Translations under genes and position numbers: made by a program
Notes under the pieces: model-generated
Database searches by the model: none
What the model saw: only the letters and a program-made list of their open reading frames with translations
Told to the model about the DNA's origin: nothing
From: Lentisphaera araneosa HTCC2155
GTDB lineage: Bacteria > Verrucomicrobiota > Lentisphaeria > Lentisphaerales > Lentisphaeraceae
Reading direction: 5' to 3'
DNA length: 64,000 bases
Assembly: GCF_000170755.1 (NCBI RefSeq)
Contig: NZ_ABCK01000004.1
Span: 248,001 to 312,000, forward strand
Shown here: one piece after another, positions 1 to 64,000 of the stretch
Numbering within the stretch: the stretch's first letter is position 1
Layout: the number at the start of each line of letters is the position of its first letter

Positions 1-1
1 T

Positions 2-532
2 AAAAAAGCCTTTCGTTCTGCCCTCGTGGTCAAGGGAAGGTATCCCTACGCCATCATTATCGATGATTACCAAAAAGACGAAAAACAAAGACTCTACGAA
101 TGGGTCGGCAACTTTGATATGGGCACAGTAGAAATGATTGAGAATAGTGAAAATAGCATCAGGCTCAAAAAGAAAGGCGAAGTCGACAAGGCTAATGAGC
201 TCTTGGTCCTTGCCCTGCAAGCCGATGGCCTAACTAAGAAACCTGAACTGCTCAACTCCAAACTTGGAACTGATCCTAGCAACCCCACTAAGGGCACCAA
301 GGTGAGTCAAATCCGCATCACGGCAAAAAGTGTTAACCCACGTTTTAAGACCCTACTTTATCCCTATGAAAAAGGGACACCACAACCTAAGTTAAAGTGG
401 AGTGGCCAAACGCTAACGGTCACCATTGCTAATCAGGTCGATAAAATCACTTTTGCAGAAGATGAGAACGGAATCACGCAAGTCGATATCCAGGATATGT
501 CTCAAACTCAAAACCAAATCATTATTCAGTAA
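2..532 (+). CDS. Heparinase II/III-like protein, C-terminal part (runs in from the left edge)
   Basis: The reading frame is open from the first bases of the window, so the gene starts upstream and only about 176 C-terminal residues are visible. The sequence FRSALVVKGRYPYAIIIDDY aligns with the YRTALFARGNHPYIIIADDF stretch of the complete downstream gene at 554-4822. The part seen is therefore the C-terminal beta-sandwich of a heparinase II/III-like polysaccharide lyase. The catalytic alpha/alpha toroid would lie off the window. The stop is only 21 bases before the next gene start, so the two paralogues probably form a tandem pair in one operon. Unlike the neighbour, this copy has no hydrophobic C-terminal segment. 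The family call rests on the neighbour and substrate is unknown. Confidence 0.75.
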   Translation, partial: KKAFRSALVVKGRYPYAIIIDDYQKDEKQRLYEWVGNFDMGTVEMIENSENSIRLKKKGEVDKANELLVLALQADGLTKKPELLNSKLGTDPSNPTKGTKVSQIRITAKSVNPRFKTLLYPYEKGTPQPKLKWSGQTLTVTIANQVDKITFAEDENGITQVDIQDMSQTQNQIIIQ

Positions 533-553
533 TTAAAAAGCTTGGAATTATTC

Positions 554-3500
554 ATGAAAATACTTAAAAATCTTTTTTATTCAGCACTCTGCCTAGTCCT
601 ACCCATGGCCTTATCTGCTGAAGACTCATTACTCCTCAATTGGAAATTTGATTCACCCTACGAATTCGGAGCTTTTGAATACGATGCTTCCGGTCGCGGT
701 AATGATGGCGTGGTACACTGGGATCGAATTGGTAGCTACGGTGGACTTCATTGGCAGAGCAAAGAGGGTTTTTTAAAAGGATCAGCTCATTTGCCCCGAG
801 GAGTAAGGGGTACTATATCCACTAAGAAAACTCTTTCTCTACCTCAGAATTGGACCATGTCTTTATTATTTAAGCCCTTGGATGATAAAACTCGCTTTGA
901 TCATATGATTAGCTTTCATAGTTCTCATGACTCCAAGAAGAATATTTTATCTTTAGGTCAGCACCACAGCTTTCGCATTAATTTAGACAATGATGGCAAA
1001 CAGCAGATCCTTGGCTTCTTCAAAGACAAAATGAGTTCTAAGCAATGGAATCATTTGGCATTGGTTTATGAAACTGAACAAGTCACTTTTTATCTAAATG
1101 GTAAAGCACAAACTGTGAAGCATACAAGTCCCTGGAATCCTTCTACAAAATTTAAGCTCTCACTCTCTGGTCTTAATGGCTCTCCACACAACCGCTCCGA
1201 AGGCAACTTCGATGAATTCAGACTTTACAGCAGTGCACTAAATGCTGATCAAATCAAACAATTGGCCACAAAAGATTTTTACGTAAAAGAAAAAACTATT
1301 CCCATTGCAGATCCTGGTATGGGCTACACAACTTTCCTTAAAGAAGGATCATGGTTCAGCTCCTCAAAAGCACAATTTAAAATGCAGGGAACTGAGCTTA
1401 TAAAAGGAAATAATGCTGGAGAAACTAAATTTCAGTGGAGCATTATGCAGCAACCCAAAGGTGCGAAAGGGAAGTTTGCGGATGCTAGTGATCCCAAGAC
1501 AATTTTCTCGACTAATAAAATCGGTGACTACAAGTTTAAACTGACGACTTCAAACGAAGCTGGCAAAGACGAAAAACTAGTCAATGGAGTCGTTTTCGCC
1601 AAAGATAAGGGCCCCAAGAGCGCGAAGCTTTACACCCTCCCCCCTGACCGTATTGAAGGACATATGGTCGCTTATCACCCAGATAGAGCGGCAGCTTTAA
1701 ACAATAAAAAACTCAAGCCGATCTCATACTGGTCTTTTGATAAGATCGAAAATAATGAATTCTCGGCTCTTGGTTCTAAAGCACATGCACTAAGTCTTGA
1801 TAAAAAGAACATAGAGCTAGTTGAGAACGGCAAATTTGGCAAGGCTATCAAAATTCTCAATGGCCCTTTATCGCTAGGTCAATTCGATGAACTAAAAAAT
1901 GAATTTTCTGCCTCTTTCTGGGTCTATCACGGCGAAGGAAAAATAGGAGGGGATCTGCTTAAGATCCAAGCAGAAAACGGTAAGCATTACTGGAATAATC
2001 ACTATCGAAAATATCGTCTAGATCCAGAAGGCACTGGACTGGTTGACATCATTGTTAAATGGTGGCAGGGATCAACAAGTGTTAAACCAAATAAACGTTG
2101 GAGCCACTATGTTTTTACCTATGCCAAAACTGGCAATGTTAAAAAACTCTATGTAGATGGTCGTTTAGCGGTCTATAGCCTCCACCCACTTGAAAAAGAT
2201 GCCTCGGGAAAAGCCTCTTTACTATGCAACCTTAAGGGTGCCATTATCGACGATTATGCCCTCTACGATACGACCTTAAATAACGAAGAGGTCGCCGCAA
2301 TCTACAAGAGTCCCACAGGTGCTTTAGCGCTTAAAGACCGCATCGTTTATGACCCCTACACGTCTCGTGTTTATAGAGACGACTTTATCGCAAAAAACTT
2401 TCCGAAACCCACACCGACTTATCAAACTGAACACTTTTCCGAAGATAGATTCGATGGCAAGGAGCTCTCCCCATATACCCATCCTCGCCTAAATATGACC
2501 ATGAATGATTTACCGCGTATTCGGGAATCATTTCTAAAGAGTCGTCACGGAAACAATAACCATTCATTTATGTATCTATATACTAGAACTCAATTTGGTC
2601 ATGATCTTAGCAATTATACTCCCAACTCCAAGCTGGTAGATAAAAAGCCTCAATATGCCCAAAAAGATGCCTTTACAATCGACGGAAAATATGTTTTTAA
2701 TGAGCATAGCCACAGTTCCAGCGCCCGTATTGCCTTAGCTTTGGAAGCTTTACTTAAAGCTGATACTAAATTAGCTCGTAAGCTTATAGAGCAAATGATC
2801 ATTTCCGCAAAACTACAACAACAAACTATTGATTACTGGCGTAGTCAAAATAATCCGGGTTGGCAACATGCTTATCACAATATTCTTGGACGACGTTCAA
2901 CTCAAATCATGTATGACTACCTCTATAATTGGATGACTGAAGATGAGAAAAGGACGATACGCAAAGTCATTGCCACTGCCACAGCAGGAAATTGGAGTAT
3001 TGGAATGTACGCTATGCCCGCTCTTTACGCCAATCGCTCAAACTGGCAGGCATGGATCACCGGCGATATGCTCATAGCTCTGCAATCCATTTATGGTGAA
3101 GATGGTTTCTGTCAATTTACTTATGATCAAGCAGCTCAAGCAGTAAATAATTGTGCCGAAATCATGAACGACCCTGAATCAGGAGCTCACTATGAGGGTA
3201 TGGGGAAAAGCAACATCAACTCGACTCAAATGTCCGTTCTTTCACGCATGCAGCCTAAAGGTGAGAAAATCATTTCAAGTAAAGCCCTGTATAATAATGT
3301 AGCTAAATTTCATCTCCATATTGGTCTACCTTGGACTCACAAAACAGTCATGTATGATCAAAAAAATGGTGGCAATGCCGGTATCCCTAGTGCACCAATT
3401 AATGTACTGCATTATGCATATCCAAACGATCCCATAATCAACTACCTCAAACACACAATAGATGATGGAGCACGCTCTTATACACAACACCGACCTAGTA

Positions 3501-4822
3501 CTTTTGGCCAGGAATCATGGATGATTTCTTCTGTTTATACTCAGGACTGGAAAGGCCCAGACAATCTACAAGAGCACCTAAAACAAGCGGTCAAAGAAGC
3601 CGGTGAACCCCTAGCTTACTTTAGTGACTTTCGCGGTCAAATGATCAGTCGCAGTAGCTGGGAAAAAGATGCACTGCAACTCAATTTCGTCCCACGTGTT
3701 ATCAAAGGTGGTCATTCAGCACCAACCAAGGGCTACTTTGTTGTCAATGCCCTCGAACGTCAGTGGTTTGAATTTCGCAGTAGGGCTAACCAGCACAGCC
3801 GTACCAACTCCTGTATCACAGTTGATGGTGAAGGACAAGATGGAACTATGGCTCGCTCATTAAACTATAGCGGCGCTGCAGAAAATAAAAATGCACAATT
3901 TGACATTCTCAGCAGTGAACTCACAGGATCATATCGTCAAATTGACAACAAGTGGCCAAATCTCAACTACACGCGCTTAAAACCCGACCCTCGCCCTTGG
4001 TTTGATATGCCCAAGCAATACCTTACTCATTGGTACCTCGGAGATCGTCCTTATGCTCCAGTTTATGATGACTACGATCAATTTGATCCTGTCAATTATA
4101 AAGGCAAACAGGAGTTCGAATACGCCTACAGAACCGCCCTTTTTGCTCGTGGTAATCACCCTTACATCATCATTGCCGATGATTTTAAAAAGGATAACAA
4201 AGAACGCGAGTACATATGGCATGCCGCTCTTCCCGATGATCTAAAGAAAAATATGGCGCTCCATAAAATCAATGGCGACACCGCTATTTTGACTGATCCA
4301 AAAGATCCATCAAAACATCTCATGGTAAAAATGTTTGGCTACAAAGGCAAAGGTGAATTTGTGCTTGAACATATTTTGCCAACTCAGGATGTGGATCGCG
4401 CTAAAATGAATCTGACAACTGAACAAATGCCACATAACCTAAAATTTAAAAACAAAACAGCTACGGCCTCTTTTCGAGTAATTATCTACCCCTTTAAGGA
4501 CGGCGACCCCCTACCCGAAATTGCTGAGACCGCAAATTCTTTCACCATCACCATTGGCAATCAAAAAGATTCATTTACAGAAGAATCTAAAGCTAATGGA
4601 CATAAACTACTTAAGCCCCGTAGACAAACTGGTCTAGCAAATAAAGAAAATGACAATCACGAAAGTAGCATTGCTCTCGTCAGCCTCACTAAATCTAAAA
4701 AACCACAGCAAGATCTGCAACAAACACTTATGAATATGGACGACAAAAAACTTTTCAAGGGACTAGGTACACTATCGGCCATTATTATGGTCGGTTTTTT
4801 TATCATTCGCAGTAAAATTTAA
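554..4822 (+). CDS. Large secreted LamG-LamG-heparinase II/III-like polysaccharide lyase
   Basis: This gene encodes about 1422 residues with an N-terminal signal peptide (MKILKN, then a hydrophobic stretch to ALSAEDS). A TTG at 542 is possible, but the ATG at 554 gives a normal signal peptide. Residues about 25-240 and 385-585 are two concanavalin A-like (LamG) domains, each ending in a D-[ED]-[FY] plus ALN/TLN...QI/EV pattern. A PKD/Ig-like stretch lies between them. Residues about 640-1340 resemble heparinase II/III: a helical toroid with HSHSSSAR, WQHAYHN and HYEGMGKS, then a beta-sandwich containing GGHSAPTKGYF. The last 23 residues form a hydrophobic segment followed by RSKI, which suggests a C-terminal membrane or sorting anchor. 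Such enzymes eliminate uronic-acid-containing or sulfated glycans outside the cytoplasm. The LamG domains probably bind substrate. Specificity cannot be read from sequence. Confidence 0.8.
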   Translation: MKILKNLFYSALCLVLPMALSAEDSLLLNWKFDSPYEFGAFEYDASGRGNDGVVHWDRIGSYGGLHWQSKEGFLKGSAHLPRGVRGTISTKKTLSLPQNWTMSLLFKPLDDKTRFDHMISFHSSHDSKKNILSLGQHHSFRINLDNDGKQQILGFFKDKMSSKQWNHLALVYETEQVTFYLNGKAQTVKHTSPWNPSTKFKLSLSGLNGSPHNRSEGNFDEFRLYSSALNADQIKQLATKDFYVKEKTIPIADPGMGYTTFLKEGSWFSSSKAQFKMQGTELIKGNNAGETKFQWSIMQQPKGAKGKFADASDPKTIFSTNKIGDYKFKLTTSNEAGKDEKLVNGVVFAKDKGPKSAKLYTLPPDRIEGHMVAYHPDRAAALNNKKLKPISYWSFDKIENNEFSALGSKAHALSLDKKNIELVENGKFGKAIKILNGPLSLGQFDELKNEFSASFWVYHGEGKIGGDLLKIQAENGKHYWNNHYRKYRLDPEGTGLVDIIVKWWQGSTSVKPNKRWSHYVFTYAKTGNVKKLYVDGRLAVYSLHPLEKDASGKASLLCNLKGAIIDDYALYDTTLNNEEVAAIYKSPTGALALKDRIVYDPYTSRVYRDDFIAKNFPKPTPTYQTEHFSEDRFDGKELSPYTHPRLNMTMNDLPRIRESFLKSRHGNNNHSFMYLYTRTQFGHDLSNYTPNSKLVDKKPQYAQKDAFTIDGKYVFNEHSHSSSARIALALEALLKADTKLARKLIEQMIISAKLQQQTIDYWRSQNNPGWQHAYHNILGRRSTQIMYDYLYNWMTEDEKRTIRKVIATATAGNWSIGMYAMPALYANRSNWQAWITGDMLIALQSIYGEDGFCQFTYDQAAQAVNNCAEIMNDPESGAHYEGMGKSNINSTQMSVLSRMQPKGEKIISSKALYNNVAKFHLHIGLPWTHKTVMYDQKNGGNAGIPSAPINVLHYAYPNDPIINYLKHTIDDGARSYTQHRPSTFGQESWMISSVYTQDWKGPDNLQEHLKQAVKEAGEPLAYFSDFRGQMISRSSWEKDALQLNFVPRVIKGGHSAPTKGYFVVNALERQWFEFRSRANQHSRTNSCITVDGEGQDGTMARSLNYSGAAENKNAQFDILSSELTGSYRQIDNKWPNLNYTRLKPDPRPWFDMPKQYLTHWYLGDRPYAPVYDDYDQFDPVNYKGKQEFEYAYRTALFARGNHPYIIIADDFKKDNKEREYIWHAALPDDLKKNMALHKINGDTAILTDPKDPSKHLMVKMFGYKGKGEFVLEHILPTQDVDRAKMNLTTEQMPHNLKFKNKTATASFRVIIYPFKDGDPLPEIAETANSFTITIGNQKDSFTEESKANGHKLLKPRRQTGLANKENDNHESSIALVSLTKSKKPQQDLQQTLMNMDDKKLFKGLGTLSAIIMVGFFIIRSKI

Positions 4823-4985
4823 TAGCTCGGATTGTGGCTAAGAAATGGCACAAACCAAAAAGAATCTCTATATAATACTATCTATAAACTATTAAAATAC
4901 ATTAAATTATAAATAATTATCACTCAAGTCTTGAATCGCGTTCACATAAATACAAAATTATATTTAAAGCATAGGAAAGTAAATA

Positions 4986-5825
4986 ATGAAAAAACGGCAT
5001 ATAAGTTTAATAGAAATTCTTGTGGTAGTTGCCATTATTGGTATTTTAGCTTCCTTACTTTTGCCATCATTAGGTAAAGCTCGAGCTAAGGCGCGTCAGG
5101 TAACTTGCGTGAACAATCTCAAACAAACTGCGCTAACAATTTTTTTATATGCCGGCGATAATGACGATACGATGATGGACCACATGCTCAATCCTGGCAA
5201 CCAAAATGGTTACAATGGCTTTGACCTCTGGAGTTGGCATTACATGAATACTCCCAATGAAATGCCCTACTGTCCCAACACTCTAGAATTTGTTGAAAAT
5301 ACCCCTAGCTCAATTGCTGTAGATAGCATTAGTCCTTTATCCGTCAGTATTGGTACCGGTGGAACTATGGGAGATGTACAAAGCATTAAATCGTATTTCG
5401 CTAACAACTGGCGCCCGGGTGATTCCCCTACGAGTTATAGTCAATTAGCTCGTTCAAAGGCGGGTCTTTTTAAAGCTACTTACCCCCTTAAGCTTAATGA
5501 GGTAGAAAATGACACTATCGCTGTTTACGAAAATTATCGCCGAGGATCCGGTGGGGCCGATGCCGTTGATTATCCAGGGCAATTCGGCATCAAAGGCTTT
5601 GCCTTCAATATGATCACTACCGGCTACCATGACAACCGTGGTTTAAACGTTGCTGCTATTGATGGCTCTGTCAGTTTCATCAAAACAAATTCTTTGATTA
5701 GTTCTCCTGAGTACCAACTCTCCACGGGAGGAACTTGGCAAACAAATGAAATTGGCCACTTTATTCAAAGTGGTATAGACAATATTGTACCCACTGGCAC
5801 TAAGTGGAACTGGAACGATAATTAA
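4986..5825 (+). CDS. Prepilin-like secreted protein (type II secretion pseudopilin / DUF1559-like)
   Basis: This 279-residue protein starts with a prepilin N-terminal methylation segment. SLIEILVVVAIIGILASLLL has the conserved Glu at residue 10, a single hydrophobic helix, and then KARAKARQ. The C-terminal body contains GFAFNMITTGYHDNRGLNVAAIDGSV, recalling the H-x-G and DGSV endings of the large PVC family of prepilin-like proteins. The residue before the predicted cleavage site is His rather than the usual Gly. AGGAAAG lies just upstream of the ATG and supports this start. These proteins are thought to be processed by prepilin peptidase and exported or surface-assembled. Their exact role in Lentisphaera-like bacteria is unknown. 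It follows the lyase gene by 163 bases on the same strand. Confidence 0.75.
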   Translation: MKKRHISLIEILVVVAIIGILASLLLPSLGKARAKARQVTCVNNLKQTALTIFLYAGDNDDTMMDHMLNPGNQNGYNGFDLWSWHYMNTPNEMPYCPNTLEFVENTPSSIAVDSISPLSVSIGTGGTMGDVQSIKSYFANNWRPGDSPTSYSQLARSKAGLFKATYPLKLNEVENDTIAVYENYRRGSGGADAVDYPGQFGIKGFAFNMITTGYHDNRGLNVAAIDGSVSFIKTNSLISSPEYQLSTGGTWQTNEIGHFIQSGIDNIVPTGTKWNWNDN

Positions 5826-5861
5826 AAGATTTGCTTGTTTATAGAATTAGCGTACCAGGTT

Positions 5862-5893
5862 GCAGGTAGCAGGTAGCAGGTAGCAGGTAGCAG
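5862..5893. repeat. 7-bp tandem repeat (GCAGGTA, about 4.6 copies)
   Basis: The heptamer GCAGGTA is repeated four times perfectly, followed by GCAG. It lies 37 bases after the stop of the prepilin-like gene in the repeat-rich 5826-6522 intergenic region. It is a simple sequence repeat likely to vary in copy number. Confidence 0.9.
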
Positions 5894-5984
5894 ATTAAAA
5901 ATTGAGAATTAACAATTAAAAATTGTTTTTCCCACACCTGCCAAAAGATTTCTAGTAAACTAATTTTTTAACTCATTTCTATAT

Positions 5985-6425
5985 AAAATGAGTCCTGAAG
6001 GGACGCCACAATAATAGCCTAGGGTCGTGACCCTAGGAATACCATATACAATAAAATGAGTCCTGAAGGGACGCCACAATAATAGCCTGGGGTCGTGACC
6101 CTAGGAATACCATATACAATAAAATGAGTCCTGAAGGGACGCCACAATAATAGCCTAGGGTCGTGACCCTAGGAATACCATATACAATAAAATGAGTCCT
6201 GAAGGGACGCCACAATAATAGCCTAGGGTCGTGACCCTAGGAATACCATATACAATAAAATGAGTCCTGAAGGGACGCCACAACAATAGCCTAGGGTCGT
6301 GACCCTAGGAATACCATATACAATAAAATGAGTCCTGAAGAGACGCCACAATAATAGCCTAGGGTCGTGACCCTAGGAATACCATAAACAATAAATCGGA
6401 ACCCTGTAGGGCTGACACATAATTA
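5985..6425. repeat. Tandem array of six 68-bp units, each with two hairpins, plus a degenerate seventh
   Basis: Units begin with AAAATGAG at 5985, 6053, 6121, 6189, 6257 and 6325, an exact 68-base period. A diverged seventh unit starts at 6393. Each unit contains a small hairpin GTCC-TGAA-GGAC-like element and a strong palindrome with arms CCTAGGGTC and GACCCTAGG separated by GT. Copies differ by only a few bases: one G for A at the palindrome in copy 2, ACAAC for ACAAT in copy 5, GAAGAGAC for GAAGGGAC in copy 6. There are no unique spacers, so it is not a CRISPR array. It fills most of the gap between two convergent genes. The reverse-strand open frame through it is a by-product of the repeat. 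Confidence 0.93.
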
Positions 6426-6522
6426 ACAAAAGATAATTAAAAATTGTTTTGCTCGACGGACCCAAGATTATTGACTCATAGTTCAAGATTACACATCACT
6501 AAGTGAGCGACCCGAAGGCCTA

Positions 6523-7320
6523 TCAATCTTTAACAGTACACTTGCGATCTAAGTGGGTATAACCGCCATCGGCATAGATAATTTGCCCTGTGGTATGAGA
6601 CGAGCGACTTGAGGCAATAAATACAGTAAGGTCAGCTAATTCCTCTGCCGTAGTCATTCTTTCACCGAGAGGAATCATACTCGTAATACGGCGCTCCTCT
6701 TCTTCTGGATTGGGAAGTCTATCTAGGCAGCTGCGATAAAGTGGAGTCATGCATTCAGCAGGAATAATTGAATTAACTCTAATTCCCTTCATTCTAAACT
6801 CCAGTGCCCACTCTCTAGTAAGGGCATTGACTGCACCTTTGGCGGCGGCATAACCCGTCGCATTACCTTGGCCAGTCTCAGCCACTTTGGAACCAATATT
6901 AACAATATTGCCTCTAGATTTTTCAAGATGAGGAAAAGCGTAATGAACCAGCTCGAAAACTTGAATTAAATTCGTATTTAATGACTGCTTAAATTTGTCT
7001 AATGAGTCATCGATATTACAGCCATCATTAACGCCCGCATTGTTAACAAGAACGTCAATTTGACCAAAGGTCTCAACTGTCTGGCTAATAATCTTTTGGC
7101 ATATTCCTGGACTGGTAAGATCGCCCTCTATATAAAGAACTTCACTTATATCTTTTAATTTTTCCACGAACTCCGATGCCATTGCAGAAGGACGACTGGC
7201 GATAACTAGCTTAGCACCTTCAGCTGCAAAAGATTGTGAAATAGCCGCGCCAATCCCTTTAGCACCACCAGTAACTATAACCACTTTATCTGTTAAATTA
7301 AGATCCAAAATTTGCTCCAA
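6523..7320 (-). CDS. SDR family dehydrogenase, L-fucose dehydrogenase-like
   Basis: This 265-residue short-chain dehydrogenase has the NAD(P)-binding TGGAKGIG motif at 17-24, NNAG at 93-96, catalytic Ser144, Tyr157 and Lys161 (GYAAAKG), and a DGGYTHLDR C-terminus. The combination of NNAGVNDG, TGQGN, REWA, IPAE-MTPLYR and SHTTG closely recalls bacterial L-fucose dehydrogenase (FucDH, forming L-fuconolactone). It is not typical of fatty-acid or steroid SDRs. It would act in the cytoplasm in the non-phosphorylative oxidation of L-fucose or a similar 6-deoxy sugar. It lies 39 bases downstream of the Kelch-SSS transporter on the same strand, so uptake and first oxidation are probably co-transcribed. 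The match is from memory of the family, so the sugar should be treated as probable. Confidence 0.8.
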   Translation of the reverse strand: MEQILDLNLTDKVVIVTGGAKGIGAAISQSFAAEGAKLVIASRPSAMASEFVEKLKDISEVLYIEGDLTSPGICQKIISQTVETFGQIDVLVNNAGVNDGCNIDDSLDKFKQSLNTNLIQVFELVHYAFPHLEKSRGNIVNIGSKVAETGQGNATGYAAAKGAVNALTREWALEFRMKGIRVNSIIPAECMTPLYRSCLDRLPNPEEEERRITSMIPLGERMTTAEELADLTVFIASSRSSHTTGQIIYADGGYTHLDRKCTVKD

Positions 7321-7359
7321 ATATTTAATAAAAATAATCGACCATTAGTGCCTAATAAA

Positions 7360-9873
7360 TTAAGCTTCTACTGCTTTAGGCTCAAGATTTGCGCTTTTCT
7401 GATCATCTTCCTCAGAAGGATACATATCCCACAGCGTCAAGCCCCTAAGATCCCTCTTCTTTCCGGGAAGAATAAAGCTACTAAAATAACCAAAAAACAG
7501 GCAGCTTAAAGTAGAAAAAACGGCAAATGATGACCAGTGAATTGTACTATAATTTTTTAGTAAAAGCGAAACAATGATACTCGCCGCAACACCCACAACT
7601 GCTCCACCACAGTTGGTGCGCCGAGTGAATACACCAAGGATAGCTACACCGATAAAGCCACCCGATAAAACTGCGCAAATCTCGGCCCAAACTTGCATCA
7701 AAGCTGGTGTATCTATTCTAGATAAAATCAGAGCTGAACTGGTCCCTATTGCGCCTAAAGCAAAAGTAGAAATCTTCATAATTTTCAAGGCTTTCTGCTC
7801 GTCGGGATTTTTACTAAAGCGCTTATAAAAGTCTTCAGAAATTAAAACGGCACAGCTATTCATGCTACTAGATAGTGTCGACATCGATGCCGCAAATAAA
7901 GCCGCAATTATGAGCCCCACCAAACCCACGGGAAGTTGTTGGACAATGAATAAGGGAACCATGCTATCATTTTTCATCATCACATCCATTTTATCAGGGA
8001 AAGTCGCAAAGTAGGCAAATAAGCTTAATCCTGCAAAACCGGCGAGCAAGGCCACGACAATACTGCATGCCGTCATTGCTCCAGCCAACTTTGGAACATC
8101 TTTTTCTGGTGTACAAAGTATGCGCTGAGCTAGGGATTGATCTGAAACAAAGTTCATTTGCACTATGATTGTATTTAAAGCAAAAAAGATAAACAAGGGC
8201 AAGGACATATCGCTACTAAATAAAAAGGCATTGAGCTTGTGGTTCGCCTGATTGACTTCATAAAAAGTTGTGAAGCCCTCGGGCAAAGCCCATATCCCAA
8301 AAACGGCTATAATCAAGAGGCCAAGGAGCATCATGCCTCCCTGCATAACATCGGACCAAATCACTGCCTCAAAGCCACCAAAACAAGTATACAAAGTCGT
8401 TAAGCCACCCATGAGTAAAATACTGAGCATAATATCTAAGCCAGTTACAGCACTAATCGCTAGGGCAGGCAAGAGCATAACGACACTCATTCGCCCCGCT
8501 AATTGATAAGTAATATTCTGAATACTACCCACTATGCGCAAACTCTTACCAAAACGCAATTCCATGTATTCAAAGGTAGAAGTGATTTTCAAACGTCTGA
8601 GTAAGGGATAGGTCAAATAAGCTGAAACAAAGAAAGCGGGAATAATTAACAAGACTCCACTCACGTGTACCAAGCTCGTGGCCGCCACCAAGGCTGGTAT
8701 TGCCATGAAACTGATAGAACTTGCTGCTGTGGCAAACATCGATATACCTGCGGCCCACCACTTAACCCCACGATTACCAAGGGCATACTCCTCTGCTGTA
8801 TCTTGTTTCTTAGCAAAAAACACGCCTATACCGGCCATGATAATGAAGTAGACAACTATCACCGCATAATCAATAGCACCTAAGCTTTTGACGACTCTTT
8901 GAACTTGAATTCCTAGGACTTTTTCTTGAATTTTTCCTTCACTATTGCGACCACCGCATAACAAAAAAGTATCATTCTGCTTAATTAAAAAAGCATTTGT
9001 TCGCGCTTCCATGTCAACAGACTCTGTCATCCATGTATTACTCATATTGTGATAAAAGTAAACCTGCTTGGATAGCTCACTTTTCTCATTTGATTTAATG
9101 CTCTCTCCTCCGAGTAATAGGATATGAGATTGCCCCAATTTCGCTACACAGTTATTTGATAAAGTTTGAGGAATTGGCGCTAATTCCCGCCAGCCTTTCT
9201 TGATCTGCCCATCAATCGGGGCAAGACGAAACCCCATGACATTATTAGTACTTACGACCACACCTGCTTGATCAAAAACCTTACCGCCAATGAACAATAA
9301 TTCTTCAAAACCTTCGATGACACTGGGGGAATAAACAGCCTCGGGTAAATCATCAAGCTTTTCCCAGGCTTTGGTGTCTGAAGAAAAATTGTAACGAATG
9401 GCTTTCTTCGAGGCTTCATTAGCGTAAACAGATTCTAGTCCACCACAGACATAAAGAGCACCTTTAAATACACTCGCACCTGCATTCAAAACCCCATGAG
9501 GCATGTCTGGCAGAGGATTTAGTTGAAGCTTATCTCCCACTAGACTCAAGTCAAAAACTTTTTTACTCTGCTGGCCTGCAATAATACCACCTACAATATA
9601 GATCTTGTCCACGCCCTCGGCATAGGCTGCAAATTTTGGCAATTCTGTAAAATCCTGAGCTTCCCAAGAATTATTTTTTTTATAAGAAATTGTGTTGTTT
9701 TCAGGATCTATAATAACTGGTATTTCGCCAAGCTGATATACTAAGGAGTTTTTACTGAGTGAACCAAAACTAAAATCAGATGGCTCAATAATTAAATGTT
9801 GGTCTGCCGCATTTAGCGGGACAAAACACATTAGACAAAGCAAGAAGCTTAGTTGTTTATAAAATTTACTCAT
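7360..9873 (-). CDS. Kelch-propeller / sodium:solute symporter fusion protein
   Basis: This 837-residue fusion has a signal peptide at residues 1-22. Residues about 40-325 are a Kelch-type propeller with repeated GG blades (IYIVGG, LYVCGG, LLFIGG, LLLGGE, FLLCGG). Residues about 335-810 are an SSS-family Na+/solute symporter with about 13 membrane segments, including GNRGVKWWAAGISMFATAASSISFM split by the first helices. Propeller-SSS fusions of this type are known in Bacteroidetes and Planctomycetes. There the extracytoplasmic propeller resembles the cyclically permuted NanM-type sugar mutarotase. A mutarotase feeding the right anomer into the symporter is a reasonable inference. With the FucDH-like gene immediately downstream and an RbsD/FucU gene nearby, the substrate may be fucose or a similar sugar. 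Confidence 0.85.
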   Translation of the reverse strand: MSKFYKQLSFLLCLMCFVPLNAADQHLIIEPSDFSFGSLSKNSLVYQLGEIPVIIDPENNTISYKKNNSWEAQDFTELPKFAAYAEGVDKIYIVGGIIAGQQSKKVFDLSLVGDKLQLNPLPDMPHGVLNAGASVFKGALYVCGGLESVYANEASKKAIRYNFSSDTKAWEKLDDLPEAVYSPSVIEGFEELLFIGGKVFDQAGVVVSTNNVMGFRLAPIDGQIKKGWRELAPIPQTLSNNCVAKLGQSHILLLGGESIKSNEKSELSKQVYFYHNMSNTWMTESVDMEARTNAFLIKQNDTFLLCGGRNSEGKIQEKVLGIQVQRVVKSLGAIDYAVIVVYFIIMAGIGVFFAKKQDTAEEYALGNRGVKWWAAGISMFATAASSISFMAIPALVAATSLVHVSGVLLIIPAFFVSAYLTYPLLRRLKITSTFEYMELRFGKSLRIVGSIQNITYQLAGRMSVVMLLPALAISAVTGLDIMLSILLMGGLTTLYTCFGGFEAVIWSDVMQGGMMLLGLLIIAVFGIWALPEGFTTFYEVNQANHKLNAFLFSSDMSLPLFIFFALNTIIVQMNFVSDQSLAQRILCTPEKDVPKLAGAMTACSIVVALLAGFAGLSLFAYFATFPDKMDVMMKNDSMVPLFIVQQLPVGLVGLIIAALFAASMSTLSSSMNSCAVLISEDFYKRFSKNPDEQKALKIMKISTFALGAIGTSSALILSRIDTPALMQVWAEICAVLSGGFIGVAILGVFTRRTNCGGAVVGVAASIIVSLLLKNYSTIHWSSFAVFSTLSCLFFGYFSSFILPGKKRDLRGLTLWDMYPSEEDDQKSANLEPKAVEA

Positions 9874-10039
9874 ATATTTATCCTATAAATTAATCATTAT
9901 ACCTTGTATAAAACCCCATAGCTAGAAAAGAAAAAAAATGACTATATAAAAAGCTTTCAAGTTTATTAAAAATACATATTATCATACATTAATCTCCAAG
10001 TGCCATTAGTCAATAACTAAGGACAAAGATTAAGTGATT

Positions 10040-10999
10040 TTATTGAAAACCCCTAGCTCTAATCATCCAGCGCGTTGGGCTGAGTTCTTCTTCAAGAGAA
10101 AGTAGCATTTTGCGACTTTCGCAAATTTCTTTAATAAATTCGGCTAAAAAGTCAAGCTTTTCATCCGACAAATCCAAGTCACCAAAATCCTTATCGCCGA
10201 TAATCATTCTTGTACGTGCTCCCGCGTCACAACTTTCAATCATTCCCTTGGTCCCAAAGATCCGTAGCATTTCATTGCCCCAGCTACCCATACCGGGATT
10301 GTGGAGATAATTCGCTATACAAGAATAAAGCCCTCCGTTCTCAAGCCTACCGCTGAAGCTAGTCGCCATTTTCAAGTCTGAATTTTTGCGGACTTCGCCA
10401 AGTGTACTTGTTTGGCTATAAATATCTTTGATCTTTTGTCCAGCAACATGCTCCACAAAACGTGCGGCATGAACTCCAACTTGAGCCAATAGACCTCCAT
10501 CCACTTTTTCGTTCCGTGGTCGCCAATCTGCATAGGGATACGATTTCTGAGCAAGAACCTGAACCACTTCTCCAATCTGACCACTTTGCACAATCTTGCG
10601 AATGGACCAATAAGGCTCTTCCCAAAGTGTACCCGCCATCTCATGAAAGAGCGCCTTTGACTTTGCGGCGCTCGCAATAATTCTATCTAAATCTTTTTCA
10701 CTTAGAGCACAGGGCTTTTCTGCATAGACATGTATGCCTTTATCTAAAGCGCGCACAGCTAAATCAGCCTGTTCTGAACGGTGCCCTGAACACAAGCTAA
10801 TCATCTCGACGCCATAGTCATGGATTAACTTTTCAAAATCATTTTCAAGTTTGATATCAGAGTACTTTTGCAAAAGATCACTTTCTGCGGACTCTGCAAA
10901 AGCACCAATTGCCACAAGCTCAAACTCTGGATATAATTCTAGGTCTTTATAAATCTGATGACCATTATCTCCCCAAAGAGCTAAGTTAATTTTCTTCAC
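10040..10999 (-). CDS. Gfo/Idh/MocA family oxidoreductase
   Basis: This 319-residue protein has an N-terminal Rossmann fold (residues 1-120) containing the family signature AEKPCAL, and a C-terminal alpha/beta domain with GGLLAQVGVHAARF, where the Gfo/Idh His-containing substrate motif usually sits. Family members oxidise or reduce sugars, inositols or sugar derivatives with tightly bound NAD(P). The GTG start at 10999 overlaps the TAG stop of the GH2 gene by one base (TAGTG), so the pair is translationally coupled. This suggests the enzyme acts on the monosaccharide released by that GH2. The first glycine-rich loop (LWGDNGHQ) is atypical of the GxGxxG consensus. Confidence 0.82.
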   Translation of the reverse strand: MKKINLALWGDNGHQIYKDLELYPEFELVAIGAFAESAESDLLQKYSDIKLENDFEKLIHDYGVEMISLCSGHRSEQADLAVRALDKGIHVYAEKPCALSEKDLDRIIASAAKSKALFHEMAGTLWEEPYWSIRKIVQSGQIGEVVQVLAQKSYPYADWRPRNEKVDGGLLAQVGVHAARFVEHVAGQKIKDIYSQTSTLGEVRKNSDLKMATSFSGRLENGGLYSCIANYLHNPGMGSWGNEMLRIFGTKGMIESCDAGARTRMIIGDKDFGDLDLSDEKLDFLAEFIKEICESRKMLLSLEEELSPTRWMIRARGFQ

Positions 11000-12825
11000 T
11001 AATCATTAAACCTTTTGCGTAGCTTGGTGATTTCATCCTGAACGACGTCAAAGACATGTTTCTTTTGGTAATTATTATCCAACATTCCATAGGCAAAGGT
11101 TCCCGACCCACGATTATACCAACGCCAGTGCATAGGCACACGACAATCCATCAAGGCCCAAGGCACATAACCCACAATTTCTTCATGATCATGGTAAGTG
11201 GCGTAGGCCTCTCGCAAGATTTTTTCGTGACGTACCGGGTGACCAAGATCAGTCTCTGGTCTATCAGTTTCCTCTGTAGTTGACATAGAACCAAACTCCG
11301 TAATCATAAGTGGCTTATTAAAGCGCTTGAGCATATCTACAAATTTCTGTGTCGCAATGGGGTTATCTCCTGGATTGGAAACATAGAGATTTGCCCCCAA
11401 AACATCCATCAATTCATAAAACTCATCTGGATGGCCTGGATGCCAACTTTCTTTAGCAATTTCCGTGTCAAAGTGATCTCCTGCATCTGGAGTCCAGTCC
11501 TTATTCGCTTCAGTTTTCCTGTGACCTGAGTCAGCTGAACTAATGAGTCGACTAGGATCTAAATCGCGAATTTGTGCACATGCTTTCGTCCAGTAGGGAT
11601 AATTGCCTGTCGTTAAGTCGCTATTTGAACCCGCTGCAGTTCCATCTCCGGCACACTCATTGGAAACTGACCAAAAAATCAATGAAGCTCTATTCCAATC
11701 GCGTAATACAGCCTCCCTCATCATCCCAAGGGCTTTACTCAACAAAGGTTCTTCATGAATCTTGGGTAACCAATATACAGGAACTTCTTCCCACCATAGC
11801 ATACCCGCGCGATCCATCGCCTTGCCAAACTCTTCGGCATAAGGGTAATGTGCACAGCGCAAAAAGTTACAACCTAGTTCACGTGCTTTTTCAAGCATCA
11901 GCTCTATGCCCTCAGCTGTGGGAACGCGACCTGTATCAGGGAATTCAGAGTGGACTGCGACACCATAGAGGCGAATCTCTTTACCATTGAGAAGGATTTT
12001 TTCTCCCTCAGTTTTAATTTCGCGAAAACCAATTTCATCTTTAATAGTTTCTGTTGCCGTTTCAATGATTGTATCGTAGAGCTTAGGATTTTCTTGATCC
12101 CAAAGTTCAATCTGTGAAGGCTCTAAAACAAATTCAAATTTTTCTTTTTCGCCGACTTTTGCAGAAGCCTTATGACTCAAAGCCAATTCATCAATTTTAA
12201 ACTCGTAATCCAAAGTCGTTTCACCTTCAGTTGACTGCGCAAATATCTCGACCTGAACCTTGACCTTGCCATCTTCTAAAACTGTCTGAGTTCTAAAATT
12301 CTCTACATAGCTCTTTGGCACAAAAATAATTCTAACCGAACCCGTGAGACCACCATCATTATTCCAATCGGTACGAATACCAGGTACGCGATCCTCCTGC
12401 ATGAAATTATCGATCAGCACAAATAGACGATTACTGCCTTCTTTAAGTAAATCTGTTACCTTAAATTGAAAAGGAGAATAACCCCATTCGTGATTACCTA
12501 CATGCTCACCATTGAGATAAACTTCTGAGCGATAGGTCGCACTATCAATACATAAAAAGGCCTCATGCCCTTCAGGAATTTCATTGACGTCGAAGTCACG
12601 TGCGTAGTTGGCATGGCCATCGTACCACTTCAGTTCTTCAAATTCCTTTTTCCATGTTGATGGCACCTGCGTATCCCACATCCCATCCATATTGAAGCAA
12701 GGGAAAAAACCTGAATTATCCCCTTCTTGTTTCCACCAAGATTGCTGCCTGCAACGTTGGTAAGGATCTGGATTAAACTTCCAAGTTCCATTAAGGTCGA
12801 TAAACGAATTTCGAGTTTTAAACAT
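10999..12825 (-). CDS. Glycoside hydrolase family 2 enzyme (beta-glucuronidase/beta-galactosidase type)
   Basis: This 608-residue GH2 has no signal peptide and is probably cytoplasmic. The ATG at 12825 (MFKTRN) is preceded by AAGGAAT at a good distance. An upstream in-frame start is less likely. The sugar-binding jelly roll (residues 10-170, LNGTWKFNPDP), an immunoglobulin-like domain (170-270) and a TIM barrel follow in order. The acid/base is Glu390 in SNECAG and the nucleophile is Glu510 in ITEFGS, both intact. The REIKTEGEKILLNGKEIRLYGV segment is a normal barrel entry. It would release a terminal beta-linked residue such as glucuronate or galactose from imported oligosaccharides. It is coupled to the Gfo/Idh/MocA gene and divergent from the GH43 gene. 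Confidence 0.87.
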   Translation of the reverse strand: MFKTRNSFIDLNGTWKFNPDPYQRCRQQSWWKQEGDNSGFFPCFNMDGMWDTQVPSTWKKEFEELKWYDGHANYARDFDVNEIPEGHEAFLCIDSATYRSEVYLNGEHVGNHEWGYSPFQFKVTDLLKEGSNRLFVLIDNFMQEDRVPGIRTDWNNDGGLTGSVRIIFVPKSYVENFRTQTVLEDGKVKVQVEIFAQSTEGETTLDYEFKIDELALSHKASAKVGEKEKFEFVLEPSQIELWDQENPKLYDTIIETATETIKDEIGFREIKTEGEKILLNGKEIRLYGVAVHSEFPDTGRVPTAEGIELMLEKARELGCNFLRCAHYPYAEEFGKAMDRAGMLWWEEVPVYWLPKIHEEPLLSKALGMMREAVLRDWNRASLIFWSVSNECAGDGTAAGSNSDLTTGNYPYWTKACAQIRDLDPSRLISSADSGHRKTEANKDWTPDAGDHFDTEIAKESWHPGHPDEFYELMDVLGANLYVSNPGDNPIATQKFVDMLKRFNKPLMITEFGSMSTTEETDRPETDLGHPVRHEKILREAYATYHDHEEIVGYVPWALMDCRVPMHWRWYNRGSGTFAYGMLDNNYQKKHVFDVVQDEITKLRKRFND

Positions 12826-12905
12826 AGTAATAATTCCTTTTAAACGTGACTTACACATCGTTAATTAATTTTAATTATAAAATACTATATAACATACAAA
12901 ATGAT

Positions 12906-12935
12906 TTGACAATGTATTTTGATGTATTTTATTAA
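12906..12935 (+). promoter_or_regulatory. Candidate promoter for the GH43 gene in the GH2/GH43 divergent region
   Basis: A perfect -35-like TTGACA at 12906-12911 is followed after 18 bases by TATTAA at 12930-12935, and the ATG is about 50 bases further on. The region also holds repeated TGTATTTT blocks (ATGTATTTTGATGTATTTT) that could be an operator. The -10 match is only moderate, so this is a candidate. Confidence 0.4.
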
Positions 12936-12986
12936 AATTATAAAAAGCAGTTCTTTAAGAGATAAAACCAAAAGCACACAAGTCCC

Positions 12987-14582
12987 ATGATTACAAAATA
13001 TAAAAACCCTATCCTCCCTGGCTTCTATCCGGATCCCAGTGCCTGCCGAGTTGGCGATACTTTCTACATGGTTACAAGCAGCTTCGAATACTTTCCTGCT
13101 GTACCAATCTTTAAAAGTAAAAATCTCATTGATTGGGAACAAATTGGCCATTGCTTAAGTCGTAAAAGCCAACTCGACCTCATTGGCTGTAAAGCATCAG
13201 GAGGGATTTATGCCCCCACAATTCGTTATCATCAGGGACTTTTTTATATGGTCACGACCGACACCACAGGCATTGGCAATTTTTATGTAAGCGCAAAAGA
13301 TCCTGCAGGTGAGTGGTCCGAGCCAATTAAAGTCGCCCAGGGTGGTATTGATCCCTCACTTTTTTGGGATGATGATGGAAAATGCTATTTTGCCTCGAAC
13401 CACCTTCATTGGGCTGATCAGCAAGGTGCTTGGATTCGCGAAATGAACCCAAAAACGGGTGAACTACTTGGCGATGGCCCGACTTTCATGTGGGGTGGAA
13501 CTGGAGGTAAGTACCCCGAAGCTCCACATATTTATAAAAGGAATGATTTTTATTACCTCGTAATGGCTGAGGGAGGTACAGAATTGACTCATGCCGTGAC
13601 CATGGCTCGATCTAACAATATATACGGCCCCTATGAAGCCTGCCCTAATAATCCTATACTTAGTCATCGAGGTTCCGCTGAACCCATACAATCCACTGGT
13701 CATGCTGAATTTTTTGAAGATCAAAATGGCCAATGGTGGATGGTTTGCTTAGCTGTTCGTCACGGTCAATACCCACTCGTTCATCATTTAGGACGCGAAT
13801 CCTATCTTGCACCAGTTAATTGGGATGGCGACTGGCCACTAATTGAAGGTGATTATCTGCAGCTCTGCATGGATGTGCCCCAATCCTTACCTGCCCCACA
13901 TAAAGAACAAAATAAGTTTGAATTCATTGATAATTTCTCCACTCACGAACTCGACCTAACTTGGAACTTTCGACGTAATCCAATTCCAAATAGCTGGTCC
14001 TTGGAAAGCCAGGGACTGCGACTAAAATGCTCCGAAACGACTCTCGATTCCAGCGACCAGCTCTCCTGGGTAGGACGTCGTCAACAGCATTTTGACTGCC
14101 TAGCGGAAACTGAATTAAGCTTTGCCCCAAAAGATAAAGAAGAAGCCGGACTCACTGTTGGTATGAATGAGAGTCATTGGCACGCTTTGAGCATTCATTA
14201 TAAAAATAATCAACGTTTTATTACACTAAAACGCGCTATAGGCTCCATTCGTTTCGAGGTCAATTCAAGCCCAATCCCCGCAGCAGGAAAAGTCAAACTC
14301 CGTTTAACAAGTGATGATATCTGGTATACTTTTAGTGCAGAAGTTCAGGGAAAAACTTATGAGCTCGGCCAGGCCGAAGTTCGCCATATTGCAACGGAAA
14401 TTGCGGGTGGTTTCACCGGAGCCTACATCGCACTTTACGCCAGCTCAAATGGTGCAGAGTCCGCAAACACCGCCCTCTTTCATAATTTCTGTTACAAAGA
14501 TATTTCGACCCGGGCTCACGATGACCGTGGACTCATTAGCATGGTGAATCCCGACATCGTTGCTGACAACCTCGCTTTATAA
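12987..14582 (+). CDS. Glycoside hydrolase family 43 (beta-xylosidase / arabinofuranosidase type)
   Basis: This 531-residue protein has no signal peptide. The five-bladed GH43 propeller spans residues 1-310 and carries all three acidic residues: Asp16 in YPDPSAC (base), Asp122 in GIDPSLF (pKa modulator) and Glu178 in YPEAPHIY (acid). Residues about 330-520 form a beta-sandwich of the type found after xylan beta-xylosidase catalytic domains (FIDNFSTHELDLTWNF). The length is normal for that subgroup. It would trim xylose or arabinofuranose from short oligosaccharides in the cytoplasm. It diverges from the GH2 gene across a 160-base intergenic region and precedes an RbsD/FucU gene. Confidence 0.87.
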   Translation: MITKYKNPILPGFYPDPSACRVGDTFYMVTSSFEYFPAVPIFKSKNLIDWEQIGHCLSRKSQLDLIGCKASGGIYAPTIRYHQGLFYMVTTDTTGIGNFYVSAKDPAGEWSEPIKVAQGGIDPSLFWDDDGKCYFASNHLHWADQQGAWIREMNPKTGELLGDGPTFMWGGTGGKYPEAPHIYKRNDFYYLVMAEGGTELTHAVTMARSNNIYGPYEACPNNPILSHRGSAEPIQSTGHAEFFEDQNGQWWMVCLAVRHGQYPLVHHLGRESYLAPVNWDGDWPLIEGDYLQLCMDVPQSLPAPHKEQNKFEFIDNFSTHELDLTWNFRRNPIPNSWSLESQGLRLKCSETTLDSSDQLSWVGRRQQHFDCLAETELSFAPKDKEEAGLTVGMNESHWHALSIHYKNNQRFITLKRAIGSIRFEVNSSPIPAAGKVKLRLTSDDIWYTFSAEVQGKTYELGQAEVRHIATEIAGGFTGAYIALYASSNGAESANTALFHNFCYKDISTRAHDDRGLISMVNPDIVADNLAL

Positions 14583-14585
14583 CTG

Positions 14586-14755
14586 CGAACACCAAACTCC
14601 TGCTTGGTGCCCTAAAACAAACTCTTAAACCTCACGCTGAATTGAGAACCACATAGCTTGGAACGCCGAGCTCCTGTCTTGCACACTAAAACAAAATCTT
14701 AATTCGTATTGTTACTAAACCTAAGCCGAAGGCGCTACCTAAGCCGAAGGCGCTA
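14586..14755. repeat. Degenerate ~42-bp direct repeats and a perfect 18-bp tandem duplication
   Basis: Two related blocks begin GAACACCAAACTCC (14586) and GAACGCCGAGCTCC (14660), and each ends with CTAAAACAAA-CTTAA. The unit CCTAAGCCGAAGGCGCTA is then perfectly duplicated at 14720-14737 and 14738-14755. The first block contains a CACCAA...TTGGTG hairpin just after the GH43 stop that could end transcription, but it lacks a T tract. Confidence 0.7.
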
Positions 14756-14783
14756 CCCATAAATAATAATAAACAAGATACTT

Positions 14784-15173
14784 ATGTTCAATCATCCATT
14801 ACTCAATCCAGCACTTCACGAACTGCTCATGCGAGTTCGCCACACTAACACCATAGTCATTTCAGACAAAGGTTTCCCCTTCTGGCCAGAGATCGAAACT
14901 ATCGACATCTCCCTGGCAGATGATCAACCTTCAGTCCTCGATGTTCTCAAAGTCATTCTACCTCATTTTACAGTGGGTAAATGTTGGATGGCTGAAGAAT
15001 TTAATTCATGGAATAATGAAGAAACAAAAAAACAATTTGCCGCAGTTCTTTCAGATATTCCGCGTGAATTCAAAGATCACGACGAATTTAAAAAGCTCGT
15101 ACCAAAAGCCATTGGTCTTATAAGAACAGGTGGGACAGCATCTTACTCCAATATCATTCTCGAAAGCGCCTAA
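14784..15173 (+). CDS. RbsD/FucU family sugar mutarotase-like protein
   Basis: This 129-residue protein resembles the RbsD/FucU family, whose members interconvert pyranose/furanose or alpha/beta anomers of ribose or fucose. Visible family features are an N-terminal helix with HPLLNPALHELLMRVRHTNTIVISDKGFP, a VLDVLKVIL helix and a C-terminal ALGLIRTGG-like strand (AIGLIRTGGTASYSNIILESA). The N-terminal part HTNTIVISDKGFP matches the GHTDEIVIADAGFP-type substrate pocket segment. It sits 200 bases after GH43 on the same strand and facing the FucDH/Kelch-SSS locus, which favours sugar anomer conversion in the same pathway. Ribose versus fucose cannot be decided by eye. Confidence 0.78.
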   Translation: MFNHPLLNPALHELLMRVRHTNTIVISDKGFPFWPEIETIDISLADDQPSVLDVLKVILPHFTVGKCWMAEEFNSWNNEETKKQFAAVLSDIPREFKDHDEFKKLVPKAIGLIRTGGTASYSNIILESA

Positions 15174-15346
15174 ATTTTAAACGACTTCACAATTCGATTC
15201 ACTGTGTCATTCCATACTTACTCCCTTTAGCCTAAGCTTTTGTACGTAATAAAGGAAACATCCCCCTTCCTTTTACAGCAAGAGCCAAATCATATTTCTT
15301 AAAAATCCCATTCTCTAGAGGATATGCAATCCAATAAAATGCTTCA

Positions 15347-15817
15347 CTAAAGTTTACGATCGAGGGTGCGGTACTGGATTGCTTCGGCAATATGTTGAGC
15401 TTGGTTAGTTTCGCTAGCTTCCAGGTCGGCTATGGTTCGCGAGACTCGCAAAATGCGGTCGTAGGCTCGAGCTGAGAGGTCGAGACTCGAGATCGCTTGT
15501 TCGAGCAAGGCTCGACTTCCCGAATCCAGTTCGCAGAGTTCCTGGAGCTCTTTGGCATTGAGGCTAGCATTTGTGCGGCTCTCGCCAAAGCGTTGGTACT
15601 GCAGCGCCCTCGCCTTTTCAACGCGTTCGCGGATGGATTCCGAGCTCTCGCCATTGGCTTTATTCATCAGTTCCTGCTGACTCAGAGGGTTCACTTCTAG
15701 GTGTAAATCAATGCGATCCAAGAGCGGTCCAGAAATCTTATTTCGGTACCTTTGTATCTGCGTGGAGGTGCACCGGCACTCGTGGCTATGACTTCCAAAA
15801 AAGCCACAGGGATAAAT
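15347..15817 (-). pseudogene. Remnant of a ComM/YifB-like Mg-chelatase-type AAA+ protein (C-terminal end only)
   Basis: The minus-strand frame reads PCGFFGSHSHECRCT, QRYRNKISGPLLDRIDLHLEV and then the ComM C-terminal helical domain ending in AEAIQYRTLDRKL. Intact ComM proteins are about 500 residues, whereas only about 157 codons remain here. The frame is cut by a TAG at 15818-15820, and nothing upstream encodes the AAA+ Walker motifs. An ATG within LLDRID could still give a 124-residue product, but it would lack the ATPase. ComM promotes branch migration during natural transformation. This copy is a dead fragment, probably left by a rearrangement. Confidence 0.8.
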
Positions 15818-15910
15818 CTAAAGTCATTGCGGTGACTATAAGGTGTTAGTTTATAATAAGTTGAGAATAAAAAAAAACTAAGATATTTAATTGGTTTTTG
15901 CTGTCATCCA

Positions 15911-16007
15911 CAGGCATAATGCGACCCATACAAGATGCTGCTGTATAGGTAAATACTTTTATCTGTCTGGCAAGACCCTTGACCAGGCAACGAGGGGCTA
16001 TGCCCTG
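15911..16007 (+). other. Possible structured RNA element (nested hairpins)
   Basis: An outer stem CAGGCATA (15911-15918) / TATGCCCTG (15999-16007, one bulge) encloses two shorter helices. These are CCATACA...TGTATAGG (15926-15932/15942-15949) and CTGGCAAG-ACC-CTTGACCAG (15967-15974/15978-15986, one bulged A). It lies between the ComM remnant and the GntR gene. I do not recognise it as a known riboswitch, 6S RNA or tmRNA, and strand is a guess. It may be a remnant of another gene. Confidence 0.25.
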
Positions 16008-16043
16008 ATTTATGGGGAATCTATGTTCTTAATAAAGACTAAA

Positions 16044-17084
16044 TTAGTTTTGAGTCGATTCGCCTTGATGAAGTCTTACGTTAGATGCTTCGAAAAGCAG
16101 GTTTCCATTCCATTCACTCGAAGGGTCTAAGATCCAGTCAATACAAACCTTTAGATAGGGTTTCATATCTGGACGTTCGAGCGAAGTAATTGAGGGGCAG
16201 TAGAGCTCTGCCTGTAACTCACCATCAGCTACGCAAATAGCCACATCTTTACCAGCCTCTAAACCATGGTCGCGCAAAGCTCGACAAGCGCCGATCGCGG
16301 CCGGCATTGTTAAACAAAAGAGTGCCTTACTCTTAAATTCACCCTTTTGAATGAGCTCGGAAATATAATCTCGACAAACTGAGCCTTCATGGTCATTGGA
16401 TCCATTGATATCCAAAAGGTCTCCTTGGATATTATGCATTTTCTTCCATACGCCCCAATGCTCTATACGTTTACTTATCGTTATATTATGAGCTTGGACA
16501 TTAAAGCAATCTACTTTTTCATGACCGAGGTCTACGAACTTATCGAGAAGCTGAGAAATAAAAATATTGGAGAAAATATTCAGTGAAGGGAAGTTCATGT
16601 TCGACATATCATAACCAAGAACTACTAAGCGAGTTGCTGTTTTTTGAAGCTTTTTATTGATCCAGGCAGGAATATTATCTGATCTGGGAATAAAAAATAG
16701 GCCATCAAAGCCTTCAAAAGCACTATGAAAGACAATGTCATCCCAACTAGAATAAAAGACCGGACGAATATTAATTGCGAGTTCTGAGGCAGCGCTGTAA
16801 AGGTCCTTTAACCAAAGGGCCACATCATTTGAACTTCCGCTTGGAGCCAAGAAGCAAATTTGCTTGTTCTTAACCACCAGCTTTGGATTGAACTCGAGTC
16901 GTCCGGTAGACTTTCGGTTTAAGTAGCCCTCTTCTACCAATTTGGCTAAAGCACGACGAGCAGTCATACGAGCTACACCAAGTTCATCTGCCAAGTCACG
17001 CTCAGAGGGAATTCCACTCATGGCGTAATAACCCTTTTTAAAACGCTTTTTAAGCATCTCTGTGATATCTTTATTGCGTAGCAT
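16044..17084 (-). CDS. GntR-type transcriptional regulator with LacI-like sugar-binding domain
   Basis: This 346-residue protein begins with a winged helix of the GntR class at residues 2-65 (SGIPSERDLADELGVARMTARRAL, shown in parts: PSERDLA, VARMTARRAL, LVEEGYL). Residues about 75-340 form a periplasmic-binding-protein-like effector domain as in AraR-type regulators. AGAGGT lies seven bases before the ATG. Such regulators repress sugar-utilisation operons until a sugar binds. It is the last minus-strand gene after the beta-helix lipoprotein, SSS symporter and GH71/99-like genes. It probably controls that block and perhaps the divergent GH38 gene. No operator could be fixed with confidence. 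Confidence 0.82.
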   Translation of the reverse strand: MLRNKDITEMLKKRFKKGYYAMSGIPSERDLADELGVARMTARRALAKLVEEGYLNRKSTGRLEFNPKLVVKNKQICFLAPSGSSNDVALWLKDLYSAASELAINIRPVFYSSWDDIVFHSAFEGFDGLFFIPRSDNIPAWINKKLQKTATRLVVLGYDMSNMNFPSLNIFSNIFISQLLDKFVDLGHEKVDCFNVQAHNITISKRIEHWGVWKKMHNIQGDLLDINGSNDHEGSVCRDYISELIQKGEFKSKALFCLTMPAAIGACRALRDHGLEAGKDVAICVADGELQAELYCPSITSLERPDMKPYLKVCIDWILDPSSEWNGNLLFEASNVRLHQGESTQN

Positions 17085-17152
17085 TACTTGACCTCTTTAT
17101 TCTATTTCCAAACAATAACTTCTTTCTTAAAAAAAAATAGTTTCACCCGTAC

Positions 17153-18736
17153 TTAAAAGGCCTTCTCCAAAGCAAAGGCTTTAATATCTTCTTGTAATTC
17201 TGTTCTAATATCTGCTTTTAAAATATTTTTACGTAAGGCTGAGTAGAGATCCATTGCGGAATCCCCCCTATTCTTTCTCTGTTCTTGGTCAATCAAGCTT
17301 AACCAAAGTGCCCAACGAAAATTCTGTAGACGACTTTCCGGTATACCTGGAAATTGCTTTTTAAACTCTTTGTTATTCATTAGGTCACGACGTAGCCAGT
17401 CCGAATTTTTCAATTCTTTTTGAAGGATGTTTACATACCTCGTCAATTCACGCAAAGTCGGCTTGCGTCCTAAGATCTCTTCATAGGCAGCCGTGACCAC
17501 TGCTTCAACTTCATCATCACCATAGCGATAAACTCTGTAACCCAATTCATTAGTCTTACCATGATTACAGCGTAGTAGGTGTAAGACATGACGCTCTGAT
17601 TTCTTGAATTCTTTTTGGAGCTTTGAGTCTTTCACTGTTTCGGCATCATAAATAAATGGACCTGGTTTTTCTGGGAGTTGATCCCCTAAGCCATCGGCAA
17701 GTCCTGAGTAAATTGCTGTACTCTTATTATCAAAGATGGTGAAGTTTTCCACGTTGTGAGCCACAAAACCATAAGACGCCGCTCCACCTGCCACTGTGTT
17801 TGAACGGATTTCGGCACCGTGTAAAATTTTATCTTGTTTGGATGGCACCCAAATGCCTGCACCCATGGGGAAAGCAATATGAATGCGTCCGCCCCAAGCA
17901 TCCACATAATTATTGATAAGTTTCGAGCCACGGTAATCTGTGCGTAAAACCTCTTCGTCCATTTTGTAATAGCCTAGGGGATCAACCAAGTTAATCCCGC
18001 CGAGTGATTCACGAGAAATTGTCGCAATGACATTATCTCTTACTACACTTCCTGGAGCACCAAAAAGCACGGCTCCCACATCCGTGGGGTCGAGTATGAG
18101 GTTGTTGGCAATCAGAGTATTCTTTGAGGCACAAGTAATGCCATCGCCCCAAGCAAAGGGTTTCTCACTCGCTTCGCGTCCATTACCACGTGGACCTACT
18201 CCAGCACCAAGAATAATATTATTTTTAACGACACAGTGATCACCACCTTCGTGAATCTTTAATGTGGACCAAGTTCGCGTGTCCATAAAGAGGCAGCTAT
18301 CGACTGTCTGATAGTTCGCGCCATTTCCCCCGAAAAAAGCCAAGGCTGGCTGGGGTACATTATGTATTTTAATCGAACCCGAATAGAAGCGACGATAACC
18401 ATCTAAAGCTATGTTTTTTAATAGGATATGATCCATGGCATTGCCATTGATCAATTGTTGTACCGAATTGTCCGCAGGCCTTAAAATTGCGTAGTCAGCA
18501 ATGGTTTTAGCCCCTGCAGTTAAAATCCTTTGACCATCTTTCTTAAACTTTAAAGCTTTTGTTAGGCGGTAAACCTGCCCCTTTTGCAAGTGCAGATCAT
18601 AGCCTCGGTCGAGGATCTCCTGTAGGTCATCACCTGGTTTTGCGAGAGTCTCTATGCGGTCATCCCACATTCCCCTATCAGACGTACAAGAAAAACATAA
18701 GCTAATTACAAGAAGTAAATTAAGGACTGTTTTCAC
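17153..18736 (-). CDS. Right-handed beta-helix lipoprotein (polysaccharide-lyase-like)
   Basis: This 527-residue protein has a lipoprotein signal peptide (LCFSC, Cys17). Residues about 60-370 are built of short repeating strands with asparagine ladders (VVKNNIILGAGVG, LIANNLILDP, VVRDNVIAT, LINNYVDAW, IRSNTVAGG, IFDNKSTAIY), typical of a right-handed parallel beta-helix such as the PL6 chondroitinase B/alginate lyase fold or related lyases. Residues 395-520 form a helical C-terminal domain (AAYEEILGRKPTLRELTRYV) resembling the DUF4214-type modules of planctomycete secreted proteins. Its start overlaps the end of the SSS gene by 17 bases, so the two are translationally coupled. I cannot assign catalytic residues, so a lyase or epimerase role is inferred from fold only. 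Confidence 0.7.
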   Translation of the reverse strand: MKTVLNLLLVISLCFSCTSDRGMWDDRIETLAKPGDDLQEILDRGYDLHLQKGQVYRLTKALKFKKDGQRILTAGAKTIADYAILRPADNSVQQLINGNAMDHILLKNIALDGYRRFYSGSIKIHNVPQPALAFFGGNGANYQTVDSCLFMDTRTWSTLKIHEGGDHCVVKNNIILGAGVGPRGNGREASEKPFAWGDGITCASKNTLIANNLILDPTDVGAVLFGAPGSVVRDNVIATISRESLGGINLVDPLGYYKMDEEVLRTDYRGSKLINNYVDAWGGRIHIAFPMGAGIWVPSKQDKILHGAEIRSNTVAGGAASYGFVAHNVENFTIFDNKSTAIYSGLADGLGDQLPEKPGPFIYDAETVKDSKLQKEFKKSERHVLHLLRCNHGKTNELGYRVYRYGDDEVEAVVTAAYEEILGRKPTLRELTRYVNILQKELKNSDWLRRDLMNNKEFKKQFPGIPESRLQNFRWALWLSLIDQEQRKNRGDSAMDLYSALRKNILKADIRTELQEDIKAFALEKAF

Positions 18737-20735
18737 TAGCTAGCTCCTCTTGATCATTTAGGAGACTGGTGTCGTTATCTTCATAGAAATTTACCTCAGG
18801 TAGTTTTTTCCACCAAAAGAAATAGAGCCCAGTACCACCTATGCAGAATAAAACCATAGTTCCCCAAAATGCTGTCCAATAGTGTAAAACTAAAAGCATG
18901 GGTGCTAAGAACATGGAGACTTGCCAAACCAAAGCAAAAGGCACTGAAATAAGATCATAAAAATGCTCTTGGCTGACTTTCTTTTGTTCTTCCTCTGGTA
19001 GCATGCGCTTGAGGTGTCCCCAAAAACCAAAAGGACGGGTTTTCATGTAAAAAGTCTTTAAGACTTCAGGTTCAGTCGGCTTATCCATGAAAGTACCTAT
19101 TACACCACCAATTAAACCAGCGACTAAAGAATAGCCCAATTGCTCAAACTCATTCATTTCTGGCCATATGATACGTTGTATAACGGCAGCAGTCATCCCT
19201 ACTAATGAGCCAACAGCGGAGCCGGTGCCGTTAAAGCGCCACCAGTAAAGGCGCAGTAAATTCGGAACGAGAAATGCGCCACCTAAGCCCATCATCAACC
19301 AACCCCAAATTTCGTGAATACTTGAAACTGAATTGGCAAAGATCACACCACCGACAACTAAAATAGCTACAGTCACCCAACTGACGCGGATGAGTTCTTT
19401 AGTTTCAGCATCTGGTCTAAAATACTTGCGGTAGAGGTCATTGACGGTCATCCCCGTCGCCATATTAACTGTGCTATCAAAAGTCGACATCGAAGCCGCA
19501 ATTAAGGCTAGTACCACAATCCCGCGTAAGCCCTCTGTAACTGTTAAAATCAATACTGCAGGTAAAATCTTTTCAGGGTTCACTGTGCCATCATAAGAAA
19601 TAAGACTGAGTTTTTCCACATATTGTTCAGAACCTAAGAGGCCTTGAAGATTAGCAATCAGTTCAGGCGAGTAGTTTTGAGGATTGTTAGCGATACCGGA
19701 GATAAGCGCGCCCCAGCCCTGCTCTTTTATATCAGGGAAATGACTGTGAATAAGTTCACCCGCTTGACTGAGTACTGACATATCGGGAAATAAATCTTTG
19801 ACAAGGAAGAGACCGAGAACAGCTATACCCATCATCATTGGCCAGCGGAAAGTCATCATAATTGTCCATAGAGCTGTGAGCTTACCACATTCACGGTCAT
19901 TTTTTGCACCAAAATATTTGGGATCACCGATGTTGCCAATACCGTGAAAAACATTTCGAAATAGGTAGAACAGCATCAGCGGTATCAGAGGTTTATAGGA
20001 TTCATAGCCTTTGGGCATATTGGCGTTCCACTTGGGAACCGCACTCATCCAATCGGGGTTATTGGTCACTTGCATCGCCACCGCAGAGATTTCTTCAGAA
20101 CTTCCCACAAGAGCAAAAGCTTTCACACTTATGTAAATAACGGCAACGAGAATAATGCCTCCTTGGAACAAGTCAGTAAAGATAACGCCATAAAAACCAG
20201 AAAACATGGTGTAGACAGCTGCTAGAAAGATAAGTCCATAAGCACAGTACTCAGGTGAAAAAGGTAAAAACGTAGAAAGGAAGATACCCACGCCTTTAGT
20301 CAAGTAAGCCAACATACCAATTGTGGTCAAGACAACGGCAACAACACTGATGAGCTGAGCAAAACGACCGCCCCAACAATCACCAAAACGGAAAATATTC
20401 CACTGAGCACCTGTTAAGCAGCCCGAACGTCTATGCCATTTACCCACCCAAAGCATCATGAATGCGAGGATCAAAACAGCGCCGCCTCGGAACTCAATAA
20501 AGAGACCTTGTGGGCCGAGCATAAAGAGGAAGGAAACAATCAGCGCCGTTCCCGTCAAGTCTAAGAATTGAGCCATACCCGAAATGCCCATGGCCCACCA
20601 AGGAATTTTACCCGCACCCGTAATGTAGTCTTCTATACTTTCCGATGCTTTACCTTTGAGATAGAGACCTAGGCCTACGAGTACGCAGACGTATATCCCC
20701 ATAAATATATAATCAATTGTTCCAAAATAACCCAA
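18720..20735 (-). CDS. Sodium:solute symporter (SSS family) sugar transporter
   Basis: This 671-residue integral membrane protein has about 13-14 hydrophobic helices. It begins IDYIFMGIYVCVLVGLGLYL and contains the SSS markers ITGAGKIPWWAMGISGMAQFLD and LIAASMSTFDSTVN (the conserved helix-8 region). A longer C-terminal tail ends in two further hydrophobic segments and an acidic tail. It is likely to take up a mono- or oligosaccharide or uronate with Na+. The gene is 11 bases downstream of the GH71/99-like lipoprotein and overlaps the beta-helix lipoprotein, so the three read as one operon. It is a separate lineage from the Kelch-SSS fusion at 7360-9873. Confidence 0.88.
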   Translation of the reverse strand: MGYFGTIDYIFMGIYVCVLVGLGLYLKGKASESIEDYITGAGKIPWWAMGISGMAQFLDLTGTALIVSFLFMLGPQGLFIEFRGGAVLILAFMMLWVGKWHRRSGCLTGAQWNIFRFGDCWGGRFAQLISVVAVVLTTIGMLAYLTKGVGIFLSTFLPFSPEYCAYGLIFLAAVYTMFSGFYGVIFTDLFQGGIILVAVIYISVKAFALVGSSEEISAVAMQVTNNPDWMSAVPKWNANMPKGYESYKPLIPLMLFYLFRNVFHGIGNIGDPKYFGAKNDRECGKLTALWTIMMTFRWPMMMGIAVLGLFLVKDLFPDMSVLSQAGELIHSHFPDIKEQGWGALISGIANNPQNYSPELIANLQGLLGSEQYVEKLSLISYDGTVNPEKILPAVLILTVTEGLRGIVVLALIAASMSTFDSTVNMATGMTVNDLYRKYFRPDAETKELIRVSWVTVAILVVGGVIFANSVSSIHEIWGWLMMGLGGAFLVPNLLRLYWWRFNGTGSAVGSLVGMTAAVIQRIIWPEMNEFEQLGYSLVAGLIGGVIGTFMDKPTEPEVLKTFYMKTRPFGFWGHLKRMLPEEEQKKVSQEHFYDLISVPFALVWQVSMFLAPMLLVLHYWTAFWGTMVLFCIGGTGLYFFWWKKLPEVNFYEDNDTSLLNDQEELASENSP

Positions 20736-20746
20736 GATGCTGTTCC

Positions 20747-22063
<1,317 letters not shown>

Positions 22064-22273
22064 TTATAGATTATTTATTAAAACCACAATAACACAAAAC
22101 AAAAAAGATACCAGTAAAGGTATATTAAATATCACAAAGTCTCTTTTTAAGCACAATTTCTTTTGGTTATTCTTTTAATTAGAGGGTAATATTAATCTTT
22201 TTTAGCTTATATACTTTGAAAGTAGTCCATAAAATGTATACTATAGGTAAATACGCGAAATAAAGGTCTTATT

Positions 22274-25200
22274 ATGCTCTTAACACAAAAAACTCTTCAA
22301 AAAATTGAACGAATCGTAAGCACGTACGAAGAAAAAATATTCAATCCTCTTAGCGAGATCAAGTCTTTTGAGCTCTTCGAATGCCAAGAACACCTCCGTT
22401 CTGTCCCTGATCAATCTAGCGAAAATATTGCTTTACCGCATCAGTGGGGTTCCGTATGGAATAACTCCTGGTTCAAAACTGAGTTCACCATAAGCAAAGA
22501 CCATATTGGCAAAAAACTTTATCTACAGCCGAAAACTGAAGGCCGAGAGACGATGCTATGGGTCAATAATGAAGCCAAAGGTATCATTTCAAAAGAATTA
22601 GAAGTTGGTGCTCGCGGTTATCACCACACGCTATTTATCGGTGATAATTATTCGGAAGGCAAAAACATTGCACTTGCATTGGAATGTTATGCCGGTCACC
22701 CCTGCATTGGCTGTCACCCCGGAGATGAAAGAGAATCCACGACCTTTACTAAAGAAGAGTATATCCATACCTTTCAATCCTGCTTCATAGTCGAGCGCGA
22801 TGAACTCATTAAAGACTTTGTTTTTGACCTCAAAACGCTTCTACAAATTGTCCAGCACCTCCCTGAAGAGAGCTTCCGAAAAGGTACCGTAGCCGCCTGT
22901 TTGGAAAAAGTCTTTTTACTTATTTCTCAGAGCCCTGTCGACACCCAATCAAAACAACTTCGCAACTCACTAAAAGTCGCACGTTCAGTCATGGCTCCAG
23001 AGTTAGAAAAGAAAAATAGCCCAAGTGCTCCGATCGCGGGAATCATCGGTCACAGTCATATGGATACGGCTTGGTTGTGGACCACGCAAGAAACACAACG
23101 CAAATGTGCCAGAACGTTCTCCAATGCTCTCAACCTTATGGAGCAATACCCCGAATACATGTTCCTTCAGAGTTCTGTTCTTCACCTCGAGGATATCAAA
23201 ACTAACTACCCTAACATCTTCAAGCAGATCAAACAACGCGTCGCCGAAGGACGCTGGGAGCCCAATGGAGCCTCCTACGTCGAAGCCGATGGCAATATCA
23301 CTGGAGGAGAAGCCCAAATACGTCAATTCACCCGTGGGATGAAGTTCCTCAAAGATGAATTTGATTACACACCTGATAGTTATTGGTTACCCGATACTTT
23401 TGGTTACAACGCCGCCTTACCCCAAATCATCAAAGGCTGTGGGCTCAAATATTTCTTAACCACTAAACTCTCGTGGAATGAATCCAATACTTTCCCCTAC
23501 GACAGTTTTAAATGGCAGGGTATCGATGGCTCCGAAGTTGTCGCTCATTTTAACGAGACTCACTGCTGGCCTGACCCCCAAACTCTTTTAAGTCGTTTAA
23601 ACGGACTCGAAGAAGGTAAATACACTGGAAATAAGTTCAGCATTCGCCATAAAGATGTCACTGACAAGAGATATATTGCCTACGGCTTTGGTGATGGCGG
23701 CGGTGGTCCCATGTACGAAATGCTAGAAATGGCACGTCGCTGTGAAGATTTGGAAGGTGTCCCAAAAGCTCAGCACATGACCCTCAGCCAGTTTATGGAT
23801 AACATGGTCGAAACGAGTCCCCAACTTCCTGAACATCGCGGCGAACTTTACCTGGAATTGCATCGTGGTACACTCACACATCAACACAAAATTAAGCGCT
23901 ACAATCGCAAACTAGAAGTCGCTATGCGCCTTCTGGAATATCTAGACGTACAAAGCAAGCTTAGCGGTGGGGATGGCATAGCAAAAGAAACCTTAGATGC
24001 ATTATGGAAAACTCTTTTAGTGAATCAATTCCACGACATCCTACCTGGAACTTCAATTCCAGAAGTTCACGATTTGGCAATAGAACAATATGAACAAGCA
24101 ATGGAAGCCTGCCGAGAATTAGCAGAAATCCCCCAAAGCTACGGCAGCGGCGAATACAGTTTGCTCAACACCCTCAACTGGAATCGCAATGATTACTTCA
24201 GTATAGCTGTGGACTCAACAAAGCTTTCTATGAAGAACCTTGCTTCAGAACCTTATAATGACCTTTATGGGACGGATCACTTACTCATCAAAAGCGATGT
24301 CGATGGCCTCAGCACTAGAAATATTGAAATTGTGAAAAACAGCAAGATAGAAAACTCCAGTCCTTTCTCAATCAAAGAAAAAGTGTCGACTCCCTATTAC
24401 GAATTTAAACTTACGCCCGATGGTGAAATCAAAGACCTTATTTCACTGAAACACCAACGCCGACTCACAAAAGAAAGCCAAGCTTTCAATGAATTCCTCA
24501 TTGGCGAAGATATACCCGCGCTTTGGGATAGCTGGGATATAGATTTTGATCAGCAAGTAAAAATGCAGGTAAGCGCTCAACATATTAAAACAAAGATCGT
24601 CAATCAAGGTCAATTACACTTACGTATTAGAAGCAAATACTCAATTGGTAACGCTTCCCATATCCAACAGGATATCGTTTTTTATGCGGAGTCCGCAAGA
24701 ATTGATTTCGAAACCCTCGTGGACTGGAATGAAGATCACAAGCTCCTGCAAACGAGCTTTGACCTCGATGTATTCTCCAATAGCATCAAATGCGAAATCC
24801 CCTTTGGTTACATCGAACGCCCGACTCACAATAACTCTATGGTGGATCGAGCTTGCTTTGAGTTCTCTCAACACAAGTATAGCGATATTTCGGAAACGCG
24901 CTTTGGTGTAGCGTTCCTTAATGATGGCAAATACGCTATAGATGCAAACGGCTCACGCGTCAAGCTCAGCCTCCTCAAAAGTGGTGGCCACCCCGACCCA
25001 CGCGGTGACAAAGGCCAACACTTTATGGTTTATAGCCTACTCCCTCACGACGGCCAGCTTTCCAGTGAAGAAGTCATTTGCCCAGCCTATGAACTCAATC
25101 ATCCACCAGTCCTACTCCCCGCAAATCAAATGACAAATGATTCACTTTGCGAAGTTAGCGAAAGCAACATCATCATTGAAAGCATCAAATGGGCCGACGA

Positions 25201-25399
25201 TAACAGCGGTTACGTGCTTCGCCTCTACGAAGCCGAAGGCACCGCTAGTCAATGTCAACTTAAGCTCAGTTCTGCGGGCTCCGCAATTCACGAGTGCAAT
25301 ATGCTCGAAGAAGAACTTAATGAACTCGAACAAACAGAAAAAGGCATCACACTCCATTTCCGCGCATTCGAAATTAAAACGCTCAAAGTATCACTTTAG
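22274..25399 (+). CDS. GH38 alpha-mannosidase
   Basis: This 1041-residue protein has the full GH38 plan: an N-terminal beta/linker region (1-250), the catalytic alpha/beta barrel with zinc ligands His260 and Asp262-region motif GHSHMDTAWLW, nucleophile Asp374 in LPDTFGY, the helical bundle with NQFHDILPGTSIPEV near 590-605 (zinc-binding His/Asp), and large beta-sandwich C-terminal domains. There is no signal peptide, so it is cytoplasmic like many bacterial GH38 enzymes. It would remove alpha-linked mannose from imported oligosaccharides. It diverges from the GH71/99-like/SSS operon with a 222-base AT-rich region between, so shared control by the nearby GntR-type regulator is plausible. Confidence 0.92.
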   Translation: MLLTQKTLQKIERIVSTYEEKIFNPLSEIKSFELFECQEHLRSVPDQSSENIALPHQWGSVWNNSWFKTEFTISKDHIGKKLYLQPKTEGRETMLWVNNEAKGIISKELEVGARGYHHTLFIGDNYSEGKNIALALECYAGHPCIGCHPGDERESTTFTKEEYIHTFQSCFIVERDELIKDFVFDLKTLLQIVQHLPEESFRKGTVAACLEKVFLLISQSPVDTQSKQLRNSLKVARSVMAPELEKKNSPSAPIAGIIGHSHMDTAWLWTTQETQRKCARTFSNALNLMEQYPEYMFLQSSVLHLEDIKTNYPNIFKQIKQRVAEGRWEPNGASYVEADGNITGGEAQIRQFTRGMKFLKDEFDYTPDSYWLPDTFGYNAALPQIIKGCGLKYFLTTKLSWNESNTFPYDSFKWQGIDGSEVVAHFNETHCWPDPQTLLSRLNGLEEGKYTGNKFSIRHKDVTDKRYIAYGFGDGGGGPMYEMLEMARRCEDLEGVPKAQHMTLSQFMDNMVETSPQLPEHRGELYLELHRGTLTHQHKIKRYNRKLEVAMRLLEYLDVQSKLSGGDGIAKETLDALWKTLLVNQFHDILPGTSIPEVHDLAIEQYEQAMEACRELAEIPQSYGSGEYSLLNTLNWNRNDYFSIAVDSTKLSMKNLASEPYNDLYGTDHLLIKSDVDGLSTRNIEIVKNSKIENSSPFSIKEKVSTPYYEFKLTPDGEIKDLISLKHQRRLTKESQAFNEFLIGEDIPALWDSWDIDFDQQVKMQVSAQHIKTKIVNQGQLHLRIRSKYSIGNASHIQQDIVFYAESARIDFETLVDWNEDHKLLQTSFDLDVFSNSIKCEIPFGYIERPTHNNSMVDRACFEFSQHKYSDISETRFGVAFLNDGKYAIDANGSRVKLSLLKSGGHPDPRGDKGQHFMVYSLLPHDGQLSSEEVICPAYELNHPPVLLPANQMTNDSLCEVSESNIIIESIKWADDNSGYVLRLYEAEGTASQCQLKLSSAGSAIHECNMLEEELNELEQTEKGITLHFRAFEIKTLKVSL

Positions 25400-25430
25400 T
25401 CCCCGACATGTAGATACTCAGCAAATAAAC

Positions 25431-26606
25431 TTAAGCGAGAGTTGCGCATGATTTTTTCTCATCCGCAATTATCAAGCCTAAGGCAAAAACAAAAGCACTA
25501 CTTATAAGAGGATAAGAAAGGGAGGTCAGTGATAAAATACTGACATAGATTGCGCTGAGCGCAAAAACCTTTAGGGAAGTCTTATTCCAAAGAGGCTCTT
25601 CACTTTGGGAATCAGTCTTTTGCAGGAAAGCTAAAATACTTAAGACCACAACAAAGCCAAAGATCCATCGCTCAAAATGGGGAAGAACATCGACTTTTCG
25701 CATCGAGACTTTGCTAATAGTTTGTTCCCGCGCAGCAATTTCCGCACTCAATTGGGTCCCTTCCAAAGTCACGGGTTCAATCCAGCTAGTTTTCATGAAT
25801 TCCTGCATGTCTTTAGACGCCATCGCCTTGGCGATCACTTCTGCCATTTTATTTTGAATTCCTTCCGGAGTTCCCTTGGGCATCCACCAAAAATTCATGT
25901 TAGAAGACTTTATATCAAAGCCCTGTTCAAGGGCGGTTGGCAAGTCCGGCACTGCCGCTTGGCGTTGATCGGAGAAAATGGCCAAGGCCCTGAGGCCACC
26001 ATCTTTATAACGTAGGTATTCGTCGATGGAGAAAACACTCATATCAACATGGCCTCCCATAATCGCACCGTAACGTTCAGCCCCGCCGCCATATTGAACG
26101 AAGTTAAACAGAGTCCCTGCATCTGCTTTTTCTAAAATCAGACCTACAAAATGACTCGGGGCACCTATGTTCGCGGCAAAATTCAAGCTATTCGGAGATT
26201 GCTTAGCTTCAGCCATTAAGTCATTAAGAGAATCAAAAGCTGATTCACTTTTTACTGCCACTACATTGGGGCTCTTTCCCGTCCCTGCCACAGCCTCAAA
26301 AGCTTCCGCTCCGTAAACTGCCTTACCCGCGTGTTTGGCAGTTAAGATGCCTTCGTGAAGCATCAGCATGGTGTAACCATCTGGGCGAGCATGACGCACT
26401 CGACGACTGCCAATAGTCCCGCCTGCACCACCGACATTAATCACCACTAAGGGCTGAGGAAATAAGTTTTCCTTTTTAATAACGCGAATCAACTGACGCG
26501 CAAAAGTATCACTGCTACCGCCTGCACCAAAAGGAACAATAACTTTCACTGGGCGTTGCGGCCAATTTTCAACCTTGTCAGCACACAGGCTGAAACATGT
26601 AAACAA
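25431..26606 (-). pseudogene. TctC-like substrate-binding protein fused to a TctB-like segment, truncated at both ends
   Basis: Residues about 15-310 are a TctC/Bug-type periplasmic binding protein (VIVPFGAGGSSDTFAR, VINVGGAGGTIGS, FVQYGGGAERYGAIMGGHVD). Residues 315-385 are hydrophobic and resemble the membrane protein TctB, a fusion seen in some tripartite tricarboxylate transporters. The start is defective. Upstream of the TTG at 26606 the frame still encodes a signal-peptide-like run (ACLICLFTCFSLCADK), but a TGA stands at 26622-26624 and no ATG remains. The C-terminus stops within the TctB part, 31 bases from the GH38 stop, and no tctA is present. It is most likely a relic, though a shortened product cannot be excluded. 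Confidence 0.7.
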
Positions 26607-26641
26607 ACAAATTAAACAAGCTCAAATCTGAACTTGAAGAA

Positions 26642-27283
26642 TTGCTTGCTATCCGCAAAAGTATGAGCCCGTATCGAGGCTTTAAGAACAGCAAGATTGA
26701 CAATCAAGGTCTTCATGGAAAAATCATGTGTGGCTATCAGGGTTGGTTTACCGCAAAAGGTGATGGCTCAGGGAGTGACTGGACACATTACAAAGCTGGC
26801 AAGGAGCTGAAGCCCGGCTCCATAACCATCGATTTATGGCCTGACATGAGCGAGATGGATAAAGATGAAAAGTACCCTACTCCCTTTAAACATGCCGATG
26901 GTTCCACAGCTTATTTATTTAGCTCTTACAATGGCAAAACTGTCGACCGCCATTTTGGCTGGATGAAAGATTATAAAATTAACGGCGTCTTTCTTCAACG
27001 CTTTGGCGTCAACCTAAAACGTCCGGATTTGTACAAGCGACGCAACGTAATAACTCATCATGTACAAAGTGCCGCCAATAAACACGGAAGAACCTGGGCA
27101 ATGATGTATGACCTTACAGGCTTTAAAGCGGGCGATATCAAAAAACACTTAATTCCAGATTGGGTGGCTCTAAAAGATAAAGTGAAAATAACTGAAGACC
27201 CCAGTTACCTGCATCACAAAGGCAAGCCGGTCATTTCTGTTTGGGGCATTGGCTTTGATGATGACCGGAAATACTCCCTAAAA
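26642..27283 (+). pseudogene. GH71/99-like hydrolase, 5' part, interrupted by an insertion sequence
   Basis: This part encodes MCGYQGWFTAKGDGSG, DLWPDMSEMDKDEKYP, NGVFLQRFGV, WAMMYDLTGF and KPVISVWGIGFDDDRKYSLK, closely matching the intact paralogue at 20747-22051. The N-terminal signal peptide is missing. Upstream of the first possible start the frame encodes a hydrophilic KLNKLKSELEELLAIRK stretch back to a stop at 26600. At 27283 the coding sequence is broken by the IS1380-like element. The matching remainder resumes at 29012. Removing the element and one copy of the 5-bp duplication restores ...YSLKETEELIDF in frame, so the insertion happened in a once continuous gene. Confidence 0.85.
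27279..27283. repeat. Target-site duplication TAAAA, left copy
   Basis: TAAAA directly precedes the left end of the insertion sequence and is repeated at 29007-29011 after its right end. The flanking codons CTA AAA GAA ACC rejoin correctly when one copy is removed, confirming the duplication. Confidence 0.85.
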
Positions 27284-29006
27284 CCTAAATCGTACGATTT
27301 TATTTCCCAAAGGTCGTGATACGCGTGTATAGACTATTTTAGGCATTACAAAAGGGATGATTTTTCTCCTTGAAGTCCATCTCGTTTATCAATTTGACTC
27401 CATTGCTCCAGAGATCAGTTTATGGAGTTTTTCGATCTTCAGATTGTGATTTCTGTGTATTTCATCCATTATTTGGGCGTGAGGATCCTGGCGCTTATTG
27501 AAAAGCACCCGTTTTTAAAATGTATATTCAGCAACTAAAGAACAGGAAGAACCCAAGGCGTAAGTGATTTCTCCCATATTTGATCAAATTTCAACTCCCT
27601 CATTTTCCATGGGGTAATTTTGAGTGTCAATGAGCGTCCTTTATTAATGATTTTTCCTGCTAAATCAAAAAGTTTACGACGTACCGTAGTGGGGTAGCAG
27701 TTCCAAGAAAAACCCGCAATGTTGCGTTTGAAAATCTGAAAGAGATTGAAGGATACAATACCCATTGAGTACCAAAGGGAGTTAGCGTGAAAGTCGAGAC
27801 ATGGCATCCTCTCACTTGCGAAATCTTTAGCTGCACGGTGAGTGAGTTCATCAGCTCCGCGGGAATGATCATAATCAATTATTTCTTGATCGGAGCAAGA
27901 TTTTACGTCAAGATTTGTAAGGATAATACGACTTTCTAAACCTAATAAAGCTTCGCCATTCTCTTCTGTAGGCCGTAAAAACAAAGCTCGATACGCCATC
28001 TCTTTGGGCCAAGATTTACGACGTTCTTGAAAAGTAAGGTAATGCCAAGTACAAGCTTTTTTACGATAGACGCCATCGAAGTTTTCGAGTTTTGTATTGG
28101 CATGAATCTTGTGATCTGAATAGCGTTTCCCTGCACAAATAAAGTTGATTTTAAGCGCGTCGCAAGCAGCAAAAATCTTTTGATCGTAATAACCACCATC
28201 CATTCGAACGATGACCTGAATGTCTTCTCCAAGATTTTCACGAATCATTGGTACGATTTCTTGTAACATCTCAATAGCAACCCCATCGTGATTTGTTGAG
28301 CAATGACCTGATTGGAAATAAGTATCGATATACATGCCGTCCCATATGAGGTTGATTGGGTGATAGCCTTCTTTTTTCTTGTAGGTACATTTTACTCCCG
28401 CGCGGCATTTAGCGCCGTCGTTATCGTAGACACTGGAGTCTAGAAAGAGAATGACTTTATTCGGATTTTTAGCTTTGAGCGCACTAAGAAAAACCCTGCG
28501 GATTAAAGGACGAATCATCTCAACATCTACTGTATAAGCTTTGTGAAGGATTCTTTTTAATGCAGCCGTACCTAGAGCAACTTCACAGCCTAAAAGTTTT
28601 TGCCAAGCTTCGTTTTCCTTCAGCGTATCAAAGGTGTTTAAACTACTTTCACGACCGTCCGCAAAAAAGAGTACAAGCTGTAAAAAAGCTTCTTCAAGCT
28701 CTATGCCTTTCTTGCTTTTTCTTAGATCTTTAAATACCTGTGCGAGCTCATCACAAATACCTGTGCCATTAATGAAATTAACAAAAGGTGCTAATCCTGC
28801 TTGAGAACTTAAGCAGTTTGTGGTGATTCCAATTTTTTTGATTTTTCTTCGACATTCTTTCTTGGATTTTCTAGTTTTTTTGATTTTCTTGGGCATCGTA
28901 AGTACGTGGTTTTTGGGTTGAGGTTTTTTGGTCGAAGCTAATTTAACCCAAACTCCACTTTTCACCCACCCAGTGAAGCTTTTATACACAATTCGTACTT
29001 CTTAGG
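27284..29006 (-). mobile_element. IS1380-like insertion sequence, 1723 bp
   Basis: The element is bounded by imperfect terminal inverted repeats: CCTAAATCGTACGA at the left and, read inward from the right, CCTAAGAAGTACGA (11 of 14 match). It is flanked by the 5-bp direct repeat TAAAA. Size, CC-starting ends, a short target duplication and a single DDE transposase all fit the IS1380 family. It sits inside the GH71/99-like gene in reverse orientation. About 250 bases between the left end and the transposase stop are non-coding. The ends look intact, so the element could still be mobile. Confidence 0.88.
27535..28896 (-). CDS. IS1380-family transposase
   Basis: About 453 residues from the ATG at 28896 (MPKKIKKTRK). 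A GTG at 28989 would add 31 residues but lies almost on the inverted repeat. DDE-type motifs are visible: FLDSSVYD (first Asp), KKKEGYHPINLIWDG, HDGVAIEML, VRMDGGYYDQ (second Asp) and DYDHSRGADELTHRAAKDFA, in the position of the HR-G--E catalytic end of IS1380 proteins, with an E in GADELTH. The N-terminus is strongly basic and fits DNA binding. It would cut and paste its own element. The frame is intact with no stops. It is the only protein in the insertion sequence. Confidence 0.88.
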   Translation of the reverse strand: MPKKIKKTRKSKKECRRKIKKIGITTNCLSSQAGLAPFVNFINGTGICDELAQVFKDLRKSKKGIELEEAFLQLVLFFADGRESSLNTFDTLKENEAWQKLLGCEVALGTAALKRILHKAYTVDVEMIRPLIRRVFLSALKAKNPNKVILFLDSSVYDNDGAKCRAGVKCTYKKKEGYHPINLIWDGMYIDTYFQSGHCSTNHDGVAIEMLQEIVPMIRENLGEDIQVIVRMDGGYYDQKIFAACDALKINFICAGKRYSDHKIHANTKLENFDGVYRKKACTWHYLTFQERRKSWPKEMAYRALFLRPTEENGEALLGLESRIILTNLDVKSCSDQEIIDYDHSRGADELTHRAAKDFASERMPCLDFHANSLWYSMGIVSFNLFQIFKRNIAGFSWNCYPTTVRRKLFDLAGKIINKGRSLTLKITPWKMRELKFDQIWEKSLTPWVLPVL

Positions 29007-29011
29007 TAAAA
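29007..29011. repeat. Target-site duplication TAAAA, right copy
   Basis: TAAAA follows the right end of the insertion sequence and matches 27279-27283. The next bases (GAAACCGAAGAG) continue the GH71/99-like coding frame. Confidence 0.85.
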
Positions 29012-29314
29012 GAAACCGAAGAGCTCATTGATTTTCTAAAAAATGATCCGGTTTATGGTGGCAATACAGTCATAGTCGGAACCCCTAGTTTTTGGAGAGA
29101 AGAAACTCGAGATGCCTTAAAAAACTCTCGTCTTCACGAAGTCTTGGCCAAAGCCGATATTATCAGTCCATGGACACCCGGTCGTTACAGGACTCCTAAA
29201 CAAGCCACAGAGCATGCTCAGCAGGTCATTAAACCCGATGTCAAATGGTGCGCTGAAAGAAATCTCGAGCACTACCCTGTGATCTTCCCCGGCTTCAGTT
29301 GGCAAAAAACCTAA
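29012..29314 (+). pseudogene. GH71/99-like hydrolase, 3' part after the insertion sequence, truncated
   Basis: The frame resumes ETEELIDFLKNDPVYGGNTVIVGTPSFW and continues [34 protein letters not shown] before a TAA at 29312. It aligns with residues about 225-330 of the intact paralogue at 20747-22051 and then stops about 100 residues short of the expected end. The following bases continue in a different frame as a discoidin-like domain. The gene has therefore suffered a deletion or frameshift in addition to the insertion. It is not expected to give a working enzyme. Confidence 0.8.
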
Positions 29315-29684
29315 CTTCAGATCGATCATTGACCATAAAAATGATAAAAAACGCTGGTCGACTAATGAAGGACAAAAAGTCGGTCACTGGCTCAGTATTG
29401 AACTTGATAAGCCAAAATTAGTCAATGGTATCAACATGAACCACGGAAGATCTAAAAACGACTATGCCCCAAAGTACAAAATTGAAACGTCGCTAAATGG
29501 TAAGGACTGGCAGAGTGTCGGTGAGTTTAAAGGAACCGCGAAGCTTTCAATAGCACGCTTTAAGGACACAGAAGCTAAATTTATTAGGCTTAGCATCCTC
29601 GAAAAGAAAGGCGGCTACTGGTCCATACACGAGCTCGACATAACAGGTAAAGAAAAAACGCAAAAGACTGTAAGCTCACTATAA
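29310..29684 (+). pseudogene. Discoidin (F5/8 type C)-like domain remnant
   Basis: Reading the frame that ends at 29684, the sequence gives NFRSIIDHKNDKKRWSTNEG, VGHWLSIELDKPKLVNGI and IETSLNGKDWQSVGEF, then FIRLSILEKKGGYWSIHELDITG. These are the successive strands of an F5/8 type C carbohydrate-binding domain. It lacks its own signal peptide and is joined out of frame to the truncated GH71/99-like part. It was probably the C-terminal domain of that enzyme before an internal deletion. An ATG at 29436 would yield only part of the fold. Confidence 0.7.
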
Positions 29685-29703
29685 TTAAATAACTTTAAAA
29701 CTA

Positions 29704-29735
29704 TAAGCCTTCTCCACGAAGGCTTATTTAATAAA
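29704..29735 (+). terminator. Hairpin terminator-like element
   Basis: A perfect 9-bp stem TAAGCCTTC / GAAGGCTTA (29704-29712 and 29718-29726) with a 5-base loop is followed by TTTAATAAAA. It separates the discoidin remnant from the Dabb gene. The T tract is short, so efficiency is uncertain. Confidence 0.6.
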
Positions 29736-29748
29736 ATGGAATCATATC

Positions 29749-30039
29749 ATGATTAAGCACGGCGTAGTATTCACCCTCAAGAAAAACTCTCCCCTCACAC
29801 AAGAACAGTTTTTTAGCCAAGCACTAAAATTAAAAAAGATTGATACCGTTGTAAACTTCGAAGTCGTCAAAGAAACCAGTCCCAAAAACGACTTTGACTT
29901 TGGATTATTCATGAACTTCAAAAACCCGCAAGCCTATGAATTTTACAACAATCATCCCGACCACGTAAAATTTGTCGAAGAAATCTGGCTACCTAACGTC
30001 GAAGAATTCATGGAAATCGACTACGAAAAAATATTGTAG
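29749..30039 (+). CDS. Dabb (stress-responsive A/B barrel) domain protein
   Basis: This 96-residue protein shows the Dabb ferredoxin-like fold pattern: an initial IKHGVVFTLK strand with the conserved His, FEVVKETSPKNDFDFGLFMNFKNPQAYEFYNNHPDHVKFVEE (seen as DFGLFMNF and YNNHPDHVKFV), and a final EFMEIDYE strand. Family members are small dimeric proteins of varied role, some being cyclases or linked to stress. In carbohydrate loci of PVC bacteria they often accompany sugar genes without known function. It has its own terminator-like hairpin upstream and no close partner, so its job cannot be inferred. Confidence 0.82.
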   Translation: MIKHGVVFTLKKNSPLTQEQFFSQALKLKKIDTVVNFEVVKETSPKNDFDFGLFMNFKNPQAYEFYNNHPDHVKFVEEIWLPNVEEFMEIDYEKIL

Positions 30040-30092
30040 TTCCTAAGTATCTAAAGCTTAAAACCAACTCAAATTCTATATATTTACCCCTA

Positions 30093-30140
30093 CCTCCAGA
30101 CTAAACCCTCGAGCTAATGACATTTGCCACCTCCCGCAGT
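30093..30140 (+). repeat. Isolated degenerate copy of the composite repeat (modules S5-S6)
   Basis: CCAGACTAAACCCTCGAGCTAATGACATTTGCCACCTCC, split here by its modules, follows the S5 (GACTAAACCC, GAGCTAATGA) and S6 (CATTTGCCACCTCC) order of the arrays at 38.1-39.5 and 53.2-56.7 kb, with the hairpin arms partly eroded. It lies in the 202-base gap between the convergent Dabb and AbiEii genes. Nothing else was recognised in that gap. Confidence 0.65.
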
Positions 30141-30241
30141 ATTGAGGTCTATAGGCATTTCCCTCCTTTTATTGATAGATAAACTTAAATCTTATTTTGA
30201 GGGTTTTTCCATCATTAAATCGTAGCGTCGCACCATCCTTC

Positions 30242-31081
30242 TTAATTAAAAACAGCTTCCAAACATTCCTTAATATCCCTACAGACTTGTTCTAAAGTAA
30301 GTTCAATTTTAAGCTTTTTAGTAAAAGCTTTCCATCGAACTTTAATAGAAGGATCATCGTAGAAATATTCTGTAAGTGAACTAATGCCCTCCGAAGGAAA
30401 GTCTGTGCCACGTCGCTCAAAAGTTGATACAACAGCCTCTTTAAGTATATCTTCATCAAAACCAAATTGAGTACAAATGACCCAAACGTCGTAAAAGTCC
30501 TTCATTCTGCTATTTGCCAAATCCAATAACACCATAGCTTGGAGTTTCTCCGCTATTACAGTTTCACGATTATATACCTTGAGTTGAGGCGCAGGAAGAG
30601 TGTCTATAAGGACTTTAAATTCTGTTTCTATTGCATGAGGAGTTACGATGTCTCCTGTTCCCATGTCAAGCTGCACAGGTATGGGTATATGTCCAAGCTT
30701 AGACTTAAAAGTTACTCGAAGTCCCTGATACTCTTGATCTTCTTTAATGGGTAAGATCTTGATACTTTCTGCATCGTATTCCATTGCATCATCTTTTGCT
30801 ACTTCGGTATTACAAATGTCGGCGATAACTTGTTGAATATTGTCAGGAGAAATGTCACCTGTGATTAGAAAGTCAGCATCTTTAGTTGGTCAAAAAGATT
30901 TATCACTCCACAAGATAAAGAGCATCGCACCTTTTAAAGTGAATCGATCTTTGTGTTCACTTAAACCCAATCGATAAAGAAAACGTTCTAAGGAATAACG
31001 AACCTGAAGGATATTAGGATTAATACCTTGAGCTTTAGCTTGATTACGTAGAAGTTGTTGAACGGATGCAGCTTTGCTCAT
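30242..31081 (-). pseudogene. AbiEii-type nucleotidyltransferase toxin gene with an in-frame stop
   Basis: Starting from the ATG at 31081 (MSKAASVQQLL), the frame encodes an AbiEii/AbiGii-type nucleotidyltransferase: FTLKGAMLFILWSDKSF, a TGA at 30890-30892, then PTKDADFLITGDIS, ILPIKEDQEYQGLRVTF, IPVQLDMGTGDIVTP and NRETVIAEKLQAMVLLDLANSRMKDFYDVW. The family has Arg at the stop position (R-P-T-x-D-x-D), so a single CGA-to-TGA change explains the break. The stop precedes the catalytic aspartates, so the short product should be inactive unless read through. An ATG at 30784 could restart but would lack the active site. It overlaps the AbiEi stop (TAATG), as in type IV abortive-infection systems. 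Confidence 0.85.
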
Positions 31082-31674
31082 TATATGGACTCGATATATG
31101 GCATCATTACGTTTTTCATACGGCATTTAGTGGCAAGTTCAATAAGCTCTTTACGAGATGTTTTTTTCAGTTGTATAGCTTCTCTTAGAGCTTCCAAGGC
31201 AACATCGATACCGACTTTATTTCGATGTTTGAAACAGTCAACCACTGTTTTAGTAGGGCTGTAAACTTTGATAGTAGCACCTGAAATATTGTGTTCTTCA
31301 ATTTCCAACTGATAAAGTTTTTTACTGGGGTGAATATACTGAATGTCATATTCCTCAAGCTTGGCTTCTTTGACTCCTTGAGGCAGTGATATCCAATGGT
31401 CGTAAGGTAGTTGAGTACCTATTTCATGAAAGTGAAGAGCTGATATGAGACAGAAAACCGCTTTAGGGATCTTATGAGCCAGTTCTACGTAAGTAGAGTG
31501 AGCACCCATACTTTCTTCATTAATTCGATAGAGGCCTCGAGAAAGGGAGTAGATGTGACCTTGGTCTCTTAGTCTGTAAAGAGTTTTAGGTGCAATCCCA
31601 GCATTAAGAATGTCACGGGTTCTATGAATTCCATTGTTTGATCGGAGAAATTCTAGTGCCTGATCTTGGTTCAT
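31081..31674 (-). CDS. AbiEi-family antitoxin/regulator
   Basis: This 197-residue protein matches the AbiEi family of type IV toxin-antitoxin systems. It has an N-terminal winged helix (NNGIHRTRDILNAGIAPKTLYRLRDQGHIYSLSRGLYRI, seen as TRDILNAGI and LYRLRDQG), then a C-terminal domain containing VFCLISALHFHEIGTQLP and YSPTKTVVDCFKHRNKVG. AbiEi normally represses its operon by binding inverted repeats and neutralises AbiEii. The reading frame is intact although the toxin partner is broken. An intact antitoxin beside a dead toxin is the usual order of decay. A 16-bp palindrome lies 38 bases upstream of the start. Confidence 0.88.
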   Translation of the reverse strand: MNQDQALEFLRSNNGIHRTRDILNAGIAPKTLYRLRDQGHIYSLSRGLYRINEESMGAHSTYVELAHKIPKAVFCLISALHFHEIGTQLPYDHWISLPQGVKEAKLEEYDIQYIHPSKKLYQLEIEEHNISGATIKVYSPTKTVVDCFKHRNKVGIDVALEALREAIQLKKTSRKELIELATKCRMKNVMMPYIESI

Positions 31675-31711
31675 TTATTCACTTACAAAAGTTATATTAA
31701 TTACTATATTT

Positions 31712-31727
31712 AACTATATATATAGTT
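31712..31727. promoter_or_regulatory. Palindrome upstream of abiEi, possible autoregulatory operator
   Basis: AACTATATATATAGTT is a perfect 16-bp palindrome in an AT-rich promoter region 38 bases before the AbiEi start. AbiEi proteins are known to bind inverted repeats in their own promoters. The alternating AT core also makes chance occurrence possible. Confidence 0.35.
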
Positions 31728-31947
31728 TAAAATATAACAAACTATTTCTGATACCAAAGCATTATATCTTATCAACCGAACCGAATTTAACTAAATTAAG
31801 TACGAAGAAGAATTATTGGTGATTCTTCATAACGGCATTGTAAATTCTTATGTAGCCTTAAGGTTTACAATAAAACCTTGCAGTGAGAGCTAGGGAGGCC
31901 TATTCAAATGCGTCGCATGTCAACTATAGAGATACAAAAAAATCAAT

Positions 31948-33615
31948 TCATTCAAGACTATGAATATCCACCTGCCAGGGACCTGCGCTTGAATGGCTGT
32001 AGGTGATTTTGATTGTTTTTAGACCGGGCTTTAGGTGAATCCCTTTAAAATAATGTTGAGCTTGATTGCGAAAGTCGATAGTCTGAATTTTCTTATCGTT
32101 GATAAGGAGTGAGGCCTGCTTGAAAATGGCCTTCGTTCTAAAGGATATTTCAAATTCCTTATCTTCTTTTACCTCAACTAACCATTCGCCATTCACTTTA
32201 TCAGAAAGCCAGCCCCCCTGCCCCTGCATATTCACCCAATCTTGACGCGTCAGGGTCGTGAAGACCTCGTGTTTTGTAGCAATAATTGCACAGGGCTTGT
32301 TTGCCTGCTGTTTTACAATCTTAAACCATTGATCATAATCCGCGACCAAGCTTTTTAATTTTTCAGGATACTTAGAACTCACATCCTGCAGTTCCCCTGC
32401 GTCTGAACTTAAATTAAAAAGTTTTGGTAAAGTCTTGGCATCTGGAGAAACGAGTTTCCACTCTCCCTGAATCAAAGCAGAGTTTCTCATATATTCAGGC
32501 TTTGTTCCGCGATGTGATTGCAGAATGATGCTGCGCTCCGGCAAACTTTCTCCTGATAGAATCGGAAGAAAACTTCGCCCATCAAGCTCATTGGGAAAAT
32601 CGACTTTTAAATCACATAAATCCACTAGCGTTGGCAAAACATCATAATGGGCGATGGCTTCAGTGCTCTGCTTTGATGCTTGACCTGGAACAAAAAGCAT
32701 AAGTGGACTCAGGACACCCCCCTCAAAAGAACTGGATTTACTCCCCCTTAAGCCAGCGTCAAAACGCTCTCCCCAACCACCATTATCGGAACTAAATAGG
32801 ATAATTGTCTTTTTATCAATATTCAGTTTTTTAAGCTCATCGCGAAGATCAGCAATATTTTGATCAATGTTCTCCACCATGGCGTAAATAGCCGCCACCT
32901 TATCTTTATCGGATCCCTTGTGCTGAGACCAATCGGCGTTTTTGTATTTTTTCAGTAAATCTGCAGGAACATCATGAAAAGGTGAATGAGGTGCATTGGG
33001 CATAATACAGGCAAAAAAAGGCTTGTTATTCTCTACTTTTTCACTAATCCATTTGCGAGCTTCGCGAAAAAAGACATCAGTACAAAAACCTTCTGATCTG
33101 AAAGCGACTTCGTTGCGATAGAGCATGGAATTGGTATAAGCTCGATTATTCTCGGGGTGATCGGCCGGTTGCCCGAGACCTCCTCCTCGATGAATAAGGC
33201 TATAATCAAAGCCCTGATCCATTGCTCTGTATGGGTAACAATCCCCCAAATGCCATTTGCCAAACAGCCCTGTACTGTATTGATTGTCCTTGAAGGCTTC
33301 TGCTAGAGTGTACTCTTCGCTTTTCATGATAGAACGCCCTATCCAAGTGTCCGTAACTCCAGTTCTGTAACTCGAACGTCCTGTGAATAAACTGGCACGT
33401 GTGGGAGTACAAACCGCATTGACGTAAAAGCGTTTAAAGAGAACACTTTCATTGGCCAACTTATCTAAATGAGGAGTTTCCAAAATGGGGTTGCCCATGA
33501 AGCTATAATCACCATAACCCTGATCATCCGTCATGATCAAGATCACATTATATCGCTGTGTAGAAAAAGCTGTCAGAGTCAGCAAACAAGAAAGTAAAAC
33601 AAAGAGATAAGGCAT
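31948..33615 (-). CDS. Secreted sulfatase (arylsulfatase A type)
   Basis: About 555 residues from the ATG at 33615, with a signal peptide (MPYLFVLLSCLLTLTAF). The type I sulfatase core is complete: metal-binding MTDDQGYGDYSF, the formylglycine motif C-T-P-T-R at Cys69 followed by ASLFTGR, GKWHLGD with the catalytic Lys and His, NAPHSPFHD and SSDNGGWG. Cys69 must be converted to formylglycine by a maturase (FGE or anSME), which is not in this window. An extra C-terminal beta-sandwich (residues about 450-555, KEFEISFRTKAIF, GLKTIKITYSH) may bind carbohydrate. It stands alone, divergent from the beta-helix gene at 33817. Substrate unknown. Confidence 0.92.
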   Translation of the reverse strand: MPYLFVLLSCLLTLTAFSTQRYNVILIMTDDQGYGDYSFMGNPILETPHLDKLANESVLFKRFYVNAVCTPTRASLFTGRSSYRTGVTDTWIGRSIMKSEEYTLAEAFKDNQYSTGLFGKWHLGDCYPYRAMDQGFDYSLIHRGGGLGQPADHPENNRAYTNSMLYRNEVAFRSEGFCTDVFFREARKWISEKVENNKPFFACIMPNAPHSPFHDVPADLLKKYKNADWSQHKGSDKDKVAAIYAMVENIDQNIADLRDELKKLNIDKKTIILFSSDNGGWGERFDAGLRGSKSSSFEGGVLSPLMLFVPGQASKQSTEAIAHYDVLPTLVDLCDLKVDFPNELDGRSFLPILSGESLPERSIILQSHRGTKPEYMRNSALIQGEWKLVSPDAKTLPKLFNLSSDAGELQDVSSKYPEKLKSLVADYDQWFKIVKQQANKPCAIIATKHEVFTTLTRQDWVNMQGQGGWLSDKVNGEWLVEVKEDKEFEISFRTKAIFKQASLLINDKKIQTIDFRNQAQHYFKGIHLKPGLKTIKITYSHSSAGPWQVDIHSLE

Positions 33616-33816
33616 AAGGGTCAAATAAATTTTTAAAATATTAAATATATATACTGAGAAGATCTAGAGATCTTAATAGCTAAATAACTCATTAGTAAGA
33701 ACACTAGCCTGATTTGATTCAATCCTTTTAATCAATTTAAAAAAACTATTAAGAAATCATTTTCAGCTAAGTATTATAAGTGAAATGAAGTCATCAATCA
33801 CAATCAGGATACTCTT

Positions 33817-36486
33817 TTGCGATCAAAATACATAATACTAATACTAGCTCTGAGCTTTTCCTTGTTCTCCCCCGTACAAGCCTTAACCCAAGAGCCCAAT
33901 CCCGGCTCACCCCGTTTAGTTGATTTAAAGTATCCCTCTGAGGATCTCGTCCCCATCATTTCTTATGATGTCACACTCCCTCCTTACTCAGTTGATAAAA
34001 CGGGAAAAACAGATGCCTCCCAAGGGATAAACCAGGCTCTTTTAGACGCCAAAAAACAAGGTGGCACCGTCTTCCTCCCGGTGGGAAGATATCTTATTCA
34101 AAAACAACTGCACATCCCCATTGGAGTTACTCTTCGCGGAGATTGGAAACAGCCTACAGCTAAAAACCTCAAGGTCGGCGGCACCATTCTCTTTGCCGAC
34201 TTTGGCCATGGAGAAAAGGATGGCGCCCCACTGATCCATGTTAAAGAAGGTGGGATTCGAGACCTCTCAATCTTTTACCCGAAGCAAAACATCAAAAGTA
34301 TTATCCCCTACCCCGTAACAGTTCATTTGAACGGCAATGCAGCCATGAGAAATGTAACTCTAATAAATTCGTATAAAGGTGTGTTAACCGGTCATTTCTC
34401 CACTATCATGAACCTTTATGGAACGACTCTAGATGTCGGTATAACTATGTTAAACGCCGGTGCTGTACCACGTTGCAGAAACATTCACCTATCTCCGCGT
34501 TACTGGAGTTTCTGTGGTCACAAAAAGGCTCCGAAATTCAAAGATTTGGCCAAAGTCATGAAAGAACGAAAAGCCTATGCTATCCAACTCAACCGTCAGG
34601 ATGCAGGAATTTTTATGGATATAAAAATCGATAACTACCATACAGCCGTTAAAGTCATGCCACCCCATGGTTGGACCTATTGGCATGACCTCAAAATAAA
34701 AGATGTGGAAGTCGGTATTCATTTCACTGGCGGTTCCCTTCAGCGCATGTACGTGACACAGAGCTCTATAGACGCTGAACAGTTTGGCATTTTAATGAAA
34801 ATGGAAAAAGACTGTTGGCAGGATCAGTGGAATAAATTAAGTAAGAGTGGCAGAAAATATGGTATAGAAAAAGACCAGGCCTTACTGAGAATATATGATT
34901 GTGAGTTCTCGAGCAATGGAACAAATATTCATCTCGATGGATCTTTTCGCCAAGAACTCAACCTGCAAGAATGTAGTTTCAACAAATGGGGTTCTAAAGA
35001 AAAGGACTATGCTATTTATTGCGAAACCGGAGAAATTGACGTTTATGATTCAATTTTTAAGCAGAACAAAAACCATCTTTACATCGATAAATCCAAAGCA
35101 AGCCTATCCTTCGTCGGCAATACTTTCCCTAGTAAGCCTCATTTGCGACTCCCTGCTTCAAATAGCGCAATCATTGATCACACGCCGGCAAAAAATAGCG
35201 GCCCTTCAATGCCAGATATTCTTGCTATTCCTAACAGACTACCTGCTCGTACAGAAAAAGCTTCCTTATACATCGTTAAGACAATGACTGATAAAAAAGC
35301 TGATGCCAGTACAGCTATTCAAGACGCTCTCAATAAAGCCGGTAAAGATGGTGGCGGTACTGTTTACCTATTGCAAGGAAGCTACCGTTTAACTAATCAC
35401 CTCACAGTTCCACCTGGAGTTGAATTACGCGGCATCAACGACTTCATGCCACGAGGCACTCAATCTCGAACTCTACTGATTGCGGACATCGCAAAAGATA
35501 AAGGCAAGCCAAATAATTCGCCTCTGATTAGTTTACACTCCAACTCAAAACTAGGTGGTTCCGGTGTGACCGGTTTAGCCATTTGGTATGAACATCAGGA
35601 TTTTAGAAATATTCAGGCTTACCCCTGGACGATTCGTAGCCTGGGTCCTAAGTGCTGGGTCCAACGAGTTTACCTTGGCAATTCTTACAACGCCATCGAT
35701 TTCGCCACTCATAATAATGATAAACATCTGATTTCTCGTGTCTGTGGCTCGGCTCTAAATCGCGCCTTCATGGTAGGAAACAGCCCAACTATTGGCTGGG
35801 TTGATAATTGTCACATTCGCCCTCAGGATTGGTTTTTAGCATCAGAAAAACGCGTGGTCCATCGCAATGGCAATGTTGCTAAAGAAGGCTTTGTTTTTGA
35901 CATCCCCGGCGATCGATACAACAAACCTGTAATAGGCGATATCTTCCGCGGTACTGAACATAGCCTAATCCCCAATTTGCGTGGTGCTGGAGCCATCACA
36001 ATTGCCAGTGGTGCAAATGTTCAAATCACCGCCTTTTTCACCAATGGTGCGACTCGGGCTTTTGATTTTATTGACCACGACGGCAGTGGCGGTGGCAGCG
36101 CCAATATCCTCATTGGCGGTAGCGAAGCGGGCTGGGGAGCTTGGTTTAAAGACATCGGTAAAAAAGGCGTCACCATGACCAATTTCAGTCTAAATCCCAT
36201 GACCCGCCTTCCCTACATTGAAGAAAAAGACATTCCAGAAGGTCATCTTCCCAAAGGCATGGCGGTAAAAATAGATTCGACCGTAGCTAATAATCCCATC
36301 AACTTTATCAGCCCCAAGTTTTACGGCCGTAAGGAGATTAATCTTGGGGTAGATATGCAAGGTGGAAAGGTCTTCTTCAAACAAGGCGCAACCGAAAACC
36401 CCTACGGTGGCTTTTTCCTCAAGGTCAAGGGCGGCTCCTTACAACAAAGAAACACCGAAATGGGTGACATAATAGAAAGTCATTAA
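33817..36486 (+). CDS. Secreted protein with two pectate-lyase-3-type beta-helix domains
   Basis: This 889-residue protein uses a TTG start at 33817 with AGGA upstream. A signal peptide covers residues 1-25. Two copies of the same architecture follow. The first, from about residue 50 (VDKTGKTDASQGINQALLDAKKQGGTVFLP, then IPIGVTLRGDW), and the second, from about 490 (KKADASTAIQDALNKAGKDGGGTVYLLQGSYRL, then VPPGVELRG), each open with the N-terminal cap of Pectate_lyase_3-type right-handed beta-helices. They continue with short asparagine- and isoleucine-rich coils. Such proteins include polysaccharide lyases, GH28/GH55-type hydrolases and epimerases. I cannot assign active-site residues. The final codons and 3' flank are duplicated at 38059-38102. 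Confidence 0.78.
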   Translation: MRSKYIILILALSFSLFSPVQALTQEPNPGSPRLVDLKYPSEDLVPIISYDVTLPPYSVDKTGKTDASQGINQALLDAKKQGGTVFLPVGRYLIQKQLHIPIGVTLRGDWKQPTAKNLKVGGTILFADFGHGEKDGAPLIHVKEGGIRDLSIFYPKQNIKSIIPYPVTVHLNGNAAMRNVTLINSYKGVLTGHFSTIMNLYGTTLDVGITMLNAGAVPRCRNIHLSPRYWSFCGHKKAPKFKDLAKVMKERKAYAIQLNRQDAGIFMDIKIDNYHTAVKVMPPHGWTYWHDLKIKDVEVGIHFTGGSLQRMYVTQSSIDAEQFGILMKMEKDCWQDQWNKLSKSGRKYGIEKDQALLRIYDCEFSSNGTNIHLDGSFRQELNLQECSFNKWGSKEKDYAIYCETGEIDVYDSIFKQNKNHLYIDKSKASLSFVGNTFPSKPHLRLPASNSAIIDHTPAKNSGPSMPDILAIPNRLPARTEKASLYIVKTMTDKKADASTAIQDALNKAGKDGGGTVYLLQGSYRLTNHLTVPPGVELRGINDFMPRGTQSRTLLIADIAKDKGKPNNSPLISLHSNSKLGGSGVTGLAIWYEHQDFRNIQAYPWTIRSLGPKCWVQRVYLGNSYNAIDFATHNNDKHLISRVCGSALNRAFMVGNSPTIGWVDNCHIRPQDWFLASEKRVVHRNGNVAKEGFVFDIPGDRYNKPVIGDIFRGTEHSLIPNLRGAGAITIASGANVQITAFFTNGATRAFDFIDHDGSGGGSANILIGGSEAGWGAWFKDIGKKGVTMTNFSLNPMTRLPYIEEKDIPEGHLPKGMAVKIDSTVANNPINFISPKFYGRKEINLGVDMQGGKVFFKQGATENPYGGFFLKVKGGSLQQRNTEMGDIIESH

Positions 36487-36519
36487 ACTTCAACAAATGC
36501 CTTGAAGAGGGATAGACAT
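36476..36519 (+). repeat. 44-bp sequence duplicated at 38059-38102, ending in the S1 repeat module
   Basis: AAAGTCATTAAACTTCAACA continued by AATGCCTTGAAGAGGGATAGACAT is identical at both places. Here it covers the last codons and stop of the beta-helix gene. At the second place it starts the composite repeat array. The GAAGAGGGAT part is the right half of the S1/S2 hairpin of that array. Confidence 0.85.
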
Positions 36520-36537
36520 AATTAAAGAGCTAAAAAA

Positions 36538-37365
36538 ATGAATCACGATTATCACGGCGCCGTTGAATGTAAAGTATGTCATAGTGTGTACCCCTATGAA
36601 TCAGTTCCAAATAATTGTACGAATTGTGGGGCTAAATTAGAGTTCCCCAAAAGTGAGACAAAAAAAGAGCTTTATGGTCAAGAAAAATGGTCTCCACTCC
36701 TAAATAGCATTGATGAGTTGATGGAAGCCCAATCATTAAGCCACAACATCGACACCACTACTCTGGGAGATCGGGTTAAAGGTCCCGTTACATGTTGCTG
36801 GTGTGGCGAATATTATAAGACAAGAGATAATCGCGTTAATTGCGATAGTTGCGGTGGAACTTTGCCCATGCCTGGCTGTGCTGATCCTGGAGAGAAGCCC
36901 CCCAAAGATCCAAGAAAACTTCCTTCGGGCTACTGGTATAAACTTTTTATAAAACAAAACATCACTCTTAGGGTTGGACTCTTCTTATTTATTTTGTTTT
37001 CAATCCTCAGTGTTTTAATGCCTTTGTGTCTTATCGGCGTTTTAATTGCTATTGCCATACTCATCGATAACTACACACGCTTAAACAATAGCTATCACGC
37101 TCTCAAGAACGGCAACGCCCTACTAGGAAAGGTTGAGAGGGTCCAAGTAATTGGCGAAGCTAATGAACCTAAAAATACCGAGATGGGAAAAGTTGATTCA
37201 GGCCTTGGCTTTCGAGTTTATTTTTATTTCGAAGTCGGTGGCCAAATGTGTAAGGGCGTTAAAGATACACACGATCCCATTGCTTTAACCTACTTCACTG
37301 GCCAGCCTGTATGGGTCGTTCACAACAATAAAAAATCATATTCACTTTGGCCCCCCATTGCGTGA
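36538..37365 (+). CDS. Zinc-ribbon membrane protein of unknown function
   Basis: I do not recognise a named family for this 275-residue protein. Residues about 9-36 (CKVCHSVYP...CTNCGAKL) and 84-108 (CCWCGEYYK...CDSCGGTL) are two CxxC zinc ribbons. Residues about 142-185 contain two adjacent hydrophobic helices (GLFLFILFSILSVLMPLCLI, GVLIAIAILI). The C-terminal 85 residues look like a soluble beta-rich domain with GFRVYFYFEVGGQMCKG and QPVWVVHNNKKSYSLWPP, resembling the DUF3592-type extracellular/cytosolic domains. It is followed by another small membrane protein on the same strand, 105 bases on. A role in membrane sensing or assembly is only speculation. Confidence 0.7.
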   Translation: MNHDYHGAVECKVCHSVYPYESVPNNCTNCGAKLEFPKSETKKELYGQEKWSPLLNSIDELMEAQSLSHNIDTTTLGDRVKGPVTCCWCGEYYKTRDNRVNCDSCGGTLPMPGCADPGEKPPKDPRKLPSGYWYKLFIKQNITLRVGLFLFILFSILSVLMPLCLIGVLIAIAILIDNYTRLNNSYHALKNGNALLGKVERVQVIGEANEPKNTEMGKVDSGLGFRVYFYFEVGGQMCKGVKDTHDPIALTYFTGQPVWVVHNNKKSYSLWPPIA

Positions 37366-37470
37366 TTCGCAAATAATTCACTAATTGAACAAAAACTCAT
37401 TAAACCCTAAACTCAAAAAAATATAACAGCGTTTACAAAATCAAAATCTTCATCAACAAAAGAGGTAAAT

Positions 37471-38037
37471 ATGCAAGACATCAATGTGCTCTACATCATA
37501 ATAACTTTTATCATTCTAGCAATAATTGGGGGTATTATATATCACGTCCTTCGTTTCATGAAAGGAAAAATCACACTAACGATCCCAATAAAAGTATTCA
37601 ATTTAAATGATGTTATAAATGGCAACTTTGAACTTCATACAAAAAAAACTATTCAAGGTAATAAATTACTCGTCAGACTTATTGGAAAACACATAAGCAT
37701 TTCCTACAAAGATGGAAAAACCAAAAAGCGTACTTCTGAGGTTTATAGAGATGAAATTACCATTGAGCAAAACAAAACTTATCAAGCGGGATCTGTAGCT
37801 ACTTATAACTTTGAATTACCTCTCCCAAAGGAGCATAAATCTGAATTAGCAAATTCTAAAGTCGTCAAAACAGCTGAAGCGGTTTTTGACTTATTTGACG
37901 ATGGCATGGATTCTGTTGAGTGGGATGTAGTGGTTATCCTAGATGCTAAAGGCGTAGATCTGAAAGCCTCTCAGACAATCTCCACAAATATATTACTAAA
38001 AGACATCAGATATTCTCCCGATCCAATAAGCAGGTAG
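37471..38037 (+). CDS. Small membrane-anchored protein, possible arrestin/SpoOM-like fold
   Basis: This 188-residue protein starts with one transmembrane helix (residues 6-28, VLYIIITFIILAIIGGIIYHV). A beta-rich domain follows with FNLNDVINGNFELHTKK, LLVRLIGKHISISY, YQAGSVATYNFELPLP and VEWDVVVILDAKGVDL. That order of short strands recalls arrestin-like sandwich proteins such as SpoOM, where a GxxVxGxxxL-type first strand is followed by LxVxLxG and YxFxxxLP strands. The resemblance is weak and I would not name it. AGAGGT lies seven bases before the ATG. It lies next to the zinc-ribbon gene and its stop is followed by the repeat array, so the two may work together. Confidence 0.65.
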   Translation: MQDINVLYIIITFIILAIIGGIIYHVLRFMKGKITLTIPIKVFNLNDVINGNFELHTKKTIQGNKLLVRLIGKHISISYKDGKTKKRTSEVYRDEITIEQNKTYQAGSVATYNFELPLPKEHKSELANSKVVKTAEAVFDLFDDGMDSVEWDVVVILDAKGVDLKASQTISTNILLKDIRYSPDPISR

Positions 38038-38058
38038 TCAATGAATTAATACCTTTCT

Positions 38059-38102
38059 AAAGTCATTAAACTTCAACAAATGCCTTGAAGAGGGATAGAC
38101 AT
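38059..38102 (+). repeat. Second copy of the 44-bp duplicated sequence
   Basis: Identical to 36476-36519. Here it is non-coding and lies 21 bases after the stop of the small membrane protein, leading directly into the composite hairpin repeat. It shows that the 3' end of an upstream gene has been copied together with a repeat module. Confidence 0.85.
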
Positions 38103-38402
38103 GGGAAATATTCTCTGGTCATAATATCCCTCGAAGAGGGATCAATGTGATTAACTTGGGGTGAACGTAGTGAACCCCGAGGTGCAATACGTACATATAT
38201 TCGTCCTCGGAGAGGGCGTACTGGAGGGATGTTGGCCGTCTTCGACGACCGGATTTATTTATAACCATGTTCTCCGGGCTAAACCCCGGAGCTAATGACA
38301 TTTGCCGCCTCCGGCGACATGTATGAATTTTAATTCAATCAATCCCTCAAAGAGGGATCAACGTCATTAACTTGGGGTGAACGTAGTGAACCCCGAGATC
38401 AT
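38082..38402 (+). repeat. Composite hairpin repeat array, copy block A (S1-S2-S3-S4-S5-S6-S2)
   Basis: Successive hairpins can be read: S1/S2 TCCCTC-GAA-GAGGGA, then CTTGGGGT...ACCCCGAG; S3 GTCCTC-GGA-GAGGGC; S4 GGCCGTC-TTC-GACGACC (38234-38250); S5 CTCCGGG-CTAAA-CCCGGAG; S6 GCCG-CCTC-CGGC inside TTTGCCGCCTCCGGCGACAT. A second S2 follows at 38343 with a period of 216 bases. The block fills the gap after the small membrane protein gene and ends abruptly at a prepilin fragment. The same modules in the same order and orientation recur in blocks B-F. Confidence 0.9.
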
Positions 38403-38458
38403 TTCTCGCAGTCATTGCGATTATCGGTATTTTAGCCTCTCTTTTGCTCCCTCAATAA
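38402..38458 (+). pseudogene. Fragment of a prepilin N-terminal helix
   Basis: The 18 codons before a TAA read FLAVIAIIGILASLLLPQ, the hydrophobic helix of prepilin-like proteins such as those at 4986 and 54714. The methylation motif before it is missing and is replaced by repeat S2, and the rest of the gene is absent. It overlaps the end of the YoeB-like gene on the other strand by seven bases. This is a scar of recombination at a repeat. Confidence 0.75.
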
Positions 38459-38715
38459 TGTCCTCTACATGAAGTTATTTCTAATACCTGCGGAGTTTTC
38501 CCGCTAACTCGATAAACCAATCTATCCTTCTGATTTATACGTCTACTCCACCATCCTTTAAGCTTATCTTTCAAGGGTTCGGGTTTACCTATCCCGGTGA
38601 AAGGGCTTTTCTCAATTTCAGCAATCAGTTCTTTAAGCTTCCTGTAACTCTCCGCATCCTTCGAGTGTAAATACTGAGCATCCTTGATAGCTTTCTTAGT
38701 CCACTTGACTTCCAT
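38452..38715 (-). CDS. YoeB/Txe-family mRNA interferase toxin
   Basis: This 87-residue protein matches the YoeB/Txe toxin family: VKWTKKAIKDAQYL, IEKSPFTGIGKPEPLK, WWSRRINQKDRLVYRV and the C-terminal TSCRGHY. The Glu/Arg/His-Tyr residues of the YoeB RNase site (E in ELIAEIEKSP, R in RRINQKDRLVYR, H-Y at the end) are present. YoeB cleaves mRNA at the ribosome when its antitoxin is degraded. The ATG follows the antitoxin stop directly (TAAATG). It is embedded in the repeat region, a common setting for mobile toxin-antitoxin cassettes. It appears intact. Confidence 0.92.
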   Translation of the reverse strand: MEVKWTKKAIKDAQYLHSKDAESYRKLKELIAEIEKSPFTGIGKPEPLKDKLKGWWSRRINQKDRLVYRVSGKTPQVLEITSCRGHY

Positions 38716-39042
38716 TTATGGCATAATCCAAGCTTCTGTCTCACCCTTCTCTGCATCTTCAATTGAAGCTATAACATCAGTGTTTGTGATTTCATCGGCA
38801 TCCATAAGAGTACACAAAATATCGTGCATATCATTAAGCTCATCGGGGCTTTTAGTCATGAACAGGTCAAAGAGTTTAGATTTCAAAGTAGTTTGATAGC
38901 TAGTCAATCTCTCTAGTTCCGCCTCTGTGACTAAAGCTACTTTTGCATGTCCTCTACGTGCTATTGTTACTCGCTCACCCTGCTCTACACTATCAAGATA
39001 TGTTGAAAAGTGTGCTCTCGCTTCTCTTGTTGTAATTTCCAT
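38716..39042 (-). CDS. Phd/YefM-family antitoxin
   Basis: This 108-residue protein has the N-terminal Phd/YefM fold (ITTREARAHFSTYLDSVEQGERVTIARRGHAKVALVTEAE, read as TREARAHFSTYL, GERVTIARRG and KVALVTEAELERL) that binds DNA and dimerises. Its C-terminal acidic region (residues 60-105) would wrap the YoeB toxin. It lies directly upstream of the toxin with no gap, so the pair is one operon that represses itself. A 14-bp inverted repeat lies about 40 bases before the start. The C-terminal part is longer than in E. coli YefM. Confidence 0.9.
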   Translation of the reverse strand: MEITTREARAHFSTYLDSVEQGERVTIARRGHAKVALVTEAELERLTSYQTTLKSKLFDLFMTKSPDELNDMHDILCTLMDADEITNTDVIASIEDAEKGETEAWIMP

Positions 39043-39080
39043 AATTTGAACCTCTGCTGTATTAAGTATATATCTAAAGA

Positions 39081-39094
39081 TACACGTTTGTGTA
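39081..39094. promoter_or_regulatory. Inverted repeat upstream of the antitoxin, possible operator
   Basis: TACAC-GTTT-GTGTA forms a perfect 5-bp inverted repeat followed by a CATTATG stretch, 39 bases before the antitoxin start. YefM-type operators are often short palindromes with a TGTACA core, and TGTACA overlaps this site at its right end. Assignment is tentative. Confidence 0.4.
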
Positions 39095-39297
39095 CATTAT
39101 GTAAAACTAAAATCGCAAGATTTATTTCACCGCACTGAATGTTTTCTATCGATTTCATACTCAACTACTCTTCCTGTCTTTTGATATAGGGATTTAGAAG
39201 CTATAGAAGCGACAGGAAGAGATAAGCACATCCTGCCCCTTGCTCCCCTCTATATTTTTAGGGCTCATGTGTGAGTCCACTAGAGAGCTCCCCCTGT

Positions 39298-39535
39298 CAT
39301 CCGTCCTCGGTGAGGGAGTGCACATATTGGCCGTCTTCGACGACCGGATTTGTTTGTAACCATGTCCTCCGGGTTAACCCCCAAAGCTTATCACATTTGC
39401 CGCCTACGGCGACTTCGATAAGGAAACTGATTAAATCAGTCCCTCGAAGAGGGATAGACGTCATTAGCTTGGGGTGAACAACGTGAACCCCGAGGTGCAA
39501 TACGTCCATATATTCGTCCTCGGAGAGGGCGTACT
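39298..39535 (+). repeat. Composite hairpin repeat array, copy block B (S3-S4-S5-S6-S2-S3)
   Basis: S3 GTCCTC-GGT-GAGGGA at the left, S4 at 39329-39345, a partly eroded S5 (CTCCGGGTTAACCCCC), S6 GCCG-CCTA-CGGC, then S2 with TCCCTC-GAA-GAGGGA and CTTGGGGT...ACCCCGAG, and a second S3 ending GGCGTAC. The connecting sequence ACTTCGATAAGGAAACTGA-TCAGTCCCTC is shared with block C. The 39043-39297 part of this gap holds only the antitoxin promoter region. After 39535 it leads to the truncated sulfatase copy. Confidence 0.9.
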
Positions 39536-39679
39536 CTAGAAAAAATAAAAGAAGCTAAAACGGACATTCATCTGTACTCGGAAATAAAAAATCATCCCTT
39601 CTCATTAAACTTTGGCAAAGGCCTCAGTATAGAGAAGGTAACTAACAATATTCAAGATAAAAACAAGGACATCTACTTC

Positions 39680-40006
39680 ATGCCTTTATACATCAGCAAA
39701 AAGAGAAATCTCGTATTGATGATTTTTGGACTAATCAGTACTACATTTATGATCCAAACTGTCTCGGCAAAGTCCTCAAAACCAAATTTTGTCTTCTTTC
39801 TGGTGGATGATTTTGGCTGGGGTTCGATAAGTGCTATGGGCCATGAATTTGTCGAGACTCCCAATATCGATAAACTGGCAAAAAGCGGAAAAGCAAAAAC
39901 GCGTATTCCTGTCAAATATGGTGAGACGATTTCCTGGTTTACGATCCCTTCATCGGGCCTGCTTAAAATTGTTACCAATGGTGAGACACTCTCTAACAAA
40001 GAATAA
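39680..40006 (+). pseudogene. Truncated duplicate of the 45244-46695 sulfatase (first ~75 residues)
   Basis: The signal peptide and first core strand (SKPNFVFFLVDDFGWGS, ETPNIDKLAKSG) are almost identical to the complete sulfatase at 45244, and so is about 100 bases of upstream DNA (39585 against 45149). After KSGK the homology ends, before the formylglycine motif. The frame continues as an unrelated 36-residue tail (KTRIPVKYGETISWFTIPSS and onward) to a TAA. No sulfatase activity is possible. A signal-peptide-bearing short product could still be made. The piece from 40040 to 40138 reads like the C-terminal end of another lost gene (HGDVYFRDVFNAQVSKL). Confidence 0.85.
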
Positions 40007-40189
40007 GGAACTCATGAGAGTATTTAACGATGAATAAAAGACTGCGTGAGCCATGGCGATGTTTACTTTCGAGACGTTTTCAATGCGCAAGTCTCCAAAT
40101 TGAAAGTAAAAATTATTAACGCCAAGAATGACTGTTAAGTCATATCAGATATTAAGCTTCGCTTCATAAATAAAACTTGAGGAAATATT

Positions 40190-40930
40190 ATGCTTAGATT
40201 TTTACAAAAAATAATGTATACAGCTTTACTATTATTAACGACTGTCAACACACAGGGAGCAGATGGTTTAGCAAGTAAAGATGAACTCTATACAGGAAAG
40301 GAATTCTCAGAAGCCTTCGTGAATCCTAAAGATAACCCATCTCGACCAAATGTTTTATTAATCGGAGATTCAATTTCGATTGGCTATACAGTAGAGGTTC
40401 GAAAACTGCTTAAAGGAAAAGCAGATGTTTACCGTATTGGTGGTAACGGAAGAGATTCCGCCCATGGTCTTAAACGACTTGAGAAAATGCTTGGCAAGAC
40501 TAAATACGACATTATTCACTTTAACTGGGGATTATGGGACCTGTGTTATCGCAATCCCAAATCAAAAACCCAGGGGCATCGCGACAAAGTTAACGGCAAA
40601 TTGACAGCTACACCTGAGCAATACCGAAAAAACATGGAAGGTATTGTGGCTAAATTAAAAAAGACCGGGGCAAAACTTATTTGGTGTGAAACCACTCCGG
40701 TTCCGGAACATGAGGCTGGCCGCAAGCTTGGTGATGGCGTTGTATACAATACTATTGTTGAAGAGATTATCGCTGGAAAGGACATCTCAATTAACAGGCT
40801 ACATGGCCATGCTTTGAAGAAACAAACCGAGATTCAAAAGAAAAATGGTGATGTTCACTTCTCTAAAGCAGGGTACGCGTACCTTGCTGAAAAGGTAGCC
40901 TTCGAGATATTAAAAGGTTTAGGGAATTAA
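40190..40930 (+). CDS. Secreted SGNH/GDSL-type hydrolase
   Basis: This 246-residue protein has a signal peptide ending near NTQGA. Block I is IGDSISIGYT (nucleophile Ser of GDS), block II contains RIGGNGRDSAHG, block III NWGLWDLCYR (N), and block V ends with DVHFSKAGY (Asp and His of D-x-H-F/P). This is the full SGNH esterase set. It would remove acetyl or other ester groups from a glycan in the periplasm. It opens the plus-strand run of sulfatase genes and is 64 bases from the next start. A dead fragment of a close relative (LPKVLIIGDSISIGY) lies at 57446-57595. Confidence 0.88.
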   Translation: MLRFLQKIMYTALLLLTTVNTQGADGLASKDELYTGKEFSEAFVNPKDNPSRPNVLLIGDSISIGYTVEVRKLLKGKADVYRIGGNGRDSAHGLKRLEKMLGKTKYDIIHFNWGLWDLCYRNPKSKTQGHRDKVNGKLTATPEQYRKNMEGIVAKLKKTGAKLIWCETTPVPEHEAGRKLGDGVVYNTIVEEIIAGKDISINRLHGHALKKQTEIQKKNGDVHFSKAGYAYLAEKVAFEILKGLGN

Positions 40931-40994
40931 ACAACAAAAGGCCTTGATAGACAATTTCACAAAAAAATATAATCAAATACAGGAACAACACACT

Positions 40995-42464
40995 ATGAGC
41001 AAATTATTTACAATTGTAGTCGCACTAGCATTGACTACATCGGCCAATGCCGCAGACAAAGCACCTGTGGTGAACTCCTCGAAGCCGAATATTATCTATA
41101 TCAATACCGATGATTGGGGTATTGGCAAAGTCCCCTCTTATCAAATGGATGAGGCCAGTCAGAAGATTATCAAGACGCCAAATCTGGATCAGTTGCGTAG
41201 GGATGGGGCTTTGTTCACCAATGCCTATGCCGGGAATGCTGTTTGCGGTCCGTCCCGTTGTACACTGTTAACCGGTAAACATCCGGGAAATGCCGCCTGG
41301 CGTGCGAATTCAAAAGATCCTACAATAGAGCAATGGCCACCGAAATACCCGATGCTGGGTGAAGTCGCCCGCAATGCTGGTTACAAAACAGCTGCATTTG
41401 GTAAAGTATCAGTCGGAGGACATCATCCACCTGAGCATATCACCTTGTGTGGTTGGGATTATTGGCTCGGCTACCTGGGTCATGTGGATGTCCGTGACTT
41501 CTATGCCAACTACATCTGGGAGAATGGTGAGAAGATTGATTTGCCTAAAAATACAAAAAAAGTTCTTCATGGAACTATCCTTAATAAGGGAAAAGGAACT
41601 GGAGGCGTTGTCGGCATAGGTAAAGGAACCTTTGTTGAAGACCTTTACACTGACAAAATCATCGAGTTTATGAAGGAGAATAAAGAAAAGCCATTTTTCA
41701 TCTATTTTGCCAGTACAGTACCCCATGGGGGGCGCCCTGGAGGAATGCGTGTTCCTGATCTTTTGGACTATGACAAAGTGGAAGGACTGACTCGTAGTGA
41801 GCAAGTTTACTGCGCCTTGATGACATACCACGACCGGAGTGTTGGTCGCATTAGATCTGCGATCAAGGAATTGGGCTTGGATCAGAATACGATTGTGATA
41901 TGGACTTCTGACAATGGCGATGAATCCTCTTATTATTTGCGCACGAAAACCTTTGATGGCAATGGCCCGTTCAAGAAAGTAAAGCGCTCACTATACGAAG
42001 GTGGGATTCGTGTCCCCATGATTGCTGCATGGCCTGGAAAAATCGAACCGAATTCCACTTGTGATCTGATCACCACCCAGGTTGATGTGATGCCGACGGT
42101 GGCCGACGCTGGTGGTAAAGAACTTACCAGCGAAATGGATGGCATCTCCATTATGCCGACTCTGCGTGGTGAAAGAGATAAGCAGACGAAGCGTGAGTAT
42201 ATCTATTTTGAATTCTACGAAGGTGGAAAACAGCAATCTGTCAGAATGGGTAAATGGAAGGCATACCGCTCTGGTGGCTGGAATGGTAAGCTGGAACTGT
42301 ACGACTTGAGCAAGGATATCGGCGAAGAACATGATATCGCGGCTCAGCACCCGGAGATAGTTCAGCGCATGAAAGAGATCATGAAGAAGGAGCATTCTCC
42401 TCATCCACGGTGGAACCTTGAGTCGAAAAAGAATTCTGATAAGAAAAAATCTAATAATAAGTAA
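40995..42464 (+). CDS. Secreted sulfatase
   Basis: About 489 residues from the ATG at 40995, which is preceded by AGGAAC and begins a clean signal peptide (MSKLFTIVVALALTTSANAA). The longer frame upstream lacks a site. Core: IYINTDDWGIG (metal ligands), formylglycine motif C-G-P-S-R at Cys84 followed by CTLLTGK, FGKVSVGGHHPPE in the place of GKWHLG, STVPHGGRPGG, WTSDNGDESSYY, GGIRVPMIAAWPG. The GKVSVGG variant of the Lys/His motif is seen in a subset of S1 sulfatases with iduronate-sulfatase-like plan. The C-terminus is rich in Lys. It would hydrolyse a sulfate ester on a glycan. Second gene of the operon. Confidence 0.9.
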   Translation: MSKLFTIVVALALTTSANAADKAPVVNSSKPNIIYINTDDWGIGKVPSYQMDEASQKIIKTPNLDQLRRDGALFTNAYAGNAVCGPSRCTLLTGKHPGNAAWRANSKDPTIEQWPPKYPMLGEVARNAGYKTAAFGKVSVGGHHPPEHITLCGWDYWLGYLGHVDVRDFYANYIWENGEKIDLPKNTKKVLHGTILNKGKGTGGVVGIGKGTFVEDLYTDKIIEFMKENKEKPFFIYFASTVPHGGRPGGMRVPDLLDYDKVEGLTRSEQVYCALMTYHDRSVGRIRSAIKELGLDQNTIVIWTSDNGDESSYYLRTKTFDGNGPFKKVKRSLYEGGIRVPMIAAWPGKIEPNSTCDLITTQVDVMPTVADAGGKELTSEMDGISIMPTLRGERDKQTKREYIYFEFYEGGKQQSVRMGKWKAYRSGGWNGKLELYDLSKDIGEEHDIAAQHPEIVQRMKEIMKKEHSPHPRWNLESKKNSDKKKSNNK

Positions 42465-42472
42465 GGAGAGTA

Positions 42473-43462
42473 ATGATGACCAAAATTAGATTAGTAATAA
42501 CATCTGCTCTAGCGGTAATGCTTTCGAACGGGCTTGTCATGGCCAAAGATAAGCCATTACTTTCCATTGCTGCAGTTGCAGATCCTCAATACGCAGATGC
42601 ACCTCGCCGTGGTGGTCGCGAACCGAAGAAGGCACTGAATCGTATGCATCACGCTGTGAGTGAGTTCAATAAGCGCGACATCGATTGGGGCGTGATACTC
42701 GGAGATATAATTGATTGGGACGATATCGAGTATGGCCGCTTCCCTCATAAAATCATTGCTAAAGAACCCATAGGTTGGATACACAAGAACGCGATCCTAA
42801 ATGCCTGGGGAAAGGCAGACTTCCCCACCTATTTGGTTTTGGGGAATCATGACTACTACGTGCCGAACGAAGATAAAGATGGTACGATTAAACCCTATAA
42901 TGTTTATCGCGCTTTCGGCTTTAAAGACAAAGCCTATTACGACTTTGAATCAAAGGGCTTCCGCTTTGTGGTTTTAGATGGTGATTTCCACTATCTAAAT
43001 TACTCTCCGAAGCACCCCAATTATAAGAAGGCTTACAATTATTATCGTAATTTCAAGGGACCGCAGAAGAAGTGGTGGAATGCCGCCATTTCAAAGGAAC
43101 AGCAAACCTGGTTGATCGACGTTCTGGATAGAGCTTTGAGTAAGCAGGAGTCAGTAGTAATCATGTGTCATTATCCCATTCATAAATCCGGGCAGCACAG
43201 TTTGTTGAATGATACTGAAATTTTAAAGATATTAGATCAGTATCCCAATATTTGTCTCTACCTTAACGGTCACGCTCACGGTGGGGACTACAAACTCATG
43301 GGCAAGCGACATCACTTCAATTTGCGGGGGATGCAAGGCGATGCGGATGCCTGGTACCAGATTGATTTTTACAGTGATAAAATCAAAGTCTTACAGGCCG
43401 AAAAAACATCTAAGCCTATTTATGAACTTAAAATAGATAAATCTTGGCAGGATAAAAAGTGA
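42473..43462 (+). CDS. Secreted calcineurin-like metallophosphoesterase
   Basis: This 329-residue protein has a signal peptide (residues 1-24, ending VMAKDK). The metallophosphoesterase motifs are all present in order: AADPQYAD-like VADPQY, GDIIDWDD, LGNHDYY, MCHYPIHK and NGHAHGGDY. The arrangement resembles the ADP-ribose/CDP-alcohol phosphohydrolase subgroup (Mn-dependent). It would hydrolyse a phosphate ester or diester outside the cytoplasm. Its place eight bases after one sulfatase and 18 before the next suggests a substrate carrying both phosphate and sulfate, or phosphate release from another nutrient. The exact substrate is unknown. Confidence 0.85.
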   Translation: MMTKIRLVITSALAVMLSNGLVMAKDKPLLSIAAVADPQYADAPRRGGREPKKALNRMHHAVSEFNKRDIDWGVILGDIIDWDDIEYGRFPHKIIAKEPIGWIHKNAILNAWGKADFPTYLVLGNHDYYVPNEDKDGTIKPYNVYRAFGFKDKAYYDFESKGFRFVVLDGDFHYLNYSPKHPNYKKAYNYYRNFKGPQKKWWNAAISKEQQTWLIDVLDRALSKQESVVIMCHYPIHKSGQHSLLNDTEILKILDQYPNICLYLNGHAHGGDYKLMGKRHHFNLRGMQGDADAWYQIDFYSDKIKVLQAEKTSKPIYELKIDKSWQDKK

Positions 43463-43531
43463 TGCTCTCGAGTCTGCTAAATGCAAGAATTGCCAATATG
43501 TTTCATGAATGTCCACCCAAAGACCACAACA

Positions 43532-45103
43532 ATGAAGATGTTATTTTTTATGCGTAACAGAAACAATAATCAATGTCTAGGTATTGTAATTAGGCGAATT
43601 ATCATCGTCGCGGCAGTTTGCTTAGGCACTGCTATCTTAACAATCCAGCCGGCCGCGGCAAAGTCCTCGAAGCCGAATTTTGTCTTTTTCTTTATCGATG
43701 ATATGGGTTACCATGACTGGGGGCGTCACGGTAACAAGTTTATAGAAACTCCGTCAATAGATCGTCTTGCAAATGAGAGTGTTGTATTTAGCAATGGCTA
43801 TGTCAATGCGGCTAACTGTGCCCCTTCACGTTGTGCAGTCCTGTCTGGCCAGTACACTCCTCGGACCCATTTTTATAATGTCTGGAGTATTCATCGTGGG
43901 GATAGGAGCAAAGATCGCTTAAGCCTGAAAGATGTCATTAACGGACAGGTTTTTGCTGACGAAAAGGTTTCTTTTGCCGAGGCGCTCAAAAAGGTCGGCT
44001 ATTCTACGGCGATGTACGGAAAATGGCATATCAGTGGTCATGGTAGATATGGTTCAGGTGTCGACGGCGGGGTTTCGCCACAGATGCAGGGATTTGATGA
44101 TGTCATTGATCACTCAGCCCGGGACCTCGATTCGCTTTTTAAGAAAAATGGTGACCCGAAGCAGATGTTCACCTATACCAAGCGGGCGATTGAGTTTGCT
44201 GAAAAGAGTACTCAGGACAACAAGCCCTTCATGATCTATTTGGCACACCATGCTGTACATACTGGTAATGATGTTGGGTCTAGGACGGAGACCCGTAAGT
44301 ATTTTACTGATAAGAAGTCGATGGGGAAGTACGAGGAGAAGGTTAATACGAGTTATGCTGCACATCTCGCAGACACGGACACAAGTATCGGTTTGCTGCT
44401 AGACAAGCTTGAAGAATTAAAGATAAAAGACAATACAGTGATCATGTTCCTCTCTGATAATGGAGGGATACCGACACGTCTCCACCAGAAACCCTTGCGT
44501 AGCTGGAAAGGCAGCTATTATGAAGGTGGAATTCGAGTACCCTTTTTTATAAGCTGGCCAAAGCAATTCAAACCTACAGAAACGGATGTACCAGCAATGG
44601 CCATAGACCTGTACCCGACTATGCTGGAGCTAGCAGGTGTAAAAGATATAGAAAATCACCTCGACGGATACCCGATTGATGGTAAAAGTTTGCTTCCTGT
44701 GCTGACTGGGAAAAATATGCCAGAACGAGCAATTTTCTGGCATTTCCCAGCTTACTTGAGGGGGGATAAAAAGTATACCGAAACCCGTACCCCAGACTAT
44801 CGTCAGCAACCGGTGAGTGTTATTCGCAAAGGCGACTGGAAGCTACACCTCTTCTTGGAAGAGTGGAGCTTGGATGGCGGCAGGGAAAAAATCGACACCA
44901 ACAATTGCGTAGAACTTTACAAGCTAAAACAGGATGTGGGCGAGAAAAATAACCTCGCATTGAGCAACAAGACAAAGCGTGACGAGATGCTTGAGGAACT
45001 TCTGGCCTGGCACAAATCAATCAATGCTCCGATTCCAACTGAACCAAATCCAGAATACGATCCTACAGCCAAACCTACAGCTAAAAAGAGCAAAAAGAAA
45101 TAG
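43532..45103 (+). CDS. Secreted sulfatase
   Basis: About 523 residues from the ATG at 43532. An in-frame ATG at 43481 would add 17. Neither has a strong ribosome site. A long basic N-region (MRNRNNNQ...IRR) precedes a hydrophobic stretch ending QPAAAK. Core: FFFIDDMGYHDWG, formylglycine motif C-A-P-S-R (Cys96) with CAVLSGQ, YGKWHISG, HHAVHTGND, FLSDNGGIPTR, YEGGIRVPFFISWP. This fits the arylsulfatase A/GALNS-like S1 group. The stop is followed by 140 bases before the next sulfatase, including the segment duplicated at 39585. C-terminus is Lys-rich, as in its neighbours. Confidence 0.9.
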   Translation: MKMLFFMRNRNNNQCLGIVIRRIIIVAAVCLGTAILTIQPAAAKSSKPNFVFFFIDDMGYHDWGRHGNKFIETPSIDRLANESVVFSNGYVNAANCAPSRCAVLSGQYTPRTHFYNVWSIHRGDRSKDRLSLKDVINGQVFADEKVSFAEALKKVGYSTAMYGKWHISGHGRYGSGVDGGVSPQMQGFDDVIDHSARDLDSLFKKNGDPKQMFTYTKRAIEFAEKSTQDNKPFMIYLAHHAVHTGNDVGSRTETRKYFTDKKSMGKYEEKVNTSYAAHLADTDTSIGLLLDKLEELKIKDNTVIMFLSDNGGIPTRLHQKPLRSWKGSYYEGGIRVPFFISWPKQFKPTETDVPAMAIDLYPTMLELAGVKDIENHLDGYPIDGKSLLPVLTGKNMPERAIFWHFPAYLRGDKKYTETRTPDYRQQPVSVIRKGDWKLHLFLEEWSLDGGREKIDTNNCVELYKLKQDVGEKNNLALSNKTKRDEMLEELLAWHKSINAPIPTEPNPEYDPTAKPTAKKSKKK

Positions 45104-45243
45104 ATAAATACAACGCTTATGTAAGGGTCTGTATATCTTAACAAACAAATAAAAATCATCCCTTCTCATTAAGCTTTAGCAAAGGCCTCAGTATAGAGAA
45201 GGGAACTAACAATATTCAAGATAAAAACAAGGACATCTACTTC

Positions 45244-46695
45244 ATGCCTTTATACATCAGCAAAAAGAGAAATCTCGTATTGATGATTTTTGGACTAATC
45301 AGTACTACATTTATGATCCAAACTGTCTCGGCAAAGTCCTCAAAACCAAATTTTGTCTTCTTTCTGGTGGATGATTTTGGCTGGGCTTCGATAAGTGCAA
45401 TGGGTGATGAATTTCTCGAGACTCCCAATATTGATAAACTGGCAGGAAGCGGTATGCAATTCACTAACGGTTATGCGGCATGCACCGTCTGCTCACCCAG
45501 TCGTGCGGCAATCCTCACCGGAGCCTATCCGGGACGTACCAAGCTTACCGACTGGATTCCCGGACATAATAAATTTATCAGAAAACTTCAAATTCCAGAT
45601 TGGCAGAAGTATATGGATCACGAGCGTATCCTGCTTCCGGAGGCCCTTAAGGAAAATGGTTACCGTACCAACTTTATCGGCAAGTGGCACCTTATGCCGA
45701 AGAAATATAGGGCGGGCGACATAAAACACTATCCAGAAGACCATGGTTTTGATATAAACATTGGTGGTAGGGAATGGGGACAACCTAAAGGCAAAGGTAA
45801 ATATTTTCATCCATTTGATATGCCAAATGTAAGCAGTAAAGAAGGTGATTACCTAACCGATCGTCTTACGGACTACGCGGTAGATATCATTGAAAAAAAT
45901 AAGGAGAACCCCTTCTTAATTTATTTTTCCTACTACACAGTCCATACACCCATTCAAGGCAAAGCGGAATTGGTGAAGAAGTATACAGAGAAGAAAAATG
46001 GCAATGTAAACAAATTCAAAGAATACAGTCCTTCTTATGCAGCGATGGTACAAAGCCTGGATGAAAGTGTTGGCCGAGTCCTTGCCAAGCTTGAGGAAAC
46101 CGGTTTACGGGATAACACCTATATATTTTTCACCGGAGACAATGGTTCGGGTAATAACTTATACACCGGAGGACTAAAAGGGGCAAAAGCCAAAGCACAT
46201 GAGGGTGGTACACGCGAAGTGTATCTAATATCAGGTCCTGGAATCAAAGCAGGAGGAAAATCAGATGTACCGGTAATAGGCACTGATTTTTATCCCACCA
46301 TGCTTGATCTTGCAGGTCTTCCACTCAAACCCGATCAACATCAGGATGGAGTCAGCTTCAAAGCTATCTTAACCGAAGGCGGTTCAATCAAAGAGCGTTC
46401 GCTCTTCTGGCATTATCCACATTACCATAAGACTAAGCCTTATGGTGCAATCCGTAGCGGTGATTGGAAGCTTATTGAATTCTTTGAAGATGGTAAACTT
46501 GAACTCTACAATCTTAAAGAAGACCAGGGAGAACAGAATAATCTGGCTGAATCACATCCGGAAAAAGCGACGGCTTTACTAAAAGAGATGCAGCAATGGC
46601 GTAAAGATGTTGGTGCACAGGAGATGACACTAAATCCCGAGTACACCCCTACTGCCAAACCAATGCTCAAAAACGGCAAAAAGAAAAAGAAATAA
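45244..46695 (+). CDS. Secreted sulfatase (source of the truncated copy at 39680)
   Basis: This 483-residue protein has a signal peptide ending TVSAKSSK. Core: FFLVDDFGWAS, formylglycine motif C-S-P-S-R at Cys83 followed by AAILTGAYPGR, GKWHLMPK, YYTVHTPIQGK, FTGDNGSGNN, HEGGTREVYLISGPG. The region from about 45149 through residue 70 is repeated with few changes at 39585-39891. The tail ends in GKKKKK. It is nine bases upstream of the next sulfatase, so co-transcribed. Sulfate position specificity cannot be predicted from sequence alone. Confidence 0.92.
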   Translation: MPLYISKKRNLVLMIFGLISTTFMIQTVSAKSSKPNFVFFLVDDFGWASISAMGDEFLETPNIDKLAGSGMQFTNGYAACTVCSPSRAAILTGAYPGRTKLTDWIPGHNKFIRKLQIPDWQKYMDHERILLPEALKENGYRTNFIGKWHLMPKKYRAGDIKHYPEDHGFDINIGGREWGQPKGKGKYFHPFDMPNVSSKEGDYLTDRLTDYAVDIIEKNKENPFLIYFSYYTVHTPIQGKAELVKKYTEKKNGNVNKFKEYSPSYAAMVQSLDESVGRVLAKLEETGLRDNTYIFFTGDNGSGNNLYTGGLKGAKAKAHEGGTREVYLISGPGIKAGGKSDVPVIGTDFYPTMLDLAGLPLKPDQHQDGVSFKAILTEGGSIKERSLFWHYPHYHKTKPYGAIRSGDWKLIEFFEDGKLELYNLKEDQGEQNNLAESHPEKATALLKEMQQWRKDVGAQEMTLNPEYTPTAKPMLKNGKKKKK

Positions 46696-46703
46696 GGACA
46701 GTT

Positions 46704-48155
46704 ATGCTGAATCATTTCATAAAATCCTGTACTATACTGGGAACCTTCCTCACGTTGGCTGGTACACAAGTATCAGCGCAAGACAAGAAGCCAAACATTG
46801 TCTTCTTTATCACAGATGATTACGGCTGGCAGGATACATCGGAGCCGATGTGGACAGAACAGACCGAACTCAATAAGATCTTTCGCACACCAAATATGGA
46901 AAGACTGGCAGATCAAGGAGTCAAGTTCACCAACGCCTACACAGCCAGTAGTGTATGCGCGGCCTCCCGTATATCAATCCTTACCGGACAGAACCCAGTA
47001 CGACACGGCACTACCTTTATTACCGGGGAGAGGTACGGATACGCAAAGAACTCTAAAACCTTGAAGTCCGCCAAACAGGATATCGAAGGTATTCAGCAAG
47101 GTGATATTCTGTTGCCGGCTCTTTTAAAAGAAACTGGTTACCGCACTATCTGCATCGGCAAAGCCCACTTCGGAATGGGATTCAGTGCTGACCCCCTGAA
47201 CTTGGGCTTTGATCGTAAACATTATGCAAATGAATCAGGATCGCCCATCGGCAGACGTTTCGGAGGACGTGATCCTTATCATGTGAAACGCGATGGAGAG
47301 CAGGTGCACCTCAGTGAAGCTTTGACACTTGAAGCAAAAAAGGAAATAAGCGACGCGGTCAAAGAGGAGAAACCTTTCTTTCTCTATCTGTCTCATTACG
47401 CAATCCATACTCCTATCATTGAGGATAAACGCTTCAGTAAAAATTATCCTAATCTCGACACAAAGATCCGAGCTTATGTCACCCTAGTAGAAGGTGCCGA
47501 CAAGAGTCTGGGTGATGTGATGGATCATATCGAAAAACTGGGCATAGCTGAAGATACACTATTTATCTGGACTGCTGATAATGGAGGTCTCAGATCCAAC
47601 GCGCCAATGAAGGGGCTAAAGAATGATGCCTACGAAGGCGGCCACCGCATACCGAACATGGTTGCCTGGGGCGCACAGGACGAAACGCGAGTTCATCAGA
47701 AACGAATGCCACTTAAGCCAGGCCGTGTCGAGAACCGCCCGTATATTCATCAGGACTGGATGCCGACTCTACTTAGCCTTGCTGGGGCTCAACATCCCAA
47801 ACCTGATCTGTTGGACGGTTACGATATTACCGAACTGCTCAGCGGTAAGGACATAGATAGCCGCCCTAACCTATTCTTCTGGCACGAACCAAATTTCTGG
47901 ATGCGCAGTGGGCCAGAATCTTCCATTCGCGAGGGTAAATGGAAACTGATCTATTTTTATGCCAAGCAGCAATGGGAGTTGTACGATTTGAATGCAGATA
48001 TAGGTGAAAAGAACAATCTGCTTAGGAAATTTCCTGAGATAAGTGACAGGCTTGCACGTAAGCTTATTAAACACCTCAAAGATAATAAGGCAAACTACCC
48101 CACTGACATCAAAAGTGGCGAAGAGCAGCCGCCGCTACTTCCTTCAAGTACTTAA
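46704..48155 (+). CDS. Secreted sulfatase with C-A-A-S-R formylglycine motif
   Basis: This 483-residue protein starts with a signal peptide (ATG 46704, ending TQVSAQDK). Core: FFITDDYGWQD, C-A-A-S-R at Cys85 followed by ISILTGQ, IGKAHFGMGF in the GKWHLG position, SHYAIHTPI, WTADNGGLRSN, YEGGHRIPNMVAWG. The third motif position is Ala, not Pro, which sulfatases tolerate (C-x-[P/A]-x-R). The GKAHFG form places His at the usual active-site position. The DQTELNK...PNME spacing near the start is slightly longer than in neighbours. It lies between two other sulfatase genes with 8 and 23 base gaps. Confidence 0.9.
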   Translation: MLNHFIKSCTILGTFLTLAGTQVSAQDKKPNIVFFITDDYGWQDTSEPMWTEQTELNKIFRTPNMERLADQGVKFTNAYTASSVCAASRISILTGQNPVRHGTTFITGERYGYAKNSKTLKSAKQDIEGIQQGDILLPALLKETGYRTICIGKAHFGMGFSADPLNLGFDRKHYANESGSPIGRRFGGRDPYHVKRDGEQVHLSEALTLEAKKEISDAVKEEKPFFLYLSHYAIHTPIIEDKRFSKNYPNLDTKIRAYVTLVEGADKSLGDVMDHIEKLGIAEDTLFIWTADNGGLRSNAPMKGLKNDAYEGGHRIPNMVAWGAQDETRVHQKRMPLKPGRVENRPYIHQDWMPTLLSLAGAQHPKPDLLDGYDITELLSGKDIDSRPNLFFWHEPNFWMRSGPESSIREGKWKLIYFYAKQQWELYDLNADIGEKNNLLRKFPEISDRLARKLIKHLKDNKANYPTDIKSGEEQPPLLPSST

Positions 48156-48178
48156 GCCCATTAAAAGGAAAAGATAAT

Positions 48179-49762
48179 ATGCTTACTCTAAAGAATATAA
48201 TACTGCCAGTATTAACATTAATGCTAACAGGCACCAGCTTACAGGCACAGCAAAAACCAAATGTCGTGGTGATCATTGTCGACGATCTTGGATATGCGGA
48301 CATGTCCTTTCTACCTCAAGCTCCGACAGATATTAAACACTACAAAACTCCGGGATTTGATCGGCTTTTTGCGACCGGGACCTACTTCGAAAATGCCTAT
48401 GCCACCTCACCGATCTGCAGCCCATCGCGTGCAGGAATCCTGACTGGCTCATATCAACAGCGCTGGGGCAATTACTGGTATGGTGATGGTAAGTTCCCTA
48501 ATAATAAAGTAACCATACCAGAGATGTTAAGCAGTAATGGCTATGCTACGGCAAAATATGGGAAGACCCACCTTTCCGGCTGGGAGAAAAAGGTTCCTAC
48601 AATGCATGGTTTTGATGAATACCTCGGTTTCATGCATCACACTTGGGATTATATCCGTCTCAGTCAGAAAGATGTAGATGCTTATAAAAAGAAAAAAGAG
48701 TTTAAAGATTTTGGTTGTCAGGTCATTGGTCCATTGGTGAAAGCTGAAGGACAGGGCAACGAAGAGCTTAAACCAGTTTCCTACGAAAATAGCTTTACCA
48801 CAGATATCTTTACGGATGAAGCTATTAATTTTATTAAGCGCGATAAAGGGGGTAAGCCCTTTTATCTGCACCTTTCCTACAATGCCGTACACATGCCGAC
48901 CTATGTCGTCGAAGAAACATGGGCTAAAAAGGTTGGAGCCCGTTATGTGCCATGGGATCGCAATGCAGCAAAATGGGAATACCCGTACTGGGATCCTGCA
49001 CAGGAACCTCATAAAACATTCCATAAAAAATGGGGCCACATGGGGGAGTACGATAGCGAAGGACGTCGCTGCTATTTAGCTAATTTGTTTGCTCTTGACT
49101 ACGGAATTTCTCGTCTTCTCGATGCTCTTGAAAAAAGTGGCCAGCGTGAAAATACCATGATTATTTTCACTTCTGATAACGGAGGAACAGTTAATACATA
49201 TTCAAATAATGCTCCCTTGCGCGGATCGAAGTACATGCTTGGTGAAGGTGGAATTCGTGTTCCAGTGATCATCTCTATGCCGGGTACTCTGCCGCAGAAT
49301 ATAGTAAATAAGTCCGCTCTAGTTTCTGGAATGGATATAATGCCAACAATAGCAGAATTAACTGGAATAGCAGCACCGGAAGATATTGACGGCATAAGTA
49401 TGCTCCCTGTATTAAAACAGGAAAAGAAACAGCATCATGAATGGGTAGCCTGGGCAAAGAACGAAAATAGTTGGGTACTACGTAGAGGGAAATGGAAGTT
49501 GAGCAAAAATGCAGGTTGGGGACACAAAGGATTTACAATCGGTGAGAATAGCGAAGTGCTTCCAGGTAAAAAAATGACCTACCCTAGCGGTATAAATCTC
49601 TTCAATCTCGAAACAGATATTGGTGAGACAACTAATGTGGCTGATCAAAACCCGGAAGTCGTTCAGGAAATGTTGGCCTTACATAAAGAATGGGCCTCCA
49701 GAATGATACCGAGGTATATGAAAAAGAGGAAAAATAGCAAGAAGAATGGCAAGAAGAATTAA
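48179..49762 (+). CDS. Secreted sulfatase
   Basis: This 527-residue protein has a signal peptide (residues 1-22, ending SLQAQQK). Core: VIIVDDLGYADMSF, formylglycine motif C-S-P-S-R at Cys80 followed by AGILTGSYQQR, YGKTHLSGWE, SYNAVHMPTYV, FTSDNGGTVNTYSNN, GEGGIRVPVIISMPG. The QQRWGNYWYGDG segment and the APLRG motif are typical of one S1 subgroup common in marine polysaccharide loci. AAAGG lies about eight bases before the ATG. The Lys-rich tail (KKRKNSKKNGKKN) is shared with its neighbours. The next gene follows by 18 bases. Confidence 0.91.
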   Translation: MLTLKNIILPVLTLMLTGTSLQAQQKPNVVVIIVDDLGYADMSFLPQAPTDIKHYKTPGFDRLFATGTYFENAYATSPICSPSRAGILTGSYQQRWGNYWYGDGKFPNNKVTIPEMLSSNGYATAKYGKTHLSGWEKKVPTMHGFDEYLGFMHHTWDYIRLSQKDVDAYKKKKEFKDFGCQVIGPLVKAEGQGNEELKPVSYENSFTTDIFTDEAINFIKRDKGGKPFYLHLSYNAVHMPTYVVEETWAKKVGARYVPWDRNAAKWEYPYWDPAQEPHKTFHKKWGHMGEYDSEGRRCYLANLFALDYGISRLLDALEKSGQRENTMIIFTSDNGGTVNTYSNNAPLRGSKYMLGEGGIRVPVIISMPGTLPQNIVNKSALVSGMDIMPTIAELTGIAAPEDIDGISMLPVLKQEKKQHHEWVAWAKNENSWVLRRGKWKLSKNAGWGHKGFTIGENSEVLPGKKMTYPSGINLFNLETDIGETTNVADQNPEVVQEMLALHKEWASRMIPRYMKKRKNSKKNGKKN

Positions 49763-49780
49763 TTCTAAAAGAAGAGAACT

Positions 49781-52321
49781 ATGAAAAAAATAATCCTAAC
49801 AGCACTACTAAGTACTTTGATCACCCCAGCATGGTCAGAAACCAAATTAATAAAAACAATATTTTCTGACAGTAAAATCACGCCATCTCCAGCCGTTCTT
49901 TGTGCAGCTGCCACAGGTGAAGTTTATGTTGGTGTGGATATGCAGGGCTCTCTTGGCAAAGAAGGTGGTTTGGGTAAGATTATTCGTTTAATTGACAGTG
50001 ATCATGACGGTGTCGCAGATAAACATACCCTTTATGCAAAAGTTGATAATCCCCGCGGACTTGTGGCTGTAGGTAATAAACTATTCGTTTTGCATTCTGT
50101 TTTCGGGAAAGAGGGATTCATCGACAACCAATACATTTCCGTTTTTACTGATGCCAATGATGATGGAGTTGCGGATGGCCCTCCCAAAACTTTAGTTAAG
50201 GATATCGGCAATCACGCGCCCCTCAAAGGACGTGGGACCGACCATAGTACCAACGGTCTTCGCCTTGGCATTGATGGCTGGCTTTATATTTCAGTTGGTG
50301 ACTTTGGCTTTCAGAATGCCATTGGCGCTGATGGAAAGTCTCTCAACTATCAGGGGGGCGGTGTTGTCCGCGTTCGTCCAGATGGCAGTGGACTGGAAAA
50401 CTTTGTTCACGGTACGAGAAATGTATACGATGTTGCCATTGATCCTTTTATGAATGTCTTTACTCGTGAAAATAATAATGACGGCGTCGGTTGGTGGATT
50501 CGCTTCAGTCATTACATACAAAGTGGTGAATATGGTTACCCTTCTCTCTATATGAACTTTCCGGAGGACATCATTCCCGCTTTGAATGAATACGGTGGAG
50601 GTTCAGGAACTGGAGCATTATTTTTGAGTGAACCGGGCTGGCCCGACAAATATAATAACAAAGCTCTTCTTTGTGATTGGGGTAGATCCCAGATCTTTAT
50701 TCACGATGTAAAAGCTCAAGGTCCTTCATTTATTGCAAAGGAACCCGAGACTTTTGTCAAATCCAGACAAGTAACCGATATTGATGTCGATGCTTCTGGA
50801 CGAGTTTATATCTCAGCCTGGGCAGGTGCCAGCTTCAAAGGTCATAATGCAAAAGGCTATGTAGAAAGTTACATTCCAGAAGGTCTAGAATATAAGCCAT
50901 TCCCTAAACTAAGTGAAGTCAGCGAGCAGGAACTTCTTAAGTACTTAGCATCTGAGAGTCAAACTGCCCGTGTGGATGCACAGCAGGAGATTCTAGCTCG
51001 CAAGGCAAGTCAGCTATTGCCTGCAATTGCTACTCAAGCAAAAGATGCCAAGCTTTCTCTTGCAGCTCGTGTCGCAGCTGTTTATACCATAGCTCAATTA
51101 GGAGGACAAGAGGCACTTCCTACACTGGAGAAACTCTATCCCGTAGTTGAACTTCGCGAGCATCTTGTTCGCTGTATGGGCGATCAGTTGGCAATGGCTA
51201 AAAAAGCTGATGCCACTTTATTAATTAAAGCACTTTCAGACTCTAACGATCGTGTAAAAGTTGCTGCTGCTGTAGCATTGGGCCGCACTGGAAATAAATC
51301 GGTAGCCCCTGCCCTTTTAGCATTGGCGAATCCTCCAGCAATAAATCCCGAGCTGCTTAAAAACATGGGTGATCAGTCGCAAAAACAAAAGTATCATTCA
51401 ACTCCAATGCATGACAGACTTTTGGGACATGTTGCTCGTCAATCCTTACTTTTGTTGGATGCCCAGGATGAGACAATCTCTGCCTTGAATTCAAAAGACG
51501 AAAATCTGCAGGCTGCCGCTCTTTTTACCATGAAGTACTTTCACAGTAATAAAGTTGTGGATGCTTTAATAGCGCGAGTTAAATCTACAACAAAGCCAGA
51601 ATTTAAAAATAATATTGTCAAGACCCTCATTCGTCTTCATCAAAAAGAAAAACAGTTTGATACTAGCTATGTATGGTGGAAAACACGCCCCAATCCACAT
51701 GGCCCCTACTACTACCATGAAAATTGGGATGCTACAGATAAAATAAACGTCTTCCTAAAGTCCTACATGGAACCCCTGAATCAGGCAGAAAAAGATGTGA
51801 TTACTGAGGAAATGAAACGCTGTCAGGCAATCTCTAAATCACCTAAGAAAAAGAAGAAAGTACAAACTGTTGGTAAAACTTCTTTGGAAGATCTCATGGC
51901 CTCATTAGATAAACACAAAGGTAATGTAGGCAGGGGTAAAAAAGTCATCAATAAAATTGGCTGTATTGGCTGTCATAATATTGAAGCTGGTCAAGTCGTA
52001 AAAGGTCCAGACCTGACTAAACTGACTAAGGTTTCAAAGCAAGATATTGCTATGTCTATTGTTAGACCTGCAGAGTCTATCTCAAAGAGCTGGGTAAATA
52101 TTACTCTGAAGAACGGTACCGAACATACCGGAACTTTATTAAAGAGGACTAAAAGTGAAGTGACCATTTCTAATATTGCCGGAATAAAGACAAATATTAA
52201 AACAGCAGATATAAAATCAACGGAGCCTGGTCCAAGCATGATGTTAATGCACTTGGCTGATAGCCTGACTCTACGGGAATTTGCCGACTTGATCGAATAC
52301 ATCAAAAAACTCAATAAGTAA
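49781..52321 (+). CDS. PVC-type secreted protein: beta-propeller, HEAT repeats, cytochrome c
   Basis: This 846-residue protein has a signal peptide (residues 1-20). Residues about 25-370 form a glucose-dehydrogenase-like propeller (DHDGVADKHTLYAK, GIDGWLYISVGDFG, RVRPDGSGLENFVHGTRNVYDVAIDP). Residues 380-640 are HEAT-type repeats (AARVAAVYTIAQLGG, DRVKVAAAVALGRTGN). The C-terminus carries one class I cytochrome c with the haem motif C-I-G-C-H at 728-732 and a distal Met in SMMLMHLADSL. This triple-module plan is almost confined to planctomycetes, verrucomicrobia and lentisphaerae, where it is called a PVC-type haem-binding protein. It may oxidise a sugar and pass electrons on. Function is unproven. 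Confidence 0.88.
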   Translation: MKKIILTALLSTLITPAWSETKLIKTIFSDSKITPSPAVLCAAATGEVYVGVDMQGSLGKEGGLGKIIRLIDSDHDGVADKHTLYAKVDNPRGLVAVGNKLFVLHSVFGKEGFIDNQYISVFTDANDDGVADGPPKTLVKDIGNHAPLKGRGTDHSTNGLRLGIDGWLYISVGDFGFQNAIGADGKSLNYQGGGVVRVRPDGSGLENFVHGTRNVYDVAIDPFMNVFTRENNNDGVGWWIRFSHYIQSGEYGYPSLYMNFPEDIIPALNEYGGGSGTGALFLSEPGWPDKYNNKALLCDWGRSQIFIHDVKAQGPSFIAKEPETFVKSRQVTDIDVDASGRVYISAWAGASFKGHNAKGYVESYIPEGLEYKPFPKLSEVSEQELLKYLASESQTARVDAQQEILARKASQLLPAIATQAKDAKLSLAARVAAVYTIAQLGGQEALPTLEKLYPVVELREHLVRCMGDQLAMAKKADATLLIKALSDSNDRVKVAAAVALGRTGNKSVAPALLALANPPAINPELLKNMGDQSQKQKYHSTPMHDRLLGHVARQSLLLLDAQDETISALNSKDENLQAAALFTMKYFHSNKVVDALIARVKSTTKPEFKNNIVKTLIRLHQKEKQFDTSYVWWKTRPNPHGPYYYHENWDATDKINVFLKSYMEPLNQAEKDVITEEMKRCQAISKSPKKKKKVQTVGKTSLEDLMASLDKHKGNVGRGKKVINKIGCIGCHNIEAGQVVKGPDLTKLTKVSKQDIAMSIVRPAESISKSWVNITLKNGTEHTGTLLKRTKSEVTISNIAGIKTNIKTADIKSTEPGPSMMLMHLADSLTLREFADLIEYIKKLNK

Positions 52322-52371
52322 TTGTGAACACGCAATATAAGTAAAAACTCTAACAATAATAAGGAAAAACT

Positions 52372-53178
52372 GTGAAAAAACATTTATTCATTTTATTCTC
52401 ATTACTCATGCTGAACACGGTGATTGCCGAGCAAGTAAAACCGATAAAAGTCTTAATGATCACTGGCGGTGGCTGGCATGATTACAAAACCCAAGCGCCT
52501 TTACTAAAAAAGACTATTGAATCACAAATAAATGCTACCATAGATATTAAGTGGACCAGTACAAAAGAGCACCCTGTCAAACCAAAAACTGAGGTCCTAC
52601 CTCAGATTATGGCGACGGATTTCGCCAAGGGCTACGATGTGGTATTTCACAATCATTGCCATGTGGGATTTAAAGATGACATCAAAATTAACGAAGTCAT
52701 TGATAATCATATCAAAAATAAAGTTGGCGTGGTTTTAACCCATGGAAGTTTTCATAGCTTTAGAGACACCAATGCCTGGGATCGTCTCTGTGGTGTCCAT
52801 TGCAAAACACACGGGCGCAAAGCTCCTATTGACGTTGAATTCATCAATAAAACACACCCCGTATCAAAAGCGATAAATCTTGATCGTTTTAAAACAAGTG
52901 AGGGCGAATTATATCGTACGAAATTAAATGAAGGTACAGTGGCCATAGCCAAGGGAACAACTTTAGCTGGTAATAAAAGCGATCATACCCAAATTTGTGT
53001 CTTTGCACACGAGCTTGATGGAATTCGCGTTTTTGGAACCACTCTTGGGCATCACAATAGCACTATGGAAATGCCTGAGTATAAAAAAATGATCATCAAT
53101 GCAATCCTTTGGACATCTGGAAAGATTGATAAAGATGGCAAGATCCAAGACGGTTACCTTAAACCTAGAGAAAAATAA
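52372..53178 (+). CDS. ThuA-like secreted protein
   Basis: This 268-residue protein uses a GTG start at 52372 preceded by AAGGAAA. A signal peptide covers residues 1-19. The body has the ThuA class I glutamine amidotransferase-like fold: VLMITGGGWHDYKTQ, TDFAKGYDVVFHNHCH, GVVLTHGSFHSF, HPVSKAINLDRFKTSEGELY, RVFGTTLGHHNSTM and YKKMIINAILW. ThuA proteins are linked to trehalose or other disaccharide use in Rhizobium and, in PVC bacteria, often sit next to propeller/cytochrome c proteins and oxidoreductases. It closes the plus-strand operon, its stop being two bases before repeat block C, whose hairpins may end transcription. Enzymatic role is unknown. Confidence 0.87.
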   Translation: MKKHLFILFSLLMLNTVIAEQVKPIKVLMITGGGWHDYKTQAPLLKKTIESQINATIDIKWTSTKEHPVKPKTEVLPQIMATDFAKGYDVVFHNHCHVGFKDDIKINEVIDNHIKNKVGVVLTHGSFHSFRDTNAWDRLCGVHCKTHGRKAPIDVEFINKTHPVSKAINLDRFKTSEGELYRTKLNEGTVAIAKGTTLAGNKSDHTQICVFAHELDGIRVFGTTLGHHNSTMEMPEYKKMIINAILWTSGKIDKDGKIQDGYLKPREK

Positions 53179-53180
53179 TA

Positions 53181-53766
53181 GCCGTCTTCGACGACCGGAG
53201 AGGTTTGTATATGTTTCTCCGGGCTAAACCCCTGAGCTAATGACATTTGCCACCTTCGGCGACTTCGATAAGGAAACTGACTCAATCAGTCCCTCGAAGA
53301 GGGATAAACATGGGGAATATCCTCTGATCATGATATCCCTCGAAGAGGGATAGACGTCATTAGCTTGGGGTGAACGTAGTGAACCCCGAGATCATAAAGC
53401 ATCAAAAACAATTCGTCCTCGGAGAGGGCGTACACATTGGCCGTCTTCGACGACCGAAGATTTTATTACTCCACCCTCCGGGTTAAACCCCGGAGCTAAT
53501 CACATTTGCCGCCTCCGGCGACATTAAATAAAACGTTGAATCAAAAAATCCCTCGGAGAGGGATAGACGTCATTAACTTGGGGTGAACAACGTGAACCCC
53601 GAGATCACAAGGCATCAAAAATCATTCGTCCTCAGTGAGGGCGTACATATTCTCACAGATAATATTGGCCGTCTTCGACGACCGATTGCTTTCTGTATCC
53701 ATTTCTCCGGGTTGCGGGCCCTGCCCTCACCCGGAGCTAATGACATTTGCCGCCTTCGGCGACATT
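53181..53766 (+). repeat. Composite hairpin repeat array, copy block C (two and a half units)
   Basis: S4 copies at 53181, 53439 and 53667 mark about 230-258-base periods. Between them come S5, S6, S1, S2 (CTTGGGGT...ACCCCGAG), and S3 (GTCCTC-GGA-GAGGGC, then GTCCTC-AGT-GAGGGC). The last S5 has a longer loop with a nested GGGC...GCCC helix. The block fills the gap from the ThuA stop to 53766. A short AT-rich stretch then leads to the next, oppositely oriented gene. Open frames through it are artefacts. Confidence 0.92.
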
Positions 53767-53845
53767 CCTTACAAAAGCGATTAACTAAAAAAGCTAAGCG
53801 AGTGGTCCATAAACACCCTCTTAAAGAGGCAATTATGCTTTATCT

Positions 53846-54268
53846 TTAATTTTTACTCCAAACAAATTGGTTCATATTACCAAATTTACCGGAGTCGATA
53901 AAATAATTACCCTTATCTTTGGGAATAAAAGTTAAGCTTTGTTTTCCTTTTTTGCCTTTATTTGAAAATGATATTTCAATGATAACATTCTTTTTATCTT
54001 GAACTACTTTTGTTATAGTGGATTCATTTATAACTTTACCTTTCTTAGACATCTTTATTGAATTATCATCTACTACATATTTAATGTCTGACATAACATT
54101 CAAACGCATCATCGCTAAGGTTTTTTCATTTTCATCCAACGACTCTAACTCTTTAATTGAAGCCTCTTTATTTAGAGACCAATTACCTTCTAGGGACTTG
54201 GGAACTTCTGCATAAACAAAAGTTGTCAGTATAAACATTGCACTTAGTAATATTTTTTTCATTTTCAT
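53846..54268 (-). CDS. Small secreted protein of unknown function (lipocalin-like?)
   Basis: This 140-residue protein starts with a signal peptide (MKKILLSAMFILTTFVYAE). The mature part begins VPKSLEGNWSLNKEAS, a GxW pattern seen at the start of lipocalin-like beta barrels. Alternating short strands follow (IKYVVDDNSIKMSKKG, NVIIEISFSNKGKKGKQSLTFIPK seen in parts). I recognise no named family and the barrel idea rests only on this pattern. It stands alone between repeat blocks C and D, transcribed against the repeat direction, like the other genes in this region. TTTCATTTTCATTCC upstream contains AGGAATG on the coding strand, a plausible ribosome site. Confidence 0.65.
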   Translation of the reverse strand: MKMKKILLSAMFILTTFVYAEVPKSLEGNWSLNKEASIKELESLDENEKTLAMMRLNVMSDIKYVVDDNSIKMSKKGKVINESTITKVVQDKKNVIIEISFSNKGKKGKQSLTFIPKDKGNYFIDSGKFGNMNQFVWSKN

Positions 54269-54302
54269 TCCTTTTTTTGTTTTCTATTTTAGCATATATC
54301 AC

Positions 54303-54703
54303 TTCCCTCGAAAAGGGGTTAATGTGATTAGCTTGGGGTGTAAACCCCGAGATCATAAGGCAGTAAAAATAATTCGTCCTCGGAGAGGGTGTACATATTA
54401 TCACAGACACATTGGCCGTCTTCGACGACCGCATAGGTTATATATGTTTCTCCGGGTTACGGGCAGAGCCCTCACCCGGAGCTAATGACATTTGCCGCCT
54501 CCAGCGACATTAAATAGAAAGTTGAATCAAAAAAACCCTCGGAGAGGGATAAACATGGGAAACATCCTCTGATCATGATATCCCTCGAAGAGGGATAGAC
54601 GTCATTAGCTTGGGGTGAACGTAGTAAACCCCGAGATCATAAGGAAGTAAAAATAATTCGTCCTCGGAGAGGGCGTACATAATAACCAACTTCGACGACT
54701 GAA
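54303..54703 (+). repeat. Composite hairpin repeat array, copy block D
   Basis: The block reads S2 (shortened: CTTGGGGTGTAAACCCCGAG), S3 (GTCCTC-GGA-GAGGGT), S4 at 54414, S5 with a nested GGGC-AGA-GCCC helix, S6 (GCCGCCTCCAGCGAC), S1, S2, S3 and a degenerate S4 (CAACTTCGACGACTG) at 54687. It ends about ten bases before the stop of the prepilin-like gene. Confidence 0.9.
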
Positions 54704-54713
54704 AGCTTGATCA

Positions 54714-55388
54714 TCACTCAAAGGTGCTACCGTCACCCACCAGGGGCGACATCATGGCACCTTCACCTACACTAATTAATCTGGCACTTCCATCAATAAA
54801 AGAGCCTAAAGACTTACTCTTTGGGTAGACATAAGTAAGCCCCGTCCAGCTACCGGAATTTGTGATATCTGTAGAATCTAGCCTAGGATATGCCCGCCAA
54901 TTAGTTAAGGGTTGGGCAGCTCCCATAAAGACTTCCAGCTTACCTTCACCAGCAATATCCGACATTTTTCTATGACTATCATTAAAATATCTATTCAGGC
55001 TATAAGATGAAAAACCACGCCAATTACCGCTAAGATTGTACTGCCCCTCTGTAGTAATGATTGGACAAGCATGCAAATCATGGTATGAACTACCCGCTCC
55101 CATTATATAACTCGAACCAGGTTTTATGGCTTCGTAGACCTTTCTTCCCCACCAAACACTAGTTTCATTCTCATGGGGATTCACAGAACACCTAAAAAAT
55201 TTACCATCATTATCTAAAACATACATATTGGCCCCAAGGTATAGTTGCTTTAAGTTATTTATTGACAAGACAACTTTTGAGGTTCTTCTCGCTTTACCTA
55301 AGACTGGAAGAAGTATTGAAGCCAAGATAGCAATGATGCTGATGACCACTAAAATCTCTATCAAAGATACGTACCGATTCTTTTTCAT
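54714..55388 (-). CDS. Prepilin-like secreted protein
   Basis: This 224-residue protein has a prepilin N-terminus: SLIEILVVISIIAILASILL with Glu11, followed by KARRTSK. As at 4986, the residue before the expected cleavage point is not Gly (Tyr here). The C-terminal body contains FSSYSLNRYFN and GSFIDGSARLISVGEG, the DGS-type ending of the PVC prepilin-like family. Length is in the usual 200-280 range. It lies between repeat blocks D and E. About 165 AT-rich bases upstream probably hold its promoter. No secretion machinery genes are nearby. Confidence 0.75.
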   Translation of the reverse strand: MKKNRYVSLIEILVVISIIAILASILLPVLGKARRTSKVVLSINNLKQLYLGANMYVLDNDGKFFRCSVNPHENETSVWWGRKVYEAIKPGSSYIMGAGSSYHDLHACPIITTEGQYNLSGNWRGFSSYSLNRYFNDSHRKMSDIAGEGKLEVFMGAAQPLTNWRAYPRLDSTDITNSGSWTGLTYVYPKSKSLGSFIDGSARLISVGEGAMMSPLVGDGSTFE

Positions 55389-55552
55389 TATTTGTATGAC
55401 TCCAATTAAAGTTCAAAAAGCTGTTCTTTAGAGTTAAATACTGAAGCGATTAATAAAGCTTAATAAGTTTTTTCAAAAAAATCACATTATTTTAAAAATT
55501 AAGATATATACACGAATTAGTCATCTAATGCCACGACCCTATTTTTAATGGA

Positions 55553-55775
55553 ACATTGGCCGTCTTCGACGACCGGATTTGTTTGTAACCATGTCCTCCG
55601 GGCTACGGGCAATGCCCTCACCCGGAGCTTATCACATTTGCCACCTCCAGCGACATTAAATAGAAAGTTGAATCAAAACTTCCCTCGAAGAGGGATAGAC
55701 GTCATTAGCTTGGGGTGAACGTAGTGAACCCCGAGATCATGAGGTCTTAACTGATTCGTCCTCGGAGAGGGCGTA
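55553..55775 (+). repeat. Composite hairpin repeat array, copy block E (S4-S5-S6-S2-S3)
   Basis: S4 at 55558-55574, S5 with a nested GGGC-AAT-GCCC helix, S6 (GCCACCTCCAGCGAC), S2 (TCCCTC-GAA-GAGGGA, CTTGGGGT...ACCCCGAG) and S3 (GTCCTC-GGA-GAGGGCGTAC). S3 ends at the base next to the transposase stop codon. The 55389-55552 stretch before it is AT-rich promoter DNA for the prepilin-like gene with no other feature seen. Confidence 0.92.
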
Positions 55776-56219
55776 CTACTTCAAAAATTCTTTTTTATAA
55801 TCCACTCCAGCACTATCAAATAAAGTGATCAACTCTTCTTTCCATGTCATCTTTTTATGATGATCTTCCTGATTTTTTATATACTCAATTGTTACTGGAA
55901 GTTCATTAAACGATTTACTTATAGCTGCATATTCACTTTGCCAGCCTGGAAATTTTGATATGATATTTTCTGACTTTATCCAAGTTGTTGTAGATGTTTT
56001 TAAGTCTCGAATAAAATCCGCAAGACATAGACTAGTATGAAGATTAATAAGCATATGGATATGATCCTCTATTCCACCTATTCGATATAAATAACATCCC
56101 TTATTCTTACATATCCCCCATATATACTTATAAATATCTTCTCGTATATCTTGCTTTAATAAGGGTAGTCTTTCTTTAACCGAAAAAACTATATGATAAT
56201 AAGATTGTACGTAAGACAT
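55776..56219 (-). CDS. IS200/IS605-type Y1 transposase (REP-associated, RAYT-like)
   Basis: This 147-residue protein has the HUH motif H53-I-H55 (EDHIHMLI) and the single catalytic tyrosine Tyr113 in IEYIKNQEDHH. It also has GWQSEYAAISKS, AFSVS-like in the family, and SYYHIVFSVKERLPLL at the start. This is the Y1 single-strand transposase fold of IS200 TnpA. GGAGG sits six bases before the ATG. Both sides are bordered by composite hairpin repeats, S3 on the left and S4 on the right, with no IS200 ends of its own recognised. This arrangement is that of REP-associated tyrosine transposases, which are thought to move short hairpin repeats. It lacks a TnpB partner. Confidence 0.9.
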   Translation of the reverse strand: MSYVQSYYHIVFSVKERLPLLKQDIREDIYKYIWGICKNKGCYLYRIGGIEDHIHMLINLHTSLCLADFIRDLKTSTTTWIKSENIISKFPGWQSEYAAISKSFNELPVTIEYIKNQEDHHKKMTWKEELITLFDSAGVDYKKEFLK

Positions 56220-56280
56220 GATACCTCCAATAATCCTTTTGGAATCAAGGTATTATTTTGATATGTCTAATGCAATTATT

Positions 56281-56706
56281 TATTGGCCGTCTTCGACGAC
56301 CGGGAAGGTATTTTTATATATTCCTCCGGGCTAAACCCCAGAGCTAATGATATTTACCGCCTCCGGCGACATATAGAGTTTTCTTATTCATTTTATCCCT
56401 CGAAGAGGGATAGACGTCATTAGCTTGGGGTGAACGTAGTGAACCCCGAGATCATAAGGTATCAAAAATCATTCGTCCTCGATGAGGGCGTACATATTAT
56501 CACAGACATATTCGCCGTCTTCGACGACCGGAAATTTTATTACTCCACCCTCCGGGCTAAACCCCAGAGCTAATGACATTTGCCGTCTTCGACGACATGT
56601 ATAAACTTTTGATTCAAAACTTCCCTCGAAGAAAGGTCTGATTTAATTATGCTCAATTCATAGCCTCCCTCAAAGGGGGATAAATATTATTAACTTGGGG
56701 TAAACC
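56281..56706 (+). repeat. Composite hairpin repeat array, copy block F
   Basis: S4 at 56285, S5, S6, S2, S3 (GTCCTC-GAT-GAGGGC), S4 again at 56513, S5, an S4-like hairpin in the S6 place (GCCGTC-TTC-GACGAC), a damaged S2 (TCCCTCGAAGAAAGG) and a half S2 that stops in CTTGGGGTAAAC. The end coincides with the stop of the discoidin gene. The 56220-56280 stretch before it holds only the transposase leader. Confidence 0.9.
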
Positions 56707-57209
56707 TATATTGTAAGTATCCTTTTTTTACTTTTAGAAGGAGTATCACTGTATAACACCACCTCTTTCACCCGGGCAATGTCACCCAGTGTCTTAGTAA
56801 TCATTACACGGAGTTCTTTAACAGTCACTGGAGCTTCAAAAACAACTTCACGCTGGATACTTTTATTCTTGCTTACTGCTGAACCGGGGACCTTCACCCA
56901 CTCTCCACTCTGATTTTTAATTTCTACATGAAAACTATCTATGGCATCCGTCTTTCCGCGACCTGAATACAGTTGAAAACTGCTGACAGAGCTCTTCTGC
57001 TTAAATTCTAAAGCAAGCCAGATTTTGCCATATTCATCTTTGACACCAACCCAACGGGATTTATCTGAGATCACACCATCAATGGCGTTTGATGCTTGGT
57101 ACTCTTTGTAAACTGCAGATGCCCTGGCTCCCACAACTTCAATTTTCTCTTTCGCCAGACCTGTCATCGCAAGTCCAAGGCTCAAAATCATAAATATTTC
57201 TTTTCTCAT
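56706..57209 (-). CDS. Secreted discoidin (F5/8 type C) domain protein
   Basis: This 167-residue protein has a signal peptide (MRKEIFMILSLGLAMTGLAK). The rest is one F5/8 type C domain: ASAVYKEYQASNAIDGVISDKSRWVG, KIWLALEFKQKSSVSSFQLYSGRG, FHVEIKNQSGEWVKVPGS and VTVKELRVMITKTLGDIARVKEVVLY. It closely resembles the N-terminal domain of the GH9-like enzyme at 60597-62924 and is probably an excised copy of that domain. It may bind a glycan without cleaving it. The last codons overlap the end of repeat block F, so the repeat or a deletion has set its C-terminus (KSKKRILTI). A broken tandem copy precedes it. Confidence 0.8.
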   Translation of the reverse strand: MRKEIFMILSLGLAMTGLAKEKIEVVGARASAVYKEYQASNAIDGVISDKSRWVGVKDEYGKIWLALEFKQKSSVSSFQLYSGRGKTDAIDSFHVEIKNQSGEWVKVPGSAVSKNKSIQREVVFEAPVTVKELRVMITKTLGDIARVKEVVLYSDTPSKSKKRILTI

Positions 57210-57244
57210 CGTACGTTACTATGTTGTTTTAGTTCTAAAGCAAG

Positions 57245-57436
57245 TCAGATCTTGCCATTTTCATCTTTGCCGTCAATCCAACGGGATTCATCTGAGATCA
57301 CACCGTCAACGGCATGGGATGTGTGGTACTGTTTGAAAACTGCAGATGCAGTTGTCTCCACAATTTCTATTTTCTGTTCCGCCAGAATTGTCATCGCAAG
57401 CCCAAGCCCCAAACTCATCAGTATTTCTTTTCTCAT
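57245..57436 (-). pseudogene. Broken tandem copy of the discoidin gene
   Basis: The first 63 codons match the 56706-57209 gene (MRKEILMSLGLGLAMTILAE, VFKQYHTSHAVDGVISDESRWIDG, DENGKI), then a TGA replaces the Trp codon of KIWLALE. Reading through gives LALELKQHSNVR and then the start of the next copy. Both copies begin GTACGATGAGAAAAGAAATA, giving a 227-base tandem duplication in which the upstream copy is truncated. Any product would be a signal peptide and half a domain. Confidence 0.82.
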
Positions 57437-57445
57437 CGTACGCTA

Positions 57446-57595
57446 CTATCTGCTTTGGATATACCCGATGGATATTGAGTCGCCTATGATCAATACCTTC
57501 GGCAAATCGCGCTCTTGTTAAGTATCTTCTTTCTGTAATTGGATGCTCTTATGGTCGGGAAAAGTATCTGGAACCGGCCAGGTTACCTCGCTGCC
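57446..57595 (-). pseudogene. Fragment of an SGNH hydrolase gene
   Basis: The minus-strand frame reads GSEVTWPVPDTFPDHKSIQL, QKEDT, a TAA at 57518-57520, QERDLPKVLIIGDSISIGY and IQSR before a TAG. GDSISIGY is SGNH block I, as in the intact gene at 40190-40930, with the usual preceding P-x-V-L-I-I strand. The rest of the gene is absent, being joined to the discoidin duplication at 57446. It overlaps the stop of the downstream SGNH gene by a few bases. Confidence 0.7.
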
Positions 57596-58290
57596 GCTGA
57601 GCCTTTCTTCAATTGCGGCAGTTTCTCAAGAGCCTCAAACCATTTTGACGCCATTTTTTCAGCACCTTGAGCATTGGGATGAACTTTATCTTTAGTCGTA
57701 TCGGTTTTCCAGTCAAAGCCTGTAGCATGGTCTACTGCAATAACAGGGCTCTGTTCAGTATGTAAACGTTTCGCCAATTTACCAACCTCAACATTCAGTT
57801 GTGGAATATAAGAATACTTGGGGAGTTTGCCGCTGGTGATCCCTTGCCCTAGGAGTATGGTAACCTTAGGGTTTACAGCCCTGGCCTTATTAACAATCGA
57901 CTCCAGGTTTGCCACTATCCCTTTTACAGGTTTGTGATGATGGAAAGAGTTATGAGCTGAATGAATCAAAATAATATCTGCAGTATGTGCGGCATAAATG
58001 CCATTAAATAGCTTGTCTAAAGAAGCCGTTTTTTTACCACCGTATCCAGCATGTGAAAGTGTAACGCCGCCCTTTGTTGCACTTTTTGGTCCTATAAACG
58101 TTATATTATAACCAGCATCCATTAGCTTTTTGTTGAGGGGATATCGGTAGACCGAGAAGCTTTTACCTCCCTCTGTTATTGAATCTCCGATACATAAAAT
58201 AGTTGTCGCTTTAGCCACATTTCCTTTCTCTGCCGAGACACTAAGTACACAGACACACACAGCCATCACAATACACAATTGTTTAAACAT
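57583..58290 (-). CDS. Secreted SGNH/GDSL-type hydrolase
   Basis: This 235-residue protein has a signal peptide (residues 1-20, ending SVSAEK). SGNH blocks are ILCIGDSITEGG (nucleophile Ser), HAGYGGK, HSAHNSFHH (block III) and DKVHPNAQG (Asp/His). The block III Asn is present as HN. It is a probable carbohydrate acetyl- or feruloyl-type esterase. It is 63 bases downstream of a second SGNH gene and part of the minus-strand run with the SASA esterase and GH9-like enzyme, consistent with de-esterification of a glycan before or during hydrolysis. AAGGAAATGAG lies before the ATG. Confidence 0.87.
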   Translation of the reverse strand: MFKQLCIVMAVCVCVLSVSAEKGNVAKATTILCIGDSITEGGKSFSVYRYPLNKKLMDAGYNITFIGPKSATKGGVTLSHAGYGGKKTASLDKLFNGIYAAHTADIILIHSAHNSFHHHKPVKGIVANLESIVNKARAVNPKVTILLGQGITSGKLPKYSYIPQLNVEVGKLAKRLHTEQSPVIAVDHATGFDWKTDTTKDKVHPNAQGAEKMASKWFEALEKLPQLKKGSAAAR

Positions 58291-58353
58291 CTCTCATTTC
58301 CTTTATTTTTTTTTTTTGCGATTACAGAGCATTCAACATCTCTCCCAAAAACA

Positions 58354-59640
58354 TTAATTCGCGGTAAAATGCAATGCTCTGAATGCTGTTCCACCTTTTC
58401 TCCTGCGTCCTGATCGATTATCTAGTATCTCTAACTCCATTACGTGCTCACCATCTTTCAAGTCATCAAAAAACATAATTGTCTGTGGATAGTGGAATCC
58501 ACTGTGCCTGTGAAGCGGATCAATCTCAACCGGTAGTTTCCCATCAATGCTACAGCGGATCAATGCCGCATCGGGACCCGAAAGAACATATGCACCAATC
58601 GCCGTTCCTGAAAATGAGACCTTTAGCTTACCTCCAACGGTTGAACTATGGATCAGTGGCGACTGTTGAAAACGTGGGCGAACAAGACCTGCAATCTTAT
58701 CTTCCTTCCATCGCGGAACAGAGACCTGCCATGTTTCATCCATTGCGACTGCTGAGACATCAAGAAAACGCCCACGACTATAACTCTTCGGGTCAAGTAA
58801 TGACACAAGCTTATGTGAACTTATCTTTGCTCCAGCTGCGAGATGCTTACTCCAAACATCAAGCAACGCATTACTGATCATAGCTGCACACATTGTGTTC
58901 CCGTATTTCTTAGGATGAACTCCACCAAATGTTTTCCAGTCAACCTTTCCTGCAGTAGTCAGATCAGCCAGCTCTTGAGCCAGATTATTAACCGATACTC
59001 CATGCTGCTCTGCTACATCACTGTGAGCCTGAACCGATATCGGCGCCTCTCCTTTCTTCAGTTTTTTCAAGATTGATCCATTCACAAAATGTGTTATAAC
59101 AATATCAACATTCGGATTGTGTTTACGGGCTTGAGCAATGATCCCCTCCATACCGCGTATACAGCGCTGACGGCTATAGCCACCATCCTGATCATCATTT
59201 ACCGCAAATTCGACAAAAAGCATGTCAACTGGACCTTTAGACAGGACATCACGCCCCATGCGGAATGCTCCGGTATCTGAACAGGTGGAACCAATCCCAG
59301 CATTCGTAAACGTAAATGCGGTCTCTGGAAAACGTTTTTTAAGCATCTCACAGACAATAGGTCGATATCCATTCATCTCGGTTATAGACCCACCGATAAA
59401 AGCCACGTGACCCTTTCTGTTTTTTTCGAACTGAATACGGCTGTTTGAGTAATCACCACGTAGAATAAAGTTCTTATCTCCAATCACTTTTTCTGCCGGT
59501 GTTTGAACTTTACTCTGGGTGTTCTTAAGTATGAAGTCTACAATTTCAGCGGGATCCTTAGCAAGACCCGTGTTTTCTTTGTTGGCGAAACCTGTCTGAA
59601 AGGCGGTAACGATGAGCACTGAAATGATGAAAGCTTTCAC
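58354..59640 (-). CDS. Secreted SGNH/GDSL-type esterase with C-terminal beta domain
   Basis: This 428-residue protein has a signal peptide (residues 1-19). The SGNH domain runs from about 75 to 275: HVAFIGGSITEMNGYR (block I as GGSITEM), NAGIGSTCSDTG (block II, G), EFAVNDDQDGG (block III, N) and FGGVHPKKYG (block V, His). Residues 290-425 form an extra beta-sandwich ending GEHVMELEILDN-RSGR and FRALHFTAN, of the kind seen in larger GDSL esterases of Bacteroidetes and PVC bacteria. It would deacylate a glycan substrate. The promoter region upstream contains AAAAGGAAATT before the ATG. Its partner at 57583 is a different, shorter SGNH subgroup. Confidence 0.87.
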   Translation of the reverse strand: MKAFIISVLIVTAFQTGFANKENTGLAKDPAEIVDFILKNTQSKVQTPAEKVIGDKNFILRGDYSNSRIQFEKNRKGHVAFIGGSITEMNGYRPIVCEMLKKRFPETAFTFTNAGIGSTCSDTGAFRMGRDVLSKGPVDMLFVEFAVNDDQDGGYSRQRCIRGMEGIIAQARKHNPNVDIVITHFVNGSILKKLKKGEAPISVQAHSDVAEQHGVSVNNLAQELADLTTAGKVDWKTFGGVHPKKYGNTMCAAMISNALLDVWSKHLAAGAKISSHKLVSLLDPKSYSRGRFLDVSAVAMDETWQVSVPRWKEDKIAGLVRPRFQQSPLIHSSTVGGKLKVSFSGTAIGAYVLSGPDAALIRCSIDGKLPVEIDPLHRHSGFHYPQTIMFFDDLKDGEHVMELEILDNRSGRRRKGGTAFRALHFTAN

Positions 59641-59704
59641 AATTCTAATTTCCTTTTTTGTTTAAAGTATTGTACATATTCGGGCTCTGGTGCCCTATAA
59701 GTTC

Positions 59705-60457
59705 TCATGGTCTTCCATCTTTTGCTGGTTCTTTGCCAGTTATAAGTGCATGAGCCTGGCGAGCGAAGCGTTGACCTAAAACGACGTAACCTTTTTTGCT
59801 ATAATGAATGTCATTTTTCAACACACCGTTCACTTCTATGTTATTTAAATCATCTGTATCGACCCAAGCTCCATGGGGATCTTCATTAGCAATTTCAATT
59901 TGGACACGACGAATTTTGACACATTCCTTTTTATCCAATGCATAATCTGCTATACGCCCGATAACGACATTCATATCCGGACGTTTTAAATCACGGCGAA
60001 AATTAGAAATTAATAACTTAAGAGAATCTTTGTAAGCGACAGAAACACGACCCTGCGCATCACTCTCTCCCTGCATCCAACAGAAAGTAACCGACGCTGG
60101 TTTAGGATATTTTTTTAGAAGTTCTTTATATTGATCAAGGATTGGCTGATAATATAAGACCTTGCCATCTCGGAGGATTTTTTTTCTATGATTTTCCTCC
60201 AAACCTTTGCTTTTCGCAATCTCGTCCCACTCTGGTAACCAGCGGTGAATATACTGACTACCCATTGATTTTTTTATATACACAATTTTTTCATCTTTAA
60301 AAAGATTTTCAGCTTCGGGTATAAAGCCTGTTTTGGGGTTCATCCTGGCCATATTAGATTGCCCTGAGAGAACAAAAAGATGAACAGGCTTATCTGTTTT
60401 ATCCTCAGCTATTACAGAAACTGACATCATTATTATTAATAGAGTTACTATCTTCAT
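59705..60457 (-). CDS. Sialate O-acetylesterase-like (SASA domain) secreted esterase
   Basis: This 250-residue protein has a signal peptide (residues 1-17). The SASA/CE6-type domain shows FVLSGQSNMARM (nucleophile Ser in GQSNM), WMQGESDAQGR (family motif Q-G-E-S/D) and NDIHYSKKGYVVLGQRFA (Asp-x-His pair). The family removes O-acetyl groups from sialic acids or xylans. In algal-glycan loci it is usually taken as a carbohydrate acetylesterase. It lies in the same-strand run with two SGNH hydrolases and the GH9-like enzyme. The C-terminus (KEPAKDGRP) ends close to the 58354-59640 gene promoter. Confidence 0.87.
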   Translation of the reverse strand: MKIVTLLIIMMSVSVIAEDKTDKPVHLFVLSGQSNMARMNPKTGFIPEAENLFKDEKIVYIKKSMGSQYIHRWLPEWDEIAKSKGLEENHRKKILRDGKVLYYQPILDQYKELLKKYPKPASVTFCWMQGESDAQGRVSVAYKDSLKLLISNFRRDLKRPDMNVVIGRIADYALDKKECVKIRRVQIEIANEDPHGAWVDTDDLNNIEVNGVLKNDIHYSKKGYVVLGQRFARQAHALITGKEPAKDGRP

Positions 60458-60596
60458 TATTTTGTACCTTGTGTTTAAAAAAAGAAAAAAAACATCTCAA
60501 ACTTACCGACTGTGAAGCCTTAACAAAAATTTATTTTTTATAAACCGTATTCATAACTGTTCCTGCATCGATAGGTTTGAACTTAGTCTCATATAC

Positions 60597-62924
60597 TCAC
60601 TTATTTATTTTTCTCTTTAATTGATTGTGAAAATCAGATGACTCCCCGCTCCAGAAACGCTTGAAATATCCATAACCATACGAAACCTCAGTTACACCAG
60701 AGAAATCAACTCCGCTGATAGATAGCCACGCAGAGTTTACATTTTCCTCTGTAAGTTCAATATCCTCAAGCTTACCATTGCGGACAATCTGAACCCTTGC
60801 CTTCTCAAGTTTATCATAATCGAAATTCAGTGGAGCTTTTAAGCGAATCACACCTTTTTTCTTATCAACAAGCAACTCTGTATCATCGTAGGCCATATAA
60901 GCCAAGCTTAAATTAAAACATGTATTGAAGTTGACCCAGCCTTCATACCAGCCAACATTTCCCACCTCTGGGTTGTACGGGTAGTGTTCATTTTTAGGAG
61001 CAGCATCAAATACAAAGCGAGTATTGGCAAGTTGTCCTATTCCGCCGTGGTGAAATTTATACCAGCCAAGTTCACACCCTTCGATCTCTCGAGGCGCATC
61101 ATATGAAAAATGGCGACCCGTCGGGTTGCGGCCGAAGGCATTATCCATCTGTGCCTTTGAAATCTCGCGTAAACGCTCATTTGGCGAACTGTCAGGAGTA
61201 ACACTTAATGCAGCAAGTGCACACGCGGGGAATCCGATCAAATTACCTGGTTCATTCCACATGGTGCGTTTTGGCCCGGTCGGAACCCATTGAATATCGG
61301 ACAGCTTGCGGAAATCCCACATGTTTTCAGAACGCCCAATGACAATTTTTTTCCACTCTTCAATTTTTTGTTCAAGACCTTGCGGAGCACGATCCGGATA
61401 TTGTTTCAGCATCAAAGCCAGGCCGGTCATTGTCACATGCTCAGACATCCGCTGTCCTTTAGTCGTCTTAGGATCGTTCCAGTCCAGACTTTTCACCATC
61501 CAGTCAACCTGATTATAGGCTGCCTCAAAATAACGCTCGGCATCATCGCGCTTCTCACGTTTAGCCACTTCATACATAAGCAGATTCGGGAGCACAGAGT
61601 GCCCTGGAGGTAGTTCTCCTTTGTTTGAACCATAGTTTGGATCAACCTTGAACAGATTGTGAGATTTAGTTTTTCCCGGGTACGGGTATTTATGGTCAAC
61701 CGATGTTTTAGCCCAAACTCCGAACACGTAATCTCGAACTACTGTGTAATTCTGCTTGGGAAGCCATTGTTCGAGTGCCGGCCAGGCGTAGAGAAAAAAC
61801 GCCAACTGCTCTTTAAGATAAGCGTGTTTAAGCTCCTGAGTGACGATAACGTCAGCTCCGAAATGAATCAGTTTTACAATATCAGGCGCATTTTCTTTGA
61901 ACGGCTCCAAGGCTCCATTGAATTCATCGCGTTGTTCGTAGCGGATGTTTTTAGGCATACGGTCATAAGCACTCGGGTTAGATAAATACTGCGGCACCAA
62001 GGTAGTTAATTCCCAAGCAAAATGGTGGTCATCACGCCAACCGTAAGAAGCTCGACACTCCTTTTTATGAGTACCAAAATAGTGCCGGCTCTGATCCATA
62101 AAAGTCACTGCATTCTGATATGTAACACGCTCTAACCACCAATGACCGATCCGAAATGGAAACGACTCGTGTTCACCGGCTTTGACCACAAATTCATCAT
62201 TACTATCCGGATTAAACTCAGTAAAATCACCGGTGTGATTGGTAACACTACCAGAAAACTCCACCGAACCTGTTCGTTTATTAATCACCTCAAATGGTGT
62301 TCCATCCTCGGTCTTGGGTGCCGTAAAGCGCTTGGTCTTCCCTAGATTGAATCCGCTTTGATTCAGGTAAATTAGAGGAATGTCTGTATTGGCTTCAGCT
62401 TCGGTCTGGTTCGAACCGGGCAATCCTTTAATACCTGGCATAGCCTTTCCTGTAGCCGGCCATACCACAAGCTCTTTTACGCGTGCAATATTTCCTTTTG
62501 ACTTGCTTACGACAAGTCGCAGTGTATCCGTGACAACATCAATAGTTGTATCAAAAGGCAAGCTCAGAGCAGTCGATTTATTTCCTAAAATCACCGCCGA
62601 TGGAATCTTTACCCATTCCCCTGCATCATTTTTGAATTCAAAATGAAAATCCTCAATGGCATCATTGTTTCCGTAGCCACTATAGATGTGTACGCCACTG
62701 AGCTCCTGCTTCTCTCCCAACTTCAACTCAAGCCAAACCTGACCATCTGTATCAGCCTTTCCAATCCAGCGCGACTTATCGGATATGTTGCAATCATACG
62801 CTTTTTCAACGCTATAGTTTTTAAAAACATTTGACGCACTGGCATCAACAACTTCAATTTTCTCTTGGGCCAGACTTGTCATCGCAAGTCCAAGACCCAA
62901 GCTCATCAGTATCTCTTTGTTCAT
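60597..62924 (-). CDS. Secreted discoidin + GH9-like glycoside hydrolase
   Basis: About 775 residues from the ATG at 62924, with AGGAAA before it. A longer frame upstream to 62975 lacks a site. A signal peptide ends near SLAQEK. An F5/8 type C domain (residues about 22-150) is followed by a CelD_N-like immunoglobulin domain (IYLNQSGFNLGKTKRF) and an (alpha/alpha)6 barrel with YGWRDDHHFAWE, LPPGHSVLPNLL and FGRNPTGRHFSYD, the last resembling the GRNP-G-S motif of GH9. Usual GH9 catalytic DAGD is not evident. CRASYGWRDDHH lies in its position, so activity may be different. It follows the sulfatase gene by 51 bases. Confidence 0.75.
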   Translation of the reverse strand: MNKEILMSLGLGLAMTSLAQEKIEVVDASASNVFKNYSVEKAYDCNISDKSRWIGKADTDGQVWLELKLGEKQELSGVHIYSGYGNNDAIEDFHFEFKNDAGEWVKIPSAVILGNKSTALSLPFDTTIDVVTDTLRLVVSKSKGNIARVKELVVWPATGKAMPGIKGLPGSNQTEAEANTDIPLIYLNQSGFNLGKTKRFTAPKTEDGTPFEVINKRTGSVEFSGSVTNHTGDFTEFNPDSNDEFVVKAGEHESFPFRIGHWWLERVTYQNAVTFMDQSRHYFGTHKKECRASYGWRDDHHFAWELTTLVPQYLSNPSAYDRMPKNIRYEQRDEFNGALEPFKENAPDIVKLIHFGADVIVTQELKHAYLKEQLAFFLYAWPALEQWLPKQNYTVVRDYVFGVWAKTSVDHKYPYPGKTKSHNLFKVDPNYGSNKGELPPGHSVLPNLLMYEVAKREKRDDAERYFEAAYNQVDWMVKSLDWNDPKTTKGQRMSEHVTMTGLALMLKQYPDRAPQGLEQKIEEWKKIVIGRSENMWDFRKLSDIQWVPTGPKRTMWNEPGNLIGFPACALAALSVTPDSSPNERLREISKAQMDNAFGRNPTGRHFSYDAPREIEGCELGWYKFHHGGIGQLANTRFVFDAAPKNEHYPYNPEVGNVGWYEGWVNFNTCFNLSLAYMAYDDTELLVDKKKGVIRLKAPLNFDYDKLEKARVQIVRNGKLEDIELTEENVNSAWLSISGVDFSGVTEVSYGYGYFKRFWSGESSDFHNQLKRKINK

Positions 62925-62975
62925 AGAATATTTCCTGTTATTTAAAGTAAAGTTATTTAAAGTAAAGGCGTGCAC

Positions 62976-64000
62976 TTATTTTGTACGTTTTGCTTTCTTA
63001 ACAAAACAGCGTGCAGCCCAGGCTTCCCACATTTTAGCAAGCTGAGCCTTCTTTTCGGGCATTTCTGAGGCCAAATCATTCAACTCTGTGCGGTCGTTCT
63101 CCATATCGTAGAGTTCCCATTTTAGACCGTACGTACACACTAATTTCCATTTTCCATAACGTACTCCTTTCTTTCCCGTATGCTCAAAATAGATAGCATC
63201 AGACCTTTCAATCTTACCACCGTCAAAAAGAGGCTTCAGGCTGACACCTTCCATGGGGATAATTTCATGCCCTTTGTGCTTGTCGGGGTATTGTGCTCCC
63301 GACAGCTCAACTAATGTCGGCATAATATCGATAACATGAGCCGTTTGTTTAATAATTGATCCACGAATAGAAGCTGAAATTCCTTTAGGCCAATGAGCGA
63401 TCAGAGGGGTGGATATTCCGCCTTCATGAATCAAGTTTTTAAATTTCCTGAACGGAGCACTAGATACGTTTGCCCAGCAAGTTCCATAATGTGTATTAGA
63501 CTCTGCAGTACCTGGAGCTCCTTTGCCCCGGTTAAAGCCAAGGGGGCGTTTTCCTTCAGACTGTCCGCCATTATCGCTGAGAAAGATAATTAGCGTGTTA
63601 TCATACACTCCTAATCTTTTTAATGAATCAATTATTTTCCCCACGTTCTGATCAACACAGTCTACCATTGCAGCATAGATCGCCATCCGTTCGTCTTGTG
63701 TATCCTTTTCCTCTTCAGATAGAGAATCCCAAGCAGGAACGTGCTTATAACGCGGTGCTAGCTTGTGGTTTTCATCAATCAGACCGAGCTTAACAAGCCT
63801 CTGATAACGCTGCTCGCGGATGACGTCCCATCCAGCCTTATATTTCCCCCGGTACTTTGCTATATCCTCAGGCTTTGCCTGCAGAGGAAAATGAGGCGCG
63901 TTATGTGCCAGATACCAGAAAAACGGTTTCTTCTTAGCAACAGCTTCTTCAACATATTTAAGTCCTTCATCCGTCCAGGCATCAGTCGCGTACCACCCCT
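62976..64000 (-). CDS. Sulfatase, N-terminal part beyond the right edge
   Basis: The minus-strand frame is open from the right edge, giving about 341 residues of an S1 sulfatase without its N-terminus. Visible are WYLAHNAPHFPLQAKPEDI (substrate-site His), YAAMVDCVDQNVGKIIDSL, IIFLSDNGGQSEGKRPLGFNRGKG, HEGGISTPLIAHWPKG, VIDIMPTLVELSG and YGKWKLV. The formylglycine motif, GKWHLG and metal ligands lie off the window, so activity cannot be judged. The Lys-rich end (KKAKRTK) resembles the 40-50 kb sulfatases. It is the first gene of the minus-strand block with the GH9-like and esterase genes. Confidence 0.9.
   Translation of the reverse strand, partial: GWYATDAWTDEGLKYVEEAVAKKKPFFWYLAHNAPHFPLQAKPEDIAKYRGKYKAGWDVIREQRYQRLVKLGLIDENHKLAPRYKHVPAWDSLSEEEKDTQDERMAIYAAMVDCVDQNVGKIIDSLKRLGVYDNTLIIFLSDNGGQSEGKRPLGFNRGKGAPGTAESNTHYGTCWANVSSAPFRKFKNLIHEGGISTPLIAHWPKGISASIRGSIIKQTAHVIDIMPTLVELSGAQYPDKHKGHEIIPMEGVSLKPLFDGGKIERSDAIYFEHTGKKGVRYGKWKLVCTYGLKWELYDMENDRTELNDLASEMPEKKAQLAKMWEAWAARCFVKKAKRTK

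Follow-up and report, generated by a model that had tools for sequence, protein, structure and literature searches.

The transposase gene at positions 55776-56219 of the window (the whole 64,000-nucleotide stretch of DNA that was analysed, part of contig C4 of the 6.02 Mb draft genome G000) lies between two inverted arms of three hairpins each and is best read as a REPtron-like locus of TnpA-Y1 subclass 1.2. The locus works like a REPtron, and its protein is a member of this subclass and not a RAYT. We put at roughly three in four the probability that the arms are single-strand substrates of the window TnpA, that gene-less units were dispersed by it at replication forks and that the gene is domesticated. 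An enzyme class reported without a DNA partner would probably then have one in the form of hairpin repeats.

The tnpA gene and its product

The gene, tnpA, is on the reverse strand and encodes a Y1/HUH transposase of 147 amino acids that matches Pfam Y1_Tnp (E = 2.6e-23). Motifs of subclass 1.2 were found at H53-I-H55, W93-Q94 and Y113-IKNQ-xx-HH, in the strings EDHIHM, GWQS and YIKNQEDHH. In an alignment, the catalytic residues, including H53, H55, Y113, Q117, H120 and H121, were all invariant across 17 relatives. The top Foldseek matches of an AlphaFold model of the protein (mean pLDDT 82.6) were IS608 TnpA (E about 3e-9), with ISDra2 also among the closest; the E. coli REP transposase was a lower-ranked structural match. 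No tnpB was seen at the window locus.

The genome carries one copy of this tnpA and three other subclass 1.2 genes, which are 34-36% identical to it. Twelve further Y1 proteins are encoded on contigs C1, C2, C6, C14, C15, C22, C26, C38 and C44; the eight of them that were read are class-2-like.

Assignment to subclass 1.2

TnpA-Y1 subclass 1.2 is defined by DH[IV]H, WQ and Y---Q--HH and a length of about 148 amino acids (PMC6006769). Judged by its motifs (DHIH, WQ and YIKNQxxHH) and its length (147 amino acids against a median of 148), the window protein belongs to this subclass, with which it also shares low copy number and divergent paralogues within one genome. Quentin et al. 2018 described the subclass as lacking REP sequences and as found mostly in Cyanobacteria and Bacteroidetes (PMC6006769). 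This absence of REP is a described property and not a defining motif. The genes studied here differ from the published members in being framed by repeats and in occurring, besides Bacteroidetes, also in the window's phylum (Lentisphaerota-like) and in Acidobacteria. We found no paper in the open-access literature that gives repeats for subclass 1.2; an earlier description in subscription journals or in ISfinder is possible.

The RAYT label given to the protein in an earlier, sequence-only reading of this DNA does not hold. The protein scored 19 bits against the NCBIfam REP transposase model NF047646, below the cut-off of 80, and has YIKNQ instead of Y---NP; its position in the tree also speaks against a RAYT proper. 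It passed the NCBIfam IS200 model NF033573 (58.9 bits, cut-off 55). In a tree with named references, separate clades were made up of the 14 IS200 rows (100/100) and of the class-2 proteins (100/99), and the window protein fell outside both the IS200 and the class-2/RAYT clades. The comparison with RAYT and IS200 clades that the sequence-only reading had proposed thus places the transposase outside IS200. Subclass 1.2 formed a grade around the IS200 clade, the stem of which is long, with the rooting unsettled.

The system resembles REPtrons of class-2 RAYTs (E. coli rayT and its relatives) in several respects: a single-copy, domesticated Y1 gene is framed by hairpin repeats, gene-less copies are dispersed, repeat families are specific to single genes, and inverted pairs occur. 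The tetranucleotide at the 5′ foot may be a further parallel (GT[AG]G, as in GTAG, in RAYT systems, xTAG-like in many subclass 1.2 arms). It differs from them in its class 1-like protein, with Y---Q--HH and not Y---NP, which is outside the RAYT clade, and in its arms, which have three hairpins with GNA triloops, often with an inner hairpin in the large one, and are about 90-105 bases long as opposed to 20-40. With the IS200/IS605 family (IS608, ISDra2, IS200) it shares the HUH/Y1 fold, the catalytic residues, subterminal hairpins and a strand specificity tied to replication. Unlike members of that family, it is not multi-copy, shows no tnpB at the locus, has arms inverted relative to each other and is outside the IS200 clade.

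Two three-hairpin arms around the gene

As the sequence-only reading had claimed, the gene sits between modules S3 and S4 of the repeat. S3, ATTCGTCCTCGGAGAGGGCGTAC (55754-55776), shares its final base with the tnpA stop codon, and S4, TTGGCCGTCTTCGACGACCG, begins at 56283, 63 bp from the ATG at 56219. The same reading saw no IS200-type ends belonging to the gene. On this point our result is different: S4-S5-S6 and S3-S2-S1 are placed as ends would be and form two inverted three-hairpin arms.

The gene-upstream arm (56280-56377) consists of S4, the hairpin beside the gene (56283-56302), the large hairpin S5 (56324-56344) and the outer hairpin S6 (56345-56372). The gene-downstream arm (55676-55776) consists of S3, the large hairpin S2 (55701-55740), which has TTAGC at its foot, and the outer hairpin S1 (55681-55696). 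All of these, like the gene-less copies below, were assigned to the reverse strand. The two arms share one design (small, large, small hairpin) in opposite orientation, although their alignment as inverted copies is weak (score 25-34). GTCATTAGC or its complement adjoins the large hairpin in both arm types. S5 occurs in two forms, a short one and a long one with a second hairpin inserted.

For the S1-S2-S3 arm, 7 of the 24 predicted base pairs showed compensatory double changes among 13 copies. For the S4-S5-S6 arm, no double compensatory change was seen, the copies being too alike to be informative, and its folding as DNA was no better than that of shuffles.

Along the direction of the gene, the order is S3'S2'S1' - S6'S5'S4' - tnpA - S3'S2'S1' - S6'S5'S4'. 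To the left of the downstream arm lies a gene-less S4-S5-S6 arm with the long S5 form and its inner hairpin (55556-55656). On the right, a gene-less unit (56396-56598) comprises S1-S2-S3 (56396-56493), 17 bases and S4-S5-S6 (56511-56598), and the chain ends with a degenerate S1/S2 remnant of repeat family D3 (56666-56708). Elsewhere in the window there are two gene-less chains, one of S1-S2-S3 / S4-S5-S6 / S1-S2-S3 (54303-54678) and one of alternating S4-S5-S6 and S1-S2-S3 arms (53177-53765).

S3 and S4 mark the inner limits of their arms, and gene-less units join S3 to S4. The spacing was 3 (53433/53437), 10 (38221/38232), 17 (54394/54412), 17 (56493/56511) and 18 (53646/53665) bases, in agreement with the earlier claim of direct joining or joining by about 17 bases. 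Isolated copies were found in both orders, S1-S2-S3, 10 bases, S4-S5-S6 at 38127-38320 and S4-S5-S6 followed by S1-S2-S3 at 39327-39534, so that the limits of the mobile unit are ambiguous.

The same layout around related genes

In a genome of the same genus, G002, a homologue with 51% identity to the window TnpA (locus L038) lies between the same two modules in identical order, with complete units on both sides, in different repeat DNA. For a wider comparison, the two 300-base flanks of the gene were compared at loci of relatives in Bacteroidetes, Acidobacteria and the window's phylum, and a local score of 36 or more was taken as a repeat. Inverted and/or direct repeats were found within 300 bp of the gene at 74 of 89 related loci, against 0 of 73 pairs of control regions 1.1-1.4 kb away; at the other 15 loci, no flanking repeat was detected. 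There were also none at 17 IS200 loci, a control that merely shows the absence of such flanks there, IS200 ends being of another type. In a non-redundant set (proteins less than 60% identical), 56 of 66 loci had flank repeats as opposed to 0 of 54 controls (Fisher, 3e-24). The layout of a gene within hairpin repeats recurs around relatives in at least three bacterial phyla. The same module order at L038 in different DNA, together with the 74/89 against 0/73 loci with flank repeats, shows that the placement of the gene between arms is not due to chance.

The hairpins around these genes have a polarity. Near the genes, 97 GNA-triloop hairpins with a stem of 5 or more lay upstream and 89 downstream, as compared with 4 and 11 in the far regions. 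Those on one side of the gene were on the gene-ward strand, and those on the other side were on its complement. In sign tests per non-redundant locus, the counts were 32 against 6 (P = 2e-5) and 28 against 9 (P = 0.003). The 5′ foot of the large hairpin was AGC in 29 of 57 arms, as against 5 of 57 for AGC at the mirror-image foot (P = 1e-6). The arm foot is typically xTAG|CC, in some cases exactly GTAG, and is TTAG|C in the window arms. A scan for the xTAG foot over all hairpins was noisy (34/170 against 7/170) and became clear once it was limited to hairpins inside inverted blocks.

One repeat family for each gene

The flanks of the four subclass 1.2 genes in G000 matched themselves at scores of 147-243 and one another only at 22-35. 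The flank of one of them, L002, matched that of its counterpart in G002 at a score of 239; this sharing suggests that arm sets travel with their gene. In another genome of the genus, G001, one degenerate gene-less unit of the window repeat family was found (L066, 1480-1730) with no close transposase gene. This unit is most simply a relic. The sequence-only reading had counted genomes with many repeats and no related transposase against its proposal; G001 has the repeat without a close gene, but as one degenerate unit only.

Gene-less copies, dispersal and strand

Of the 23 matches of the window repeat family in its own genome, 17 are on C4, where they share one strand, so that the copies are mostly a single local same-strand cluster. 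Copies on C4/C30 and on C6/C7 have the same strand and opposite GC skew, a comparison confounded by C6/C7 being a distinct sub-family. In G001, all 9 copies of that genome's own family surround its gene, and the L038 unit in G002 has two copies only, both at the gene. Wide dispersal of arms is thus seen in other genera and not in the window's genus. No filled site with its empty counterpart was seen.

The clearest case is the complete 5.73 Mb chromosome of G011, which has 176 copies of one arm; the reversed-pattern control gave 0. Its GC skew is positive at 2.3-4.9 Mb and negative both below 2.1 Mb and above 5.2 Mb. Among the 100 copies listed of the 176, 54 were plus and 6 minus in the positive-skew half, while 1 was plus and 39 were minus in the rest (P = 3e-20; P = 1e-15 after neighbouring copies were merged). 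The replication half therefore fits the orientation in 93 of the 100 listed copies. The direction of transcription fits less well and was rejected as the cause: 42 of 62 neighbouring genes were opposite to the arm copy, as judged from crude gene calls around 40 copies picked with the majority orientation. Spread by way of single-stranded DNA at replication forks would be expected to leave such a pattern.

Other arrangements were also seen in G011. About 850 bp of a simple array of CGGAGCAGA/CGGAGCGGA units lies directly upstream of an arm and gene (L041, 520-1370). At L180, L189, L193 and L197, dispersed arms are parts of larger composite units, the inverted ends of which, near GTAATCGGTCAGTGATTGATA, are imperfect; some of these units adjoin arms of a second family.

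Two Acidobacteria had 16 and 18 dispersed copies. At five places, the copies form gene-less inverted pairs at a distance of 121-127 bp, each pair folding into a single branched hairpin much as REPINs do. These REPIN-like pairs, with long terminal arms around GGCTCCGTTAGGAGCC...ATGTCTGTAGC, were seen at L243-L247 and L250 in G165 and G166.

Alternative explanations

The locus might be an ordinary autonomous IS, with S6-S5-S4 as its left end, S3-S2-S1 as its right end and the gene-less units as MITEs formed by internal deletion. In its favour are the precise flanking of the gene by the arms, the 3-18 bases that join the arms where the gene is absent, and the passed IS200 model. We nevertheless consider it unlikely, since each repeat family has one gene copy and the paralogues, at 34-36% identity, have unrelated repeats, while the IS200 elements of relatives are multi-copy (10-12 matches in G097 and G068). 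Moreover, the ends of IS200/IS605 elements are not inverted copies of each other, and such flanks were absent from all the IS200 controls. Copy number and arm polarity led us to drop an autonomous IS as the best reading.

Alternatively, the hairpins could be RNA control elements of tnpA (terminators, mRNA stabilisers or translation regulators) and not DNA substrates. REP hairpins have known functions at the RNA level, S3 reaches up to the stop codon, and the hairpins lie in intergenic DNA. A role of this kind is quite improbable here: copies occur far from any tnpA, their orientation in G011 fits the replication half better than the neighbouring genes, and the arm hairpins change polarity from one side of the gene to the other. 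A search of the repeats against Rfam gave no match, and a known RNA family was rejected on this ground. The repeats might instead have spread by local tandem duplication, by recombination or through another, class-2-like Y1 protein, with tnpA as a passenger. The clustering of the C4 copies on one strand and the 12 other Y1 proteins of the genome would suit such a course, yet another species, the repeat DNA of which is different, keeps the layout, as do most relatives, and repeat sets track their own gene, which is unexpected of a passenger. We regard this as very improbable.

Proposed mechanism and significance

The REPtron-like reading would have the following elements. A single-copy HUH/tyrosine transposase gene would be framed by two inverted arms, in each of which the large hairpin, bearing an xTAG-like 5′ foot, stands between an outer hairpin and one that touches the gene; the gene-less copies of the arms would be the cognate repeat family in the host. 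In the steps that we infer, from binding and cleavage to the direction of transfer, an arm would fold once single-stranded, mainly at the replication fork, and a TnpA dimer would bind its hairpins. The foot sequence would direct the cut, and Tyr113 would cleave and rejoin the strand. Gene-less arm units would be moved or copied to near or distant single-stranded sites, and the gene would remain single-copy. In REP and IS200/IS605 systems, a tetranucleotide at the hairpin foot guides cleavage (PMC8266576); by analogy, the foot may have the same guide role in subclass 1.2 arms.

The sequence-only reading had proposed the transposase as the enzyme that spread the repeat. The architecture conserved across genomes, the gene-specific families and the orientation by replication half in G011 make it a good candidate for the repeat-handling enzyme, and the window enzyme may be the spreader of these particular copies. 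We lean towards regarding subclass 1.2 Y1 proteins as a third kind of REPtron beside class-2 RAYTs and IS200/IS605, with three-hairpin arms, a presence in at least three phyla, dispersal of gene-less units at forks and one family per gene.

The new point is a recognisable, probable DNA partner for a subclass that had been described without REP repeats or IS-type ends; such a partner would open the group to in vitro tests. It would also explain a large class of hairpin repeats found between genes in environmental phyla, and the subclass would be an intermediate form, with mobile IS200 elements on one side and domesticated RAYTs on the other. The orientation pattern in G011 would then be a genome-scale record of replication-linked single-strand spread.

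Other repeats in the window

A tandem 227-bp duplication (82%) at 56998-57451 adjoins the repeat chain and lies in the 5′ part of a gene for an F5/8 type C domain protein. A 68-bp unit is repeated six times in tandem at 5915-6458, with inner copies 98-99% identical. A 300-bp direct repeat (39587-39886 and 45151-45450, 96% identical) lies in apparent sulfatase-type genes.
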